From Dehalococcoidia bacterium (GTDB lineage Bacteria > Chloroflexota > Dehalococcoidia > Bin125): DNA of 64,000 nt. Under the pieces are notes generated by a model. The model was not told the origin of the DNA, did not search any database, and worked only from the letters and a program-made list of their open reading frames with translations. This document shows, piece by piece, positions 1-64,000 of this stretch; the stretch's first letter is position 1, and the number at the start of each line of letters is the position of its first letter. The stretch spans positions 248,001 through 312,000 of the forward strand of contig JAJDWB010000019.1 of NCBI GenBank assembly GCA_022825855.1. Reading direction: 5' to 3'. The position numbers and the translations under genes were made by a program.

Positions 1-2
1 TC

Positions 3-1292
3 AATCCTCGGCGCGGCGACATTGTCGAAGGCATCGTCGTGCACTGGTCCGGCTCGGCGTTGATCGTCGATGTCGGGGCCAAGTCCGAGGGCGTGGTGCA
101 CATGGAGGAGATGCGCTCGCTGACGGATACGGAGCGCGAAGCGCTGAAGACCGGCGATCCGGTGCACGTGTTCGTGACAGACTCGGAGTCGGAGGGCGGC
201 TCGCTGGAGCTGTCGATCGACCGGGCGCGTGGCGAGCAGGGCTGGCACGAGTTGCAGCGCCGCTTCGATGAGAACGAGGTCTTCGACGCGCGGGTGACCG
301 GCTCGAACAAGGGCGGTCTGCTGGTCAATGTCGAGGGCGTGAACGCGTTCGTGCCGCTGTCGCAGATCGTCGAAATCACGGGCGACCGCGAGCAGGCGAT
401 TGCGCAGCTCTCGGAGTACGAGGGGCGCACGCTGCGTTTCAAGGTGATCGAGATCAACCGCCGCCGCAACCGCGTGATTCTGTCGGAGCGAGCGGCAGTG
501 CAGGAATGGCGCGCCGAGCAGAAGGAGCGCCTGCTGGACGAGTTGCAGGAGGGCGAGATTCGCACCGGGCGGATCACGAGCATCCGCTCGTTCGGCGTGT
601 TCGTCGACCTGGGCGGGGCGGACGGCCTGGCGCATCTCTCCGAGCTGAGCTGGGAGCGGGACGTCGATCCGGAGACGATGTTCAGCATCGGCCAGACGAT
701 CGACGTCTACATCACCAAGATCGACAAGGAATCGAAGAAGATCGGCCTCTCCGTGCGTCGGGCGTCGCCCGAGCAGTGGGACGAGGTCGTGGGCAAGTTC
801 GAGGTCGGCGACATCGTGCCGTCGGTGGTGACCAAGCTGGTCACGTTCGGCGCGTTCGCGCGGCTCGAGGGCCCGGTCGAGGGCCTGGTCCACGTATCGG
901 AACTGGCCGACCGGCGGATCACGCATCCGCGCGAGGTCGTGCTTGAGAACGACGTGATTCCGGCGAAGATCGTGCGGATCGAGCGCGATCGGCATCGGCT
1001 GGGCCTGTCGCTGCGGCAGGCGCGGACGGACGCCGAGCGTCTGGGCTGGGTGTTCAACCACGAAGGCGGGATCGCGAGGATGCCGGACGACGTGGCCGAG
1101 CGCTTCGGCATTGCCCAGGAGCCGGCGCCGGAGCAGCCGCCCGAGCCGGAACCGTCGGAAGATCCGTCGCGCGGAGCCGACGAGGCTCAGCCGCAAGAGG
1201 CGCCGCAGGAGCCGGTGCGGGCCGTGTCGGCGATGCAGGAGGCGCTGGAGCGCGCCGGCGTCACCGAGCAGGACTTCGGCGGCGAGCGCTAG
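3..1292 (+). CDS. rpsA: 30S ribosomal protein S1-like, 5'-truncated by the window edge
   Basis: The reading frame is open from the first bases of the window, so the true start lies upstream. The visible part holds four S1 (OB-fold) RNA-binding domains: about residues 4-75, 88-165, 180-252 and 262-340 of the visible protein. Each shows the G-x-V/I ... GL.H.SE pattern (for example DGLAHLSEL and EGLVHVSEL). A proline/glutamate-rich tail of about 70 residues follows. Four domains match the S1 of Gram-positive-like bacteria, which binds mRNA on the 30S subunit. A generic S1-domain RNA-binding protein is the alternative. Confidence 0.85.
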   Translation, partial: NPRRGDIVEGIVVHWSGSALIVDVGAKSEGVVHMEEMRSLTDTEREALKTGDPVHVFVTDSESEGGSLELSIDRARGEQGWHELQRRFDENEVFDARVTGSNKGGLLVNVEGVNAFVPLSQIVEITGDREQAIAQLSEYEGRTLRFKVIEINRRRNRVILSERAAVQEWRAEQKERLLDELQEGEIRTGRITSIRSFGVFVDLGGADGLAHLSELSWERDVDPETMFSIGQTIDVYITKIDKESKKIGLSVRRASPEQWDEVVGKFEVGDIVPSVVTKLVTFGAFARLEGPVEGLVHVSELADRRITHPREVVLENDVIPAKIVRIERDRHRLGLSLRQARTDAERLGWVFNHEGGIARMPDDVAERFGIAQEPAPEQPPEPEPSEDPSRGADEAQPQEAPQEPVRAVSAMQEALERAGVTEQDFGGER

Positions 1293-1455
1293 CCAGAAGC
1301 GCGACGGTCGGAAGCCCCCACTCTGCCTGTCCAAACGGGTCCCGGCGCACAGGCCGAGGCTGGGGAACAACGGGTTTGAACGCGGTTGGCTCTGATAGGC
1401 TGACCGTATCTCGCGAGCGGCCGGGTTGCGGCTGCATCGTGTACTGGAGACTGCC

Positions 1456-4065
<2,610 letters not shown>

Positions 4066-4122
4066 TCCCCTGACTTCTCCGCCAGGCCGCCGCTGAGCGC
4101 GTCTGCCGCGTGGGTCGCTGAG

Positions 4123-4509
4123 TTAGCCGCTTGCGGGTCGCTGGACCAGGACCCAGCCGTTGCCGTCGGGGTCGTGGAAGAGGGCCTGGTGGCCCCACAT
4201 CTGCTCGGTCGGCGGCTCGGAAAACTCGACGCCCTTGCCCGACCAGTCCTCGTAGGTCGCCTGGATGTCGTCGGTCCAGAGCACGTAGCCGCTGCTCGAG
4301 CCGGGCTGCGCCCCGTCGGGGTCGAAGGCGCCGAAGTTGGCGAGCACGAACTGGACTTCGTCCTCGGGCAGCTTGACCGTGATCCAGCGCAGCTCGGGAC
4401 CCATCGGATCGTCCATGATCTTCTGCATGCCCAGCTTCTCCGTGTACCAGCTCAGGGCCGCCTGTTGGTCGGAGACCTGGATCGGGACGATTGAGAGTCG
4501 GACGGACAT
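4123..4509 (-). CDS. VOC-family (glyoxalase/bleomycin-resistance fold) protein
   Basis: A 128-residue single-domain VOC protein with paired beta-alpha-beta-beta-beta modules. Visible marks are SWYTEKLG near the N-terminus and the closing FHDPDGNGWVLVQ, where the metal-ligand Glu of true glyoxalase I is replaced, so glyoxalase activity is doubtful. The start at 4509 is preferred over 4554 because a GAAAGG ribosome-binding site precedes it and the upstream residues are low-complexity. It sits convergent to clpC and just downstream of rodA on the minus strand. The substrate cannot be deduced. Confidence 0.8.
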   Translation of the reverse strand: MSVRLSIVPIQVSDQQAALSWYTEKLGMQKIMDDPMGPELRWITVKLPEDEVQFVLANFGAFDPDGAQPGSSSGYVLWTDDIQATYEDWSGKGVEFSEPPTEQMWGHQALFHDPDGNGWVLVQRPASG

Positions 4510-4550
4510 CGGGGCGGCCTTTCGGTTGGGCGGGAGAGCGGGCGTGCCGG

Positions 4551-5672
4551 TCAATGGACCGAGCCGCGGCGGGCGTCGTCCTGCCAGGCGAGCACGCTCT
4601 GCAGCAGGCCCAGGCCGAAGAAGAATACCAACAGCGACGAGTTGCCGGTGCTGATGAAGGGCAGCGGCAGACCGGTCACGGGTATCAGGCGGATGTTGAT
4701 CGCCACGTTGATGAAGACCTGGATCGCAATCATCGTGATCATGCCGACGGCGAGCAACTGACCCAGGGGCTCGCCGGCTTTGCCGACGACCCGCAGCATG
4801 CGCAAGAGCAGCAGCAGGAAGAGCAGGAAGAGGGCCATCGCGCCGACGAAGCCGAGTTCCTCGCTGAGCACGCTGAAGATGAAGTCGGTGGTCTGGATGC
4901 GGACGAAGTCAAGCTGAGTTTGGGTACCCTCGGTCAGGCCCTGACCCCAGAGTCCGCCGGAGCCGACCGAGGTCTCGGCCTGGATCACGTTGAAACCGGC
5001 GCCCTGAGGGTCGGACTCGGGATCAATGAAGGCGCGGATACGGTCGCGCTGGTAATCCTGGACACCGGCGGCGAGACCAACCGGGACAAGGCAGAGGCCA
5101 ATCGCGGCCAGGGTGGCGTAGTGCCGCAGCCGCGCGCCGGCAAACAGCGTCATCACCAACCAGAGGGCCATGAAGACCACGGCCGAACCGGCGTCGGGCT
5201 CGATGAAGACCAGCGCCGCCGGCAAGGCGGCGATGCCCAGCGAGAGCAGGAAGAAGCGGAACTCCTGCAGCCGGTCACGGTAGTCGGTGAGGAACTTGCC
5301 CAGGCCGATGATCGTCATCAGCTTGCCGATCTCGGAGGCCTGGACCACGGTGAAGCCGAGATCGAACCAGCGCCGCGACCCGAACTCGTCGCTGCCGAGG
5401 AAGAGCACGGCAACCAGCACGATGATGCCGAACCCGTAGGCGAGCCAGCCGAGGGCGTCGATCAGGCGGTAGTCGACGCGGGTCAGGGCAACCATTGCCA
5501 GCGCGCCGACGAGCGCGAAAATGATGTGGCGCTGCACGGAGCTGGAGAGCACGACGCCTTCCGCGCCGCGGGGCAGCGAGGCGGAGTAGATCACGAGCGC
5601 GCCGTATCCGGCCAGCGCCAGCGCCGCGATCAGGATCAGCGGATCGAAGTGACGCCAGGAGTGTCCGACCAT
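4551..5672 (-). CDS. rodA: Rod shape-determining peptidoglycan polymerase RodA
   Basis: SEDS-family glycosyltransferase that polymerises lipid II during lateral wall growth. The 373-residue protein is almost entirely membrane helices (about ten) and carries the SEDS signature near the C-terminus (GLPLPFISTGNSSLL). It follows the PBP2 gene by 9 bases, so the polymerase and its cognate transpeptidase are co-expressed. Gene order mreB-mreC-mreD-mrdA-rodA is the classical elongasome arrangement, which favours RodA over FtsW or SpoVE. Confidence 0.95.
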   Translation of the reverse strand: MVGHSWRHFDPLILIAALALAGYGALVIYSASLPRGAEGVVLSSSVQRHIIFALVGALAMVALTRVDYRLIDALGWLAYGFGIIVLVAVLFLGSDEFGSRRWFDLGFTVVQASEIGKLMTIIGLGKFLTDYRDRLQEFRFFLLSLGIAALPAALVFIEPDAGSAVVFMALWLVMTLFAGARLRHYATLAAIGLCLVPVGLAAGVQDYQRDRIRAFIDPESDPQGAGFNVIQAETSVGSGGLWGQGLTEGTQTQLDFVRIQTTDFIFSVLSEELGFVGAMALFLLFLLLLLRMLRVVGKAGEPLGQLLAVGMITMIAIQVFINVAINIRLIPVTGLPLPFISTGNSSLLVFFFGLGLLQSVLAWQDDARRGSVH

Positions 5673-5681
5673 CGCCTGCCC

Positions 5682-7769
5682 CTATCTCGAGCGTTCGCGG
5701 ACGGCGGAGTAGAGGCGCTCGTACTCTTCGTCCGTGATCGCGACTCGGGCGTAGGGCGGAGGGATCGCGGTCGAGAGCGCGCCGCTCGTTTCCGCCCAGG
5801 CGCGAAGGATCTCGCCGCCGGCGCCGGCGGCGAGATAGCCGGCCGAGAACTCGAAGAAGACGACCATCGCAATCTGCGGGTCGTCGAACGGCGCGAAGGC
5901 GATGAACCAGCCGTGGGTCGGGCCCTCTTCCTCGCCCGAGACCGCGGTGCCGGTCTGATTGAACTCGGCGGTGCCGGTTTTGCCGCCGATCAACATCTCG
6001 GGCATCGCCACGAGCGCATCGTGGCAGGTACCCATCAGCGTGCAAAGCGCCATGCCCTCGCGCACGATGCGCAGGATCTCGGGGTCGATGTCGAGCTGAT
6101 TGCGCACGACCGGCTGCCAGGGCTGGACGACGCGGCCCTCGGTATCGATTAACTCCTTGACCACGCGCGGCTCGTAGACGGTGCCGCCGTTAGCGATCGC
6201 GGCGGTCGCGACCGCCATCTGCAACGGGGTGACGGTGGTGAATCCCTGGCCGATCGCCATGTTGTAGGTGTCGCCGTCGCGCCACTCTTCGCCGAAGGCT
6301 GCGAGCTTCTGTTCGGCCGACGTGATCAGGCCCGCCGCCTCGCCGACGAGGTCGACGCCGGTCGGCGCGTCGAAGCCGATCTCTCGCGCCCAATGGGCCA
6401 GCGCCTCGTTGCCGACGCCGTCAAACTCGACATCGCCGGCGACGATGTCGTCGTCGGCCAGCTCGTCGACGCGTTCCTGCTCCACCGGATGTCGCGGCGG
6501 ATTCTCGGGATTGCGATAAGGATGGCCGCCGGCGACGTAGTAGAAGTAGACGTTAGACGACTCGGCCAGCGCCGTGCGGATGTTGAAGACGCCCTGGGTC
6601 GTGTCGCCGAAGCGGTAGATGATGCCGGGCGAGAGTTCGTTGTGGACTTCGAGCACGCCGGGCGAGTAGATCTTCGTCTCGGGCGTGATCGTCTCCTCGG
6701 CCAGCCCGGCGATGGCGGTCACGACCTTGAAGATCGAGCCGGGCGGGAACTGGTCCTGGATGGCGTGATTCTTGAGCGGCTGTCCCGGATCGTCGAGCAA
6801 CTCCCGGTACTGGTCGGTGGTAATGCCCTCGTAGATGTTGACGTCGTAGTTGGGTACCGAGACCATCGCCAGGACCTGGCCGCTGTGGATGTCGAGCACC
6901 ACGGCCGATGCGTAGAGCGACGCGCCGATCTGATCGGTCAGGATCTGCTCGATCCGCTGCTGCAGTTCGATGTCGATGGTCAGGACGGCGCTGAGTCCGG
7001 GCCTGGGCGGCGAGTGGTCGAGCGTGCGCAGGATGTTGCCGACCGCGTCCACCTCGACAATGTCGCGTCCGGCCGTGCCCCGCAGCTGCCGCTCGTAGGC
7101 CGCTTCGACGCCGGCCCGGCCAATCTGGTCGCTGTACAGGTAGCGCTCGCCGGAGAGTTCCTCGTACTCCTGCTCGGTGATCTTGCCGACATAGCCGAGG
7201 ATGTGTCCGAGCAGCCGGCCGTACTCGTAGCGGCGGAAGGAGGTCGTGTCGACGCTCACGCCGGGCAGCGCGGAGCGACGCGAGGTGACCTCGATCACCT
7301 GCGCGGGCGTGGGCTCCTCGTGGACCAGGAGCGGCAGGAATGGGTCGTTCGAGTACTTGCGCTCCCAGATTTCCTGCTCGAGCCGCCAGGCCTGAAGCTC
7401 GAACATCTCAGCGAGCTCCTCGGACACGTTCGAGACCTCGTCGTCGGGGATCTCGGCGGCGACGAGCGTGATCTGGTAAGCCGGGGCGTTCTCGACGAGC
7501 AGGTTGTGATCGGCGTCGTAGATTAGTCCGCGGGCCGGCGGGAGCTGGATCGTGCGCACGCGGTTGCTGGCCGCCCGGGCGACATACTCGTCGTGCTGCA
7601 GGATCTGCAGCCGCACGAGCTGGACGGTGAGGATGCCGAAGAGCAGCAGGATGAATCCGGCCAGCAGCCAGACCTTGAAGCGAACGGGGAAGCCCTCGCC
7701 GTGGTCGGGATGCTGGGCGTACTCGCGGGCAACGCCCTCCGACTTGCCGGGACGTGGTCGGCGTTGCAC
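5682..7769 (-). CDS. mrdA: Penicillin-binding protein 2 (elongation transpeptidase)
   Basis: Class B PBP that cross-links peptidoglycan with RodA. One N-terminal membrane helix (about 30-55), a pedestal domain, then the transpeptidase domain with all three active-site motifs: SIFK (nucleophilic Ser), SSN and KTG. An in-frame extension runs upstream into mreD, but the GTG at 7769 is taken as the start because it overlaps the mreD stop (TAGTG), a typical translational-coupling junction, and leaves a normal 695-residue protein. Expected in the cytoplasmic membrane with its catalytic domain outside. Confidence 0.94.
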   Translation of the reverse strand: MQRRPRPGKSEGVAREYAQHPDHGEGFPVRFKVWLLAGFILLLFGILTVQLVRLQILQHDEYVARAASNRVRTIQLPPARGLIYDADHNLLVENAPAYQITLVAAEIPDDEVSNVSEELAEMFELQAWRLEQEIWERKYSNDPFLPLLVHEEPTPAQVIEVTSRRSALPGVSVDTTSFRRYEYGRLLGHILGYVGKITEQEYEELSGERYLYSDQIGRAGVEAAYERQLRGTAGRDIVEVDAVGNILRTLDHSPPRPGLSAVLTIDIELQQRIEQILTDQIGASLYASAVVLDIHSGQVLAMVSVPNYDVNIYEGITTDQYRELLDDPGQPLKNHAIQDQFPPGSIFKVVTAIAGLAEETITPETKIYSPGVLEVHNELSPGIIYRFGDTTQGVFNIRTALAESSNVYFYYVAGGHPYRNPENPPRHPVEQERVDELADDDIVAGDVEFDGVGNEALAHWAREIGFDAPTGVDLVGEAAGLITSAEQKLAAFGEEWRDGDTYNMAIGQGFTTVTPLQMAVATAAIANGGTVYEPRVVKELIDTEGRVVQPWQPVVRNQLDIDPEILRIVREGMALCTLMGTCHDALVAMPEMLIGGKTGTAEFNQTGTAVSGEEEGPTHGWFIAFAPFDDPQIAMVVFFEFSAGYLAAGAGGEILRAWAETSGALSTAIPPPYARVAITDEEYERLYSAVRERSR

Positions 7770-8314
7770 TAGAACGAAGCCGATCGCGAGGACGCGGCCA
7801 GCGAGGCCGCGCCCGACGTGGGAATGCGCACCAACCAATAGACGACCGCGCCGACCAGCATGTTCCCCAGCAAGCCGCCGAGCATGACCGTGCGCAGGGC
7901 GGCGATCCAGTTCACGCCGGTCGTCGAGATCTCGACCGCGATCGCATGCGCCGTGAAGTGGAGCAGCGTGGCCACGCCGATCAAGACGATGGTCATCGCC
8001 CACTCCAGCGGAATCGGCGTGAATCGAGGCGAGGCGGGGGACGAATTCCAGGTCAGGGCGGCAAGTCCAATCGGCGCCAGTGCGGCCACCGACTCGGCCA
8101 TCCCCTGGTAGGCAAGCAGGCCCAGTCCGACGCCGGCCAGGGGAATCATGACCAGCGTCTCAATCGGCGGACGGACGATCGCCCAGCAGCAGAGCAGAAC
8201 CAGCGGCAGATGGGGACCGACGCCGAAGATGGCGAACGATCCGCTGGTGGAGGTCTGGAAGACAATCAGCAGGAAGAGTCCGCCCAGCAGCAGCGGCCAA
8301 CGCAGCAGGTGCAT
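7769..8314 (-). CDS. mreD: Rod shape-determining protein MreD
   Basis: Hydrophobic 181-residue membrane protein with about five predicted helices. MreD proteins diverge strongly in sequence, so the call rests on size, topology and position between mreC (2-bp gap) and the PBP2 gene (1-base stop/start overlap). It is a membrane component of the elongasome linking cytoplasmic MreB to the wall synthases. Confidence 0.88.
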   Translation of the reverse strand: MHLLRWPLLLGGLFLLIVFQTSTSGSFAIFGVGPHLPLVLLCCWAIVRPPIETLVMIPLAGVGLGLLAYQGMAESVAALAPIGLAALTWNSSPASPRFTPIPLEWAMTIVLIGVATLLHFTAHAIAVEISTTGVNWIAALRTVMLGGLLGNMLVGAVVYWLVRIPTSGAASLAASSRSASF

Positions 8315-8316
8315 CG

Positions 8317-9192
8317 TCAGCCTCCGTCCGCGCCGGCGGCGACCGGTTCGAGAATGGTCAGGTCGGGCGGCGGGATCGAGAGCTGGACCAGGACCTGCTC
8401 GATCTGCTCAAGCGGGGCGATCGGCTCGAGCACCACGTGCCGGAAGGCGTCCTGCACGGCGCCCTCGGCGGCCGAGACGCGGCCCACGGGCAGACCCTGG
8501 GGGAACTCGCCGTCGAGCCCCGAGGTGACGAAGATGTGTCCCAGTTCGACCTCGGAGGTCCAGGGAATGCGCACCTCGAGGTTGCCCAGGGTGTCGCCGG
8601 TGGCCACGACCTCGCTGCGCGACGGTTGATGGAAGACGCGGATCGCGCTGTCGGGATCGGTGATCAGCCGGACGAACGCCGTGCGCGGCCGAACATCGAC
8701 GACCTGGCCGATCAGCGTGCCGCCTCCGGCGAGCACGGGCAGGCCGACGCGCAGGCCGTCGGTCGAGCCGCGGTCGATGCCGATGATCGTGCGCAATCCG
8801 GTCAGGTCGCGGGTCGTGACGTAGGCGGTGATCGTCACCGCGTCGGTCTCGGCCTGGACTTCGAGCAGCGCCTGCCGGGCGCGGACCTGGATCTGTTCCT
8901 CGCGCAGGCGGGCGTTCTCGGCTTCAAGCTGTTCGATCCGCGAGCGCAGCGCGCGGTTCTCGGTGTCGAGCCGCCCGAAATCGTCGAGGTCGCTGAGCAG
9001 GTTGGAGATCGGTTCGCCCGCCTGCCGGAAGAGGCGCTGGACCGGATTGAGCGCGGAGGAGGCGGTGTCTTCGATCGTCGCCGCCCAGCCGATCAGTCCG
9101 AGCACGGCGAGCAGCACGGTCAGCAGCGTGATGCCGATCAGCCAGCGGGTGCGCGCGCCGAGGAAGCGAAGCAGAGCGCCGAGCAGTGGCAC
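8317..9192 (-). CDS. mreC: Rod shape-determining protein MreC
   Basis: 291 residues: a membrane helix (about 15-40), a coiled coil (about 70-115, dense in E/R/L), then the paired beta-barrel MreC domain with RTIIGIDRGSTDGLRVG and the late GLPVGRV segment. MreC activates PBP2-RodA from the outer face of the membrane. The GTG at 9192 is the start. Gene order and spacing place it in one transcript with mreB, mreD, mrdA and rodA. Confidence 0.94.
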   Translation of the reverse strand: MPLLGALLRFLGARTRWLIGITLLTVLLAVLGLIGWAATIEDTASSALNPVQRLFRQAGEPISNLLSDLDDFGRLDTENRALRSRIEQLEAENARLREEQIQVRARQALLEVQAETDAVTITAYVTTRDLTGLRTIIGIDRGSTDGLRVGLPVLAGGGTLIGQVVDVRPRTAFVRLITDPDSAIRVFHQPSRSEVVATGDTLGNLEVRIPWTSEVELGHIFVTSGLDGEFPQGLPVGRVSAAEGAVQDAFRHVVLEPIAPLEQIEQVLVQLSIPPPDLTILEPVAAGADGG

Positions 9193-9220
9193 ATGAACCC
9201 GCCAATCCTGGGCGCTCCGG

Positions 9221-10279
9221 TTAGCGCCGTCCGGCCAGCACCTGGCCGTCGCCGGCGGCGAGCGCGCGGGTTTCGTTGAGCGCCTCCGCGCAGCCGCGTA
9301 CGACGCAGGTCAGGGGCGAGTCGGCCTTGAAGACGGGGAACTTGGTCTCCTGCGACATGCGCCGATCGAGACCGGCCAGATGCGCGCCGCCTCCGGCCAG
9401 GGCGACGCCCTGTTCCATGATGTCGGGAATCAGTTCGGGCGGCGTGATCTCCATCGTGCGCACGACCGCCTCCATGATCGAACTGACGGCGCTGGAAATC
9501 GCGTCGCGCAACTCGACGGTCGTGACGTTGACGATCTTGGGCATCGACGTCGAGAGGTCGCGGCCGCTGATCGTCACGTCGCGCTCCTCTTCCAGCGGGA
9601 ATGCCGAGGCGCCGGCGATCTTGATCTTCTCGGCCGAGGCCTCGCCGATCTGGATGTTGTGGACGTGTCGGGCGTAGGAAATGATCGTCTGGTCAATCTC
9701 GTCGCCGGCAACCCGGGTCGAGGTACTGACGACCATGCCGCCCATCGAGCAGACGGCGACTTCGGTGGTGCCGCCGCCGATGTCGACGACGATGCTGCCG
9801 GTCGACTCGAAGATCGGCAGGCCGGCGCCGATCGCGGCGGCCATCGGCTCTTCGATCAGGTGCACCTCGCGCGCGCCGGCCGAGCGCGTGGCCTCGAAGA
9901 TGGCGCGCTTCTCGACCTCCGTGGCGCCGCCGGGGATACCGACCATCACGCGGGGCCGGCCGACGCCGATCCGGCTCTTCTGTAGCGCCTCGTGGATGAA
10001 GTGATTGAGCATCCGCGCGGTGACGTCGAAGTCGGAGATCACGCCGTCGCGCAGCGGGCGCGTGGCGACGATGTGGGCCGGCGTGCGCCCGACCATCGTC
10101 TTGGCCTGCTTGCCGATGGCGAGGACGGAGTTATCGATCCGGTTGATCGCGACGACCGAGGGCTCGTTGACGACGATGCCGCGTCCGCGGACGTAGACCA
10201 ACGTATTGGCGGTGCCCAGGTCGATGCCCACATCGGGCGAGAACCGTCGGGCCAACCAACCAAACGGCGACCAAGGCAT
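9221..10279 (-). CDS. mreB: Rod shape-determining actin homologue MreB
   Basis: Actin-fold ATPase that forms membrane-associated filaments and directs lateral wall insertion. The phosphate-1 loop (GIDLGTANTLVYV) lies at about residues 18-30, phosphate 2 at VVDIGGGTTEVAV, and an adenosine-motif equivalent at GVALAGGGAHLAG. Length (352) is normal. A GAGGAG ribosome-binding site lies 5 bases before the start. It is the first gene of the elongasome cluster, and its presence argues for a rod-shaped, walled cell. Confidence 0.97.
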   Translation of the reverse strand: MPWSPFGWLARRFSPDVGIDLGTANTLVYVRGRGIVVNEPSVVAINRIDNSVLAIGKQAKTMVGRTPAHIVATRPLRDGVISDFDVTARMLNHFIHEALQKSRIGVGRPRVMVGIPGGATEVEKRAIFEATRSAGAREVHLIEEPMAAAIGAGLPIFESTGSIVVDIGGGTTEVAVCSMGGMVVSTSTRVAGDEIDQTIISYARHVHNIQIGEASAEKIKIAGASAFPLEEERDVTISGRDLSTSMPKIVNVTTVELRDAISSAVSSIMEAVVRTMEITPPELIPDIMEQGVALAGGGAHLAGLDRRMSQETKFPVFKADSPLTCVVRGCAEALNETRALAAGDGQVLAGRR

Positions 10280-10422
10280 CAGGACTCCTCAAGCTCCTGC
10301 CGCACCCATCGCGCACGGTCGCGATCATCAGTCAACGATACGCCCCGGCAGCAGGTCCGAATCGACATATTCCAGCGTACCGGTTATCCGCGCTGGGTCA
10401 TTACTGCATTACTGGCATGACG
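10280..10422. promoter_or_regulatory. mreB upstream region / ligA downstream region
   Basis: 143 bases between mreB and ligA, both on the minus strand. Reading the minus strand, two TAnnnT boxes could serve mreB (TACGCT near 10375, TATCGT near 10337), but neither has a clear TTGACA-like -35. An exact 8-bp tandem repeat (CATTACTG twice) lies near 10400. No terminator hairpin with a T-run was seen after ligA. Confidence 0.35.
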
Positions 10423-12879
<2,457 letters not shown>

Positions 12880-12932
12880 TCAGTCCATTATACGAAGGCA
12901 GCTAGCCGAGCGGGTGCTGATACGCTCGGCCT
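12880..12932. promoter_or_regulatory. Divergent leaderless promoters of ligA (-) and hisH (+)
   Basis: Only 53 bases separate the two start codons. On the minus strand TATAAT (12892-12887) lies 7 bases from the ligA ATG. On the plus strand TACGCT (12921-12926) lies 6 bases from the hisH GTG. Neither start has a ribosome-binding site and neither box has a recognisable -35, so each promoter would occupy the other's upstream region. Mutually exclusive firing is possible. Confidence 0.55.
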
Positions 12933-13583
12933 GTGAGCGATCCACGGCTGGCCGAGTTGGACGTCATCATCCTCGACTACGGCGCGGGCAACCTGCGCTC
13001 GGTGGTCCGCGCGGTCGAGCGCGTCGGCGCGCGGCCCGAGGTGGCCTCGGTCGCGGCCGCCATGGATTCAGCCGATGTGGTGATCCTGCCCGGCGTCGGC
13101 GCCGCCGCCGATACGATGCGCAACCTGCGCGAGCGCAGCCTGGTCGAGCCGATCCGTGAATACCTCGAGGCCGACCGGCCCTTCCTCGGTGTCTGCATGG
13201 GACTGCAGGCTTTGATGACGGTCTCGGAGGAGGGCGGCGAGCATCCCTGCCTGGACGTGCTCGAGGGCCGCGTCGTGCGCCTGCCCGAGGGCCGCAAGAT
13301 TCCGCACATGGGCTGGAACCGGGTCGAACAGCTTCGTGCCACGCCGTTGTTCGAGGGCATTCCCCAGGGCGCGCATTTCTATTTCGTCCACTCCTACTAC
13401 TGCGACATGGCGAAGCGCGACGAGGTCGTGGCCACGACCAGTTACGGGACCGACGTCACCGCGGTAGTCGAGCGCGGCCGGCTCGCCGCGACCCAGTTTC
13501 ACCCGGAAAAGAGCGGTGCCTACGGTCTGCGCATCTACCGTAACTTCCTCAGCGGACACGCCGGCAACGGAGCGTCGCGATGA
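12933..13583 (+). CDS. hisH: Imidazole glycerol phosphate synthase, glutaminase subunit HisH
   Basis: Class I glutamine amidotransferase that passes ammonia to HisF in histidine synthesis. The nucleophile is Cys88 in GVCMGLQ; His190 and Glu192 (FHPEKSG) complete the triad. YGAGNLRS near the N-terminus is typical of HisH. 216 residues, GTG start. The TGA stop overlaps the hisA ATG (ATGA), so the operon is translationally coupled. HisH, HisA, HisF and HisI occur in order here, but hisG, D, C, B and E are not in the window. Confidence 0.96.
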   Translation: MSDPRLAELDVIILDYGAGNLRSVVRAVERVGARPEVASVAAAMDSADVVILPGVGAAADTMRNLRERSLVEPIREYLEADRPFLGVCMGLQALMTVSEEGGEHPCLDVLEGRVVRLPEGRKIPHMGWNRVEQLRATPLFEGIPQGAHFYFVHSYYCDMAKRDEVVATTSYGTDVTAVVERGRLAATQFHPEKSGAYGLRIYRNFLSGHAGNGASR

Positions 13584-14341
13584 GCGGGAGCCCGGCGCCC
13601 AACATGATCGACGTGCTGCCCGCGATCGATATCCGCGGCGGACGCTGCGTGCGCCTGGTCCAGGGCGACTACGAGCGGGAGACCGTGTTCGACGACGATC
13701 CGACCGCGCCGGCCCGCCGCTGGATCGACGCGGGCGCGGAGATGTTGCACGTGATCGACCTCGACGGCGCGCGCGAGGGCCGGGCGGCGAACGCGGAGAT
13801 AGTGGAGCAGATCGCGGCGCTGGGCAAGCCGGTCCAGGTGGGCGGCGGCATCCGCACCCTGGACACGGTGCGGCGCTATCTCGACAGCGGCGTGGCGCGG
13901 ATCATCGTGGGCACGGCGGCAGTCACCGATCGTCAGTTCCTGGGCGACGCGATCGAGCTCTGCGGCGCCGCACTGACCGTCTCGGTCGACGCGCGCGGCG
14001 GGCGGGTGGCGCTGAACGGTTGGACCGAGGCCTCGGAGCTGCCGGCGGTCGCGCTCATGCCCCAGCTCGAGGGGCTGGGCGTCAGGCGATTCATCTACAC
14101 GGACATCGCCTCGGACGGCATGCTCGGCGGCCACGACGAGGCCGAGTTCGCCCGCGTGGCCGCCGCGACCCGCGTGCCCGTGATCGCCGCCGGCGGGATC
14201 GCGCATCCGATGCAGATCCGCCGGCTGGCCGCCAACGGCGCCGCCGGCGTCGTGCTCGGACGGGCGCTCTACGACGGCCGTCTGTCGCTGGCCGACGCCT
14301 TCGACGCGGCCGCGGCCGGCATGCGCGAGCGGACTTGCTGA
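13580..14341 (+). CDS. hisA: ProFAR isomerase HisA
   Basis: TIM-barrel Amadori isomerase. Visible marks are [20 protein letters not shown] at the N-terminus with the catalytic Asp, the phosphate-binding GGGIRT segment, and the second catalytic Asp in [10 protein letters not shown]. No TrpF-like replacement of the motifs was noticed, but PriA-type dual function (common in actinobacteria) cannot be excluded by eye. It overlaps hisH by 4 bases and precedes hisF by 7. Confidence 0.95.
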
Positions 14342-14348
14342 GTCGATC

Positions 14349-15134
14349 ATGCTGACCAAACGAATCATCGCCTGCTTCGACGTAGACGCCGGACGGGTAG
14401 TCAAGGGCGTCTCGTTCGTCGAGCTGCGCGACGCCGGCGACCCGGTCGAACTGGCCGCGCTCTACGACCATGAAGGCATCGACGAGCTCGTCTTCCTCGA
14501 CATCACCGCCTCGCACGAGGATCGCAACACGGTCGTCGACATGGTCCGCCGCACGGCCGACCGGGTCTTCATCCCCTTCACTGTCGGCGGCGGGCTGCGC
14601 TCGGACGCAGACATGATGCTGATGCTGGAGTCGGGCGCGGACAAGATCACGATCAACACCGCCGCCGTCGAGCGGCCGGAGCTGATCTCCGAAGGCGCAT
14701 ACCGCTTCGGCTCCCAGTGCATCGTGGTCGCGATCGACGCCCGCACCGAGTCCGACGGCTCGATGCAGGTCTACACCCACGGCGGCCGCCGCCCGACGGG
14801 AATCGACGCGGTCGCCTGGGCCAGGGAAGTGGTCGAGCGCGGCGCCGGCGAGATCATGCTGACCTCGATGAACACCGACGGTCACCAGGACGGCTACGAC
14901 ATTCCCCTGACCCGCGCGGTCTCCGATGCGGTCGGTGTGCCGGTGATCGCCTCTGGCGGCGCCGGCAACGCGCAGCATATGATCGACGCGATCGCGGAAG
15001 GCCGGGCCGACGCCGTGCTGGCCGCCTCGATCTTTCACTTCGGCACCCACCCGATCATGGATGTCAAGCGGCAGATGCAGGCCGCCGGCATCGCCATCCG
15101 AATGGAACACGCGGACTATGACGACGTCCTCTGA
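14349..15134 (+). CDS. hisF: Imidazole glycerol phosphate synthase, cyclase subunit HisF
   Basis: TIM-barrel cyclase that accepts ammonia from HisH and closes the imidazole ring. The N-terminal [19 protein letters not shown] carries the catalytic Asp (CFDVD), FTVGGGLRS is the phosphate-binding loop, and the second catalytic Asp lies in TSMNTDG. 261 residues, normal length. Its 3' end overlaps hisI by 17 bases. Confidence 0.97.
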
Positions 15135-15459
15135 AGCCGGCCTGCCGCAACTCAAGTACGACGCCAACGGCCTGATCCCGGCCATCGTGCAAGACGACGC
15201 GACCAACGAAATCCTGATGCTCGGGTACATGAACGAGCGCTCGCTCGCGATGACGCTGGAGAAGCGCCTGGTCACGTTCTGGAGCCGCAGCCGCGAGGAG
15301 TACTGGACCAAGGGCGAGACCAGCGGCAATGTGCTCGAACTGGTCGGGATCCGCAAGGACTGCGACGTCGACGCGCTGCTGGTCCGCGCCGTGCCCCACG
15401 GCCCGACCTGCCACACCGGCGCCCGCTCCTGCTTCTATCGAGACCTCGGCGAGGACTGA
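15118..15459 (+). CDS. hisI: Phosphoribosyl-AMP cyclohydrolase HisI
   Basis: Opens the adenine ring of PR-AMP, the third step of histidine synthesis. The 113-residue protein is cyclohydrolase only, with no fused HisE pyrophosphohydrolase domain. Zinc and magnesium ligands are seen in [10 protein letters not shown] and [11 protein letters not shown]. The ATG at 15118 is chosen because the family begins a few residues later ([12 protein letters not shown]); upstream in-frame codons read through hisF and look non-native. Last gene of the his cluster. Confidence 0.95.
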
Positions 15460-15499
15460 GCCTGGCCGGAGCCTTGCTCGAGCGTTGACACATGTGGAG

Positions 15500-15549
15500 T
15501 AGTAAACAGATATGTTGACATCAACCGATCTGTTGTCTAGGCTGGCTCA
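15500..15549 (+). promoter_or_regulatory. hicAB promoter and probable HicB operator
   Basis: Textbook promoter: TTGACA (15515-15520), exactly 17 bp, TAGGCT (15538-15543), then 6 bases to the hicA GTG, so the mRNA should be leaderless. An exact inverted repeat (AACAGAT and ATCTGTT) brackets the -35, and GTTGA/TCAAC half-sites sit over it. An autoregulatory HicB operator is the likely reading. Another TTGACA at 15485-15490 has no good -10. Confidence 0.75.
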
Positions 15550-15738
15550 GTGAACGCCGCTGAGCTGCGCCGCTGGCTCAAGAAGCGGGGTTGCAGCTTT
15601 GACAACCACAAGGGCGGGAGCGGCCATGTCACCGTCCGGCGCGGTCATCGCACCAGCCAGTTGCCGATGCACGGCGGACGCCACGAACTCGGCAAGGGCT
15701 TGGTCGCGAAGATCAAGAAGGACCTGGAGCTGAAGTGA
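15550..15738 (+). CDS. hicA: HicA-type mRNA interferase toxin
   Basis: 62 residues with the compact double-stranded-RNA-binding-like HicA fold. The N-terminal ELRRWLKKRGCSF resembles the E. coli HicA start (SEFRRWLESQGVD), and the catalytic His is His26 in GSGH. HicA toxins cleave mRNA when free of HicB. The downstream gene overlaps by the TGATG junction. GTG start without a ribosome-binding site, consistent with the adjacent leaderless promoter, which would keep toxin translation low. Confidence 0.85.
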   Translation: MNAAELRRWLKKRGCSFDNHKGGSGHVTVRRGHRTSQLPMHGGRHELGKGLVAKIKKDLELK

Positions 15739-16214
15739 TGCTCTCCTATCCGCTCACCCTGGAAGAGGACGACGGCACCTTGCTGGTCACGTCGCCCGAC
15801 TTTCCCGAACTGACCAGCTTCGGCGAGGACCGCGACGAAGCGATCGCGCGAGGCATCGACGCGCTCGAGGAGGCGATTGCCGCCCGGATGCACAGCCGTC
15901 TCGACGTGCCCAAGCCCTCGGCAGGCGACTACAACGCCGTGTTCGCTCCGCTGCCGAGTCTGACCGCGGTCAAGGTGATGCTCTACCAGGGCATGCGCGA
16001 CCGCGGGATCGGCAAGGCCGAGTTGGCGCGGCGCCTAGGCTGGCATCTGCCCCAGGTCGACCGCGTGCTCAACGTGCAGCACTCGTCGCGGTTGGAACAG
16101 ATGGATGCGGCGCTCGGCGCGATCGGCCTGCGCCTGGATGTCAGCGCTCGCGAGCTGAGCACCGCTCAGGGCGCGGCCGTCGCCGAGGAGGCGCCGGACT
16201 TCACGGCGCCCTGA
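15738..16214 (+). CDS. hicB: HicB-type antitoxin with C-terminal helix-turn-helix
   Basis: About 158 residues. The N-terminal half is the partial RNase H-like HicB fold that blocks HicA (SYPLTLEEDDGTLLVTSPDFPEL). The C-terminal half has a helix-turn-helix (about 88-135, GIGKAELARRLGWHLPQVDRVL) of the kind that makes E. coli HicB a DNA-binding autorepressor. The ATG at 15738 overlaps the hicA stop; a GTG three bases earlier is possible. Toxin-first order is the usual hicAB arrangement. Confidence 0.88.
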   Translation: MLSYPLTLEEDDGTLLVTSPDFPELTSFGEDRDEAIARGIDALEEAIAARMHSRLDVPKPSAGDYNAVFAPLPSLTAVKVMLYQGMRDRGIGKAELARRLGWHLPQVDRVLNVQHSSRLEQMDAALGAIGLRLDVSARELSTAQGAAVAEEAPDFTAP

Positions 16215-16230
16215 GCGACCAAGCCCATCG

Positions 16231-16443
16231 CTAGTCTTCGTCCTCGGAGATGCCGTAGCGGCGGCGGAAGCGCTCCACCCGCCCGGCGGTGTCGACGATT
16301 CGCTGCTCGCCGGTGAAGAACGGGTGGCAGGTCGAGCAGATCTCGATCCGGATGTCGGTCTTGGTCGCCCGCGTCTGCCAGCTCTGGCCGCAGCCGCAAC
16401 TGATCGTCGCGTCGACGTACTCGGGGTGGATCTCCGCCTTCAT
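16231..16443 (-). CDS. rpmE: 50S ribosomal protein L31 (zinc-binding form)
   Basis: 70 residues, with Cys16, Cys18, Cys36 and Cys39 forming the zinc site that defines the C+ paralogue. A short acidic tail ends the protein. Its ATG overlaps the rpmA TGA (ATGA), so rplU-rpmA-rpmE form one transcript. No zinc-free second copy is in the window. Confidence 0.96.
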
Positions 16444-16718
16444 GCGCCCACCTCGTCGTGTTCAGCGGGGATCACCGAGACCTGCTTGCGCCGGTTGCGC
16501 GCGTAGGGCGAGAACTTGATCGTGCCGTCGGTCAGCGCGAACAGCGTGTGGTCGCGGCCCACGCCGACGTTGTCGCCCGCATGGATGCGCGTGCCCCGTT
16601 GACGCACGATGATCCCGCCGGTGCGCACCAGCTCGCCGTCGAACAGCTTCACGCCCAGTCGCTTCGAGTTGCTGTCGCGCCCGTTGCGGGACGAGCCGAC
16701 GCCTTTCTTGTGAGCCAT
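16440..16718 (-). CDS. rpmA: 50S ribosomal protein L27
   Basis: 92 residues beginning [15 protein letters not shown], whose N-terminal tail reaches the peptidyl-transferase centre. No cleavable Firmicute-type extension is present. [28 protein letters not shown] is the family core. It lies 9 bases after rplU and overlaps rpmE by 4, the widely conserved L21-L27 pairing with L31 appended. Confidence 0.97.
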
Positions 16719-16727
16719 CGCGCTCTC

Positions 16728-17267
16728 CTACTCCTCGGATTCCTCAGTCGCGTCGTCGCCGCCGTCGCTCTCGTCGCCGGAGTCCTCAACCGCCGCCTCG
16801 GGAGCGTCGTCCTCAACCTCGGCGCTCGGCTCTTCGGTCGATGCTTCAGCCGCGGCGGGTTCGGCGACCTCCTCGACTTCTTCGACGGCCGGCGCGTCGG
16901 CGACGGGCGCGGTCCAGGTCTGCTCGCCCAGCGAGACTTCGTCCACCAGCACGGCGGTGTGCAGTTGGCGGTGACCGCGCAGGCGGCGGTAGCGGGTCTT
17001 GTTCTTGTACTTGAAGACCTGGATCTTGCGCCCGCGGCCCTGCTCGACGATCTCGCCCGAGACGCTCGCCGACTCGACCGTCGGCGTGCCCACCGCCACC
17101 TCGCCGCCGCCGCTGACCAGCAGCACCTGATCGAACCTGATCCGGTCGCCGGCCGCGCCGTCCAGCCGCTCGATCCGCAGGCGCTGACCCGGAGAAACGC
17201 GGTACTGCTTGCCGCCGGTGCGGATCACGGCATAGACATCGGTCGCGTCGGACACGTCGGTACTCAT
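16728..17267 (-). CDS. rplU: 50S ribosomal protein L21 with acidic C-terminal extension
   Basis: The first 105 or so residues are canonical L21 (YAVIRTGGKQYRVSPGQ at the start; KTRYRRLRGHRQLHTAVLV near the end of the fold). A further 70 or so residues are dominated by Glu, Ala, Asp and Ser and look disordered. Total length is 179 against about 103 in E. coli. Similar acidic tails occur on ribosomal proteins of several GC-rich phyla. Leads the rplU-rpmA-rpmE transcript. Confidence 0.95.
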   Translation of the reverse strand: MSTDVSDATDVYAVIRTGGKQYRVSPGQRLRIERLDGAAGDRIRFDQVLLVSGGGEVAVGTPTVESASVSGEIVEQGRGRKIQVFKYKNKTRYRRLRGHRQLHTAVLVDEVSLGEQTWTAPVADAPAVEEVEEVAEPAAAEASTEEPSAEVEDDAPEAAVEDSGDESDGGDDATEESEE

Positions 17268-17320
17268 GTGTGGTCTCGCATCAAACTCGGGCGCGGCAAA
17301 TCGTTACGTGTGAAGTATCC

Positions 17321-17348
17321 AGCGTAGCCAGTGCAGGGTAGGCGTCAA
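17321..17348 (-). promoter_or_regulatory. rplU-rpmA-rpmE promoter
   Basis: On the minus strand: TTGACG (17348-17343), 16 bp, TACGCT (17326-17321). A start near 17314 would give a leader of about 47 bases. No obvious L21-leader fold was recognised in it. Confidence 0.6.
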
Positions 17349-17381
17349 GCGTCCAGACGACAGAGGCTCATCGCGCGCCGT

Positions 17382-19391
17382 TCACTCGAGCGACGAACTG
17401 TTCTGGTTGCCGCCCCAGGCCAGGCCCGGCTTGGGCGGCATCAGCGGCTCGCGCTCCTCGTCCGCCTCGCCGCTGGTCGGCGCCGACGGCGGCGGCGTCG
17501 GATCAGGCGCCGGCGGCGGCGGGGTCGGCTCGGGAATCGCGTCGCCCGGCTGCCAGGCCAGGATCGCGCGCAAGTCGTCGCCCTCCAGTGTCTCCACGTC
17601 CATCAGCCGGGTCGCCAGCAGATTGAGCTGCTCGCGGTTGCGGCGCAGGATCGTGCGCGCCCGATCGCGCGCCCGGTCGATGATCTCGCGCAACTCCTCG
17701 TCGATCTGCTCGGCCACCATCTCCGAGTAGTCGCGCTGTTCGGAGATGTCCCGTCCCAGGAAGACCATCGACTCCTTCTTGCCGAACGTGCGCGCCCCCA
17801 GCCGCTCGGACATGCCCCACTGGGTGATCATCGCCCGCGCAATCTGGGTCACCTTGCTCAGGTCGTCGTGGGCGCCGGTGGTCATCTCGCCGAACACGAG
17901 CTCCTCGGCCGCGTGTCCGCCCAGGGCCGAGGACATGAAGCCCTCGTAGTAGCTCTTGCCCGCCAGCCGATGCTCGGACTCGGGCAGGTAGCGCGTGTAG
18001 CCGCCGGCCATGCCGCGCGGAACGATCGTCACCTTGTGCACCGGGTCGTGGCCGGGAATGTGCGATGCGACCAGCGCGTGGCCGGCCTCGTGGAAGGCGA
18101 CCACTTCCTTCTCCCGGCCGACCAGCAGCCGCGACTTGCGCTCGGGACCGGCCATCACGCGGTCCACCGCCTCCTCGACCTCGGCCTGGGTGATGTGCTT
18201 CTTCTGACGCCGGGCCGCAAGAATCGCCGCCTCGTTCAGCAGGTTGGCCAGCTCGGCTCCGGAGAAACCGGGCGTCTCCTTGGCGATCGTGTGCAAGTCC
18301 ACTTCCTCGGCCAGCGGCTTGCCCCGCACGTGGACGTCGAGGATGGCAACCCGGCCCTTGACGTCCGGCGCGTCGAGCACGACGCGGCGGTCGAAGCGTC
18401 CCGGCCGCAGCAGCGCCGGGTCGAGGATGTCGGGACGGTTGGTCGCAGCGACCACGATCACATTGGTGTTGGTGTCGAAACCGTCCATCTCGACCAGGAT
18501 CTGGTTGAGCGTCTGTTCGCGCTCGTCGTGCGATCCGCCCACGCCCGCGCCGCGCTGGCGGCCGACCGCGTCGATCTCGTCGACGAAGACGATGCAGGGC
18601 GCGTTGCGCTTGGCCTGCTCGAACAGGTCGCGCACGCGGCTCGCGCCGACGCCCACGAACATCTCGACGAACTCGGAACCGGAGATCGAGAAGAACGGCA
18701 CGCCGGCCTCGCCGGCGACCGCGCGGGCGATCAATGTCTTGCCCGTGCCCGGCGGTCCGACCAGCAGCACGCCGCGCGGAATCCGCGCCCCCAGCGAGGC
18801 GAAGCGCTCGGGGAACTTGAGGAACTCGACGACTTCCTGCAACTCTTCCTTGGCCTCGTCGCAGCCGGCCACGTCGTTGAACGTCACCGACGGTCGGTTG
18901 GCCGTCACCATCCGCGCCTTGCTCTTGCCGAACGACATCGCCTGCGATCCCTGGCCCTGCGCCTGGCGCAGGAAGAAGAAGATCAGGCCGACGATCAGCA
19001 GGATCGGCAGCAGATTGAAGAACAGCCCGGCAATCGTCGAACCGAACCCGCCGCCGCCGCTGATCTCCACGTCGGGGAAGCCCTGCGAGCCGACGTCGAT
19101 GCCCTCGCGCGCGAGGAACTCGAAGAAGTCGAATCCGGTCTCGGGCAGGCTGGACTCGAGCGCCGTCGCGCCGTCGCGGTACGCCAGCGTCACCTTCGAG
19201 GATGACACCTGGATCGTCTCTATCAGCCCGGTCTGGTTCTCGATCCGGTCGAGCAGCGACTCAGTGCCGCCGGCCAGCGGAATCTTGTTCGAGCCGCCGC
19301 CTCCCGAGAAGACCGAGAAGACCACCACGATCAGCACGATGAAGACCAACAGGTAGATCACGAAGCTGCGTCGGAAGCGGGTGCCACCCAT
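17382..19391 (-). CDS. ftsH: ATP-dependent zinc metalloprotease FtsH
   Basis: Membrane-anchored AAA+ protease for membrane and regulatory proteins. Two membrane helices flank a short extracytoplasmic domain (about 10-125). The AAA module has Walker A GPPGTGKT and Walker B IVFVDEID, then the second region of homology. The protease zinc site is HEAGH. The Pro/Glu-rich C-terminus is probably disordered. The start at 19391 is chosen because GAGGGA precedes it; in-frame ATGs at 19427 and 19451 are alternatives, the last having a TATGCT box about 10 bases upstream. Confidence 0.95.
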
Positions 19392-19765
19392 CGTCGCCGT
19401 CCCTCGATAGCGGCGCGAACCAGCCATGCGCAGCCGCGCCGGCAACTGCATCAGTCATCTCCGAGCATATCGCAACCGCAGATCGGTCCGTGTCAGCACG
19501 GCGTGAATTCCATGAACGCTCTGTCGTACATGGCCTGCAAGTCCCGCAAGACCCGCAACACCCGCAGGAGACCCCGGGACGCCGCCTCCATGTGGATACC
19601 GGGCCCAATCTGGTCGTCTCAGCAGGTGCCGTGACTTAGCCTCGAAGCATCGTCCCCGAGCTCTCGCGCCTCGGGAAGGCCTGAAGCGGAACAACAGCTC
19701 GGTGACCAGTGAACTGGACTGACTTGGACTGACTTGGACTGAACTGGACCGAAATGGGCTAGCCG
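19392..19765. other. Intergenic region between ftsH and the permease gene
   Basis: Divergent intergenic region. It holds the probable ftsH promoter (TATGCT near 19470 on the minus strand), a run of 9-base repeats around gcaagaccc (about 19537-19570), a TAGCCT box (19637-19642, plus strand) and the 10-bp repeat array listed separately. A 40-codon ATG-started frame covers the 9-base repeats but lacks a ribosome-binding site. Confidence 0.5.
19701..19760 (+). repeat. Decamer-phased tandem repeat before the permease gene
   Basis: Six consecutive 10-base units in one register, for example gaactggact (19711-19720) and gacttggact (19721-19730 and again 19731-19740). The repeat ends 5 bases before the permease TTG start. 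Function unknown; a phased protein-binding site or a bent segment is possible. Confidence 0.75.
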
Positions 19766-21547
19766 TTGAGCAACCGTAGGGTCGAACAGCCGATCCAGTA
19801 CGAACCCGAGGAGGCCTGTCCGCCGCTCGTCGCGTTGGCGGTCGGCTTCCAGGGCGCCGTACTCGTGCTCGCCCCGACCGTGCTGAACGTCGTGATTTCG
19901 TTTCGCGCGTCGGGTCTCGACGACACCTACGTCACCTGGGCCGTCTTTGCCGCCATGCTGATCTGCGCCGCAATCACGGCGCTGCAGGCGCTCCGCTTCC
20001 ACCGCTTCGGCGCCGGCCACATCGTGCTCGCCTGGCCCGCCGCCATGTACATCGCGGTCATGGTCTCGGCTGTCGATGCGGGCGGGCCCGAGACCTTCGC
20101 CAGCCTGCTCGTCATCTGCAGCCTGATTCAGATCGGGCTGGCCTGGTGGCTGCCCGCCATGCGGCGCATCGTCACGCCGGTCGTCTCCGGAACCGTGACC
20201 ATGCTGCTCGCCGTCAGCATCCTGCCGATCGCCTTCGACAGCGTCCAGTCCCTGCCCGCCGATGCCTCGACCATCTCCGGACCGGCCATCGCCGCGGCGA
20301 CCCTGGTCGCCTCCGTGATCGTCACCCTGCGCGCCAGCGGTCGCTGGCGGCTGGTCGCGCCCTTCCTCAGCCTGCTCGTCGGCTCGGCGGTCGCCGCCGC
20401 GTTCGGAGTGCTCGACGGCGATCGAATCGCCAACGCCGACTGGTTCGGCGTGCCCGAGCTGCCCGATCTGGGCTTCGAACTTTCGCCCGGCGGCGAGTTC
20501 TGGGCGCTGCTGCCCTCGTTTGCGATCCTGACCCTCGTCCTCGGCTTGAAGACGATCAGCGACGGCGTCGTGATCCAGCAGGGCTCGCGCCGGCGCCCGC
20601 GGGCGATCGATTTCCGCCGCATCCAGGGCATCGTCAGCGTCAACGGCATCGGCATGCTGCTCGCCGGACTGGCCACCACCCTGCCGACCATGGCCAACGC
20701 CTCCTACAGCCTCTCGCTGATCAACCTCACTGGCGTCGCCGCCCGCCGCGTCGGCTTCGGCGTGGCGGTGATCGTCCTCTTCCTCGCCTTCTTCTCCAAG
20801 TTTGCCGCCGTCTTGCTGACAATTCCGGGACCGGTCGTCGGCGCGTTCTTGATGCTCGCCATGGGCATGCTCTTCGTCAGCGGCTGGCAGACGATCCTGC
20901 GCGACGGTCTCGATCCGCGCCGCATGCTCGTCGTCGCCCTCGCCAGCGCCCTGGGTCTGGGCCTGCACGGTCACCCGATCATGGACGACCTCTTCGGCGA
21001 TGAGCTGGGCGGACTGTTGGGCAACGGCGTCACGATCGGCGCGCTGGTGGCGATCGTCATGACCGTCCTCTTCGACCTGTTCGGCAGCCGCCGCTCGCGC
21101 CTCGAGGTGACGCTGGACATGGCCTCGCTGCCGGCGATCGACGAGTTCCTCTCCAACCTCGCCTCAAGCTTGACCTGGGACGATCGGTCGGCGCTGCGAT
21201 TGCGTTCGGCCGGAGAGGAGACGCTGGCCACGCTGTTGGTCCAGGACGACGGCCAGGACAACGGCCAGGCCGACGCCAATCCGGACGGCGGCGAACACAC
21301 GCGCCTGAGGATCGTCGCCCGGCCGCAACCGATGATGGTCGAGCTGGAGTTCGTGGCCACGACGCGCCACGAGAACATCGAGGATCAGCTCGCATATCTG
21401 ACCGAGGAAGCCCCGATCCCGACGGCCGACGATCTCTCCTTGCGTTTGCTCTGGTACCACGCCGCCGCCGTGCGCCACCAGAAGTTCCACGGTGTCGATA
21501 TCGTCACCGTCCAGGTCGAAGGCGCTCCCGAAGCGGCGCGGACCTGA
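19766..21547 (+). CDS. NCS2-family nucleobase permease with C-terminal ATPase-like domain
   Basis: Residues 18-445 form a hydrophobic NCS2/xanthine-uracil-permease-like core with about 12-14 membrane helices; PPLVALAVGFQGAVLVLAP aligns with the usual first helix. The last 140 residues or so (about 451-593) are soluble and resemble a degenerate GHKL/HATPase fold of the anti-sigma-factor-kinase type: ALRLRSAGEETLATLL looks like an N-box helix, and LRLLWYHAAAVRHQ the terminal helix. A proton- or sodium-coupled purine/pyrimidine transporter with a cytoplasmic regulatory domain is inferred; the substrate is unknown. TTG start, chosen because the family begins about 18 residues before the first helix. 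Confidence 0.78.
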   Translation: MSNRRVEQPIQYEPEEACPPLVALAVGFQGAVLVLAPTVLNVVISFRASGLDDTYVTWAVFAAMLICAAITALQALRFHRFGAGHIVLAWPAAMYIAVMVSAVDAGGPETFASLLVICSLIQIGLAWWLPAMRRIVTPVVSGTVTMLLAVSILPIAFDSVQSLPADASTISGPAIAAATLVASVIVTLRASGRWRLVAPFLSLLVGSAVAAAFGVLDGDRIANADWFGVPELPDLGFELSPGGEFWALLPSFAILTLVLGLKTISDGVVIQQGSRRRPRAIDFRRIQGIVSVNGIGMLLAGLATTLPTMANASYSLSLINLTGVAARRVGFGVAVIVLFLAFFSKFAAVLLTIPGPVVGAFLMLAMGMLFVSGWQTILRDGLDPRRMLVVALASALGLGLHGHPIMDDLFGDELGGLLGNGVTIGALVAIVMTVLFDLFGSRRSRLEVTLDMASLPAIDEFLSNLASSLTWDDRSALRLRSAGEETLATLLVQDDGQDNGQADANPDGGEHTRLRIVARPQPMMVELEFVATTRHENIEDQLAYLTEEAPIPTADDLSLRLLWYHAAAVRHQKFHGVDIVTVQVEGAPEAART

Positions 21548-21572
21548 CATAACGCAGCGCAGGCTCTAGCCT
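21544..21572 (+). promoter_or_regulatory. rnhB leaderless promoter
   Basis: CTGACA (21544-21549), exactly 17 bp, TAGCCT (21567-21572), then 6 bases to the rnhB GTG. The -35 overlaps the stop codon of the permease gene. The start has no ribosome-binding site. Confidence 0.65.
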
Positions 21573-21578
21573 CCTGCT

Positions 21579-22235
21579 GTGCCCCCGCAACGCCCCACCC
21601 GACGACGCGAACTGCTGCACTGGCGCAACGGCGCGCGTTGTGTCGCCGGCGTCGACGAAGTCGGACGCGGGCCGCTGGCCGGACCGCTCGTCACCGCCGC
21701 CGTGGTTCTGCCCCGCGAGCGCCGCCCGGCCTGGTTGTCCAGGCTCAGGGACAGCAAGCAACTCAGCGCGCAGCGCCGCGAAGCGCTCGCTCCGCTGATT
21801 GAGGCCGAAGCCGACCACTGCGCGCTCGGCTGGGTCCACGCCGCCGAGCTCGACGAGCTGGGCCTGTCCGAGGCGCTGCGACTCTGCGTCCGCCGCAGTC
21901 TGGAGCAACTGGAGCGCTCGCCCGACATCGTCCTCGCCGACGGCCGCGACGATCTGCGGCTGCCCTGCCCGACCGAGATGATCGTCAAGGGCGACGCCGC
22001 GGTGGCCTCGATCGCGGCGGCCTCGATCGTGGCCAAGGTCGCCCGCGACCGCTGGATGATCGAACTCGACCGCCGCTATCCCGAATACGGCTTTGCCGGT
22101 CACAAGGGCTACGGCTCCCCCGGGCATCTGCGTGCCCTGCAAGAGTTCGGCCCCTGCCCCGAGCACCGCCATTCGTTCGCGCCGGTCGCCGCGCTGCGCC
22201 AGTCCCGTCTCGGTTTCGATGCCGCCGCCTCCTGA
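21579..22235 (+). CDS. rnhB: Ribonuclease HII
   Basis: Removes ribonucleotides and RNA primers from DNA-RNA hybrids. 218 residues with the type 2 RNase H acidic residues: GVDEVGRGPLAGP (Asp-Glu pair) near 26-38, VLADG for the third, and the GHKGYGSPGH motif. The basic, Pro-rich N-terminus is short. The 3' end overlaps the following yraN-like gene by 17 bases. RNase HI (rnhA) is encoded separately at about 57.3 kb. Confidence 0.96.
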   Translation: MPPQRPTRRRELLHWRNGARCVAGVDEVGRGPLAGPLVTAAVVLPRERRPAWLSRLRDSKQLSAQRREALAPLIEAEADHCALGWVHAAELDELGLSEALRLCVRRSLEQLERSPDIVLADGRDDLRLPCPTEMIVKGDAAVASIAAASIVAKVARDRWMIELDRRYPEYGFAGHKGYGSPGHLRALQEFGPCPEHRHSFAPVAALRQSRLGFDAAAS

Positions 22236-22656
22236 CCGCGGCCCGCGCAACCGGGCGCAGGACGACACGCGCAAGCGTGCTCAGGGAGAGGCGCGCAAGC
22301 GGGCGCTGGGTGAGGCGGGAGAACAACTCGCCGCCGCATATCTCGAGCAGCGCGGCTACCGCATCCTCGAGCGCAACTACCGCCGCCGCTGGGGCGAAGC
22401 TGACATCGTCGCCCTCGCCGCCGACGGCACGCACGTGATCGTCGAGGTCCGCTCCCGCAGCGACCGCCGCTATGCGGTCGAGGCGGCGCAATCGGTCGGT
22501 CCGCGCAAGCAGCGCCAACTGCTGCGCCTGGCGCACGGCCTGATCGCCGAGCAGGAGCAGGAGATCGATGTGCGCGTCGACGTGATGATCGTCGCGCCCG
22601 ACCGCAGCGGCTCGCTCTCCGTGGTCGCTCACATCGTCGACGCCATCCAGGGCTAG
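22219..22656 (+). CDS. UPF0102 (YraN-like) predicted nuclease
   Basis: 145 residues with the restriction-endonuclease-like fold of the YraN family: GEAGEQLAAAYLEQRGYRIL, then WGEADIVA and VIVEVRSRS, supplying the E...D...ExK-like acidic core (here E-V-R in place of E-V-K). The ATG at 22219 is used because the upstream in-frame codons lie in rnhB and encode unrelated residues. The rnhB-yraN pairing is common in bacteria. The biological substrate of this family is not established. Confidence 0.88.
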   Translation: MPPPPDRGPRNRAQDDTRKRAQGEARKRALGEAGEQLAAAYLEQRGYRILERNYRRRWGEADIVALAADGTHVIVEVRSRSDRRYAVEAAQSVGPRKQRQLLRLAHGLIAEQEQEIDVRVDVMIVAPDRSGSLSVVAHIVDAIQG

Positions 22657-22763
22657 CCGACAGGCGGGCCTGTTGCCTGTGACACGCTGCCATTCCGCGA
22701 AAGAACGTGCGTGCGCATACAATCGTCGAACCTCGCCAACGGCAAGCGGTCCAGGAGCGCCTC

Positions 22764-22877
22764 ATGAACCCCGCCGACCCACCCAACCTCACCCGACATG
22801 ACCCAGCGTGGGCCGACATGACTCACCCGGATCTGACCTCACTCACCCAAAATCCGACAGGATCTGACCAAATCTGA
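22764..22877 (+). CDS. Possible 37-residue peptide (low confidence)
   Basis: ATG start 6 bases after an AGGAG ribosome-binding site, itself downstream of a TACAAT -10. The peptide is polar and rich in Asp, Pro and Thr, with no hydrophobic segment and no recognised family. The same bases form the decamer array; since 10 is not a multiple of 3, the peptide is not repetitive. The reading frame may be incidental to a DNA- or RNA-level signal. Confidence 0.25.
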   Translation: MNPADPPNLTRHDPAWADMTHPDLTSLTQNPTGSDQI

Positions 22878-22880
22878 CAT
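22771..22880 (+). repeat. Decamer-phased imperfect tandem array
   Basis: Eleven consecutive 10-base units in one register, such as acccgacatg (22791-22800), ggccgacatg (22811-22820) and gatctgacca (22861-22870). Units share a central GAC or CAC core and drift gradually. This is the second of three such arrays in the window. Confidence 0.7.
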
Positions 22881-23000
22881 CCCCCGGCAGGAATTCCCAG
22901 CCCACAGCGCCGCACACCCGCAATCCAGCCGCCGGCCTCGGAAAAAGGAAGGAACGGAAGGAAAGTGAACACGCCCTAAGCTGAACGAGGACGTTCGAGC

Positions 23001-23273
23001 ATGCCGATCTACGAGTACTTCTGTCCCGACTGCGCGCGCACCATCGAGGTGTTCCAGCGCCGTGTGCGCGCCGAGCAAGATCCGTTGCCCGCCTGTCCCG
23101 AGTGCGAGGGCGGCGAGCTGCAAACCCGCTTCTCGCGATTCCGCTCGCGGACGGAGCTCTCGTTCCCCGGCTTCGACACGCTCGACGATGTCGACGCCGA
23201 CGATCCCGAGTCGGTCGCGGCCTGGCGGCAATCGGCCGGCGCGGCGCCCGAGCTGCCCGCCGACCTGGTCTGA
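23001..23273 (+). CDS. FmdB-type zinc-ribbon regulatory protein (first copy)
   Basis: 90 residues opening with MPIYEYFCPDCARTIE, the diagnostic FmdB N-terminus. Two knuckles (CPDC and CPEC) make one zinc ribbon, followed by an acidic tail. Proteins of this family are annotated as putative regulators, but their role is largely unproven. A second, more canonical copy starts 26 bases downstream, probably on the same transcript. Confidence 0.85.
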   Translation: MPIYEYFCPDCARTIEVFQRRVRAEQDPLPACPECEGGELQTRFSRFRSRTELSFPGFDTLDDVDADDPESVAAWRQSAGAAPELPADLV

Positions 23274-23298
23274 ACTCCAGCCCCGAAGGAGCTCTCCG

Positions 23299-23643
23299 AT
23301 GCCGATCTACGAATACCGCTGCACCGAGTGCGGACATGTCCAGGAACAGTTCCATCGCTCCCTGGAGCGGGCAGTCGTGCCGTCTTGCGATACCTGCCCG
23401 TCCAATGAGATGAAGCGCGTGATCTCGCGCTTCGCCACGCCCAAGACCGAAGCCCAGGTGCTGGAGCAGTACGGCACGCCCGGCCCCGGCGCCGGACCCG
23501 ACGCCTACCGCGATCCCCGCCAGATCGGCCGCTGGGCCGAAGAACGCTTCGATCAGATGGGCGTCGAGATGCCGGCCGAAGCAAAGCAGATGATCGACGC
23601 CGCCCGCGACGGCGACCTCCCCGATCCCGTCAAGGACCTCTAG
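23299..23643 (+). CDS. FmdB-type zinc-ribbon regulatory protein (second copy)
   Basis: 114 residues: MPIYEYRCTECGHVQEQF, a second CDTC knuckle, then a Pro/Gly-rich linker and a short helical tail. The start at 23299 has a strong AAGGAG ribosome-binding site, whereas upstream in-frame codons overlap the first copy. The two copies share the ribbon but not the tail. FmdB proteins are small zinc-ribbon proteins of unclear function. Confidence 0.87.
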   Translation: MPIYEYRCTECGHVQEQFHRSLERAVVPSCDTCPSNEMKRVISRFATPKTEAQVLEQYGTPGPGAGPDAYRDPRQIGRWAEERFDQMGVEMPAEAKQMIDAARDGDLPDPVKDL

Positions 23644-23660
23644 CGCTGTAAATCACGAAA

Positions 23661-23720
23661 TTGCCGCGTTCTGGCCTGGGCGGTAGCCTGCCGTCTGGCA
23701 GGGCGGTCCGCCCTGCCGTT
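23661..23720 (+). promoter_or_regulatory. hppA promoter and 5'-leader hairpin
   Basis: TTGCCG (23661-23666), 17 bp, TAGCCT (23684-23689). Immediately after the predicted start point lies a very GC-rich hairpin: GGCAGGGCG (23697-23705) pairs with CGCCCTGCC (23709-23717). A 5'-terminal stem of this kind could stabilise the mRNA. Confidence 0.6.
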
Positions 23721-23779
23721 ACCGGAACCGCTCGGGTCTGAACTGTTCGACCAGTTGACTTGTTCGTGAGGGGACCTGC

Positions 23780-25846
<2,067 letters not shown>

Positions 25847-25867
25847 ACCGTCCGAACATCCTGAGTC

Positions 25868-25894
25868 GGCGGCGGATCATCCCGATCCGCCGCC
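25868..25894. terminator. Bidirectional hairpin between hppA and a small membrane-protein gene
   Basis: An 11-bp perfect stem (GGCGGCGGATC with GATCCGCCGCC) and a 5-base loop, 22 bases after the hppA stop. No T-run follows. The convergent small gene ends inside the stem, its terminal Gly/Ser codons being part of it. Confidence 0.55.
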
Positions 25895-26044
25895 GCGCTC
25901 GTTGCCTGCCGACCCGGCGTCGCGCTTCCGATCCGCCTGCTCGCGAATCTGTTCCTGCAACGCCCGTCCCGCGTTGCCGGTGGCCAGGACTGTTAACACC
26001 GCGCCAATCAACAGGCCGAGCAACAGACCGATCACGAACCGCAT
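25877..26044 (-). CDS. Small single-pass membrane protein
   Basis: 55 residues: one strong hydrophobic helix (about 2-24, glycine- and leucine-rich) then a charged, Gly-rich tail. The ATG at 26044 has a GGGAGG ribosome-binding site 7 bases upstream, and so is preferred over an ATG 36 bases earlier. It resembles YtxH-like or other small envelope proteins in layout only; no family is assigned. Convergent with hppA, divergent from glyS. Confidence 0.6.
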   Translation of the reverse strand: MRFVIGLLLGLLIGAVLTVLATGNAGRALQEQIREQADRKRDAGSAGNERGGGSG

Positions 26045-26119
26045 AAGTCGCCTCCCCCATACGCTGGCGTCAGTCTCCACGATACGACCGCCGATATCCC
26101 TGCCAGAAAGGCGACTCCG

Positions 26120-27430
26120 ATGTCCGACGTCTCCCTCGATACCCTCGTCTCGCTCTGCAAGCAGCGCGGCTTCGTCTTTCCCGCGTCGGAGATCTACGGC
26201 GGATTCGGTTCGACCTACGACTACGGACCCTTGGGCGTCGAGCTCAAGCGCAACGTCAAGGACCTCTGGTGGCGCTCAACCGTCCGCGAGCGCTCCGACG
26301 TCGTCGGCCTCGACTCGGCCATCATCCAGTCGCCCCGCGTCTGGGAGGCTTCCGGCCACGTGCAGAACTTCCACGACCCAATGGTCGACTGTCTTGAGTG
26401 CCAGGGCCGCTTCCGAGCCGACCATTTGAAGAGTCCCGCTTGTCCCACGTGCGGCGTCATCGGCAAGTTCACCGAGGCGCGGGAGTTCAACTTGATGTTC
26501 CGCACCCAGGTCGGTCCCGTCGTCGACGAGGGCTCAATGGCATATCTGCGTCCCGAGACCGCGCAGGGCATCTTCATCAATTTCGACAACGTGCTCACCT
26601 CAACCCGGCGACGGCTCCCGTTCGGTATCGCCCAGCAGGGCAAGTCCTTCCGCAACGAGATCACGCTGGGCAACTTCATCTTCCGCACGCGCGAGTTCGA
26701 GCAGATGGAGATGGAGTTCTTCGTCGCTCCAGACGAGTCCGACGAGTGGTACCGCCGCTGGATCGACCTGCGCGAACAGTGGTACGTCGATCTCGGCGTC
26801 GATCCGGCAAACATCCGCCGCGACGTGCATCCGACCGAGAAACTGTCGCATTACTCCGCCGGAACGACCGACCTGCAGTACCGCTACCCGTGGGGTTGGG
26901 ACGAACTCGAAGGCATCGCCAACCGCACCGACTTCGACCTCACCCAGCACGGCGAGTTCTCCGGCAAACGGCTCGAGTACTTCGATCCGCAGACCAACGA
27001 GCACATCGTCCCGCACGTGATCGAGCCCGCCGCCGGCGTCGACCGGATTATGCTCGCGTTGCTCTGCGACGCCTACACGGTCACCAAGGACGAGAAAGGC
27101 GACGACCGCACCGTGCTCGCCTTCAGCCCGCGAGTCGCGCCGGTCACCGTCGCCGTCCTGCCGCTTTCGCGCAAGGAACCGGTCGCCAATCTCGCCCGCG
27201 AAGTCTGGGACCGCCTCCGCCCGAACTGGACGACGCAATACGACGATACGCAGTCAATCGGCCGGCGCTACCGACGCCAGGACGAAATCGGCACACCGCT
27301 CTGCGTCACCGTCGACTTCGACTCGCTCGAAGACGACGCGGTCACGATCCGCGACCGCGACACGCAGGAACAGGTCCGCGTCCAGATCGAGGAACTGGTC
27401 GACATGCTGCGCGATCGGCTGGGCTTCTAG
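26120..27430 (+). CDS. glyS: Glycyl-tRNA synthetase (single-chain, dimeric type)
   Basis: Class II synthetase of the alpha2 (archaeal/eukaryotic and Gram-positive) type rather than the alpha2beta2 type. 436 residues. Motif 1 region YDYGPLGVELKRNVKDLWW, motif 2 SFRNEITLGNFIFRTREFEQ, motif 3 GVDRIMLALL, and a C-terminal anticodon-binding domain (about 335-436). A partial zinc-binding insertion is visible (CLECQGRFRADHLKSPACPTC). Own ATG with AAAGG 11 bases upstream. Confidence 0.95.
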   Translation: MSDVSLDTLVSLCKQRGFVFPASEIYGGFGSTYDYGPLGVELKRNVKDLWWRSTVRERSDVVGLDSAIIQSPRVWEASGHVQNFHDPMVDCLECQGRFRADHLKSPACPTCGVIGKFTEAREFNLMFRTQVGPVVDEGSMAYLRPETAQGIFINFDNVLTSTRRRLPFGIAQQGKSFRNEITLGNFIFRTREFEQMEMEFFVAPDESDEWYRRWIDLREQWYVDLGVDPANIRRDVHPTEKLSHYSAGTTDLQYRYPWGWDELEGIANRTDFDLTQHGEFSGKRLEYFDPQTNEHIVPHVIEPAAGVDRIMLALLCDAYTVTKDEKGDDRTVLAFSPRVAPVTVAVLPLSRKEPVANLAREVWDRLRPNWTTQYDDTQSIGRRYRRQDEIGTPLCVTVDFDSLEDDAVTIRDRDTQEQVRVQIEELVDMLRDRLGF

Positions 27431-27455
27431 CCGCTCTCGGTTCGAGGAACGCAAG

Positions 27456-27514
27456 AACGCTGCCGCAGTCGGCGGAATCGCCCGCCAGAGGCGCTCCGCC
27501 GCCGAGGCAGCGTT
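27456..27514. terminator. Large hairpin between convergent glyS and fdxA
   Basis: An outer 9-bp inverted repeat (AACGCTGCC with GGCAGCGTT) encloses a GC-rich nested fold. A T-rich stretch (about 27520-27531) follows on the plus strand, so it can act as glyS terminator and possibly for the opposite gene. Confidence 0.5.
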
Positions 27515-27552
27515 CGAGGGTTGTTCAATTTGGTTCGGTCGGCTCGCCGCCG

Positions 27553-27834
27553 CTATGGGGCGAGTTCGGCGACCTTGGCCCGGGCGTCGTCCTTGTTCTC
27601 GAACCACAGCTCGTTGATCTCGGTGAAGTCCTGCCACTCGTCCGGCACGTCGTCCTCCGAGAAGATGGCGGTCACCGGACAGGCCGGTTCGCAGGCCCCG
27701 CAGTCGATGCATTCGTCCGGAGAGATGTACAGCATGCGGTCGTCGTCATCCGCATGAATGCAGTCCACCGGGCAAACCTCGACGCAGGACTGGTCCTTCA
27801 CGTCGATGCAGGGTTCCGCGATTACATAGGTCAT
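27553..27834 (-). CDS. fdxA: 7Fe ferredoxin (3Fe-4S/4Fe-4S, FdxA type)
   Basis: 93-residue soluble electron carrier. Cys9, Cys17 and Cys52 fit the 3Fe-4S cluster and Cys21, Cys42, Cys45 and Cys48 the 4Fe-4S cluster; Cys25 corresponds to the free cysteine known in the Azotobacter-type protein. An acidic C-terminal extension follows, as in the family. The start at 27834 has a GAGGA ribosome-binding site and gives the usual MTYVIAEPC opening. Partner enzymes are not encoded nearby. Confidence 0.95.
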
Positions 27835-27898
27835 CGATCCATCCTCTCGTCCACTCGTCCGGCGTCGCGCCGACCGTGACGCAAACGCGACTACCCCA

Positions 27899-27927
27899 CT
27901 TATAGGACGGCGTTGGACTCTTCGCAA
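27899..27927 (-). promoter_or_regulatory. fdxA promoter
   Basis: Minus strand: TTGCGA (27927-27922), exactly 17 bp, TATAAG (27904-27899). The predicted leader is about 60 bases. Confidence 0.65.
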
Positions 27928-27995
27928 TAGGCGAATGAGTTTGCTGCAAACACTGATGTTTACCCCGCCCGACCGGTGATGCTCCGGCGCTCCGA

Positions 27996-30905
<2,910 letters not shown>

Positions 30906-30997
30906 GAATTCCGCTCCAAGCAGCCCAATCGGGCACTCTGCCGTCGCCGCTTAGCGTATCCCAACGCCGGTCACAGGTTGGCGGCCGATCCGATTCC

Positions 30998-31010
30998 TAT
31001 ACTCGAAGCC
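30998..31010 (+). promoter_or_regulatory. polA leaderless -10 box
   Basis: TATACT (30998-31003) ends 7 bases before the polA ATG, and no ribosome-binding site is present. A convincing -35 is lacking. The divergent uvrA -10 box lies 40 bp away. Confidence 0.5.
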
Positions 31011-33827
31011 ATGCCAGGTAACACCGCCGAGTCCGAACAGCAGACCACCATGACCGCGCTCGCCGAGGCGGTCGACGACGCTTCTGACCGGCGCCGGATC
31101 GTGATCTTCGACGCCTACGCCCTGATCTTCCGCGCCTACTTCGCCATGCAGCGCGCCAACCTGCGCACCTCCTCCGGCGAGCCGACCGGCGCAGTGCGCG
31201 GATTTACTGCCACGCTGCTGCACATCTTCCGCACCCTGGAGCCGACTCACGCCGCCTTCGCCTTCGACGTCGACGACGCAACCGTTTTCCGCCGCGAAAT
31301 CGACCCCAACTACAAGGCCCACCGGGAGCCGATTCCCGAGGACCTGCCCCAGCAGATCCAGCGCTGCCGCGAGATCGCCGAGGCATTCTCCGTCCCCATC
31401 TACCAGGAGCCCGGATTCGAGGCCGACGACGTGCTCGGCACGCTCGCCGATCAGGCCGCCGCGGCAGGGTTCGACACCTGGATCTGCACCCTGGACAGCG
31501 ACCTGCTGCAACTCGTCACCGACAACATCTCGGTCTACCTCTACAACCCGTTCAAGAGCGAGTACACGGCCTACGACAGCCCCGCCCGCGTGCGCGAACG
31601 CTACGAGGTCGACCCGCCGCAGATCATCGACTTCAAGGCGATCGTGGGCGACAAGTCCGACAACATTCCCGGCGTCAAGGGCGTGGGCAAGGTCGGCGCG
31701 GTCAAGCTGCTCAACCAGTACGGCACGGTCGAGAACATCTTCGACCACATCGACGAAGTCAAGCCGGCCGGCACCCAGAAGAAACTGCTCGACGACCGCG
31801 CCAACGCCTTCATGAGCAAGGAACTGGCCACGATCCGCCACGATGCCCCGGTCGCGCTCGACTTCGAGGCAGCCGAGGTCACCGCCTTCGACCAGGATGA
31901 GGTCCGCGCCAAGTTCGAAGAGCTCGAGTTCCGGACCCTCATGGATCAGATACCGGGACAGGAGGGCGAGCCGCCCGTCATTGAGCAACCGTCGGTCGAG
32001 AACTACGACCTGGTCACCGACGAAGCCAAGCTCCGTGAGTGGGTCGAACGCGCCGCTGCCGCGCCGCTGCTCGCTGTCGACCTGGAGACGTCCTCAACGG
32101 ACACGATCGACTGCCTGATCGCCGGATACGCCCTCTCCGACGAACCTGGCCAGGGCTGCTACATCCCCGTCGGACACCACGGCGACGAATCCCAGCTCGA
32201 CCACGAGTTGGTCAAGTCCGCACTGCGCCCGGTGCTGGAAGATTCCGGCGTGCCCAAGCTGCTGCACAACGCCAAGTTCGACATCAAGGTGCTCCGACGT
32301 CACGGCATCCACCTGCGCGGCCTGCACGACGACACTATGGTCGCCGCCTTCGTGCTCAACAAGTCGCACATCGGCCTCAAGTCCCTGGCGCTCAGCGAAC
32401 TCGGCGTCCAGATGACCCCGATCGAGGACCTGATCGGCAAGGGCCGCAATCAGCTCTCGATGCTCGATGTCTCTGCCGGGCAGGCCGGCCCCTACGCCGC
32501 CGCCGACGCCGACATCACCCTCCGCCTGGCCGAGCAGTTGCTGCCCCAGCTCAAGGACAACGACACGCTGGACCGCCTCTACCGCGAGCTCGAACTGCCG
32601 CTGATCCCCATCCTCGTCGACATGGAACTGGCCGGCGTCACGCTGGATACGACAATCCTCGACGACCTCGACCAGCAACTCAACGACGAAATCGCCAGCG
32701 TCACCACGCAGATCTACGAAGACGCCGGTCACGAGTTCCGCATCGGTTCGCCCAAGCAACTCAGCCAGGTCCTCTTCGATCAGCTCGAACTGCCCAAGAC
32801 CCGCAAGACCTCGCAGGGCTTCTCGACCGACGCGCAGCAACTGGAGCGGTTGGTCGATCGCCACCCGATCGTCAACCGCGTCCTGCACTGGCGCGAGCTG
32901 ACCAAGCTGCGCAGCACCTACGTCGAGTCGCTGCCCGACATGGTCCACGCCTCCACCGGCCGCGTCCACACCGACTACAACCAGACCGTCGCCGCCACCG
33001 GCCGGCTCTCATCCGAATCCCCGAACCTGCAGAACATTCCCGTGCGCACCGAGCAGGGACGCCAGATCCGCGCCGCCTTCGTCGCTCGCCCCTGGGAGGA
33101 ACTCGGCTCCAACGGCGATGTCCGCTTCGTCTCAGCCGACTACTCGCAGATCGAACTCCGCGTCCTCGCCCACCTCTCCGAGGACGAGCACCTGATCTCC
33201 GCCTTCCGCAACGGCGAGGATATCCACGCCGCCACCGCCTCAGGCGCCTACGGCGTGGAAATCGACGACGTCCAGCCGGAGATGCGCCGCGTCGCCAAGA
33301 TGATGAACTTCGGCGTGATCTACGGACTCTCCGCCCACGGACTCTCCCAGCGCAGCGGCATGGAACGGAAAGACGCGCAGGCCTTCATCGACGCCTACTT
33401 CGGCCGCTTCGAGCGCGTCGCCTCGTGGATCGAAGAGACCAAGGAAACTACCAAGGATCGCGGCTATGCCGAGACCCTGCTCGGCCGCCGCCGCTACCTG
33501 CCCGAAATCAAGTCCAACAACTTCCAGCGCCGCAGCGCCGCCGAGCGCATGGCCGTCAACATGCCCGTCCAGGGCACCGCCGCCGACGTGATGAAGCGCG
33601 CCATGATCGAGATCAACGACGCCTTGCGCCATCGCGAACTCAAGGCGCGCATGCTGCTCCAGGTCCACGACGAGTTGATCTTCGAGACGCCCGACGAGGA
33701 AGTCGACCCGCTGGCCGACCTGCTGCACGAGCTCATGCCCGCCGCGCTGGGACTCGTCGTGCCTCTGCAAATCGAAGTCAAGAGCGCCCCCAACTGGCGC
33801 GACCTCGAGCCGCTCGAAGTCAGCTGA
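31011..33827 (+). CDS. polA: DNA polymerase I with intact 5'-3' and 3'-5' exonucleases
   Basis: 938 residues. The 5'-3' nuclease (about 20-305) begins IVIFDAYALIFRAYFA and has the acidic GFEADDVLGTL cluster. The proofreading domain (about 340-540) keeps all three motifs: DLET, NAKFD and YAAAD. The polymerase domain ends in motif A (SADYSQIELRVLAHLS), motif B (RRVAKMMNFGVIYGLS) and motif C (QVHDELIFE). The ATG at 31011 is chosen over an upstream in-frame TTG/ATG extension because TATACT lies 7 bases before it. Confidence 0.96.
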   Translation: MPGNTAESEQQTTMTALAEAVDDASDRRRIVIFDAYALIFRAYFAMQRANLRTSSGEPTGAVRGFTATLLHIFRTLEPTHAAFAFDVDDATVFRREIDPNYKAHREPIPEDLPQQIQRCREIAEAFSVPIYQEPGFEADDVLGTLADQAAAAGFDTWICTLDSDLLQLVTDNISVYLYNPFKSEYTAYDSPARVRERYEVDPPQIIDFKAIVGDKSDNIPGVKGVGKVGAVKLLNQYGTVENIFDHIDEVKPAGTQKKLLDDRANAFMSKELATIRHDAPVALDFEAAEVTAFDQDEVRAKFEELEFRTLMDQIPGQEGEPPVIEQPSVENYDLVTDEAKLREWVERAAAAPLLAVDLETSSTDTIDCLIAGYALSDEPGQGCYIPVGHHGDESQLDHELVKSALRPVLEDSGVPKLLHNAKFDIKVLRRHGIHLRGLHDDTMVAAFVLNKSHIGLKSLALSELGVQMTPIEDLIGKGRNQLSMLDVSAGQAGPYAAADADITLRLAEQLLPQLKDNDTLDRLYRELELPLIPILVDMELAGVTLDTTILDDLDQQLNDEIASVTTQIYEDAGHEFRIGSPKQLSQVLFDQLELPKTRKTSQGFSTDAQQLERLVDRHPIVNRVLHWRELTKLRSTYVESLPDMVHASTGRVHTDYNQTVAATGRLSSESPNLQNIPVRTEQGRQIRAAFVARPWEELGSNGDVRFVSADYSQIELRVLAHLSEDEHLISAFRNGEDIHAATASGAYGVEIDDVQPEMRRVAKMMNFGVIYGLSAHGLSQRSGMERKDAQAFIDAYFGRFERVASWIEETKETTKDRGYAETLLGRRRYLPEIKSNNFQRRSAAERMAVNMPVQGTAADVMKRAMIEINDALRHRELKARMLLQVHDELIFETPDEEVDPLADLLHELMPAALGLVVPLQIEVKSAPNWRDLEPLEVS

Positions 33828-33840
33828 GGAGGACCAGCAC

Positions 33841-34695
33841 GTGTTTCGCACTATCGGCAATACCTGGCAGATCACCAAGCTCTCCTGGAAGGTCCTGCAA
33901 CTCGACCGCGAGCTGATCTTCTTCCCGATCATGGGCACGATCGGCGCCGCTCTGGTCGGCGCGGTCGCCGCCGGCGTCTTCGGCGCGACCGGCACCTTCG
34001 ATCGCCTCGGCAGCACCGGCGACGCCGAGTTCAACGTCGTCGACCTGGTCATCGCCCTGGTCGCCTATTTCGGCGGCCTCTTCATGGTCATCTTCTTCAA
34101 CTCGGCCCTCGTCGCCGCCGCCCGCGAACGGCTCGAGGGCGGCGATCCCAACGTCATGTCCGGCATCCGCGCCGTGCGCGGCATGTGGCTGGCGATCCTC
34201 GGTTGGACGCTGATCACCGGCACCGTCGGACTCATCCTCCAGGCCCTGCAGAGCATGGCCCGCGAGAACTCCCAGGGCGTCATGCGCATCGTCGCCATCA
34301 TTCTCGTCTCCCTGCTCCAGACCGCCTGGGCCTACATCACCTTCTTCGTTATCCCCATCCTCGTCGTCGAGCGGGTCGGACCGATCACCGCCATCCGCCG
34401 TTCCGGCAGCCTGCTCCGCCAGAGTTGGGGCGAACAGCTCACCGCCAGCTTCTCCTTTTTCCTCATCTACCTGCTCGCCATCCTGATTGTGGCGATTCCG
34501 GTCATCATCCTGGTCTTCATCGCGCCCGTGGCCGCGATCATCGTCGGAGTCATCCTCGGCGGCATCGCCGTCGCCTCCGTCGCCGCGATGGAAGGCATCT
34601 TCAAGGCGGCGCTCTACGAGTGGGTCGCCGAGGGCAAGGGCAGCGAGTGGTTCGACCGCCAACTCCTGGCCGACGCCTACATGCAGCGGAGCTAG
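33841..34695 (+). CDS. DUF6159-like multi-pass membrane protein
   Basis: 284 residues with about five or six membrane helices, opening MFRTIGNTWQITKLSWKVLQLDRELIFFP, the layout of DUF6159 proteins. The helical core repeats A/G/I/V-rich segments with a conserved-looking ALYEWVAEGK near the C-terminus. GTG start behind a GAGGAGGA ribosome-binding site 13 bases after polA, so probably co-transcribed. The function of the family is unknown. Confidence 0.75.
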   Translation: MFRTIGNTWQITKLSWKVLQLDRELIFFPIMGTIGAALVGAVAAGVFGATGTFDRLGSTGDAEFNVVDLVIALVAYFGGLFMVIFFNSALVAAARERLEGGDPNVMSGIRAVRGMWLAILGWTLITGTVGLILQALQSMARENSQGVMRIVAIILVSLLQTAWAYITFFVIPILVVERVGPITAIRRSGSLLRQSWGEQLTASFSFFLIYLLAILIVAIPVIILVFIAPVAAIIVGVILGGIAVASVAAMEGIFKAALYEWVAEGKGSEWFDRQLLADAYMQRS

Positions 34696-34704
34696 TCCGC
34701 CGCG

Positions 34705-35565
34705 ATGCCCGAACTCCCCGAGGTCGAGACCGTCCGCCGCCAGCTCGAGCCGCTGATCGCCGGCCGCTCGATCAGCCGCTTCCGGCTCCTGCCCGGCGCG
34801 GAGCGGCTCCTGCGCGGACGATTCGCCTCGGAGATCGACACCCAGCTCAACGGCCGGAGCTTCACGGCCGTCACCCGCCGCGGCAAGTATCTCGGACTCA
34901 ATCTCGACAGCGACCAGGTCCTCGTCGTCCACCTGCGCATGACCGGCTCGCTCAGGTTTCGCCCCGCCGGACACGAGGAAGAGCCGTTCACCCGCGCCGT
35001 CTTCGACCTCGACGGCGGCGATCAACTCCGCTTCGTCGACGTGCGCAAGTTCGGCACCATCGATCTCGTTGAACGATTGCAAGACGCGCTGCCCGAACTC
35101 GGACCCGAACCGTTGTCGGACGAGTTCACGGTCGCTGCGCTCTGGAACGCGCTGCGCGGCCGGCAGATCGCAGTCAAGGCTGCCTTGCTCGATCAAGCCA
35201 ACATCGCCGGAATCGGCAATATCTACGCCGACGAAGCCCTTTACCTCGCCCGCCTCAATCCCGAAGCGCCCGCTGGCTCGCTCCGTCCCGCTGAACGCCG
35301 CGAGCTGCACGCCGCCATCCGCCGCGTGCTCGAAGACGGCGTCGCCCACGGCGGCGCATCCTTCCGCGATTACACCGACGTCGACGGCGCCGAGGGCGAG
35401 CAACAGTACTTTGTCCGCGTCTTCCGCCGCACCGACGAACCCTGCGACGACTGCGACGCCGTCATCCGCCGCATCGTCGTCGGCGGCCGCGCCACCCACT
35501 TCTGCCCCAGATGCCAGCCGGTCCGCCAGCGGACGCGGAAGGTGAACTCCACTCGCCCGCGCTGA
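34705..35565 (+). CDS. mutM: Formamidopyrimidine-DNA glycosylase
   Basis: Excises 8-oxoguanine and FapyG and nicks the abasic site. PELPEVETVRRQLEP gives the catalytic Pro2 and Glu3; the conserved Lys lies in RRGKYLG. The helix-two-turn-helix NIAGIGNIYADEALY and the zinc finger CDDC...CPRC are complete. 286 residues. It follows the membrane gene by 9 bases, in a repair-rich plus-strand run with polA. Confidence 0.96.
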   Translation: MPELPEVETVRRQLEPLIAGRSISRFRLLPGAERLLRGRFASEIDTQLNGRSFTAVTRRGKYLGLNLDSDQVLVVHLRMTGSLRFRPAGHEEEPFTRAVFDLDGGDQLRFVDVRKFGTIDLVERLQDALPELGPEPLSDEFTVAALWNALRGRQIAVKAALLDQANIAGIGNIYADEALYLARLNPEAPAGSLRPAERRELHAAIRRVLEDGVAHGGASFRDYTDVDGAEGEQQYFVRVFRRTDEPCDDCDAVIRRIVVGGRATHFCPRCQPVRQRTRKVNSTRPR

Positions 35566-35588
35566 GCTCACGGTACCCTCAAGCCCAG

Positions 35589-36485
35589 ATGAGCACGCGA
35601 CGACAGCCGACCGAGCCCTATCCCCGCCAGCCCTACCGGGCCGACTCCGACGGCCGCCACGACATCGCCATCGCCAACTGCGAGGAATGCGGCGACGAGT
35701 TCGACCTGACCAATACCGACCCGCGCGCCCGCGTCTGCGCCCCCTGCTGGGACCGCTCGCTCGAAGCGATCGAGACCGCATTCCTCGACAACTACGCCAA
35801 GTTCGGCGCCAAGGCTCACCGCACCGTCGCCGAGGCGCTCTTCCGCTCCCAGGCCCTCGCCGATCCCGACGATCGCAAGGTCATCGGCATGCGCATCGTC
35901 GAGGAGTACCTCAACGCCGCCCAGGACCTGATGGCCCTCTACCTCGCCCTCCGCCGCCGACACGAACAGCCGCTGCTCACCACCTTCACCAACTTCGAGC
36001 TCAATGCGGCCTCCGTCTCCGCCTTCCGCATCCTGACCACCGGCCGCACCTCGGACGAGTTGTTGCGCGACCTGCAACTGCCGACCCTGGCCGATGTTGA
36101 CGCGGCGCGAGGCGAGATCCCGCGCAAGGACTGGCGTCAGTTCGCCGGCGCTGTGCTCGCGATCTCAAACGGGATCGAGCGCGTCCAGAAGGTCGACCAG
36201 GGCGTGCTGCTCGAACTCGCCGACGGACTCAAGCAGTCCTCAGCCCTCACCCACAAGCTCGATTGGCTGCCAGACAAGCGGATGAATCCCGACCAGGTCG
36301 CGCTGATCGTGCTCAACCAGCGCCGCCGCGTACTGATGACCCACGCCCTCGCGATCCACGAACCGCAACTCGAAGTCTTCATCGACGCCATCGACAAGAT
36401 CACCTCCGCTGCCCGTGATCTGATCTGGCTGTATCTTCACGTCCGCGACACCATCGCGCTTGAGGAACGTCCATCCGGCCGCTGA
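35589..36485 (+). CDS. Uncharacterised protein with N-terminal zinc ribbon
   Basis: 298 residues, no family recognised. After a short basic, Pro-rich start there is a CxxC...CxxC ribbon (CEEC near 31-34, CAPC near 51-54), then an all-helical, soluble C-terminal body (about 60-298) rich in Leu, Ala and Arg with no membrane segment. The ATG at 35589 is preferred because TACCCT lies 9 bases upstream; the in-frame extension runs back into mutM. Position after mutM suggests, but does not show, a nucleic-acid role. Confidence 0.6.
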   Translation: MSTRRQPTEPYPRQPYRADSDGRHDIAIANCEECGDEFDLTNTDPRARVCAPCWDRSLEAIETAFLDNYAKFGAKAHRTVAEALFRSQALADPDDRKVIGMRIVEEYLNAAQDLMALYLALRRRHEQPLLTTFTNFELNAASVSAFRILTTGRTSDELLRDLQLPTLADVDAARGEIPRKDWRQFAGAVLAISNGIERVQKVDQGVLLELADGLKQSSALTHKLDWLPDKRMNPDQVALIVLNQRRRVLMTHALAIHEPQLEVFIDAIDKITSAARDLIWLYLHVRDTIALEERPSGR

Positions 36486-36510
36486 ACGCCGGGGAAGTGA
36501 GGCAGCGGGC

Positions 36511-37299
36511 ATGAGCCAGTCTCCGTTTTCGCTCGACGGCCAGGTCGTACTCGTCTCCGGCGCGGGTCGCGGCATCGGACGCGCCGCGGCCGAGCTGATC
36601 GCACAGATGGGCGCGCGCGTCGCCGTCACCGCCCGCACGGTCTCCCAGGTCGAGGAGGTCGCCCAGGCCATCCGCGACGAAGGCGGCCAGGCCTGGGCCT
36701 TCCGCGCCGACGTCTCGGCCATCGAGGACCACGAATCGCTGCTCGGCGACGTCGAGGACACGATCGGCCCGATCACCGGCCTCGTCAACGTCGCCGGCGT
36801 CTCTCCCATCCTCCAGCGCGGCGAGCGAATCACGCCCGAGGACTACGACCAGATCCAGAACATCAACCAGCGCGGCACCTTCTTCCTCACCCGAAACTTC
36901 GCCGCCCGCCTGATCGACGCCGAGCGCGGCGGCTCGGTCGTCACCATCTCCAGCGTCGGCGCAGAGTTCGGTCTACCCCGCCAGGCCGCCTACTCGATGA
37001 CCCGCGCCGCGGTCGAAGCGATGACCAGGACCCTCGCCGCCGAGTGGGCCCACTCGCTGCCCGCGCCGATCCGCGTCAACTGCGTCGCCCCCGCCTTCAT
37101 CGACACGCCGCTCACCGAGCCGATGCCCGGCTGGTACCGCGCCAGGGTCGAAGCGCATACCGCCATGCGCCGCCTCGGCGCCGACGACGAGGTCGCCGGC
37201 GCAGTCGCCTTCCTCCTCTCCGACGCCGCCAGCTACATTACCGGCACCGTCGTCCCCGTCACCGGCGGCTACGGCCTCTGGTCGCTCGATCCCCGCTGA
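36511..37299 (+). CDS. Short-chain dehydrogenase/reductase with YxxxR active site
   Basis: 262-residue Rossmann-fold SDR. The cofactor loop is SGAGRGIG (about 15-22), NVAG follows, and the catalytic Ser is in TISSVG. The Tyr motif reads YSMTR, so the usual catalytic Lys is Arg. The C-terminal GTVVPVTGGYGLW is typical. A GAGG ribosome-binding site precedes the ATG. Leads a small catabolism-like group with the nitrilase and P1 peptidase; substrate unknown. Confidence 0.85.
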   Translation: MSQSPFSLDGQVVLVSGAGRGIGRAAAELIAQMGARVAVTARTVSQVEEVAQAIRDEGGQAWAFRADVSAIEDHESLLGDVEDTIGPITGLVNVAGVSPILQRGERITPEDYDQIQNINQRGTFFLTRNFAARLIDAERGGSVVTISSVGAEFGLPRQAAYSMTRAAVEAMTRTLAAEWAHSLPAPIRVNCVAPAFIDTPLTEPMPGWYRARVEAHTAMRRLGADDEVAGAVAFLLSDAASYITGTVVPVTGGYGLWSLDPR

Positions 37300-37312
37300 A
37301 ACGACGCAACCA

Positions 37313-38230
37313 ATGACCTATCTCGCCGCCGCCGTCCAGCGCGCCCCGGGACTGACCCGTGAGCAGGGCGTCGACAACGCCGTCGCCGCGATTGAGGAAG
37401 CCGGTCGCGAGGGCGCGAGCCTGATCGTCTTCCCCGAGACCTGGATCCCCTCCTACCCCTATTACCACGGCCAGGGCAACCAGCGGCAGGCATTCAGCGA
37501 GCTCTACCGGCGAACCTTCGAGCACAGCATCGCCATCCCCGGTGACGACTGGAACCGCATCGCCCAGGCCGCCGCCGACGCCCACGCCCACGTCGTCATC
37601 GGCGTCAACGAGCGCGAACCCCACGCCGGCACGATCTACAACACCCTCGCCTACATCGGTCCCGACGGCGCCCTCCTGGGCAAGCACCGCAAGCTCGTAC
37701 CGACCCTCTCCGAGCGCCTGATCTGGGGCTACGGCGACGGCTCCGACCTCGACGTCTACGACACCGAGGTCGGCCGCCTCGGCGGATTGATTTGCTACGA
37801 GCACCAGATGGCCCCGGCCCGTTACGCGCTCTCCACGCTCGGCATCCAGGTCCACGCCTCCGTCTGGCCCGGCTGGGAGCAGCTCCACCCCGTCATCGAC
37901 GCCGCCACCCGCCATCTCGCCTACGAGAACGCCTGCTACGTGATCGTCGCCCGCGAGACCATGTCGCCCGACCTCCTGCCCGCCGGCACGCCGCTGGCCG
38001 AGGATCCCTTCTGGCACGCCTCCGGCGGCTCCGCCATCATCGCCCCCGGCGGCAAGTACCTGGTCGAGCCGGTGACCGAGCAAGAGACCATCATCTACGC
38101 CGAGATCGACCTGGAATCCACGATCGAATCCAAGCGCTGGGTCGATTCGGCCGGACACTACGCCCGCCCCGATGTCTTCCAACTCCACTGGGACAAGCGC
38201 CCCAAGCCGCCCGTCGTAATCGATGACTGA
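37313..38230 (+). CDS. Nitrilase-superfamily hydrolase (nitrilase branch)
   Basis: 305 residues with the Glu-Lys-Cys triad: FPETW (Glu), KHRKLVPT (Lys) and GGLICYEH (Cys). WIPSYPYYH and LICYEHQMAPARYAL place it in branch 1, the true aliphatic or aromatic nitrilases (nitrile to acid plus ammonia), rather than the amidase branches. Substrate specificity cannot be read from sequence. 13 bases after the SDR and 5 before the P1 peptidase. Confidence 0.87.
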   Translation: MTYLAAAVQRAPGLTREQGVDNAVAAIEEAGREGASLIVFPETWIPSYPYYHGQGNQRQAFSELYRRTFEHSIAIPGDDWNRIAQAAADAHAHVVIGVNEREPHAGTIYNTLAYIGPDGALLGKHRKLVPTLSERLIWGYGDGSDLDVYDTEVGRLGGLICYEHQMAPARYALSTLGIQVHASVWPGWEQLHPVIDAATRHLAYENACYVIVARETMSPDLLPAGTPLAEDPFWHASGGSAIIAPGGKYLVEPVTEQETIIYAEIDLESTIESKRWVDSAGHYARPDVFQLHWDKRPKPPVVIDD

Positions 38231-38235
38231 ACCCA

Positions 38236-39288
38236 ATGGCTGAGCCGGGACCCTACGACGCCGTCACCGACGTACCCGGCATCGAGGTCGGCCACTACAC
38301 CGATCTGAAGAACGCCACTGGTTGCACCGTCGTCCTCGCCCGCGACGGCGCTCGCCCCGGAGTCTTCCAACCCGGCGGAGCGCCCGGCACCCTCGACACC
38401 GACCTCGCCGTCGCCGAAAACGCCGTCCAGGACGTCCACGCCGTGCTCCTCACCGGCGGCAGCGTCTTCGGACTCGAAGCCGCAACCGGCGTCCGCCGAT
38501 ACCTGCGCGAGCAGGGCGTCGGCCTGCCCATGCTCCCCGACCAGCCGCCCCTGCCGATCGTCATGGGCGCGGTCGTCTTTGACCTCCACCTCGGACAGCC
38601 GGCCAACCCGCAGGCCGCCCACGGCCGCAACGCCGCCCGCGCCGCGCGCTCCGGACCCGTCCGACAGGGAACCGTCGGCGTCGGCGCCGGCTGCACCGTC
38701 GCCAAGACCGGCCCGCCCGGAACCAACCTCAAGGCCGGCGTCGGCACCGCCTCACTGGTCCACGAGTCCGGCCTGATCGTCGGCGCAATCGTCGCCGCCA
38801 ACGCCGTCGGCGACATCGTCGACCCATCCACCGGCGAACTCGTCGCCGGACCCAGGGGAGCCCAACCCGGCGACATGACCCGCTCCTCCCGGACCTTGCT
38901 CAACCGCTCAATCGAGGAGTTCGAGGCCCTCCAACAGGCCCGACCCTCCGTCAGCGCCGACCGCCCCGGAGCCAACACCACGCTCGCCCTGATCGCCACC
39001 AACGCCCGACTGCACAAAGGCACCGCCAAGCGCGTCGCCATCATGGGCTCCGCCGGACTCGCCAGAACAATCAACCCCGTCTTCACCCCCGGCGACGGCG
39101 ATACCGTCTTCACCCTCGCCACCGGCGAGATCGACGTCACCACAATCCCCGCCCTGCTCACGCTCACCGGGACCATGGCCGCCGAGGCGGTCGCCCGCGC
39201 CACCCTGCGCAGCGTCCGCGAGGCCCAGTCCCTCGCCGGCGTCCCCTCGGCCGCCGACTGGCAAGCCTCCCCGCAATCGACCGACTGA
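38236..39288 (+). CDS. P1-family peptidase (DmpA-like aminopeptidase)
   Basis: 350 residues of the autoprocessing Ntn-type S58/P1 family. The self-cleavage site is visible in GANTTLALIATNA, where a Thr becomes the N-terminal nucleophile of the small chain. GIEVGHYTDLKNATGCTVVL and LLTGGSVFGLEAATGV are family landmarks. Members hydrolyse N-terminal residues or D-amino-acid esters and amides. It shares a transcript with the nitrilase. Confidence 0.9.
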   Translation: MAEPGPYDAVTDVPGIEVGHYTDLKNATGCTVVLARDGARPGVFQPGGAPGTLDTDLAVAENAVQDVHAVLLTGGSVFGLEAATGVRRYLREQGVGLPMLPDQPPLPIVMGAVVFDLHLGQPANPQAAHGRNAARAARSGPVRQGTVGVGAGCTVAKTGPPGTNLKAGVGTASLVHESGLIVGAIVAANAVGDIVDPSTGELVAGPRGAQPGDMTRSSRTLLNRSIEEFEALQQARPSVSADRPGANTTLALIATNARLHKGTAKRVAIMGSAGLARTINPVFTPGDGDTVFTLATGEIDVTTIPALLTLTGTMAAEAVARATLRSVREAQSLAGVPSAADWQASPQSTD

Positions 39289-39300
39289 TACGCTCCCGCC
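39289..39300 (+). promoter_or_regulatory. surE leaderless -10 box
   Basis: TACGCT (39289-39294) lies 6 bases before the surE ATG; no ribosome-binding site is present. The box sits immediately after the P1 peptidase stop. Confidence 0.45.
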
Positions 39301-40089
39301 ATGACCGAACGACCCCTCGTGCTGGCCACGAACGACGACGGCATCGAAGCCCCCGGACTCTGGCATCTCGCCGAGGCCGTCTCCGAGTTCGCCGACGTCC
39401 TCGTCGTCGCGCCCGCCTTCAACCAGTCCGGCATGTCCGCCGCCTTCACCCTGCGTCAGGAACTCGAAGCCGAGCGCGCCCACTCCCAGATCCCCGGCAT
39501 CGACGCATTCCAGGTCAACGGCACCCCCACTGACGCCGTCCTCCACGGACTCCGACACCTCGCTCCTCGCCATATCGACATGATCGTCTCCGGCGTCAAT
39601 CCCGGACCCAACGTCGGCCGCGACATCCTCCACTCCGGCACCGTCATGGCCGCCATGCAGGGCTACCTGCGAAACCTGCCCAGCGTCGCCGCCTCGCTCT
39701 GGTCCTTCGAAGAAACTCATCTGCGTGACGCTGCGCTCGTGGCCGGCCGGATCGCCGCCCGGCTCTGGACCAGCGGACAGGTCCAGTTCCTCAACGTCAA
39801 CGCCCCCGACCTGCCCTTCGACGAATTCAACGGCGTCCGCGTTAAGCCCGTCGCCGACGTCTCGCCTTCCCGCGTCATCGACCGGATCGACGATCAGGGC
39901 GCAACCCGCCGCCAGCTCGTCCTCCGGCCCGGCGCGGAGATCGCCCCAGACACCGACGTCGCCGCCATCCTCGAGGGCTGCGTCACCGTCACACCGCTGC
40001 ACAACGATCTCACCTTCCACGCCAGGCTGACGGAAGCCGCTGGCGTGCTCGGCGACGCCGACGAGCTGTTGAGCCGGGCGGTAGACTGA
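39301..40089 (+). CDS. surE: 5'-nucleotidase SurE
   Basis: Metal-dependent nucleoside monophosphate phosphatase. 262 residues. The diagnostic ATNDDGIEAPG (metal-binding Asp-Asp) is at the N-terminus, VVAPAFNQSGMSA follows, and VSGVNPGPNVGRDILHSGTV is the conserved central block. It has its own -10 box directly after the peptidase gene. Confidence 0.95.
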   Translation: MTERPLVLATNDDGIEAPGLWHLAEAVSEFADVLVVAPAFNQSGMSAAFTLRQELEAERAHSQIPGIDAFQVNGTPTDAVLHGLRHLAPRHIDMIVSGVNPGPNVGRDILHSGTVMAAMQGYLRNLPSVAASLWSFEETHLRDAALVAGRIAARLWTSGQVQFLNVNAPDLPFDEFNGVRVKPVADVSPSRVIDRIDDQGATRRQLVLRPGAEIAPDTDVAAILEGCVTVTPLHNDLTFHARLTEAAGVLGDADELLSRAVD

Positions 40090-40130
40090 ATCCCCGACCT
40101 CAGGCTGCGTGTTCGTACGGGAGTTCGAGT

Positions 40131-40877
40131 ATGGCCGGCCATTCCAAGTGGGCCCAGATCAAGCGCAAGAAGGGCGTCACCGACGCCAAGCGTGGTCAGC
40201 TCTTCACCAAGCTCGGCCGTGAAATCGCCGTCGCCGTCCGCTCCGGCGGACCCAAGATCGAGGAAAACTCCGCCCTCCGGCTCGCCGTCGAGCGCGCCAA
40301 GGCCTCCAACATGCCCAACGCCAACATCGACCGCGCCATCGAGCGCGCTTCCGGCAGCGCCGACGGCTCGCAGCTCGAGCAGATCCGCTACGAGGCCTAC
40401 GGACCCGGCGGCGCCGCCCTGCTCATCGACTCGCTCACCGACAACCGCAACCGCACCGTCGCCGAGGTCCGCGCCACCCTCACCCGCGCCGGCACCGGCA
40501 TGGCCGAGTCCGGCGCCGTCGCCTGGCTCTTCGAGCAGAAGGGCGTCCTCGCCATCGACGTCGACGACAGCGCCGACCCCGACGACATCGCCCTCGCCGC
40601 AATCGACGGCGGAGCCGAGGACGTCGCTGTTGACGAGGGCCTGGTCGAGGTGATCACCGCCCCCTCCGACCTCGAGTCGGCCCGCAGCGCCGTCGAAGAG
40701 CTGGGCACGCCCGTCGCCTCCGCCGAAGTCGTCATGCGCGCGACCAACACCGTCCCCGTCGACACCGACCAGGCCGCCAAGCTGCTCCGCCTGATCGACT
40801 CGCTTGAGGACCTCGACGACGTCCAGCGCGTCTTCACCAACGCCGACTTCCCCGACGCCGCCCTCGTCGAGGCGTAG
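40131..40877 (+). CDS. YebC/TACO1-family protein
   Basis: 248 residues starting MAGHSKWAQIKRKKGVTDAKRG, the unmistakable family N-terminus. Members are described as transcriptional regulators or, for TACO1/YebC, as relieving ribosome stalling at proline-rich stretches. Position just before ruvC-ruvA is conserved in many bacteria. Unlike neighbours it has a leader: TAGACT (40082-40087), then GGAG 8 bases before the ATG. Confidence 0.95.
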   Translation: MAGHSKWAQIKRKKGVTDAKRGQLFTKLGREIAVAVRSGGPKIEENSALRLAVERAKASNMPNANIDRAIERASGSADGSQLEQIRYEAYGPGGAALLIDSLTDNRNRTVAEVRATLTRAGTGMAESGAVAWLFEQKGVLAIDVDDSADPDDIALAAIDGGAEDVAVDEGLVEVITAPSDLESARSAVEELGTPVASAEVVMRATNTVPVDTDQAAKLLRLIDSLEDLDDVQRVFTNADFPDAALVEA

Positions 40878-40893
40878 TCTTGCGCGCTTCGTC

Positions 40894-40916
40894 ATACCCG
40901 CGCTTGCCGCGGGTAT
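40894..40916 (+). terminator. Hairpin after yebC
   Basis: A perfect 9-bp stem, ATACCCGCG with CGCGGGTAT, and a 5-base loop, 17 bases after the stop. No T-run follows. The sequence also resembles palindromic repeats common in GC-rich genomes, so it may be a repeat rather than a terminator. Confidence 0.5.
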
Positions 40917-40997
40917 CTCGTCGTGTATCACTCCGTCGCTCCGTCAGCCCCCGATGTGTTCGGCGACCCGCTCGGCCGGCATGACGTTCACAGGCCC

Positions 40998-41009
40998 TAG
41001 ACTCGCAGC
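40998..41009 (+). promoter_or_regulatory. ruvC leaderless -10 box
   Basis: TAGACT (40998-41003) lies 6 bases before the ruvC ATG; no ribosome-binding site and no clear -35 were found. Confidence 0.45.
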
Positions 41010-41531
41010 ATGACCCGCATCCTCGGCATCGACCCCGGCCTCAAGGCGACCGGCTGGGGCCTGCTGGAGCTCACCCCCGACGGCGCTGCCAACCTCCGCT
41101 GGGGCACAATCCGACCCGCGGACGCGACCCTTGCCGAGCGCCTCCACCTCATCAACGCGGCAGTCTCCGACTTGCTCGCTCGCCACCGACCCGACGCCCT
41201 CGCCGTCGAGCGTCCCTTCAACCACAAGAACGTCAAGACGGCAGTCATGCTCGGCCAGGCCCAGGCCGCCGCCGTCATCGCCGCCGCCGCCGCCCATACG
41301 CCGGTCCACGAATACCCGCCCCGCCAGGTCAAAGAGGCCGTCGCCGGACTCGGCTCGGCCGACAAGGCCGCCGTCAAGCAGGCGCTCGCCGCCCGCCTCG
41401 GACTGACCCAGCTCGACGCCCCCGCCGACGCCGCCGACGCACTCGCCGTCGCCTTCTGCCATCACCTGATGACGCCCTCAATCCAGGCAGTGGAGGCAGT
41501 CGAGGTGGTCGAGGCCCTGGAGCCCCGATGA
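41010..41531 (+). CDS. ruvC: Holliday junction resolvase RuvC
   Basis: 173 residues. RILGIDPGLKATGWG gives the first catalytic Asp, VERPF the Glu, and the late DAADALAVAFCHH the C-terminal acidic pair. Cuts Holliday junctions symmetrically in the RuvABC complex. The short C-terminal tail is repetitive in Val, Glu and Ala. ATGA overlap with ruvA. Confidence 0.95.
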   Translation: MTRILGIDPGLKATGWGLLELTPDGAANLRWGTIRPADATLAERLHLINAAVSDLLARHRPDALAVERPFNHKNVKTAVMLGQAQAAAVIAAAAAHTPVHEYPPRQVKEAVAGLGSADKAAVKQALAARLGLTQLDAPADAADALAVAFCHHLMTPSIQAVEAVEVVEALEPR

Positions 41532-42181
41532 TCTCCCGCATCCGCGGCCGCGCCGTCGACTGGCACGAGGATCGCCAGAGCGTCGAGGTCGACACCGGCT
41601 CCGAGGCCGGCGGACTCACCTACGAGGTCCGCCTGCCCACCGCCGTCTGGCTCGCCCTCGAAGACGCCCGCCCCGACGCGCTCGACCTCTACACCCACTA
41701 CCACGTCCCCGACCGCGCTCCGGTCCCGGTCTTGATCGGCTTCCTCCGCCCAATCGAGCGCGACTTCTTCCGCAAGCTGATCGGCGTGCCCCAGATGGGA
41801 GTCGCCAAGGCCCAGCAGGCCCTCGCCGCCTCGGTCTCCACCATCGCCCAGGCCATCGAGGCCGAGGACCGCCGCACCCTCACCCGCCTGCCCGGCATCG
41901 GCGCGCGCCAGGCCGACCGCATCATCGCTGACCTCAAGGGCAAGGTGATCGAGGAAGCGCTGCTCGTCGACGAAGGCTTCGACGCCCGCTCCCAACGCCC
42001 CTCACGCGACACCGACGCCATCGCCGAGGACGCCACCGAAGCCCTCGTCGGCCTCGGCTACACCCGCCGCGACGCCGACCGCTGGATCGCCGCCGTCCTC
42101 GGCGCACCCGACCTCGCCCCGCCCCAGACCACCGAAGACCTCCTCCGAGCCGTCCTCGAACACATCGGCTCCACCCCCTGA
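41528..42181 (+). CDS. ruvA: Holliday junction branch-migration protein RuvA
   Basis: 217 residues: OB domain (1-65, MISRIRGRAVDW), tandem helix-hairpin-helix (FRKLIGVPQMG and LTRLPGIGARQADRIIADLKGK) and a C-terminal UBA-like domain that contacts RuvB (EALVGLGYTRRDADRWI). Divergent in the OB part but complete. Coupled to ruvC by a 4-base overlap. ruvB, usually next, is not in the window; the following gene is uvrB. Confidence 0.93.
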   Translation: MISRIRGRAVDWHEDRQSVEVDTGSEAGGLTYEVRLPTAVWLALEDARPDALDLYTHYHVPDRAPVPVLIGFLRPIERDFFRKLIGVPQMGVAKAQQALAASVSTIAQAIEAEDRRTLTRLPGIGARQADRIIADLKGKVIEEALLVDEGFDARSQRPSRDTDAIAEDATEALVGLGYTRRDADRWIAAVLGAPDLAPPQTTEDLLRAVLEHIGSTP

Positions 42182-42207
42182 CCTCCGCTCCCCTCTCCCT
42201 TCCCATT

Positions 42208-42262
42208 TCCCTCTCCCCCCGCGCAAGCGGGGGGAGATGCCGCAGGCAGAGGGGGGCTCCCC
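42208..42262 (+). repeat. Palindromic dispersed element, copy 1
   Basis: About 55 bp. Inner stem CTCCCCCCGC/GCGGGGGGAG around a short loop, then gatgccgcaggc, then AGAGGG pairing back to an outer CCCTCT. Near-identical copies lie at 57661-57704 and 58889-58945. Confidence 0.8.
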
Positions 42263-42470
42263 GCTGGCCATCGAGCTCGCGCCCCACACCATGTAACCCA
42301 CACCACTCCCCTCACCAACCCCTAGAACCCATGTCCACATATAATCACTCCAACAGCCCTGACCCCACCCGAAACCACCAACTCCCATGACCCTCGCCAA
42401 CCACCAAAACACCCTCGCACACAGCCGCTCAACACCGTCCTTTTCCGCACAAACCCAACACAAATCCCGC

Positions 42471-42570
42471 ACAAAATCGAACAGAATCGAACAGAATCGA
42501 ACAAAACCGAACAAGCATCCACCGAAAATCACCTGAAGAAACCTGAAAAAACCTGAAAAAAGCTGAAACC
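42471..42570 (+). repeat. Decamer-phased A-rich array before uvrB
   Basis: Ten consecutive 10-base units in one register. acagaatcga occurs twice in a row (42481-42500) and acctgaaaaa twice (42541-42560), with intermediate variants between. A-runs recur every 10 bases in the last part, the spacing that produces intrinsic DNA curvature. Confidence 0.8.
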
Positions 42571-42717
42571 CCGGATCTCACGATCCCCTGTAAAACACTG
42601 GAGATCGTCGCCGTTTTTCAGGGAATCGCCCCCGAAAAAAACTTTGGCGAAGACCTGAAAGTCCCCGTGTCCGCACAACCGCGCGTTTTCCTGGAAGCGC
42701 CTCGAACGGAATCTCGT

Positions 42718-42730
42718 TAAGCTCTCCCTC
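42718..42730 (+). promoter_or_regulatory. uvrB leaderless -10 box
   Basis: TAAGCT (42718-42723) lies 7 bases before the uvrB ATG, without a ribosome-binding site. No consensus -35. No LexA-type palindrome was recognised. Confidence 0.45.
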
Positions 42731-44872
<2,142 letters not shown>

Positions 44873-45002
44873 CCGCCGAATCTGGTGGATGTCCGCTTTG
44901 CCGTCCTTCGGCACTCTTGATACCGTCAAGCCGACGCCGCCGCGTTCGCGCTGTTATCATCTTGCGCGCCTGTCGTGGCAGGCGTCGTGAGAGTGTGCAC
45001 TC
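44873..45002. promoter_or_regulatory. Region upstream of the cyclase gene
   Basis: 130 bases. A TTATCAT element near 44954-44960 is the best -10-like sequence. The short inverted pair GCCTGTCGTGGCAGGC (about 44968-44983) makes a small hairpin before the cyclase start. No clear ribosome-binding site. Confidence 0.3.
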
Positions 45003-45839
45003 GTGGCAGCAGGTAGCGATCCGGAACGCTGGCAGCAGTCGAACGTCGACGCGCCGCCGTCCTGGTTGGGCGGACGCTCCGAGCAGGATGAAGTCCGCGC
45101 CTGTGCCTTCTGCGGCGAGGTCCCGCCGCCCGCTTCCTCCTTCTGCCCCAAGTGCGGCCGCGCCCTCACCGCCGCCCTGATGCCCCAGCAGGGCGAGTCG
45201 CTCACCGTCCTCTTCACCGACATCGAAGACTCCACCAACCTCACCGAGCGCCTCGGCGACGAACAGTGGGAACGCATCATCGACGAGCACAACGACATCG
45301 TCCGCGAGGAACTCCACCGCCACGCCGGATTCGAGGTCAAACTCACCGGCGACGGCTTCCTCATCGCCTTCGCCGACGGCATCAACGCCTTGCGCTGCGC
45401 CGCCCGCGTCCAGGATCAGGTCATCCAGCTCGCCGCCCTGCGCGGCGCAAGCTGGCCCGTCTCCCTGCGCATGGGCGTGCACCGCGGCGACGTCATCCTC
45501 AGACCCGGCGGCGACATCCTCGGCCGCACCGTCAACATGGCCGCCCGCATCATGGCCAAGGGCCGCGGCGGCTCCATCGTCGTCTCCCAGGCCCTCCACG
45601 ACGAGGTCCGCCGACAGGTCGGCGACGACCTCTGGGACAGCCTCGGCGCCCGCCGCATTCGCGGACTCGAACGCCGCGAGCGGCTCTACGTCCTCCGCTG
45701 GCAGGAGTTCCTCGAACTCGAGCAGGAACGCGGCCGCCCCCGCCCGCAGCGCATCGTCCTCTCCGACGACGAGCCCCTCGATCCGCTCCAGGCCGTCCTC
45801 GGCGAACCCGAACCCGAGACCGCCGGCGTCGACGCCTGA
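45003..45839 (+). CDS. Class III nucleotidyl cyclase with N-terminal zinc ribbon
   Basis: 278 residues. A zinc ribbon (CAFC ... CPKC, about 34-56) precedes a class III cyclase domain (about 67-240). The first metal Asp lies in LFTDIEDSTNLTERLGD, the second in KLTGDGFLIAF, and GRTVNMAARI carries the transition-state Asn and Arg. Lys before TGDG favours ATP as substrate. The C-terminus is acidic. No membrane segment, so soluble; what the ribbon senses is unknown. GTG start. Confidence 0.86.
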   Translation: MAAGSDPERWQQSNVDAPPSWLGGRSEQDEVRACAFCGEVPPPASSFCPKCGRALTAALMPQQGESLTVLFTDIEDSTNLTERLGDEQWERIIDEHNDIVREELHRHAGFEVKLTGDGFLIAFADGINALRCAARVQDQVIQLAALRGASWPVSLRMGVHRGDVILRPGGDILGRTVNMAARIMAKGRGGSIVVSQALHDEVRRQVGDDLWDSLGARRIRGLERRERLYVLRWQEFLELEQERGRPRPQRIVLSDDEPLDPLQAVLGEPEPETAGVDA

Positions 45840-45840
45840 C

Positions 45841-48408
45841 TCAGCGCTCGCTCCGCGCCAGCACCCGCCGCGACCGTCCCCCGTCCGACTCCTCGATCAC
45901 CCCAGCTGCCGCCAACTGCTCAATCAACCGCTCCGCCCGCGGCCGACCAATCCGCATCCGCCGCTGCAGCAGCATCGCCGACACCCGCTCATACTCCCGA
46001 GCCAACTCCGTCGCCTCCCCCAACCGACTGTCCCTCGGTTCCTCGCTCCCCCCTTCCAGGGGGGAGCTGTCGCGGAGCGACTGAGGGGGGTCCGCCTCAG
46101 TGACGATGTCAGCCTCCAGCGCCGACTCCAGCGTCGAAGTCAGCGTCTGCAACTCCGCCTGCGCCGCCCGAGCCTCCGCTTCGACCGCCGCCGCCGGCGA
46201 CTCCGCCGACAGCTCCTCCAGCATCTCGTCCAGCGAACTGCGGTCGGTCCCCGACTGCGACGGCGCCGTCCACGAGTCCAACATCCGCTCAATCTCGGCG
46301 TCCGAGACGAACGCGCCCTGCACCCGCCGCGGCTTGATCGTGTCCGAGGACATGAACAACATGTCGCCCCGGCCCATCAGCTTCTCCGCCCCGGCCCGGT
46401 CCATGATCACCCGCGCATCCGTCTGCGACGTCGTCGCGAACGCGATCCGCGTCGGGAAGTTCGCCTTGATCAGTCCGGTCACCACGTCGACCGACGGCCG
46501 CTGCGTCGCCACGACCAGGTGAATCCCCACCGCCCGCGCCAGTTGCGCCAGCCTCACCAACTGCCCTTCCACGTCCGCCGCCGCCGCCATCATCATGTCG
46601 GCCAACTCGTCCAGCACCACCACCCAGTACGGCATCCGTCTCGGGATGCCCTCCAGTTGATTGAAGGCGATGATGTTGCGCGCCTGGTGCTCCTCAAGCT
46701 GCCGGTAGCGCCGATCCATCTCCGCCACCACCACCCCCAGCACCGAGACCACCTCGTCCGGCTCGGTCACCACGTGCGAAAAGGCCAGGTGCGGCGCGCG
46801 CCCGTAGTTGGTCAGCTCGACCCGCTTCGGGTCGACCAGGATCAGCCGCACCTCCTCCGGCGACTTCTGCATCAAGAGCGACGAGATGATCGTGTTGATG
46901 CAGACCGACTTGCCCGACCCGGTCGCGCCGGCAATCAGCACATGCGGCATCTGCGTCAAGTCGACAACCACGGGATTGCCGCGCACGTCGCGTCCCAGCG
47001 CAATCGGCAATCCCTCCGTCTGCGCCATCGACGCAAACGCCTCCGACTCGATCAGCCCCCGCAGGGCCACCACGCGGCGGTCCGCGTTGGGCACCTCGAC
47101 CCCCACAATCGGTTGCCCCGGAACCGGCGCCTCGATTCGGATCGAGGGCGCAGCCAGCGCCAGCGCCAGATCGTCCGCCAGCCGCGTGATCCGGTTGACC
47201 CGCACCCGCGTCCGCGAGACCTCCTCGGTCTGCATCACCTGCTGACCGTGCTCGTCCAGCAGCGGAGCGCCCGACTCGTCCTTAGCCGGCGTCAGCCGGG
47301 TCTTCACTTCCCAGCCCGGTTCGACCCCGAATTGCGTAATCGAGGGACCTTCGTTGATCTGCGTCACCTTGGCGTCCACGCCGAACGATCCCAGCGTCTC
47401 GATGATGATCTGCGCCTGCGCCTCCGCGCCCGAGCGCAGCGTCATCGCCGGGTCCTCGTCCAGCAACTCAATCGGCGGCAGCCGCCAGCCGTCCGTGGCC
47501 GTGCGGTCCAGCGTCCGCAGCGTCGAAGGCGGCTTCGGCGGCGACGCCGGCTCTGCCGCCTTCGGTTCTTCCGCGGGTTCCTGCGTCAACGGCGGCCAGG
47601 CTTCCTCTTGCTGGACCGGCAGCCGCTCAAACGTCGGCGTATCGCCCCGGGGACCTGGCCCTGACCCCGGCTCTCGCAGCGTCGAATGCTGCGGAGGATC
47701 ACCGTCGCGCCGGGCCGCCCACAGCGTCGCGAACGCCTCCCGAACCTCACGGACGGCCCCGACCAGCAACAGCCAGAACTGGACCAGGAGCCAGACCAAC
47801 CCGCTCCACAGCCACCGACCCAGCGAGGCGAGCACCAGCGGACCCTTCTCCCGAATCTCACGGCCAAGCTTCTGCAAGCCGTCCGCAATCGCCCGCCTCG
47901 CAGCGCGTAACAACTCCCGACTCGTGCCCGGCGCAATCAGTACGAACGAGACCATCAACACGATCACGATCACGAGCCAGCCGACCGGCGAATCCAGCCA
48001 ACCTCCTACACGACCACCGGCCCCGTAGCGGGCCAGCGACACGCCGCCCAGCGACTGCTCCAGCGAGATCGCTCCAGCCACGCCCCACAGTGCAATCAGG
48101 GCCAGCCCCCCGCCGACGCTGCGCCGCATCAACCGCCGATCCCGGCGCACCGCCTGACGAGCGCGATCGATGCCCAGCAACGCGCCGGCCAGCGCCAGCG
48201 CGAACGCCACGAGATACGAGCCGCCGCCCAGCCACTCGACCACCGATTGCCGCTGATCCGCCAGCGGCGCCGAGCCGATCGTCACCCAGGCCGCAAAGGC
48301 GACCGCCAGGCCGACCATCGCGATACCGACGGCGTTGCGCTTGTGCGTCGCGATCCAGAGAGACACGCGGTCGGGCAGCGCCCGACGTGTGGAGCTACGT
48401 CTTGCCAT
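45841..48408 (-). CDS. ftsK: DNA translocase FtsK/SpoIIIE
   Basis: 855 residues. Four membrane helices at the N-terminus (about 25-165), a Pro/Glu linker, and the RecA-like motor with Walker A GATGSGKS and Walker B ILVDPKRVE. A C-terminal winged helix (about 790-850, ERVSAMLLQRRMRIGRPRAERLIEQL) reads KOPS-type sites. Pumps DNA through the closing septum. The linker before the winged helix contains a palindromic DNA element in frame (46035-46092). Convergent with the cyclase with a 1-base gap. Confidence 0.95.
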   Translation of the reverse strand: MARRSSTRRALPDRVSLWIATHKRNAVGIAMVGLAVAFAAWVTIGSAPLADQRQSVVEWLGGGSYLVAFALALAGALLGIDRARQAVRRDRRLMRRSVGGGLALIALWGVAGAISLEQSLGGVSLARYGAGGRVGGWLDSPVGWLVIVIVLMVSFVLIAPGTSRELLRAARRAIADGLQKLGREIREKGPLVLASLGRWLWSGLVWLLVQFWLLLVGAVREVREAFATLWAARRDGDPPQHSTLREPGSGPGPRGDTPTFERLPVQQEEAWPPLTQEPAEEPKAAEPASPPKPPSTLRTLDRTATDGWRLPPIELLDEDPAMTLRSGAEAQAQIIIETLGSFGVDAKVTQINEGPSITQFGVEPGWEVKTRLTPAKDESGAPLLDEHGQQVMQTEEVSRTRVRVNRITRLADDLALALAAPSIRIEAPVPGQPIVGVEVPNADRRVVALRGLIESEAFASMAQTEGLPIALGRDVRGNPVVVDLTQMPHVLIAGATGSGKSVCINTIISSLLMQKSPEEVRLILVDPKRVELTNYGRAPHLAFSHVVTEPDEVVSVLGVVVAEMDRRYRQLEEHQARNIIAFNQLEGIPRRMPYWVVVLDELADMMMAAAADVEGQLVRLAQLARAVGIHLVVATQRPSVDVVTGLIKANFPTRIAFATTSQTDARVIMDRAGAEKLMGRGDMLFMSSDTIKPRRVQGAFVSDAEIERMLDSWTAPSQSGTDRSSLDEMLEELSAESPAAAVEAEARAAQAELQTLTSTLESALEADIVTEADPPQSLRDSSPLEGGSEEPRDSRLGEATELAREYERVSAMLLQRRMRIGRPRAERLIEQLAAAGVIEESDGGRSRRVLARSER
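46035..46092 (-). repeat. Palindromic element inside ftsK
   Basis: A CTCCCCCC/GGGGGGAG stem with a short loop, followed by GCTGTCGCGGAGCGAC and AGGGGGG. It is translated in frame in ftsK as PPQSLRDSSPLEGGSEEP. A different family from the three copies at 42.2, 57.7 and 58.9 kb but the same architecture. Boundaries approximate. Confidence 0.65.
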
Positions 48409-48460
48409 ACACCCGTTGCATCGCCCCGCGTACAGGTCCGACCACAGCGCATCGCGCCAA

Positions 48461-50152
48461 TCAGACCTGCACCGCCACCACTACCACCATAGGACGTTGC
48501 CGCGTCTCACGTCGAAGATAGGCCGATACTTCCTGCTGGACCTGCCGCTTGCGCTTGTCCCAGGTCGTCTGTTTGGTCGCCTTCGGCTTCGATCGCAGCA
48601 CGTCCCGCGCCACCTGAGCCGCGCCCGCACGCAGGCTCTCGGCCGCGTGCATCTCGGCAAATCCCCGCGACGTCACCTCGACCTCCCCCGTCATCGCGCC
48701 GCTCGTCCCGTTCACAGCCACCGCGATCAGGATGAACCCGTCCCCGGCCAGCTTCTGCCGGTCGCGAATGATCGCTCGATCCACGCCGCCCACATTCTCG
48801 CCGTCGACATATACGTACGGCGCCGCAATCTGGTCGACCACCTGCGACCGCTCGCCGGTCAGTTCCAGCACGTCTCCGTCGAGCAGGATGTGCAGGCCGG
48901 TGTCCGGCACGCCCATCGCCTCCGCCAGCCGAGCGTGCATCACCAGGTGCCGATACTCGCCGTGGATCGGCACGAAAGCCTGCGGATCGGTTAGCGAGAT
49001 CACCGTCTTCAGTTCCTCCTGCGCCGCATGACCGCGCACGTGGACATGGTCGTGTCCCGACGTTGTCGACACCACGTCGACCCCGCGCTTGTAGAGGTTG
49101 TTCATCGTGTTGTTCACCGCCGCCTCGTTGCCGGGAATCGGCGACGACGACAGCACCACTGTGTCGCCCGGCTTGAGCGTCACCTCGCGGTGCGATCCGG
49201 TCGCCATCCGCGACAACGCCGCCATTGGCTCGCCTTGCGCGCCCGTGCAGATGATCACCGTGTTCTCGTCGTGGGCCGATCCCAGGTCCGTGATCGGCCG
49301 CAGCCGCCGTTCGTCCGCCGCCACGTAACCCAGGTCGAGCGACATCTCGATGTTCTTCTCCATCGACCGCCCGGTCGCGAACACCACCCGGCCCGACTCC
49401 TCCGCCGCATCGACAATCTGCTGGATGCGCGCAATCTGAGACGCAAAGGTCGCGATGATGACCCGGCCCGGCGCGGTCAGCAGGATCTGTTCCAAGGCTT
49501 CCCCCACCAGCGTCTCCGACGGCGTCACGCCCGACTTGTCGGCATAGGTTGAATCGGAGCACAACAGCCGCACGCCCTCCTGCCCATAGGCGGCGAGCTG
49601 CCGCAGGTCGGTCGGTTCCGACATCACGGGCGTGTGATCGATCTTGAAGTCTCCCGTATGCACTACCAGACCGGCGGGCGTGCGCAGCGCGATCCCGAAC
49701 GCATCGGGAATCGAATGCGCGACCGGGAAAAACTCGGCCGAGATCGTGCCAAAATCGAAGCTCGACCCAGTGCTCGCCTCGATCATGTGCGCGTCGAGGA
49801 TCCCCGACTCCTCCAGCCGCCAGCGGATAAGCCCCAGCGCCAGCGCTGAACCGTAGATCGGAGCCTGCAACTGCGGCAGCAGGAAGCGCAGCGCCCCGAT
49901 GTGATCCTCGTGTCCGTGCGTAATCAGGTACCCGCGCAGCTTTTCGCGCCGTTCGAGCACGTAGGAGGCGTCGGGAATGATGTAATCGACTCCGTGCATT
50001 TCGTCCGACGGAAACAGCAACCCCGCGTCCACCACGACCAGGTCCTCGGCCGTCTCGTAGACCATCATGTTGCGGCCAATTTCGCCCAGCCCACCCAGCG
50101 GCACGACCCGCAACACGCCCTCGCCAACATCCGATACGCCAGCCACGCTCAC
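48461..50152 (-). CDS. rnj: Ribonuclease J
   Basis: Metallo-beta-lactamase/beta-CASP RNase with endo- and 5'-3' exonuclease activity in mRNA turnover and rRNA processing. 563 residues. Start PLGGLGEIGRNM, zinc motif HGHEDHIG (about 79-86), further His/Asp ligands in VHTGDFKID and SGHDHVHVRGHA, and the C-terminal RNase J domain. GTG start; a second GTG six bases on is possible. Between ftsK and the UDG gene on the same strand. Confidence 0.96.
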   Translation of the reverse strand: MSVAGVSDVGEGVLRVVPLGGLGEIGRNMMVYETAEDLVVVDAGLLFPSDEMHGVDYIIPDASYVLERREKLRGYLITHGHEDHIGALRFLLPQLQAPIYGSALALGLIRWRLEESGILDAHMIEASTGSSFDFGTISAEFFPVAHSIPDAFGIALRTPAGLVVHTGDFKIDHTPVMSEPTDLRQLAAYGQEGVRLLCSDSTYADKSGVTPSETLVGEALEQILLTAPGRVIIATFASQIARIQQIVDAAEESGRVVFATGRSMEKNIEMSLDLGYVAADERRLRPITDLGSAHDENTVIICTGAQGEPMAALSRMATGSHREVTLKPGDTVVLSSSPIPGNEAAVNNTMNNLYKRGVDVVSTTSGHDHVHVRGHAAQEELKTVISLTDPQAFVPIHGEYRHLVMHARLAEAMGVPDTGLHILLDGDVLELTGERSQVVDQIAAPYVYVDGENVGGVDRAIIRDRQKLAGDGFILIAVAVNGTSGAMTGEVEVTSRGFAEMHAAESLRAGAAQVARDVLRSKPKATKQTTWDKRKRQVQQEVSAYLRRETRQRPMVVVVAVQV

Positions 50153-50196
50153 CTCAATCTATGCGGGAGTCGATGCGCGAGTGTGCTCATGCATCG

Positions 50197-50835
50197 TTAG
50201 AGCAGCGAACGCTGCGAGTCGCCATCATCGTCGCTCGGACCGTGAGAATGGCCGATCTGGACCTGGGCGATCTCCGGCCGCTCGGCCTGCGCCAGCAGCG
50301 GCTGGATCAGCGCGAAATCCTGGCGCAGTGTGTCCATCAGGTTCGAGTTCCGCAGCGCCGCCGCCGGGTGATAGACCGGCAGGATCAGCCAGGGACCGGC
50401 CTGGAACGGCTGGCCTCGAGCTTCGCCCATCTTCGCGTCGGGCAGGAAGTACTGCGTCGCAAACCTGCCCAGCAGCACGATCAGCTTCGGCCGAATGCCC
50501 TCGATCTGCTCGCGCAGGTAGACCTCGCAGCAACCGATCTCGTCCGGCAACGGGTCGCGATTGTTGGGCGGCCGGCACTTGACCACGTTGGCGACGAATA
50601 CCTGCGGCCGGCTGAAGCCGATCTCGCCCAGCAAATCGTCCAGCAACTGTCCCGCCCGGCCCACGAAGGGCCGCCCCTGCAGATCCTCATTCGCGCCCGG
50701 CCCCTCGCCGATGAACATCAGCTCGGCATCGGGATCGCCGTCCCCCGGCACCGTCAGCGTCCGACCCTCATGCAGCCGGCAAGCCGTGCACCCGGCAATC
50801 TTCGCATTCAACGAGGCCAGCAGTTGAGCATCCAC
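50197..50835 (-). CDS. Family 4 uracil-DNA glycosylase (Fe-S)
   Basis: About 212 residues. Motif A GEGPGANED near 43-51 and motif B HPAAALRN near 155-162 define type 4 UDG. Cysteines in CTACRL, CRPPNN and CCEVY fit the 4Fe-4S cluster. Removes uracil arising from cytosine deamination. TAGACT ends 6 bases before the GTG at 50835, in keeping with the leaderless pattern here; a GTG one codon earlier is possible. Ends 44 bases before RNase J. Confidence 0.92.
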   Translation of the reverse strand: MDAQLLASLNAKIAGCTACRLHEGRTLTVPGDGDPDAELMFIGEGPGANEDLQGRPFVGRAGQLLDDLLGEIGFSRPQVFVANVVKCRPPNNRDPLPDEIGCCEVYLREQIEGIRPKLIVLLGRFATQYFLPDAKMGEARGQPFQAGPWLILPVYHPAAALRNSNLMDTLRQDFALIQPLLAQAERPEIAQVQIGHSHGPSDDDGDSQRSLL

Positions 50836-50844
50836 CACGCCAGT

Positions 50845-51717
50845 CTACGCGGAGGCCTCATCCTCTTCGAGGTCCGACTCGATCACCGGGATCACCGTGC
50901 GATTCTCCACCAGCCGCACCAGCACCACTCCGAGCACGTACAGACCCAGCGTGGGCACCGCCACAAACGTCTGCGTCACCGGGTCAATCGACGGCGTGAT
51001 CAACGCCGCCAACAAGAACGCCCCGATGATCGCCCAGCGCCACATACCCAGCAGCCGCTTCGACGTGACCAACCCAATCGCCCCCAGACCCATCAGAAAG
51101 AGCGGCAGCTCGAACACGATCCCGGTCCAGATCACGAACCGCGTCAGCATGTCGATGTAGTTGTTGATTCGCACCTGCGGATCGGCAATGTCCTGGCCGA
51201 AGTTGAGCAGGAACGACAGCGCCGGCGGCCAGCCGATGAAGAACGCGAACGCGCCGCCGCAGGCAAACGCGATCGTCGCCATGCCCACGATCGGCATCAC
51301 CCACTTCTGTTCCTGGCGCGTGAGTCCCGGATGGATGAAGGCGTAAATCTGATAGACGATCACCGGCATCGCCCCGGCCAGACCCAGCATCAGCGAAATC
51401 TTGATGTACGCGCCGATGAACCCCAGCAGCTCCGTGTAGATCGGTCGGAACTCCGGCAGCGCCTCGCGACCCGGCTCGAGCAGAAAGTCGAGAATCGTCG
51501 AGGCGAAGATCAGCGTGACCACCGTGGTCAGCACCAGCGTCAACACCGCCACCGTCAGCCGCTGGCGAATCTCGATCAGGTGCTCGCCCAGCGTCAGATC
51601 GCCGCCCTCCGGACGATCCGGCGGCAGGTCGTCGCCGTGCTCCGCCGACACCACGTCCAGGTCGGCCGCCTCCGGCGGCTCTGGCAGGTCGGGCGAGGGA
51701 ACAGGTTGAGTGACCAT
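50845..51717 (-). CDS. tatC: Twin-arginine translocase subunit TatC
   Basis: 290 residues with six membrane helices. LGEHLIEIRQRL is the first-loop signature and the conserved Glu of the second periplasmic side is in YAFIHPGLTRQEQKW. A 40-residue acidic, Pro-rich cytoplasmic extension precedes the first helix. Recognises twin-arginine signal peptides. The TatA/B gene is 49 bases upstream, so the export unit is complete at minimum. Confidence 0.95.
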   Translation of the reverse strand: MVTQPVPSPDLPEPPEAADLDVVSAEHGDDLPPDRPEGGDLTLGEHLIEIRQRLTVAVLTLVLTTVVTLIFASTILDFLLEPGREALPEFRPIYTELLGFIGAYIKISLMLGLAGAMPVIVYQIYAFIHPGLTRQEQKWVMPIVGMATIAFACGGAFAFFIGWPPALSFLLNFGQDIADPQVRINNYIDMLTRFVIWTGIVFELPLFLMGLGAIGLVTSKRLLGMWRWAIIGAFLLAALITPSIDPVTQTFVAVPTLGLYVLGVVLVRLVENRTVIPVIESDLEEDEASA

Positions 51718-51766
51718 CAGCGATCAACCAGCCGCTTCGGCGTCGCGCTCATCTCGAATCCGGCCG

Positions 51767-52336
51767 CTATTGTGCGTCGCGCCGGCGGCGGTTGAGCGAG
51801 ATCACGTTCGAGGGCCGGGCCGGCTCCACCGATTCCGCCGCCTCGCCCTCGGCCGTCGCTGCCTCGCCCGCCGCGGCCGCCGCCGTCGCCCGACGCGGAC
51901 GCACCACCGGACGCCGCCGCACTCGCCGCGTCCGCTCTCGTTGGCGCATCTCCGTCTCCGTCACGCCGCCGTCCGACGCCCCGACCGCCGCAGGCTCGCC
52001 CTCCGCTGCGCCGTCGCGTGCCGCCTCGATCGCTTCCTCGGTCATCGTCTCGGCGTCCCGCACCGCCCCGCGCACGTCCTCCTCCGCCTGCTCCAGATCG
52101 GCGCGGATGTCCGCGTCAATCTGCTGCAACTCAAAGCGTTGCTCAATAAACTCCTCGCGCACTTCCTCGAAGTCGGTCAGGTACTCGTCGCGGAAGTCAC
52201 GGGCGTGCTCGCGTAACTCCCGGATCGCCCGTCCGAACTGACCCGCGATCTCGGGCAGCTTGCCCGGACCGAAGATCAGCGCAGCAAGCAGTAGCACCAC
52301 CAGGATTTCGGGTATGCCGACGCCAAAGATGTTCAT
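51767..52336 (-). CDS. tatB: Twin-arginine translocase TatA/TatB-type protein
   Basis: 189 residues: a short N-terminal membrane helix (GIPEILVVLLLAALIFGPG), the FGPGKLPE hinge, an amphipathic helix, and a long charged region with a basic, Ala-rich tail. Length beyond 100 residues and position next to tatC favour a TatB-like role, but single-component TatA systems exist. TACGCT lies 8 bases before the ATG. Confidence 0.85.
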   Translation of the reverse strand: MNIFGVGIPEILVVLLLAALIFGPGKLPEIAGQFGRAIRELREHARDFRDEYLTDFEEVREEFIEQRFELQQIDADIRADLEQAEEDVRGAVRDAETMTEEAIEAARDGAAEGEPAAVGASDGGVTETEMRQRERTRRVRRRPVVRPRRATAAAAAGEAATAEGEAAESVEPARPSNVISLNRRRRDAQ

Positions 52337-52401
52337 CGGCAGTCAGCGTACCCGATTACGGAGGGATCGCCCGCTGGCCGGACTCGCGCTATGTCAGCCC
52401 G

Positions 52402-52421
52402 CCCCGCGCTTTGACGCGGGG
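52402..52421. terminator. GC hairpin downstream of acpP
   Basis: A 7-bp stem, CCCCGCG with CGCGGGG, around a 6-base loop, 36 bases past the acpP stop (minus strand). A second CCCCGCGC lies beside it. No T-run. The phrase resembles palindromic repeats found in GC-rich genomes. Confidence 0.4.
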
Positions 52422-52456
52422 CCTGCCCCGCGCTTGATGCAGGACCTGTCCAGTCC

Positions 52457-52714
52457 CTATTCCTCGGGCACGCCCTTGCCGACCAGGAAGTCGATCGCGT
52501 CCTGTACCGTGCCGATCCCCTCTGCGTCCTCGTCCGAAATCTCCAGGTCCGGCACCTCGTCGCGGAACTCGTCCTCGAACGACATGATCAGCTCGACCAG
52601 GTCCAGCGAGTCCGCGCCCAGGTCGTCAACGAACGACGCCTCCGGCTTCACCTCGTCCGGATCCGCCGAGAGCTGATCGACAATGATGTCCTTGATTCGA
52701 TCAAACAGTGCCAT
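52457..52714 (-). CDS. acpP: Acyl carrier protein
   Basis: 85 residues, strongly acidic. The 4'-phosphopantetheine Ser is Ser36 in [10 protein letters not shown]. Carries growing chains in fatty acid synthesis. An AAGGA ribosome-binding site precedes the ATG. It closes the yceD-rpmF-fabD-nusB-acpP run. fabH, fabG and fabF are not present nearby. Confidence 0.97.
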
Positions 52715-52729
52715 GCCGCCGTCCTTCTT

Positions 52730-53188
52730 CTACTCCGCAGTCCCAGCCTGCAGACGGTTCCGACTGATCTCGCCCAACACGCCGCTCACGAATCGGCGGC
52801 TGCCGTCGTCGCCGAACCGCTTCGCCAGCGAGACCGCCTGCCGAACCGCGGTGTTCGGGCGTACCGCGCCATTATCGAAGAGCATCTCATACAGCGCAAT
52901 GCGCAGAATCGTCAGATCGACCAGCGCCATCTCATCCATCGGCAGCCGGTCCGCCGTCTCCTCGATGATCCCGTCCAGTTCCTCGCGACGCCCGATCACG
53001 CCCGCGACCAGCCGCGCCGCGCGCTCTGCCCGGTCCCCGGACATTGGCACGACCTCGTGCGATCGCTGCAGCGAAGTCGTCGCGCGCATCACACCGAACT
53101 CGGCCTCGAACAGCGCGCAGAACGCTCTGACCCGGGCGTTGTCCTCTGCGTCGGGACGAATAGGCGCTCGAATCCCGCTAGCCGCCAA
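52730..53188 (-). CDS. nusB: Transcription antitermination factor NusB
   Basis: 152-residue all-helical protein: VRAFCALFEAEFGV at the start, RLPMDEMALVDLTILRIALYEMLF in the middle and NTAVRQAVSLAKRFGDDGSRRFVSGVLGEI at the end are NusB signatures. Binds boxA RNA with S10 for rRNA antitermination. It starts with TTG behind GGGAG and overlaps fabD by 11 bases, an uncommon partner for nusB. Confidence 0.92.
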   Translation of the reverse strand: MAASGIRAPIRPDAEDNARVRAFCALFEAEFGVMRATTSLQRSHEVVPMSGDRAERAARLVAGVIGRREELDGIIEETADRLPMDEMALVDLTILRIALYEMLFDNGAVRPNTAVRQAVSLAKRFGDDGSRRFVSGVLGEISRNRLQAGTAE

Positions 53189-54125
53189 CGCTCTCCCGAT
53201 CGCTGATGTTCACCAGTTCCGGCATCTGCGCCGGCTTGAGCGGACGCAGTGTCGTGCGGACCAACCCGGTCAGCACCTTGCCCGGTCCCATCTCGACGTA
53301 ACGTCCGACCCCCATCTCATGCATCCGCAGCACCGTGTCCCGCCAGCGCACCGGACGCCGGATCTGCGCCGTCAGGTCCGCGCGCACCTCGGCCGCCGAC
53401 CCCAACAACTCGGCCTCGACGTTGCCGACCACCGGCGTCGCCGGATTGGACACCGCCGCCTCCGCGATGATCGGCGCCATCGCTTCGGCCGCGGGTGTCA
53501 TCAATGACGAGTGAAACGCGCCGCCCACGTTCAGCATCACCACCCGCCGCGCGCCGCGCTCCTCGGCCAGCGCCGCCGCCCGCTCAACCGCCGGCACCGT
53601 GCCGCCGACCACGATCTGCCCGGTCGCGTTCAGGTTGCAGACCTCCGCGCCCGTCTCGGCGCAGACCGCCTCGACATCCGCCTCGTCCATCCCCAGCACC
53701 GCCGCCAGTGTGCCCGGATGCTGCTCGCCCGCCGCCTGCATCAGCTCGCCGCGCTTGGCCACCAGCCGTACCGCCTCCGACACCGTCAGCGATCCCGCCG
53801 CAACCAGCGCCGAGTACTCGCCCATGCTGTGCCCGGCCGCGCAGACGGGCGCCCTCTCCAACGCCTCGTGACCCGCAACCGTGGCCGCGCGCCAGGCCGC
53901 CAGGGAGGCAACCAGGATCGCCGGTTGCGTGTTGACCGTCTCCCGCAGGACCTCGTCCGGACCCTCGAAGATCACGCTCGACAGCGAGCGCCCCAGCGCC
54001 TCGTCCGCCTCCTCGAAGATATCCCGCGCCTCGGGGAAGGCGTCGTGCAGGTCGCGGCCCATCCCCACTTCTTGCGCGCCCTGGCCGGGAAACAGCCACG
54101 CCGTCGCGGGACCGCCCTCCGCCAC
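53178..54125 (-). CDS. fabD: Malonyl-CoA:ACP transacylase FabD
   Basis: 315 residues. FPGQGAQEVGMG opens the fold; the nucleophile is Ser100 in GHSMGEYSAL; the catalytic His appears in GGAFHSSLM. Loads malonyl onto ACP. GTG start 1 base after rpmF, with GGAGG of rpmF's own last codons serving as the ribosome-binding site. Overlaps nusB. Confidence 0.96.
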   Translation of the reverse strand: MAEGGPATAWLFPGQGAQEVGMGRDLHDAFPEARDIFEEADEALGRSLSSVIFEGPDEVLRETVNTQPAILVASLAAWRAATVAGHEALERAPVCAAGHSMGEYSALVAAGSLTVSEAVRLVAKRGELMQAAGEQHPGTLAAVLGMDEADVEAVCAETGAEVCNLNATGQIVVGGTVPAVERAAALAEERGARRVVMLNVGGAFHSSLMTPAAEAMAPIIAEAAVSNPATPVVGNVEAELLGSAAEVRADLTAQIRRPVRWRDTVLRMHEMGVGRYVEMGPGKVLTGLVRTTLRPLKPAQMPELVNISDRESVGG

Positions 54126-54126
54126 C

Positions 54127-54309
54127 CTAGTCCTCCAGCTCGATCACATTGCGTCCCCGGTACTGCCCGCAGGCCCAGCAGATGTGGTGCGCCTGGTGCG
54201 TCTCGTTGCAGTCGGCGCAGACGACCAGTTTCGGCCGCTGCACGCGGTGGTGCTGGCGACGCAGCCGCTGGCGGGTCTTCGCATACTTGCGCTTCGGAAG
54301 CGGTGGCAT
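54127..54309 (-). CDS. rpmF: 50S ribosomal protein L32
   Basis: 60 residues: PPLPKRKYAKTRQRLRRQHH and a zinc ribbon (Cys31, Cys34, Cys44, Cys47). The ATG at 54309 has AAGGAG 10 bases upstream; an in-frame extension to 54369 overlaps the yceD gene and is rejected. Zinc-dependent form, like the L31 here. Confidence 0.96.
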   Translation of the reverse strand: MPPLPKRKYAKTRQRLRRQHHRVQRPKLVVCADCNETHQAHHICWACGQYRGRNVIELED

Positions 54310-54349
54310 CTTGCTCGTCTCCTTCTCACGTCGGACCGGCGCTCGCGCC

Positions 54350-54898
54350 TCAGTCCTGCTCGATCTCAAGTTTCAGCGCCGCCAGCGCCGACCAGCGATC
54401 GTCGATCGGCGCCTCCTGCGGCTCGTCGTTCTGCAATCCGGGACAGTCCTCTCCGCAGCGCGGACTCATCGGACGCCCCATCTCCACATATTGTCGCACG
54501 GCCTCCGACAGGTCGATCTGCCCGTCGATCACCGCGAACCCGGCTCGCTCCGGCGGAGGTTCAATCGCGACCCCCAGCGCGGCGTCCGAATCGGGCCAGA
54601 ACTCCTCGTCGAACGACATCTCCAACGGCAACTCCAACTCTTGCAGACAGCCGCCGCACAGATCGCTCACCGTGGTCTCCAGCGACGCCGTCGCCAGGAT
54701 CGACTGATCCGTACGCAACAGTCGCACGCCGCCCGAGACGGCCGATGCCAGCCCGGCGCCCCGCGCCGCATCGATCTCGTACTCCCGCAGCGAGCCGATC
54801 GGCTCTTGCAGCAGGGTCGAAACGTTGATCAGCAGTGAAGTCGTGCGCCGGACCGCGTGCCCCGATGTGCGCGCCGCGATCCCGCTCTCGCTAGTCAT
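54350..54898 (-). CDS. yceD: YceD/DUF177-family protein
   Basis: 182 residues with the DUF177 core (CGGCLQELELPLEMSFDEEF) and a C-terminal CPGLQNDEPQEAPIDDRWSALAALK block. The family has been linked to 23S rRNA accumulation. Directly before rpmF, the usual order. ATG at 54898; a GTG two codons earlier is possible. TAGGCT (54913-54908) lies 9 bases before the ATG. Confidence 0.92.
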   Translation of the reverse strand: MTSESGIAARTSGHAVRRTTSLLINVSTLLQEPIGSLREYEIDAARGAGLASAVSGGVRLLRTDQSILATASLETTVSDLCGGCLQELELPLEMSFDEEFWPDSDAALGVAIEPPPERAGFAVIDGQIDLSEAVRQYVEMGRPMSPRCGEDCPGLQNDEPQEAPIDDRWSALAALKLEIEQD

Positions 54899-54953
54899 GG
54901 CCACCCAAGCCTATCAGCGCCGCAGACCCGTCCTCGCTCCGATCGCGCGCGTG

Positions 54954-54982
54954 TTGGCTATCCCAGTGGTCGGGCATACACT
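54954..54982 (+). promoter_or_regulatory. Promoter of the coiled-coil zinc-ribbon gene
   Basis: TTGGCT (54954-54959), exactly 17 bp, TACACT (54977-54982). The leader would be about 60 bases. It is divergent from the yceD promoter 40 bp away. Confidence 0.6.
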
Positions 54983-55048
54983 CAGTGAAACGGACCACGC
55001 CGGTCCATTTCTCCATACCCAGCCGCCAAACGAAATCGAGCCGCCGCC

Positions 55049-55744
55049 ATGGACCTTGAGGGGATGCAGCAGCTCCAGGAAGTCGATATCCAGCGCGATC
55101 AGGCCAGGCGCGAACTCCAGCACGTCGTCGACCAGATATGCGATCCGCCCTTCGTCGCCCAGCTCGACGGCGAGATCGCCCAACAGGAAGAGGAAGCGCG
55201 CCGCGCCGACCACGCCGTGCGCGAGGCCCACGCCGTCGTCCAGACCGCCGAGCGCCGGATCGAAGTCACCGACCGCCGTCTCTACTCCGGCTCGATCACC
55301 GACCACCGCACGCTCGAAGAACTGCAGCGCGATCTCTACAGCCAGCGCCAGCAACTGCCGCCCCTCGCCGAGGCCGAGACCCGCGCCCAGTACGACGCCG
55401 AACAGGCCCACGATGCCGGCAAGTGGCTGCACAACCTGCGCACTGCCGCGCTCGATATCTGGAACGAGCGCCAGTCCCAGCTCGAGGTCGAGCGCTCCGG
55501 CATCCAGGAGCAGGTCGACGAACTCTCCCGCCAGGTCGAAATCCTCCGCGACCAGATGACCGGCGAAGATCTCGACGTCTACGACCAGTACCGTCGCCGC
55601 CGGCCTCGGGTCGTCGCGACCGTCGCCAGCGGCGTCTGCGCCGAGTGCCGCATCACCCTGCCAACGATCGTCGTCAGCCGCGCCCGACGCGGCGTCCGAG
55701 CCGTCGATTGTCCAGCATGTGGATGCTTGCTGCGCGTCGGCTAG
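55049..55744 (+). CDS. Coiled-coil protein with C-terminal C4 zinc ribbon
   Basis: 231 residues of the CT398/YbgI-like family annotated as C4-type zinc-ribbon proteins: a long antiparallel coiled coil (about 1-175, rich in Gln, Glu, Arg and Ala) then CAECRITLPTIVV...CPACGCLLRV. The family often sits next to RNase H genes and may act with nucleic acids, but the function is unproven. Here rnhA follows one gene later, after the recombinase-like protein. Confidence 0.82.
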   Translation: MDLEGMQQLQEVDIQRDQARRELQHVVDQICDPPFVAQLDGEIAQQEEEARRADHAVREAHAVVQTAERRIEVTDRRLYSGSITDHRTLEELQRDLYSQRQQLPPLAEAETRAQYDAEQAHDAGKWLHNLRTAALDIWNERQSQLEVERSGIQEQVDELSRQVEILRDQMTGEDLDVYDQYRRRRPRVVATVASGVCAECRITLPTIVVSRARRGVRAVDCPACGCLLRVG

Positions 55745-55764
55745 TACACCCCCGCGCAACGACA

Positions 55765-55776
55765 TAACATCCACCT
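55765..55776 (+). promoter_or_regulatory. Leaderless -10 box of the recombinase-like gene
   Basis: TAACAT (55765-55770) lies 6 bases before the GTG at 55777, without a ribosome-binding site. The -35 is unclear. Confidence 0.4.
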
Positions 55777-57243
55777 GTGCGAGCCATCGGGTACCTCAGT
55801 CAGGCTGCCGAGCATCCACACCGTCGCGACCCCGACGGCGGTGCCGCGCACGCCGCCAACGGCCATCAGCCGACCCTGATCGAGCAGAACGCCCGCTTCC
55901 TCGACTACTGCCGCGAACACGGCTTCGAGCCGACCGCGACCTTCCTCGACACCGACATCGTCCCCCACCGCGAACGCACCGGCCTGCGTCAACTGCTGCG
56001 CCACCTCAGCGAGGAGGCGCGCGGCTTCACGTTCGTCATCGCCCAGAGCTTCGACCACCTCGGCAGCGACGCCACCCAGGCCGTGCGCACCGTGCTCCAG
56101 CTCCGCTCGCGCGGCGTTCAGCTCATCTCACTCGACGAGGGCCCGATCGACGAGTCCTCCCTGATCGACCTCTGGCGACTGCACAACGATCCCGACCCCG
56201 ACACCGAGCGCCGCCGCCAGCGGCTCCAGGAGAAGGCGCGCCTGGGCCAGGCCATCGGACGCCCGCCCTACGGCTACCGCGTCGGCGACGACGCCCGCTA
56301 CCAGGTCGATGAGGAAGAAGCCGCCGTCGTCCGCCGAATCTTCGATCTCTACCTGCACGACGGTCTCGGCATCCGCCGCATCGCGCAGCGGCTCAACTCG
56401 GACGGCTATCAGACCCGCCGCGGACGCAACTGGAGCATGGTCACGATCCGCGACCTGCTGCGCAATCCCGTCTACATCGGCCGCTACGACAAACTTGGCG
56501 TCACTGTTCCCGGCAACCACGACGCCATTGTCTCCGAGCCTGACTTCGAGGCCGTCGCCCAACAGATGGAGCAGCGCCGTACCGCGCCCGGCGTCAGTCA
56601 TCCCTCCGACTTTCTCCTCTCCGGCCTGGTCTGGTGCGGCGAAGATCAGACCCGCATGATCGGCGTCACCCGCCGCCGTCAATGGCACAACGCCGGCGGC
56701 GAAACCGGCGAGACCATCTACCGCTACTACCAGTCCGAGGCGCGCACCAATCAGTCGGTCGGCAGCTATCACACCCGCCACGCCGACGAGCTTGAAGCCG
56801 AGGTATTGGCCCACATCCGCGGCGAGCGCGAGGGCGGCGAGACCTCGGTGCTCGATATCGGCCGCGACGACAGCGCGCTGGCCGCCGAAACCGTCGTCGC
56901 CGTCGCCAACGCCGAGGCCCGCCTGCGCGCCATTGATCGCCGACTCAGCCAGTTGCTCGAGGACGCCGCCACCGGCGATCCACCGCCTGCCGGCCTGCAG
57001 GACGCCGGCGCCGACCTGATCGCCGAGTGGGAGTCGGCCAGCGCCGACCTCGCCCAGATCCGCAGCCGCGCTGCCGCCCAGGACCGCGAAGCCGAACGCC
57101 GCCGCCGACGCGACCTCCGCATCCACCGCGTCCGCGAAGGCTGGGACCAGCTCAACTTCCCCCAGCGCCGCGACCTGATCGAGCACCTCGTCGAGCGAGT
57201 CGTTGTCTTCGACCACTCCGTCACCACCCAGCTCAAGGCCTAG
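55777..57243 (+). CDS. Serine-recombinase-like protein with lost catalytic residues
   Basis: 488 residues with the layout of a large serine recombinase: resolvase-like N-terminal domain (1-125), recombinase domain (about 155-240, GRPPYGY ... GIRRIAQRLNSDG ... IRDLLRNPVYIGRY), ribbon-like region (275-345) and a C-terminal coiled coil. The catalytic positions are gone: the family's Y-x-R-x-S reads YLSQA, and the DRLxR motif reads DHLGS. The zinc ribbon has lost its cysteines too; only Cys45 and Cys287 exist in the protein. No attachment sites or cargo flank it. Probably domesticated for a structural DNA role. Confidence 0.83.
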   Translation: MRAIGYLSQAAEHPHRRDPDGGAAHAANGHQPTLIEQNARFLDYCREHGFEPTATFLDTDIVPHRERTGLRQLLRHLSEEARGFTFVIAQSFDHLGSDATQAVRTVLQLRSRGVQLISLDEGPIDESSLIDLWRLHNDPDPDTERRRQRLQEKARLGQAIGRPPYGYRVGDDARYQVDEEEAAVVRRIFDLYLHDGLGIRRIAQRLNSDGYQTRRGRNWSMVTIRDLLRNPVYIGRYDKLGVTVPGNHDAIVSEPDFEAVAQQMEQRRTAPGVSHPSDFLLSGLVWCGEDQTRMIGVTRRRQWHNAGGETGETIYRYYQSEARTNQSVGSYHTRHADELEAEVLAHIRGEREGGETSVLDIGRDDSALAAETVVAVANAEARLRAIDRRLSQLLEDAATGDPPPAGLQDAGADLIAEWESASADLAQIRSRAAAQDREAERRRRRDLRIHRVREGWDQLNFPQRRDLIEHLVERVVVFDHSVTTQLKA

Positions 57244-57244
57244 C

Positions 57245-57257
57245 TACTCTCACCAGC
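57245..57257 (+). promoter_or_regulatory. rnhA leaderless -10 box
   Basis: TACTCT (57245-57250) lies 7 bases before the rnhA ATG, immediately after the recombinase-like stop. No ribosome-binding site. Confidence 0.45.
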
Positions 57258-57656
57258 ATGCAACTCATCGCCTACGCCGACGGCGCATCCCGGGGCAATC
57301 CCGGCCCCGCCGCCTACGGCGCCGCCCTCTACACACCGGACGGCGAGGAGCTGGACGCCTGGGGCAATCCCATCGGCCGCGCGACCAACAACGTCGCCGA
57401 GTACCACGGCGCCATCGCCGCTGTCGAGGCGGCCCTCGAGCGAGGCGCCACCCGGCTCGAACTCCGCCTCGACTCCGAACTCATCGTCCGCCAGCTCGAA
57501 GGCCGCTACCGGGTCAAGCACCAGCAGCTCAAGCCCCTCTTCGAGCAACTCTCCGCCCTGATCGATCAGCTCGACGCCTTCCAACCCACCCACGTCCGGC
57601 GGGAACTCAACACCCGAGCCGACGCCCTCGCCAACGAAGCTCTCGACCGAACCTGA
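57258..57656 (+). CDS. rnhA: Ribonuclease HI
   Basis: 132 residues. The four acidic residues are visible: YADGASRGNPG (Asp), NNVAEYHGA (Glu), LRLDSELIVRQL (Asp) and NTRADALANEAL (Asp). Short form lacking the basic handle, like archaeal and Bacillus YpdQ-type enzymes. The ATG at 57258 is used because upstream in-frame codons overlap the preceding gene. A palindromic element follows the stop by 4 bases. Confidence 0.94.
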   Translation: MQLIAYADGASRGNPGPAAYGAALYTPDGEELDAWGNPIGRATNNVAEYHGAIAAVEAALERGATRLELRLDSELIVRQLEGRYRVKHQQLKPLFEQLSALIDQLDAFQPTHVRRELNTRADALANEALDRT

Positions 57657-57660
57657 CTTA

Positions 57661-57704
57661 CTCTCCCCCCGCTTTGCGGGGGGGAGATGCCGCAGGCAGA
57701 GGAG
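57661..57704 (+). repeat. Palindromic dispersed element, copy 2
   Basis: Near-identical to the copies at 42.2 and 58.9 kb over the stem and the gatgccgcaggcagagg segment; the right end is diverged or truncated. It lies between the rnhA stop and the rnpB promoter, occupying the place where an rnpB -35 would be. Confidence 0.8.
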
Positions 57705-57714
57705 GCAACCGCGC

Positions 57715-57720
57715 TACAGT
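57715..57720 (+). promoter_or_regulatory. rnpB -10 box
   Basis: TACAGT ends 6 bases before the first base of the terminal RNase P RNA helix (57727). This agrees with the TAnnnT-N6 spacing seen before start codons and supports reading those as transcription starts. Confidence 0.6.
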
Positions 57721-57726
57721 GAATCT

Positions 57727-58127
57727 CGCCAGGCCGCCGGGCGGTCGCGGTTCCCAGTCAAGTCCGACTTGGCCGGGGATCGAGGAAAGTCCGGGCTCCT
57801 CGGGACAGGGCGCTGGGTAACTCCCAGGCAGCGCGAGCTGACGGAAAGCGCACAGAAACACACCGCCTACCCGTCCTCTCGTGTGTGGGGACGGCGGCAA
57901 GGGTGAGATGGTGCGGTAAGAGCGCACCAGCGGTCGGGCGACCGGCCGGCTGAGCAAGCCCCGCCCGGAGCAAGACCAAATAGGGAGGCGACGGCTCGTC
58001 CCGGGCCGCCTCCGGGTAGGTCGCTCGAGGCGGCGGGTAACCGCCGTCCCAGATGGATGGCCGCCGCCCGACTCCGGGAGCAATCCATGGCGTCGGGTAC
58101 AGAACCCGGCTTACAGGCGGCCTGGCG
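57727..58127 (+). ncRNA. rnpB: RNase P RNA, bacterial type A
   Basis: The catalytic RNA of RNase P, which matures tRNA 5' ends. The universal core is clear: GAGGAAAGTCCGGGCTC near 57782, ACAGAAACA near 57851, and near the 3' end AACCCGGCTTACAGGC. The 5' end (CGCCAGGCCGCC, 57727-57738) pairs perfectly over 12 bp with GGCGGCCTGGCG (58116-58127), fixing both ends; length about 400. No terminator separates it from murE, so it may be processed from a longer transcript. Confidence 0.96.
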
Positions 58128-58158
58128 ATTGACGCGAATCAAGAGTGAGAGCGAGCGC

Positions 58159-59754
58159 ATGACGAGCAAGCCGCTCCGCGAGATCGTCAGTTCAATCTCA
58201 CTGTCTAATGACAGTCGTCTGCCGGACATCGTCGTCGGCGATGTCACCCAGGATTCGCGCTCTGTCACACACGGTTCGGTATTCGTCGCTCTCCCCGGAT
58301 TCACCGTCGATGGCCACCAATACCTTGACGCGGCTATCGCCAATGGAGCGGTCGCGCTCATCGTCCAGACTGACCGCAGACAGCTCTGGCAGCCAGTCGC
58401 AGACGCGTATCCCGACATCGCTGTGGTCAGCGTCGAGGACACGCGGGCCGCCCTGCCTCAGATCGCCGCCGCCTTCCACGATCATCCCGCCCGCAAACTC
58501 ACCGTCGTCGGCGTCACCGGCACCGACGGCAAATCGACCACGACCTACTTCATCCACGCGATGCTCTCCGCCGCCGGTCATCCGACGGGCCTGCTCAACG
58601 GCGTCGAATTCCACGTCGGCGGCGAGTGGAGCCGCAACGAGACCGGTGAAACCACCCCCGATGCAGACATCATCCAGGCCAGACTCGCCGAGATGGTCGC
58701 CGCCGGCGATACCCACGCCGTCCTCGAAATCAGTTCCCACGCCCTCGAACTCCACCGCGCCGACCGGATCAACACCCGGGTCGCCGTCTTCACCGGCCTC
58801 TCCGACGACCACCTCGACTTCCATGGCACTCGGGAACAATATCTCGCCGCCAAGCTCAAGCTCTTCCAATCCCTCGACGATCACCAGGTTCCCCTCTCCC
58901 CCCGCGAAGCGGGGGGAGATGCCGCAGGCAGAGGGGGGCTCCCCCGCGCGGCGGCCGTCGTCCGAGCCGAAGACCCGCTCCTCGACATCATCCGCGCCAG
59001 CCACAACCAACACACGACCCTGGCGACCGCGACCCCCAACACCACCGCCGACGTCAGCGTCCTTGCCTCGTCTCAGGACGCGCGCGGCTCCGACATCCGC
59101 GTCGTCACGCCCGCCGGCGCGCTCGGCGCGCGCCTGCCGCTGCCCGGCGCCCACAACCTCGGCAACGCCGCCCTCGCCGCCGGAGCCGCCTGGTCGCTCG
59201 GCGTCGGACCCGTCGCGATGCAGGCGGCGCTCAACAATCTCCGACCCGTTCCCGGTCGGATGGAGTCGATCGACGACGGCCAGCCCTTCACCGTCATCGT
59301 CGACGCCGCCGCTACCGGCCCGGCTCTCGACCTGGCGCTGCAGACGCTCAAGCCCCACGTCGAGGGACGCCTCATCCTCGTCTTCGGCGTCGCCGGCGAG
59401 CGCGACCCGATTCGCAAGTCCGCCATGGCCGCCGCCGCCGCGACCTACGCCGAACACACCGTGATCACCAACGAGAACCCGCGCTCTGAAGACCCGATCG
59501 AGATGGTCGCCGAAATCGCCGCGCACTTTGTCGAGGCCGGCGGCCAATCGTTCGACCGAGAGCCCGATCGCCGCCAGGCCATCGAGCGCGCCGCGTCGCT
59601 CGCCGGCCCCGACGATCTCGTCCTGATCGCCGGCAAGGGCGCGGAACCAACCATGATCTACGCCGACCGCGTCGAACCCTGGGACGACCGCGACGTGGCC
59701 CGAGAAGTCCTGAACAGTCTCAACAGTCTGCCTGCTGATCGCCTATCTCCGTAA
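58159..59754 (+). CDS. murE: UDP-N-acetylmuramyl-tripeptide synthetase MurE
   Basis: Mur ligase adding the third amino acid of the peptidoglycan stem. 531 residues: N-domain with VGDVTQDSRSVTHGSVFVALPG, ATP loop GVTGTDGKSTT (about 117-127), and C-domain with NENPRSEDP where meso-DAP enzymes carry DNPR, so the amino acid is uncertain. About 19 residues (VPLSPREAGGDAAGRGGLP, near 245) are encoded by a palindromic repeat inserted in frame. The ATG at 58159 lacks a strong ribosome-binding site. Confidence 0.92.
   Translation: MTSKPLREIVSSISLSNDSRLPDIVVGDVTQDSRSVTHGSVFVALPGFTVDGHQYLDAAIANGAVALIVQTDRRQLWQPVADAYPDIAVVSVEDTRAALPQIAAAFHDHPARKLTVVGVTGTDGKSTTTYFIHAMLSAAGHPTGLLNGVEFHVGGEWSRNETGETTPDADIIQARLAEMVAAGDTHAVLEISSHALELHRADRINTRVAVFTGLSDDHLDFHGTREQYLAAKLKLFQSLDDHQVPLSPREAGGDAAGRGGLPRAAAVVRAEDPLLDIIRASHNQHTTLATATPNTTADVSVLASSQDARGSDIRVVTPAGALGARLPLPGAHNLGNAALAAGAAWSLGVGPVAMQAALNNLRPVPGRMESIDDGQPFTVIVDAAATGPALDLALQTLKPHVEGRLILVFGVAGERDPIRKSAMAAAAATYAEHTVITNENPRSEDPIEMVAEIAAHFVEAGGQSFDREPDRRQAIERAASLAGPDDLVLIAGKGAEPTMIYADRVEPWDDRDVAREVLNSLNSLPADRLSP
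58889..58945 (+). repeat. Palindromic dispersed element, copy 3 (inside murE)
   Basis: About 55-57 bp, nearly identical to copy 1 at 42.2 kb. It lies wholly within murE and keeps the frame open; its product is a Gly/Pro/Arg-rich loop just before the conserved AEDPLLD segment of the central domain. Confidence 0.85.
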
Positions 59755-59810
59755 CGCAACAACACATACCCTGCACACCACTGACCCTCTGCATCCAACG
59801 GAGCCCAGCA

Positions 59811-61154
59811 ATGGACAACGCCCAGTACCGCGCACTCGTCGAGGATGACCTCAATCACTGGGTCCACCCGCTGTTCCACCCCGACTTCCACCAGGAGCCG
59901 GTGCTCTTCGAGCGCGGAGAGGGCATCTACATCTACGGTGCCGACGGCCGGCGCTACATCGACGGCCTCTCCGCGCTCTGGAACGTCGCCGTCGGACACG
60001 GCCGCGAGGAGCTGGGCGAAGCGGCCAAAGAGCAGATGGCCAAGCTCGGTTTCTCGAATTCATACGAGGGATACACGAACGAACCGGCCATTCGCCTGGC
60101 CAAGAAGGTGATCGAACTCGCCTACGACAACATGCAGGCGGTCTATTTCACCAACTCCGGCTCCGAGTCGAACGAAACCAACGTCAAGGCCGCCCGCTTC
60201 TACTGGATCCAGAAGGGCCGCCCCGAGAAGCAGAAGATCATCACCCGCGTCGAGGCCTACCACGGCAACACCGTCGCCATGACCGCCGCCACCGGTATGC
60301 AAGTCTTCAAGCCCCAGTTCGGCCGCCCCGTGCCCGACATCATCAACGCCACCACGCCCGACGCCACCCCGACCGGCGGCGGCCGCATCGACAGCGGCAA
60401 CCTGTTGATCGACAACATCGTCGCCACGATCGAGCAGGAGGGCCCCGATTCGGTCGCCGCCGTGATCGCCGAGCCGGTCCAGGGCGCCGGCGGCGTCTAC
60501 CCGCCGCCCGACGACTACTTCCCCCGCCTGCGCGAGGTCTGTGACCGCTACGAGGTACTGCTCGTCGCCGACGAAGTGATCACCGGCTTCGGCCGAACCG
60601 GCAAGTGGTTCGCCTTGGAACACTTCGGCGTCGAGCCGGACATGATGTCGATCGCCAAGGCGATCACCTCCGGCTACGTCCCGATGGGCGCCGCCGTCTG
60701 GTCGAAGGAAGTCCACGAGACGATCACCGACGGACCCGGCAAGTTCATGCACGCCTACACCAACTCGGGCCACGCCACCGGCGCCGCTGTCGGACTGCGC
60801 AATCTGCAGATCTTCGAGGACGAGAAGCTGGTCGAGAACGCCGCCGCCCGCGGCGACCAGCTCCTCTCAGGCCTCCAGCGCCTGACCGAGAACCCGCACA
60901 TCGGCAACGTCCGAGGGCTCGGCTTCATGTGCGGCTTCGACATCCTCAAGGACCCCGAGACTGACGAAGCCTTCCCCGCCTCCGACGCAATGGGCGCCAA
61001 ACTGCTCCAGGCCTGCCAGCGACGCGGCCTGATCAGCCGCGTCCGCAACGACGGCTACCTCCTCGCGCCGCCCCTCGTCGCCAGCGAGGAAGAGGTCAAC
61101 GAAATCCTCAACATCGTCGAAGACTCCGTCCGCGAAGTCACAGCCGCGCTCTAG
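59811..61154 (+). CDS. Class III pyridoxal-phosphate aminotransferase
   Basis: 447-residue fold-type I enzyme of the omega-amino-acid:pyruvate aminotransferase group. The PLP Lys is Lys283 ([10 protein letters not shown]). [16 protein letters not shown] is the phosphate-binding helix, and [14 protein letters not shown] the Asp motif. Possible donors are beta-alanine, taurine, putrescine or similar amines; sequence alone does not decide. CGGAG 7 bases before the ATG. No pathway neighbours. Confidence 0.88.
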
Positions 61155-61198
61155 CGATGCTCGCCGGGTCCGACGCCTGAGCCGCCCTCGCGCTCGAC

Positions 61199-62071
61199 AT
61201 GCAGTGGCTCGCATACGTCCTGGCGCTCGTCGGAATCCTCCTGAGTGCAGCCCTGCAAGCGCCCCGAGAAGCGGACGCGACACTCAGCGCCGTCGCGCTC
61301 AGCTCGGGCGGCGAACACACCTGTGTCATCGACCGCGACCAACGAATCCACTGCTGGGGCTCGAACCTCCACGGACAGCTCGACGCCCCCGATGGCCGCT
61401 TCGTCGGCGTCAGCGCCGGCGACACCCACACCTGCGCCATCGATCTCGATGCAGGCCTTCACTGCTGGGGCGCTGGCAAGTTCGTCGGCGCCGCGAGTCC
61501 CGAAGGACGCTTCGTCAAGGTCAGCGCCGGCGAGGACCACACCTGCGCGCTGCGTGAGGACGGTCGTCTGCTCTGCTTCGGCTGGGATCGCTACGGACAG
61601 GCCAACCCGCCGGCCGGCACATGGATCGACGTCGGTGTCGGCGAAGACCACTCCTGCGGCATCCGCAGCGACGGCGCGATCCGTTGCTGGGGCGACAACA
61701 GTTGGCGCCAGTCCACACCGCCCGCCGGATCCTTCACGGCGCTGGCCGTCGGCGACGATCACGGCTGCGCGCTCTCCACCGCTGGCCGGATCGTGTGTTG
61801 GGGCGACGGTCAGCGAGAGCAGTTGAGCCCGCCATCAGGCCTGGACGTCGCCGCCATCTCATCCGGCTACGACTTCGGCTGCGCCCTGACCCGCGACGGC
61901 CAGATCCACTGCTGGGGCGAACTGAGCGATCCGCCCCCGAAAATCCAGGACATCGGCTTCACCGCGCTTGACGCCGGCCACGAACACGCCTGCGGCATCC
62001 TCAGGACCGCCGCCGTCTACTGCTGGCCCCCAAGCCCAACCGCCGTCCCCGATTCCCTGTCGCACCGCTGA
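61199..62071 (+). CDS. Secreted RCC1-like beta-propeller protein
   Basis: 290 residues. A signal peptide (1-27) is followed by about seven repeats of about 36 residues, each with HTCAL..DG.I.CWG and each carrying two cysteines that could pair within a blade. RCC1-type repeats form a seven-bladed propeller used for protein interaction. The protein probably acts outside the membrane. Its role is not known; no partner is obvious. Convergent with the next gene. Confidence 0.83.
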   Translation: MQWLAYVLALVGILLSAALQAPREADATLSAVALSSGGEHTCVIDRDQRIHCWGSNLHGQLDAPDGRFVGVSAGDTHTCAIDLDAGLHCWGAGKFVGAASPEGRFVKVSAGEDHTCALREDGRLLCFGWDRYGQANPPAGTWIDVGVGEDHSCGIRSDGAIRCWGDNSWRQSTPPAGSFTALAVGDDHGCALSTAGRIVCWGDGQREQLSPPSGLDVAAISSGYDFGCALTRDGQIHCWGELSDPPPKIQDIGFTALDAGHEHACGILRTAAVYCWPPSPTAVPDSLSHR

Positions 62072-62203
62072 AACGCTGGTCAAGATTCCCATCTCCGTGC
62101 TAGCCCACTAAACAGGAAAGGAGACGAATCGAAGCAAATTCTAGGTCAAGTCTTGAACGAACACTTGTAGGGACGCTGCATGCTTCTCGCGGGAGTACGC
62201 CCT
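62072..62203. other. Intergenic region between convergent genes
   Basis: 132 bases, AT-richer than the genes around it. A GGAAAGGAG purine run at about 62115-62123 looks like a ribosome-binding site but no start codon follows in range. GGAGTA...TACTCC (about 62192-62210) is a small hairpin that could end the minus-strand gene. Otherwise nothing seen. Confidence 0.4.
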
Positions 62204-63745
62204 CTACTCCTCGTCAACCTCACTTGCCATTGGCAACACGATCCACTTCTCTACCCAGTCATCAAACGCCTGTGTCCAATACGGAGCCTGCCTTAACCAC
62301 ATTCTGACGCTATTGTCCGGGTCGAACTGTCTGAGGAGGTAGGCTGCGCAGATTTCGGCAGCGAGTTCCTCCGGCTGGTTCTGCACATAGGAGTGTAAGT
62401 CGCGATAGTGCGGCGAAGCAGGGAGCTGCCATTCCCCGTCCTTGCTCCGCGTGTAACCAACGAGGTCCATGAATTCCTGCGCCATCTCGGTTTCATACCA
62501 GAAACCACGAGCATACGTCACATGGGGTGCGCCAGGATCCGGCCATAGGGAACTCGACTTCCCATCCTTCAGGAAGTCATGATCCATATGGAACTTGAAA
62601 GTCTGCCACTCCTGGTGATGGTGACACAACTCGTGCGCTTCCGCGGCAAGCACCCTGGCTTGAGTTTGATTCCTCCAGAAATCGGCCCACTGTCCCTGCC
62701 TGGGCGAGATCAGCCAGACTGCGGCAGTGCTCCACTGATACATGAGATTAGAATTGGTGAATACGTAGATGGAAGACACGCTGGCTTGGAAGTAATCCTG
62801 GATCCAAGTTGCATTAATCCTACATATGTCCTGCGGCAGAGGCATGACAGTGAGGATGAGCGAAGTTTCCTCCGTCCAGGCGCCTGTGGCACAGTCAGAC
62901 CTGATGACTTCTAGTTCCTCCGGGAAGTGTGGAACGATGCACGTCTCAATGATGTCCCGCCACGCCTGCGAGTACTCGACGAGGTCTAGTCCATAGATGA
63001 TGTCGCAGTTGTCGACGCACTCCACATAGACACTTGTGCCTCGCTCGATGTTGCCGAAATAGGCATCTCTAAACGGCTGATTGGTGGCGTTGGTGTGTTC
63101 GAAGTTGTACTGGAGCTCACCAATGCTGAGCCGATGGGCGTTGCAGCCATCTATCGCGAGCCTACCGATTAACTGTTGGAACGAACCTCCCCCGAACTGA
63201 ACGAGTGCCGTTCCCTGCTTGTTTCGAGTGCTGTTCGTGTGGGGACTGAGGATCCAGCGGAGATGCATGGCGACGAGCTCGAACTCTGGATGCATCGGCC
63301 TCGCCCATGCATCGGTCTGGCCGTCAGTGCAGGCGACGGCGAGTTCGGTGTTGGGCGCGATTGGTGAATCTTGGCCTACGTAGGCGTCTGTAAACTGCTG
63401 ATTCACGAATTGCGGCGCAGCGGCGTGGTAGCCAATCCGGTCTTCAGGTATCCAGAGCGCTTGCAGGCGGCAGCCGTCCGCTGCCAACCGGGTGGCCAGC
63501 TGATAGAACGTCCCGCCACCCCATCGAATGAACCCGCTTTGACGTTCCGTCCCATCGATCTGCTGGGGACCGGCGAGCCAGACCACTTGGGTTTCCCCTA
63601 ACGGAGCATCCGGAGGCGATTCAGCTCGCAGCATCAGTGGGATCAGAGAGACGAGGACCGGCAAGAGCAACACAGTGAACAACTTCAGTGGGCGCTTCCA
63701 AGGACCAAGTGCTGTGGTAGCGACCATTGCTGCGGTCTTCCTCAC
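62204..63745 (-). CDS. Secreted protein with HExxH metallopeptidase-like motif and a duplicated N-terminal domain
   Basis: 513 residues. A signal/anchor helix (about 20-42) is followed by two related segments of about 65 residues (about 70-140 and 175-245), each with an RWGGGTFYQL / QFGGGSFQQL core, a ...DGC... cysteine and a closing Cys. The C-terminal part has HELCH (His371-His375) and a later PEELAAEICAAYLL that could supply the third zinc ligand. GC content is visibly lower than its neighbours. GTG at 63745, or ATG at 63727 behind GAGGAAG. A zinc peptidase is inferred; no family is named. Confidence 0.65.
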   Translation of the reverse strand: MRKTAAMVATTALGPWKRPLKLFTVLLLPVLVSLIPLMLRAESPPDAPLGETQVVWLAGPQQIDGTERQSGFIRWGGGTFYQLATRLAADGCRLQALWIPEDRIGYHAAAPQFVNQQFTDAYVGQDSPIAPNTELAVACTDGQTDAWARPMHPEFELVAMHLRWILSPHTNSTRNKQGTALVQFGGGSFQQLIGRLAIDGCNAHRLSIGELQYNFEHTNATNQPFRDAYFGNIERGTSVYVECVDNCDIIYGLDLVEYSQAWRDIIETCIVPHFPEELEVIRSDCATGAWTEETSLILTVMPLPQDICRINATWIQDYFQASVSSIYVFTNSNLMYQWSTAAVWLISPRQGQWADFWRNQTQARVLAAEAHELCHHHQEWQTFKFHMDHDFLKDGKSSSLWPDPGAPHVTYARGFWYETEMAQEFMDLVGYTRSKDGEWQLPASPHYRDLHSYVQNQPEELAAEICAAYLLRQFDPDNSVRMWLRQAPYWTQAFDDWVEKWIVLPMASEVDEE

Positions 63746-63767
63746 ATCGACCGACTCGTTCGGCGGG

Positions 63768-63773
63768 AGTCTA
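63768..63773 (-). promoter_or_regulatory. -10 box of the HExxH-protein gene
   Basis: Minus-strand TAGACT (63773-63768) would give a leader of about 15 bases to the GTG or 33 to the ATG. No clear -35. Confidence 0.4.
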
Positions 63774-63820
63774 TCTCAGGGGGTCTAGGAGCCGGCGATG
63801 TCGTCCGGCGGAATTCCTCC

Positions 63821-63870
63821 TTGACGCGTCAACCGAGCGCCCCTTAGCCTGCGAGGTAGGAAAGGAGGTG
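63821..63870 (+). promoter_or_regulatory. Strong promoter and very strong ribosome-binding site at the right edge
   Basis: TTGACG (63821-63826), 18 bp, TAGCCT (63845-63850). The -35 is half of a perfect 12-bp palindrome, TTGACGCGTCAA (63821-63832). About 10 bases downstream of the start point is AAAGGAGGTGAT (63861-63872), complementary to the whole 16S rRNA 3' tail. Confidence 0.65.
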
Positions 63871-63877
63871 ATGCAAC

Positions 63878-63943
63878 TTGGGACATAGTCAACGATCGCC
63901 CAGGTACCGACGACGCAGCGCAGTGGAGGTGGGCGCCTCCTAG
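63878..63943 (+). CDS. Possible 21-residue basic peptide
   Basis: TTG start 9 bases after GGAGG, downstream of the strong promoter. The peptide (MGHSQRSPRYRRRSAVEVGA plus a final Ser) is Arg-rich. A competing ATG at 63871 gives only five codons. Beyond the stop, GCCCAGGTACC (63898-63908) can pair with GGTTACCTGGGC (63967-63978), so this could be a leader peptide with an attenuator-like fold. The real gene may lie off the window. Confidence 0.3.
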   Translation: MGHSQRSPRYRRRSAVEVGAS

Positions 63944-64000
63944 CCGCTGACTCCAAACGTCGCCCGGTTACCTGGGCGAACCACGACGACCCCGAGCCGC

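Follow-up and report, generated by a model that had tools for sequence, protein, structure and literature searches.

In serine recombinases, Ser10 is the covalent nucleophile; in active large serine recombinases (LSRs), a long and continuous helix αE builds the tetramer, and a coiled-coil hairpin pairs the DNA-bound dimers in synapsis. Domesticated transposases devoid of catalysis are familiar in eukaryotes. In the sections of a review on recruited mobile-element genes that we draw upon, serine recombinases appear only as working enzymes that retain catalysis (PMC8987985). Here we describe a family from the Dehalococcoidia, termed dSR, which resembles Hin, XisF, SpoIVCA and Xer in being an element enzyme apparently adopted by its host, but which, if functional, would work without the catalysis retained by the recruited serine recombinases of those sections. 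No conserved non-catalytic family of bacterial serine integrases was found described before: a search of openly licensed papers yielded none on inactive LSR families in Chloroflexota, the dSR gene order or domesticated LSRs without catalysis, which is weak evidence of absence. Although the LSR fold is known, its class-wide and host-owned non-catalytic state appears to be new. The gene lies in a cluster with znr, rnhA and rnpB, on which it offers a testable handle; to our knowledge, the zinc-ribbon member of this cluster has no settled general function. The upstream znr belongs to the HP0958/FlgZ, CT398/CdsZ and MSMEG_4306 family (PF24481 plus PF02591), whose known members include binders of sigma-54 and of other proteins (PMC3372290, PMC5947703), CT398 itself complexing with RNA polymerase (PMC5947703). 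DUF164-type genes near rnhA or RNase P RNA are on record in other bacteria, but a recombinase-like gene is reported in none of those neighbourhoods (PMC3372290).

The window analysed here is a stretch of 64,000 nucleotides from a Dehalococcoidia bacterium (contig JAJDWB010000019.1). It encodes dSR in an uninterrupted reading frame of 488 codons with a GTG start (Table 1). Of 5,000 Markov sequences matched to it in composition, eight stayed open, with a mean of 6.1 stops, so the frame is not due to chance, a point settled by homology and dN/dS. Pfam searches revealed Recombinase (E 1.2e-23), Resolvase (7e-9) and Zn_ribbon_recom (9e-8) domains, all above the cut-offs and in the order of LSRs. 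The AlphaFold2 model has a pLDDT of 87, as does that of a distant orthologue. Structural similarity search with the whole chain showed that the top solved matches are integrase-DNA complexes, led by YokA of SP-beta with a Z-score of 18.2 and followed by Bxb1, PhiC31 and A118 Int at about 14-15. Taken over residues 1-488, Pfam, Foldseek and VIA-align place dSR in the LSR fold and homologous superfamily, with resolvase, recombinase, ribbon and coiled-coil parts in the right order. The first-pass annotation had read these regions in a single frame and had suggested a structure prediction; the frame and the Pfam domains agree with that reading, and the prediction returned the full LSR fold. The best NCBIfam matches are XisF/CcrABC-type developmental and cassette recombinases, which cut DNA, at 50-96 bits, far under the cut-offs of 375-900.

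Table 1. Features of the dSR locus, in coordinates of the window
Feature	Position	Strand	Evidence
Probable cluster promoter, TTGGCT (54954-54959), 17 nt, TACACT (54977-54982)	54954..54982	+	Conserved block upstream of znr in 14 congeneric genomes; consensus match only
znr, coiled-coil zinc-ribbon protein (CT398/HP0958-type), probable partner	55049..55744	+	C-terminal CAEC...CPAC; PF02591 weak in window; synteny
-10-like box TAACAT, 6 nt before GTG, possible leaderless start	55765..55770	+	Corresponding position in congeners carries TAACAT, TAGCAT or near variants
dSR, predicted catalytically dead LSR	55777..57243	+	488 aa; Pfam, fold, active-site alignment, class-wide orthologues
Former catalytic (resolvase) domain, residues 1-131	55777..56169	+	R8->S8, S10->A10, R68->H94, R71->S97; alignment with active LSRs; Z 12.6 against the catalytic domains of PhiC31 and TP901-1
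Predicted broken helix αE, residues 137-147 between two helix pieces	56186..56218	+	AlphaFold2 pLDDT < 50 at residues 138-143; distant orthologue broken at 122-137
DNA-binding region (recombinase and ribbon domains), residues 150-348	56224..56820	+	Highest conservation; invariant columns, identity, charge
Coiled-coil hairpin and C-terminal strands, residues 365-488	56869..57240	+	AlphaFold2 helices 365-398 and 404-458, confidence mostly high
rnhA, ribonuclease HI	57249..57656	+	RVT_3 E 4.7e-20; RNase_H 1.7e-10
rnpB, RNase P RNA (class A)	57729..58129	+	Rfam RF00010, 270.8 bits

The active site was compared with that of 12 ordinary LSRs, namely three near-identical copies from the same genome and nine from congeners, all of which keep Arg8, Ser10, Arg68 and Arg71. 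Alignment against this set revealed that the window dSR has replaced all four, as already noticed at first reading for the Y-x-R-x-S and DRLxR motifs, and no active site elsewhere in the protein was found in the alignment. Among 62 aligned orthologues, Ser10 is missing from 61, and the one that has it (L013) lacks all three arginines; Arg8 persists in 26, Arg68 in five and Arg71 in six. No orthologue retains more than two of the four residues, nor is a replacement Ser or Tyr conserved at the site. The second-shell residues Gln19 and Asp36 survive in 47 and 46 of the 62, respectively, as expected if the fold is kept. In the one LSR mutant checked, the S10A substitution renders a serine recombinase of C. 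difficile inactive (PMC5025042). On chemical grounds, the window dSR is very unlikely to cut DNA.

Compared to active LSRs, both predicted models lack the long continuous helix αE, which is interrupted by a segment of low confidence, whereas the coiled-coil hairpin is kept. The DNA-binding region carries a median net charge of +18, compared to +9 to +23 in active LSRs.

Purifying selection acts on all domains of dSR. A simple pairwise NG86 count on pairs with dS up to 1.2, which gives rough rates, put the within-genus median dN/dS of the full-length gene at 0.19; by region, the medians were 0.17 (N-terminal domain), 0.14 (DNA-binding region) and 0.18 (coiled coil), and the nearest pairs gave 0.06-0.16. 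This check had been proposed together with the claim of selection for a non-catalytic role, and the ratios are well below 1 in every domain. Across the class, the mean pairwise identity is 52% in the DNA-binding region against 31% in the N-terminal domain, and every one of the 1,596 divergent dSR pairs shows the same order. Active LSRs differ: in 31 of 51 pairs, most of them drawn from two related groups, identity is higher in the N-terminal domain. Moreover, an alignment of 41 diverse members has 26 invariant columns, all of them within the DNA-binding region. Selection on dSR thus appears to have moved from cutting to binding.

A dSR profile matched 189 of 393 sampled Dehalococcoidia genomes at E <= 1e-65, corresponding to 111 of the 220 better genomes and 105 of 226 genera, with one copy per genome apart from three exceptions. 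Since about half of the class genomes lack the gene, it is not essential for the class. With the protein as query, an orthologue was found in all 20 genomes of the order, that of G019 being a fragment at a contig end. None of the matches listed has an internal stop. In L075 (flipped, about 6555-6840), the gene start (MRAIGYFS...) lies in a different frame from the rest, owing to a real frameshift or an assembly error. Outside the class, the profile search found no dSR among 400 genomes across the phylum: true members score 273-638 bits and all others at most 213, and those examined among the latter are ordinary integrases keeping YxRxS/DRLxR or YARVSS. Viral contigs, phages and plasmids gave no dSR orthologue, just distant ordinary LSRs at about 25-30% identity. 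Altogether, the search for orthologues with catalytic residues or mobile cargo, covering the 393 class genomes, the 400 phylum genomes, viral contigs, phages and plasmids, returned none. A tree that also included 17 active LSRs, five of phage origin, places the dSR proteins in a single clade (support 100/99, recovered in 100% of the bootstrap trees). Unlike the LSRs that it resembles in fold, dSR lacks the nucleophile and the DRLxR arginines, has a broken αE in the predicted models, and is a vertically inherited, single-copy gene at a core chromosomal place, where no element or directionality factor was seen. The three near-identical ordinary LSRs of the same genome are 31% identical to dSR and have intact active sites. 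These copies, L002, L003 and L004 (G000:C21:47743, C12:80 and C22:220297), of which two lie at or near contig ends, probably represent a recently spread element.

Pfam and Rfam confirmed the neighbours named at first reading, a coiled-coil zinc-ribbon gene, rnhA and rnpB. In the window, znr ends 32 bp upstream of dSR, and rnhA begins 5 bp downstream, followed by rnpB. The proposed search for orthologues sharing these neighbours found them across the class: znr lies immediately upstream of dSR in 36 of 40 class loci, most of which are flanked by housekeeping genes; rnhA follows dSR in many loci, and rnpB is inside the examined stretch in six of nine as well as in the most divergent case, L134. 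Most syntenic znr orthologues tested score above the cut-offs for PF24481 and PF02591, the window copy being weak for PF02591 with both CxxC motifs present. Outside the genus of the window, 32 of 42 loci have a spacing of -4 to +11 bp between the znr stop and the dSR start, often of 1-8 bp, so the two genes are probably translated together, which would be the general state outside the family of the window. The orientation of rnpB in the cluster is not fixed, as in L047 it lies at 6215-6572 on the strand opposite dSR. Where dSR is missing, in other members of the class and in G463 from a different class, the genes are directly adjacent as znr-rnhA-rnpB or znr-rnpB; dSR was therefore inserted into an older cluster. 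It lies away from the cluster in L065 and L078 (one family), L076 and L077, with the DNA-binding region still kept, so the partnership with znr is not obligatory. Among these relocated copies, L076 sits near rplU and L065 beside a DUF177 gene, and the N-terminal domain is most degenerate in L076 and L077.

The loss of the zinc-ribbon cysteines noticed at first reading holds for the window protein, which has only Cys45 and Cys287 and of the four zinc ligands retains Cys287 alone, but not for the family as a whole. All four ligands (CxxC...C...C) are present in 44 of 62 orthologues, with Cys287 invariant, so the missing cysteines are lineage-specific. Within the window's own family, the genus of L080 keeps the ligands, while the other genera lost three of the four together. 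The tree suggests that this was probably a late and local change, a single event in that branch, where DNA contact could be weaker or altered.

These observations bear on what kind of protein dSR might be. That dSR is a relic in slow decay, retained through its place in an essential operon, might be suspected from the degenerate N-terminal domain of varying length, from the zinc ligands lost in one branch and from the apparent N-terminal frameshift of L075. However, the absence of stops among the matches listed, dN/dS values of about 0.06-0.19, the 26 residues invariant over about 40 diverse members and the persistence of the gene after relocation in L065, L076 and L077 have already largely refuted this idea, which is scarcely credible. 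That dSR is a still-active recombinase, acting through other residues or through the active site of a partner, is likewise highly improbable. The pocket has not been wholly erased, as indicated by Arg8 in 26, Gln19 in 47 and Asp at position 36 in 46 of the 62 orthologues; against catalysis stand the nucleophile missing from all but one with no conserved Ser or Tyr in its stead, the absence of Arg68 and Arg71 in about 90%, the break of αE in two predicted models and the inactivity of the S10A mutant (PMC5025042).

The main alternative accepts a non-catalytic protein but sees its targets in RNA or RNA:DNA hybrids: dSR would bind nucleic acids or serve as a scaffold together with the products of znr, rnhA and rnpB, rather than being a site-specific DNA binder. 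It draws on the co-location of these genes across the class, on an order znr-rnhA-rnpB that predates the insertion, and on HP0958-family proteins, for which binding to nucleic acids or to proteins is presumed (PMC3372290). We consider it unlikely, as the strongest constraint falls on the canonical LSR DNA-binding module with its canonical motifs and charge, and the neighbourhood was perhaps inherited as an old cluster, not for function. Alternatively, dSR might be a dominant-negative guard: by sitting on att-like sites that belong to it or to active LSRs of the genome, it would block mobile elements from integrating or excising. An inactive integrase could in principle compete for sites, near-identical active LSR copies reside in the same genome, and dSR adjoins rnpB, an RNA gene usable as an element target. 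Nevertheless, the active LSRs are just 27-31% identical to dSR, which makes shared site recognition unlikely, its slow vertical evolution across the class is unlike an arms race, and no link to elements was seen, leaving such a guard quite improbable.

The best explanation overall is that an LSR was captured once, ceased to cut and persisted on the chromosome, in single copy, as a DNA-binding protein, to which we assign a probability of about 0.62. Orthologues, dN/dS and fold all support the selection for a non-catalytic role claimed at first, and dSR is almost certainly a non-catalytic domesticated protein. Conservation, fold and charge argue that it probably binds DNA in a sequence-specific manner; for a physical partnership with the zinc-ribbon protein, we see roughly even odds. 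We propose that, in an early ancestor of a large part of the Dehalococcoidia, the gene of a phage- or element-type LSR was captured between znr and rnhA/rnpB, and that it was retained after cutting had been lost. A dSR dimer would bind a palindromic or half-site motif without cutting it, the recombinase and ribbon domains gripping the half-site in the manner of active integrases. Held by a flexible rather than rigid αE, the degenerate N-terminal domain would provide dimer contacts at most, so that no cutting or rotating tetramer would assemble. The coiled-coil hairpin might bridge two bound sites, or dock the co-translated CT398/HP0958-type partner, and the role of dSR would be that of an architectural or regulatory factor with sequence specificity. 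In its fullest form, which we put forward only tentatively, host-owned, ancient and class-wide non-cutting LSRs pair with a CT398/HP0958-type protein to bind and bridge chromosomal sites; if true, the integrase synapse would have been turned into a chromosome-architecture or transcription factor. In addition, about 190 natural sequences that seemingly kept recognition and discarded cutting could reveal the parts of the DNA-binding module that remain important once catalysis is gone.

Footprinting of the upstream regions among congeners revealed the probable znr promoter and no obvious palindromic binding site. The TAACAT/TAGCAT-type box before dSR occurs in congeners and was not found outside the genus. 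Of the first-pass annotation's claim of an own leaderless promoter, the part that concerns the window's genus remains plausible, but beyond the family most dSR genes start no more than 11 bp from the stop codon of the preceding gene. A GATAGGCT-like box (54905-54935, minus strand) precedes the DUF177 gene and is conserved; it is placed near the start, much like that at 55765 for dSR, and leaderless starts may be common in the genus of the window.

Follow-up and report, generated by a model that had tools for sequence, protein, structure and literature searches.

Palindromic repeats inserted in frame into protein-coding genes are best known from Rickettsia. The Rickettsia palindromic elements (RPEs) described by Ogata et al. 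(2000, 2002), as reviewed in PMC10969869, are about 150 bp long, with close to half of the reported elements located in open reading frames (ORFs). In-frame intragenic palindromes have also been documented outside Rickettsia: REPs of the GTAG/CGTC type are mostly intergenic, but a minority lie in frame in genes, with DnaE2 as one of the targets (PMC3733652). The same study reports that two Xanthomonas species carry different REPs at roughly the same position in recB and that heterodimers are common. In-frame palindromes as such are already known; the element class described here, its host phylum and the turnover of copies at the same sites are new. The insert that we analysed in murE is, on our reading of the sequences, very probably a non-autonomous, REP-like mobile palindrome of a single Dehalococcoidia genus, an in-frame survivor whose site has undergone turnover.

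The murE gene (58159..59754, + strand, 531 codons) lies within a stretch of 64,000 nucleotides (hereafter, the window) from a 2.82-Mb draft genome. Pfam Mur ligase domains, a TIGR01085 score above cut-off and a match to MurE structures assign it to UDP-MurNAc-tripeptide synthetase, and its nearest MurE relatives in named collections come from MAGs labelled Dehalococcoidia or Chloroflexi. A longer ORF begins at 58057 and overlaps rnpB, but because this RNase P RNA gene occupies 57729-58129, directly upstream of murE, the start codon is probably the ATG at 58159. A preliminary description had reported a palindromic element lying wholly inside the gene and translated as about 19 residues near position 245, with further copies at 42.2 kb and 57.7 kb, and these observations hold. 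The element (58889..58945, + strand; VPLSPREAGGDAAGRGGLP) is entirely within the ORF, covers residues ~244-262 and adds exactly 57 nt, or 19 codons, its precise junctions being uncertain within a few bases; it contains no stop in any of the six frames. The other two copies, also on the + strand, are intergenic. One (57657..57712) immediately follows the stop codon of an RNase H-like gene and ends ~16 nt before rnpB, where it could possibly act as a terminator or processing site, and the other (42207..42262) follows by ~25 nt a gene that, from its sequence, we take to be ruvA. A 22-nt core of the element matches three times in the window and not once in shuffled sequences.

The element is ~50-57 nt long and contains two hairpins. 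Hairpin A (CTCCCCCCGC, a loop and GCGGGGGGAG) is followed by AT, hairpin B and AGAGGGGGG. In murE, hairpin A folds as CTCCCCCCGC-GAA-GCGGGGGGAG (58896..58918, + strand) and hairpin B as GCC-GCA-GGC (58921..58929, + strand). Across copies, hairpin B appears either as GCC-GAA/GCA-GGC or as a longer GTCNC-loop-GN'GAC, and this longer form shows compensatory changes; for instance, its fourth pair is found as A-T, G-C, C-G and T-A. Over 19 distinct variants, 98.9% of cells are paired, and the covariation score is 0.287 compared with 0.088 after shuffling, a value that none of the 500 shuffles equalled. An outer stem enclosing both hairpins (CCCTCT/AGAGGG, 58892..58935, + strand) is possible according to the RNA fold and would compete with hairpin A. 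It had been proposed that a stem-loop would also form in the murE mRNA, and the RNA fold predicted for this region agrees (-45.4 kcal/mol, z -2.3 relative to shuffles). Searches of Rfam returned nothing convincing for the element, and rnpB, next to the second copy, is a gene distinct from it.

A comparison of orthologues places the element as an insertion into the gene. In the MurE alignment, the extra block is present in nine of the 15 members of the genus and missing in the remaining six, as well as in all 13 outgroup genomes that cover the site, and the two best matches among solved MurE proteins have a gap at the same position. The distance between fixed landmarks is 21 nt in empty genus members and 78-117 nt in occupied ones; the differences are +57, +60, +63 or +96 nt, every one of them a multiple of three. 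Thus, the proposal that the residues near 245 are inserted is borne out, and the observation that would count most strongly against it, namely the same residues in distant taxa, was sought in these outgroups and solved proteins and was not found. The AlphaFold2 model of MurE (mean pLDDT 90.2, pTM 0.90; TM ~0.8-0.85 against MurE structures) contains a single internal stretch with pLDDT below 50, residues 248-260, which corresponds to the insert. This stretch sits in the loop preceding strand 265-269 and is predicted to be disordered.

Across the genome that contains the window, 30 copies of the element were found (up to three mismatches), about 27 of them outside genes. Copies were examined in the sequence stretches around each of them with a home-made codon-usage score that was weak near gene ends and had murE, dnaE2 and the CoA-transferase gene as its training set. 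By this score, three of the 29 assessable copies look intragenic, as do three of 61 in the relative G009. All three intragenic copies of the source genome are in frame, in murE, in a DnaE2-type error-prone DNA polymerase and in the linker of a tandem CoA-transferase-like protein, which was named from its sequence. On their codon scores, we discounted the long ORFs surrounding copies L023 and L025, and copy L013 is a possible fourth in-gene case, near the C-terminus of its protein. Given that most of a bacterial genome is coding, intragenic copies are strongly depleted, as they are for REPs, and since most copies are intergenic, the element is best regarded as mainly REP-like, with rare survivors in coding sequence. 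With a stricter pattern, it was found in 14 of the 15 genomes of the genus, at 0-144 copies per genome, and in none of the 279 genomes sampled from the rest of the class, which include five from the same family.

The three gene sites are common to relatives, but they are filled with different, stacked or inverted copies. At the dnaE2 site, there is a single copy in G000, two in G004 and three successive elements in G011 (L136), while G003 (L137) carries an in-frame array of several elements with an inverted partner and G010, G005 and G001 have no element. In G012, this site falls at contig ends (L143, L138), one of them in a long C run, beside pieces of the element; here, the repeats probably broke the assembly. 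The CoA-transferase site holds a single copy in G000, G011 and G014; in G003, G004 and G010, the forward copy is accompanied by an adjoining second piece, apparently an inverted copy, and several other relatives lack the element. At murE, the pairs G000/G011, G005/G001 and G003/G004, which are sisters with ultrafast bootstrap values of 97-99 in the MurE tree, the sole basis for these relations, differ within each pair in their tail variant or in having a single or a double element. The 3' flank is longer where the tail has 22 nt and shorter where it has 26 nt, and because these lengths compensate, the frame is kept every time.

Sequence conservation within the insert follows an unusual pattern. 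A 24-nt core is identical in seven of the nine occupied genomes, and the mean identity at its third positions is 0.97, compared with 0.64 at codons for the same residue elsewhere in these genes; only 25% of murE codons that encode the same residue in eight genomes are identical. A core conserved amid such silent divergence suggests either renewal, by re-insertion or conversion, or selection at the nucleotide level. Renewal is favoured by the tail switches and by the decay of the neighbouring hairpin, since in the murE genes of G001, G011 and G014, decay has affected the extra upstream hairpin and left the downstream one intact or almost intact. We also considered the exchange of a long murE tract between species with the same tail and rejected it, as the sequence of G011 to the left of the insert is, right up to it, most similar to that of its sister G000 (0.90, compared with 0.80-0.83; the 60 nt to the right carry no information).

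The alternative that survives best is a single ancestral insertion inherited vertically, in which the hairpin would be selected in murE DNA or mRNA as a co-opted regulatory structure that might, for example, affect mRNA stability, pause translation or bind a protein, and the tails would have arisen by ordinary mutation. Most occupied genes have both the 24-nt core and the GAA loop, and the presence of this loop in eight of the nine murE copies, the main argument against renewal, is more easily explained by a single inherited insertion than by entirely separate ones. The insertion is also clustered on the MurE tree, with at least one change and most simply two. Nevertheless, we consider this alternative unlikely: the difference between the 22- and 26-nt tails of sister species would have to be balanced in every case by a 4-nt change in the flank, the upstream hairpin of the double copies has decayed freely, six members of the genus live without the hairpin, and the same element is found in unrelated genes in another frame.

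A second alternative is that the peptide itself has a function in MurE, such as that of an interaction loop, and is under selection. The insert has been kept in nine species, and its core residues, SPREAGGD, are nearly constant. The residues that follow the hairpin, however, vary between species with the tail type (DAAGRGGLP or DVAERQRGAP), and other genes read the element in a different frame (SPPAPRGEMPQAEGG), which makes selection on the peptide unlikely. Moreover, the loop is predicted to be disordered, and what is identical is the nucleotide sequence, to a degree that codon choice does not require. What is conserved is the hairpin and not the peptide, and we regard a functional peptide as very improbable. 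We give almost no credence to an assembly or binning artefact, for although the named relatives are draft MAGs and repeats are prone to misassembly, nine separate assemblies carry the insert at the same position and six do not, with frames intact.

Under the preferred reading, that of a mobile palindrome with turnover at its sites, most insertions would end up in intergenic DNA, and survival inside a gene would require a net length that is a multiple of three, the absence of stop codons and a target in a linker or a loop at the surface. The murE insertion would have added 19 disordered residues to the loop that joins a helix to a strand in the central domain. The peptide would be neutral, and at murE, dnaE2 and the CoA-transferase gene, elements would have been replaced, stacked or re-inserted as the species diverged, with renewal through re-insertion or gene conversion.

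Mobility would presumably depend on an enzyme acting in trans. The Y1 (IS200-type) transposase family (PF01797), which includes the REP transposases, has no match in the source genome, so mobilisation by a RAYT was set aside there, and the single one of the 15 genus genomes with a match has no element near that gene. In G009 (L163-L182), the elements are paired tail to tail as heterodimers, with a spacing of 40-45 nt in 30 of 34 close pairs. Longer inverted ends, which fall into two subfamilies (CTGATGCATA... and ACCTTTGAATAACTCCC...), enclose these heterodimers, and the whole measures ~200 bp or more. This long form resembles REPIN or MITE units and is a likely MITE parent form. MITEs are recognised by terminal inverted repeats together with a target-site duplication; occupied and empty genomes are too diverged for such a duplication, or an exact empty site, to be read. 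No paired elements were found around the copies of the source genome, which are solo. Another short palindromic repeat (CCCTCTCCC...GGGAGAGGGTTAGGG) adjoins some copies of the element (L014, L015, L029).

Weak matches, the best with an E value of 8e-3, revealed look-alike repeats in plasmids of Rhizobium, Sinorhizobium, Martelella, Azospirillum and Deinococcus and in viral contigs. Those from Martelella, two Rhizobium and the viral contigs resemble the element in having a stem that ends in GGGGGAGAT, then a second small hairpin and AGAG, but their loop and first stem differ, so that kinship is only possible. In IMG/VR viral contigs (L203-L218), the pattern was observed in 16 stretches, some with very different first stems and the same end, GGGGAGATG...CAGAGGGG. 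On plasmid p3 of Rhizobium sp. NLR16a (L221:1501-1531), an annotated ftsY gene contains one of the two-hairpin look-alikes; in-frame acceptance may therefore extend beyond Chloroflexota. Among the papers listed by a literature search for the sequence of the element, all were unrelated. We suggest tentatively, and with slightly less than even confidence, that two-hairpin palindromes lacking GTAG/CGTC tags and a known transposase form a class, perhaps present in several phyla, which again and again returns to or renews the same in-frame sites in core genes (murE, dnaE2 and the CoA-transferase gene). If so, one surface loop of an essential enzyme would be a standing hot spot for insertion, where the DNA is refreshed and the protein sequence is free to change.

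How, then, does the element compare with known systems? Like the REPIN/MITE doublets, it forms tail-to-tail heterodimers within longer inverted ends in G009; unlike them, the copies of the source genome are solo, and a partner transposase was not found. It has the general properties of a REP, being short, palindromic, present in many copies and chiefly intergenic, and it shares with the intragenic REPs a small number of in-frame cases that include DnaE2. The GTAG/CGTC REPs differ from it in that neither tag marks an end of the element in the copies inspected on both strands, and its two-hairpin layout and a source genome without a Y1 transposase also separate it from them. The preliminary description had likened the insert to RPEs. 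As a statement about how the element works, the likeness stands: these are palindromic repeats in frame in unrelated protein genes (murE, dnaE2 and the CoA-transferase gene), absent from orthologues, tolerated as extra residues and found as stacked insertions. It does not extend to membership of that family, from whose descriptions the present element differs in its length (~50-57 nt), its GC-rich sequence, its host phylum and the share of its copies in genes (~10%). Thus, an unrelated element of Chloroflexota has led to the same outcome as in Rickettsia, and it offers a comparative series of empty, single, double and arrayed sites at three genes with which the entry of palindromes into proteins, the cost of an insert and the repeated targeting of one site become testable. 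Gly/Pro/Arg-rich inserts in other predicted proteins may likewise be decoded mobile DNA.
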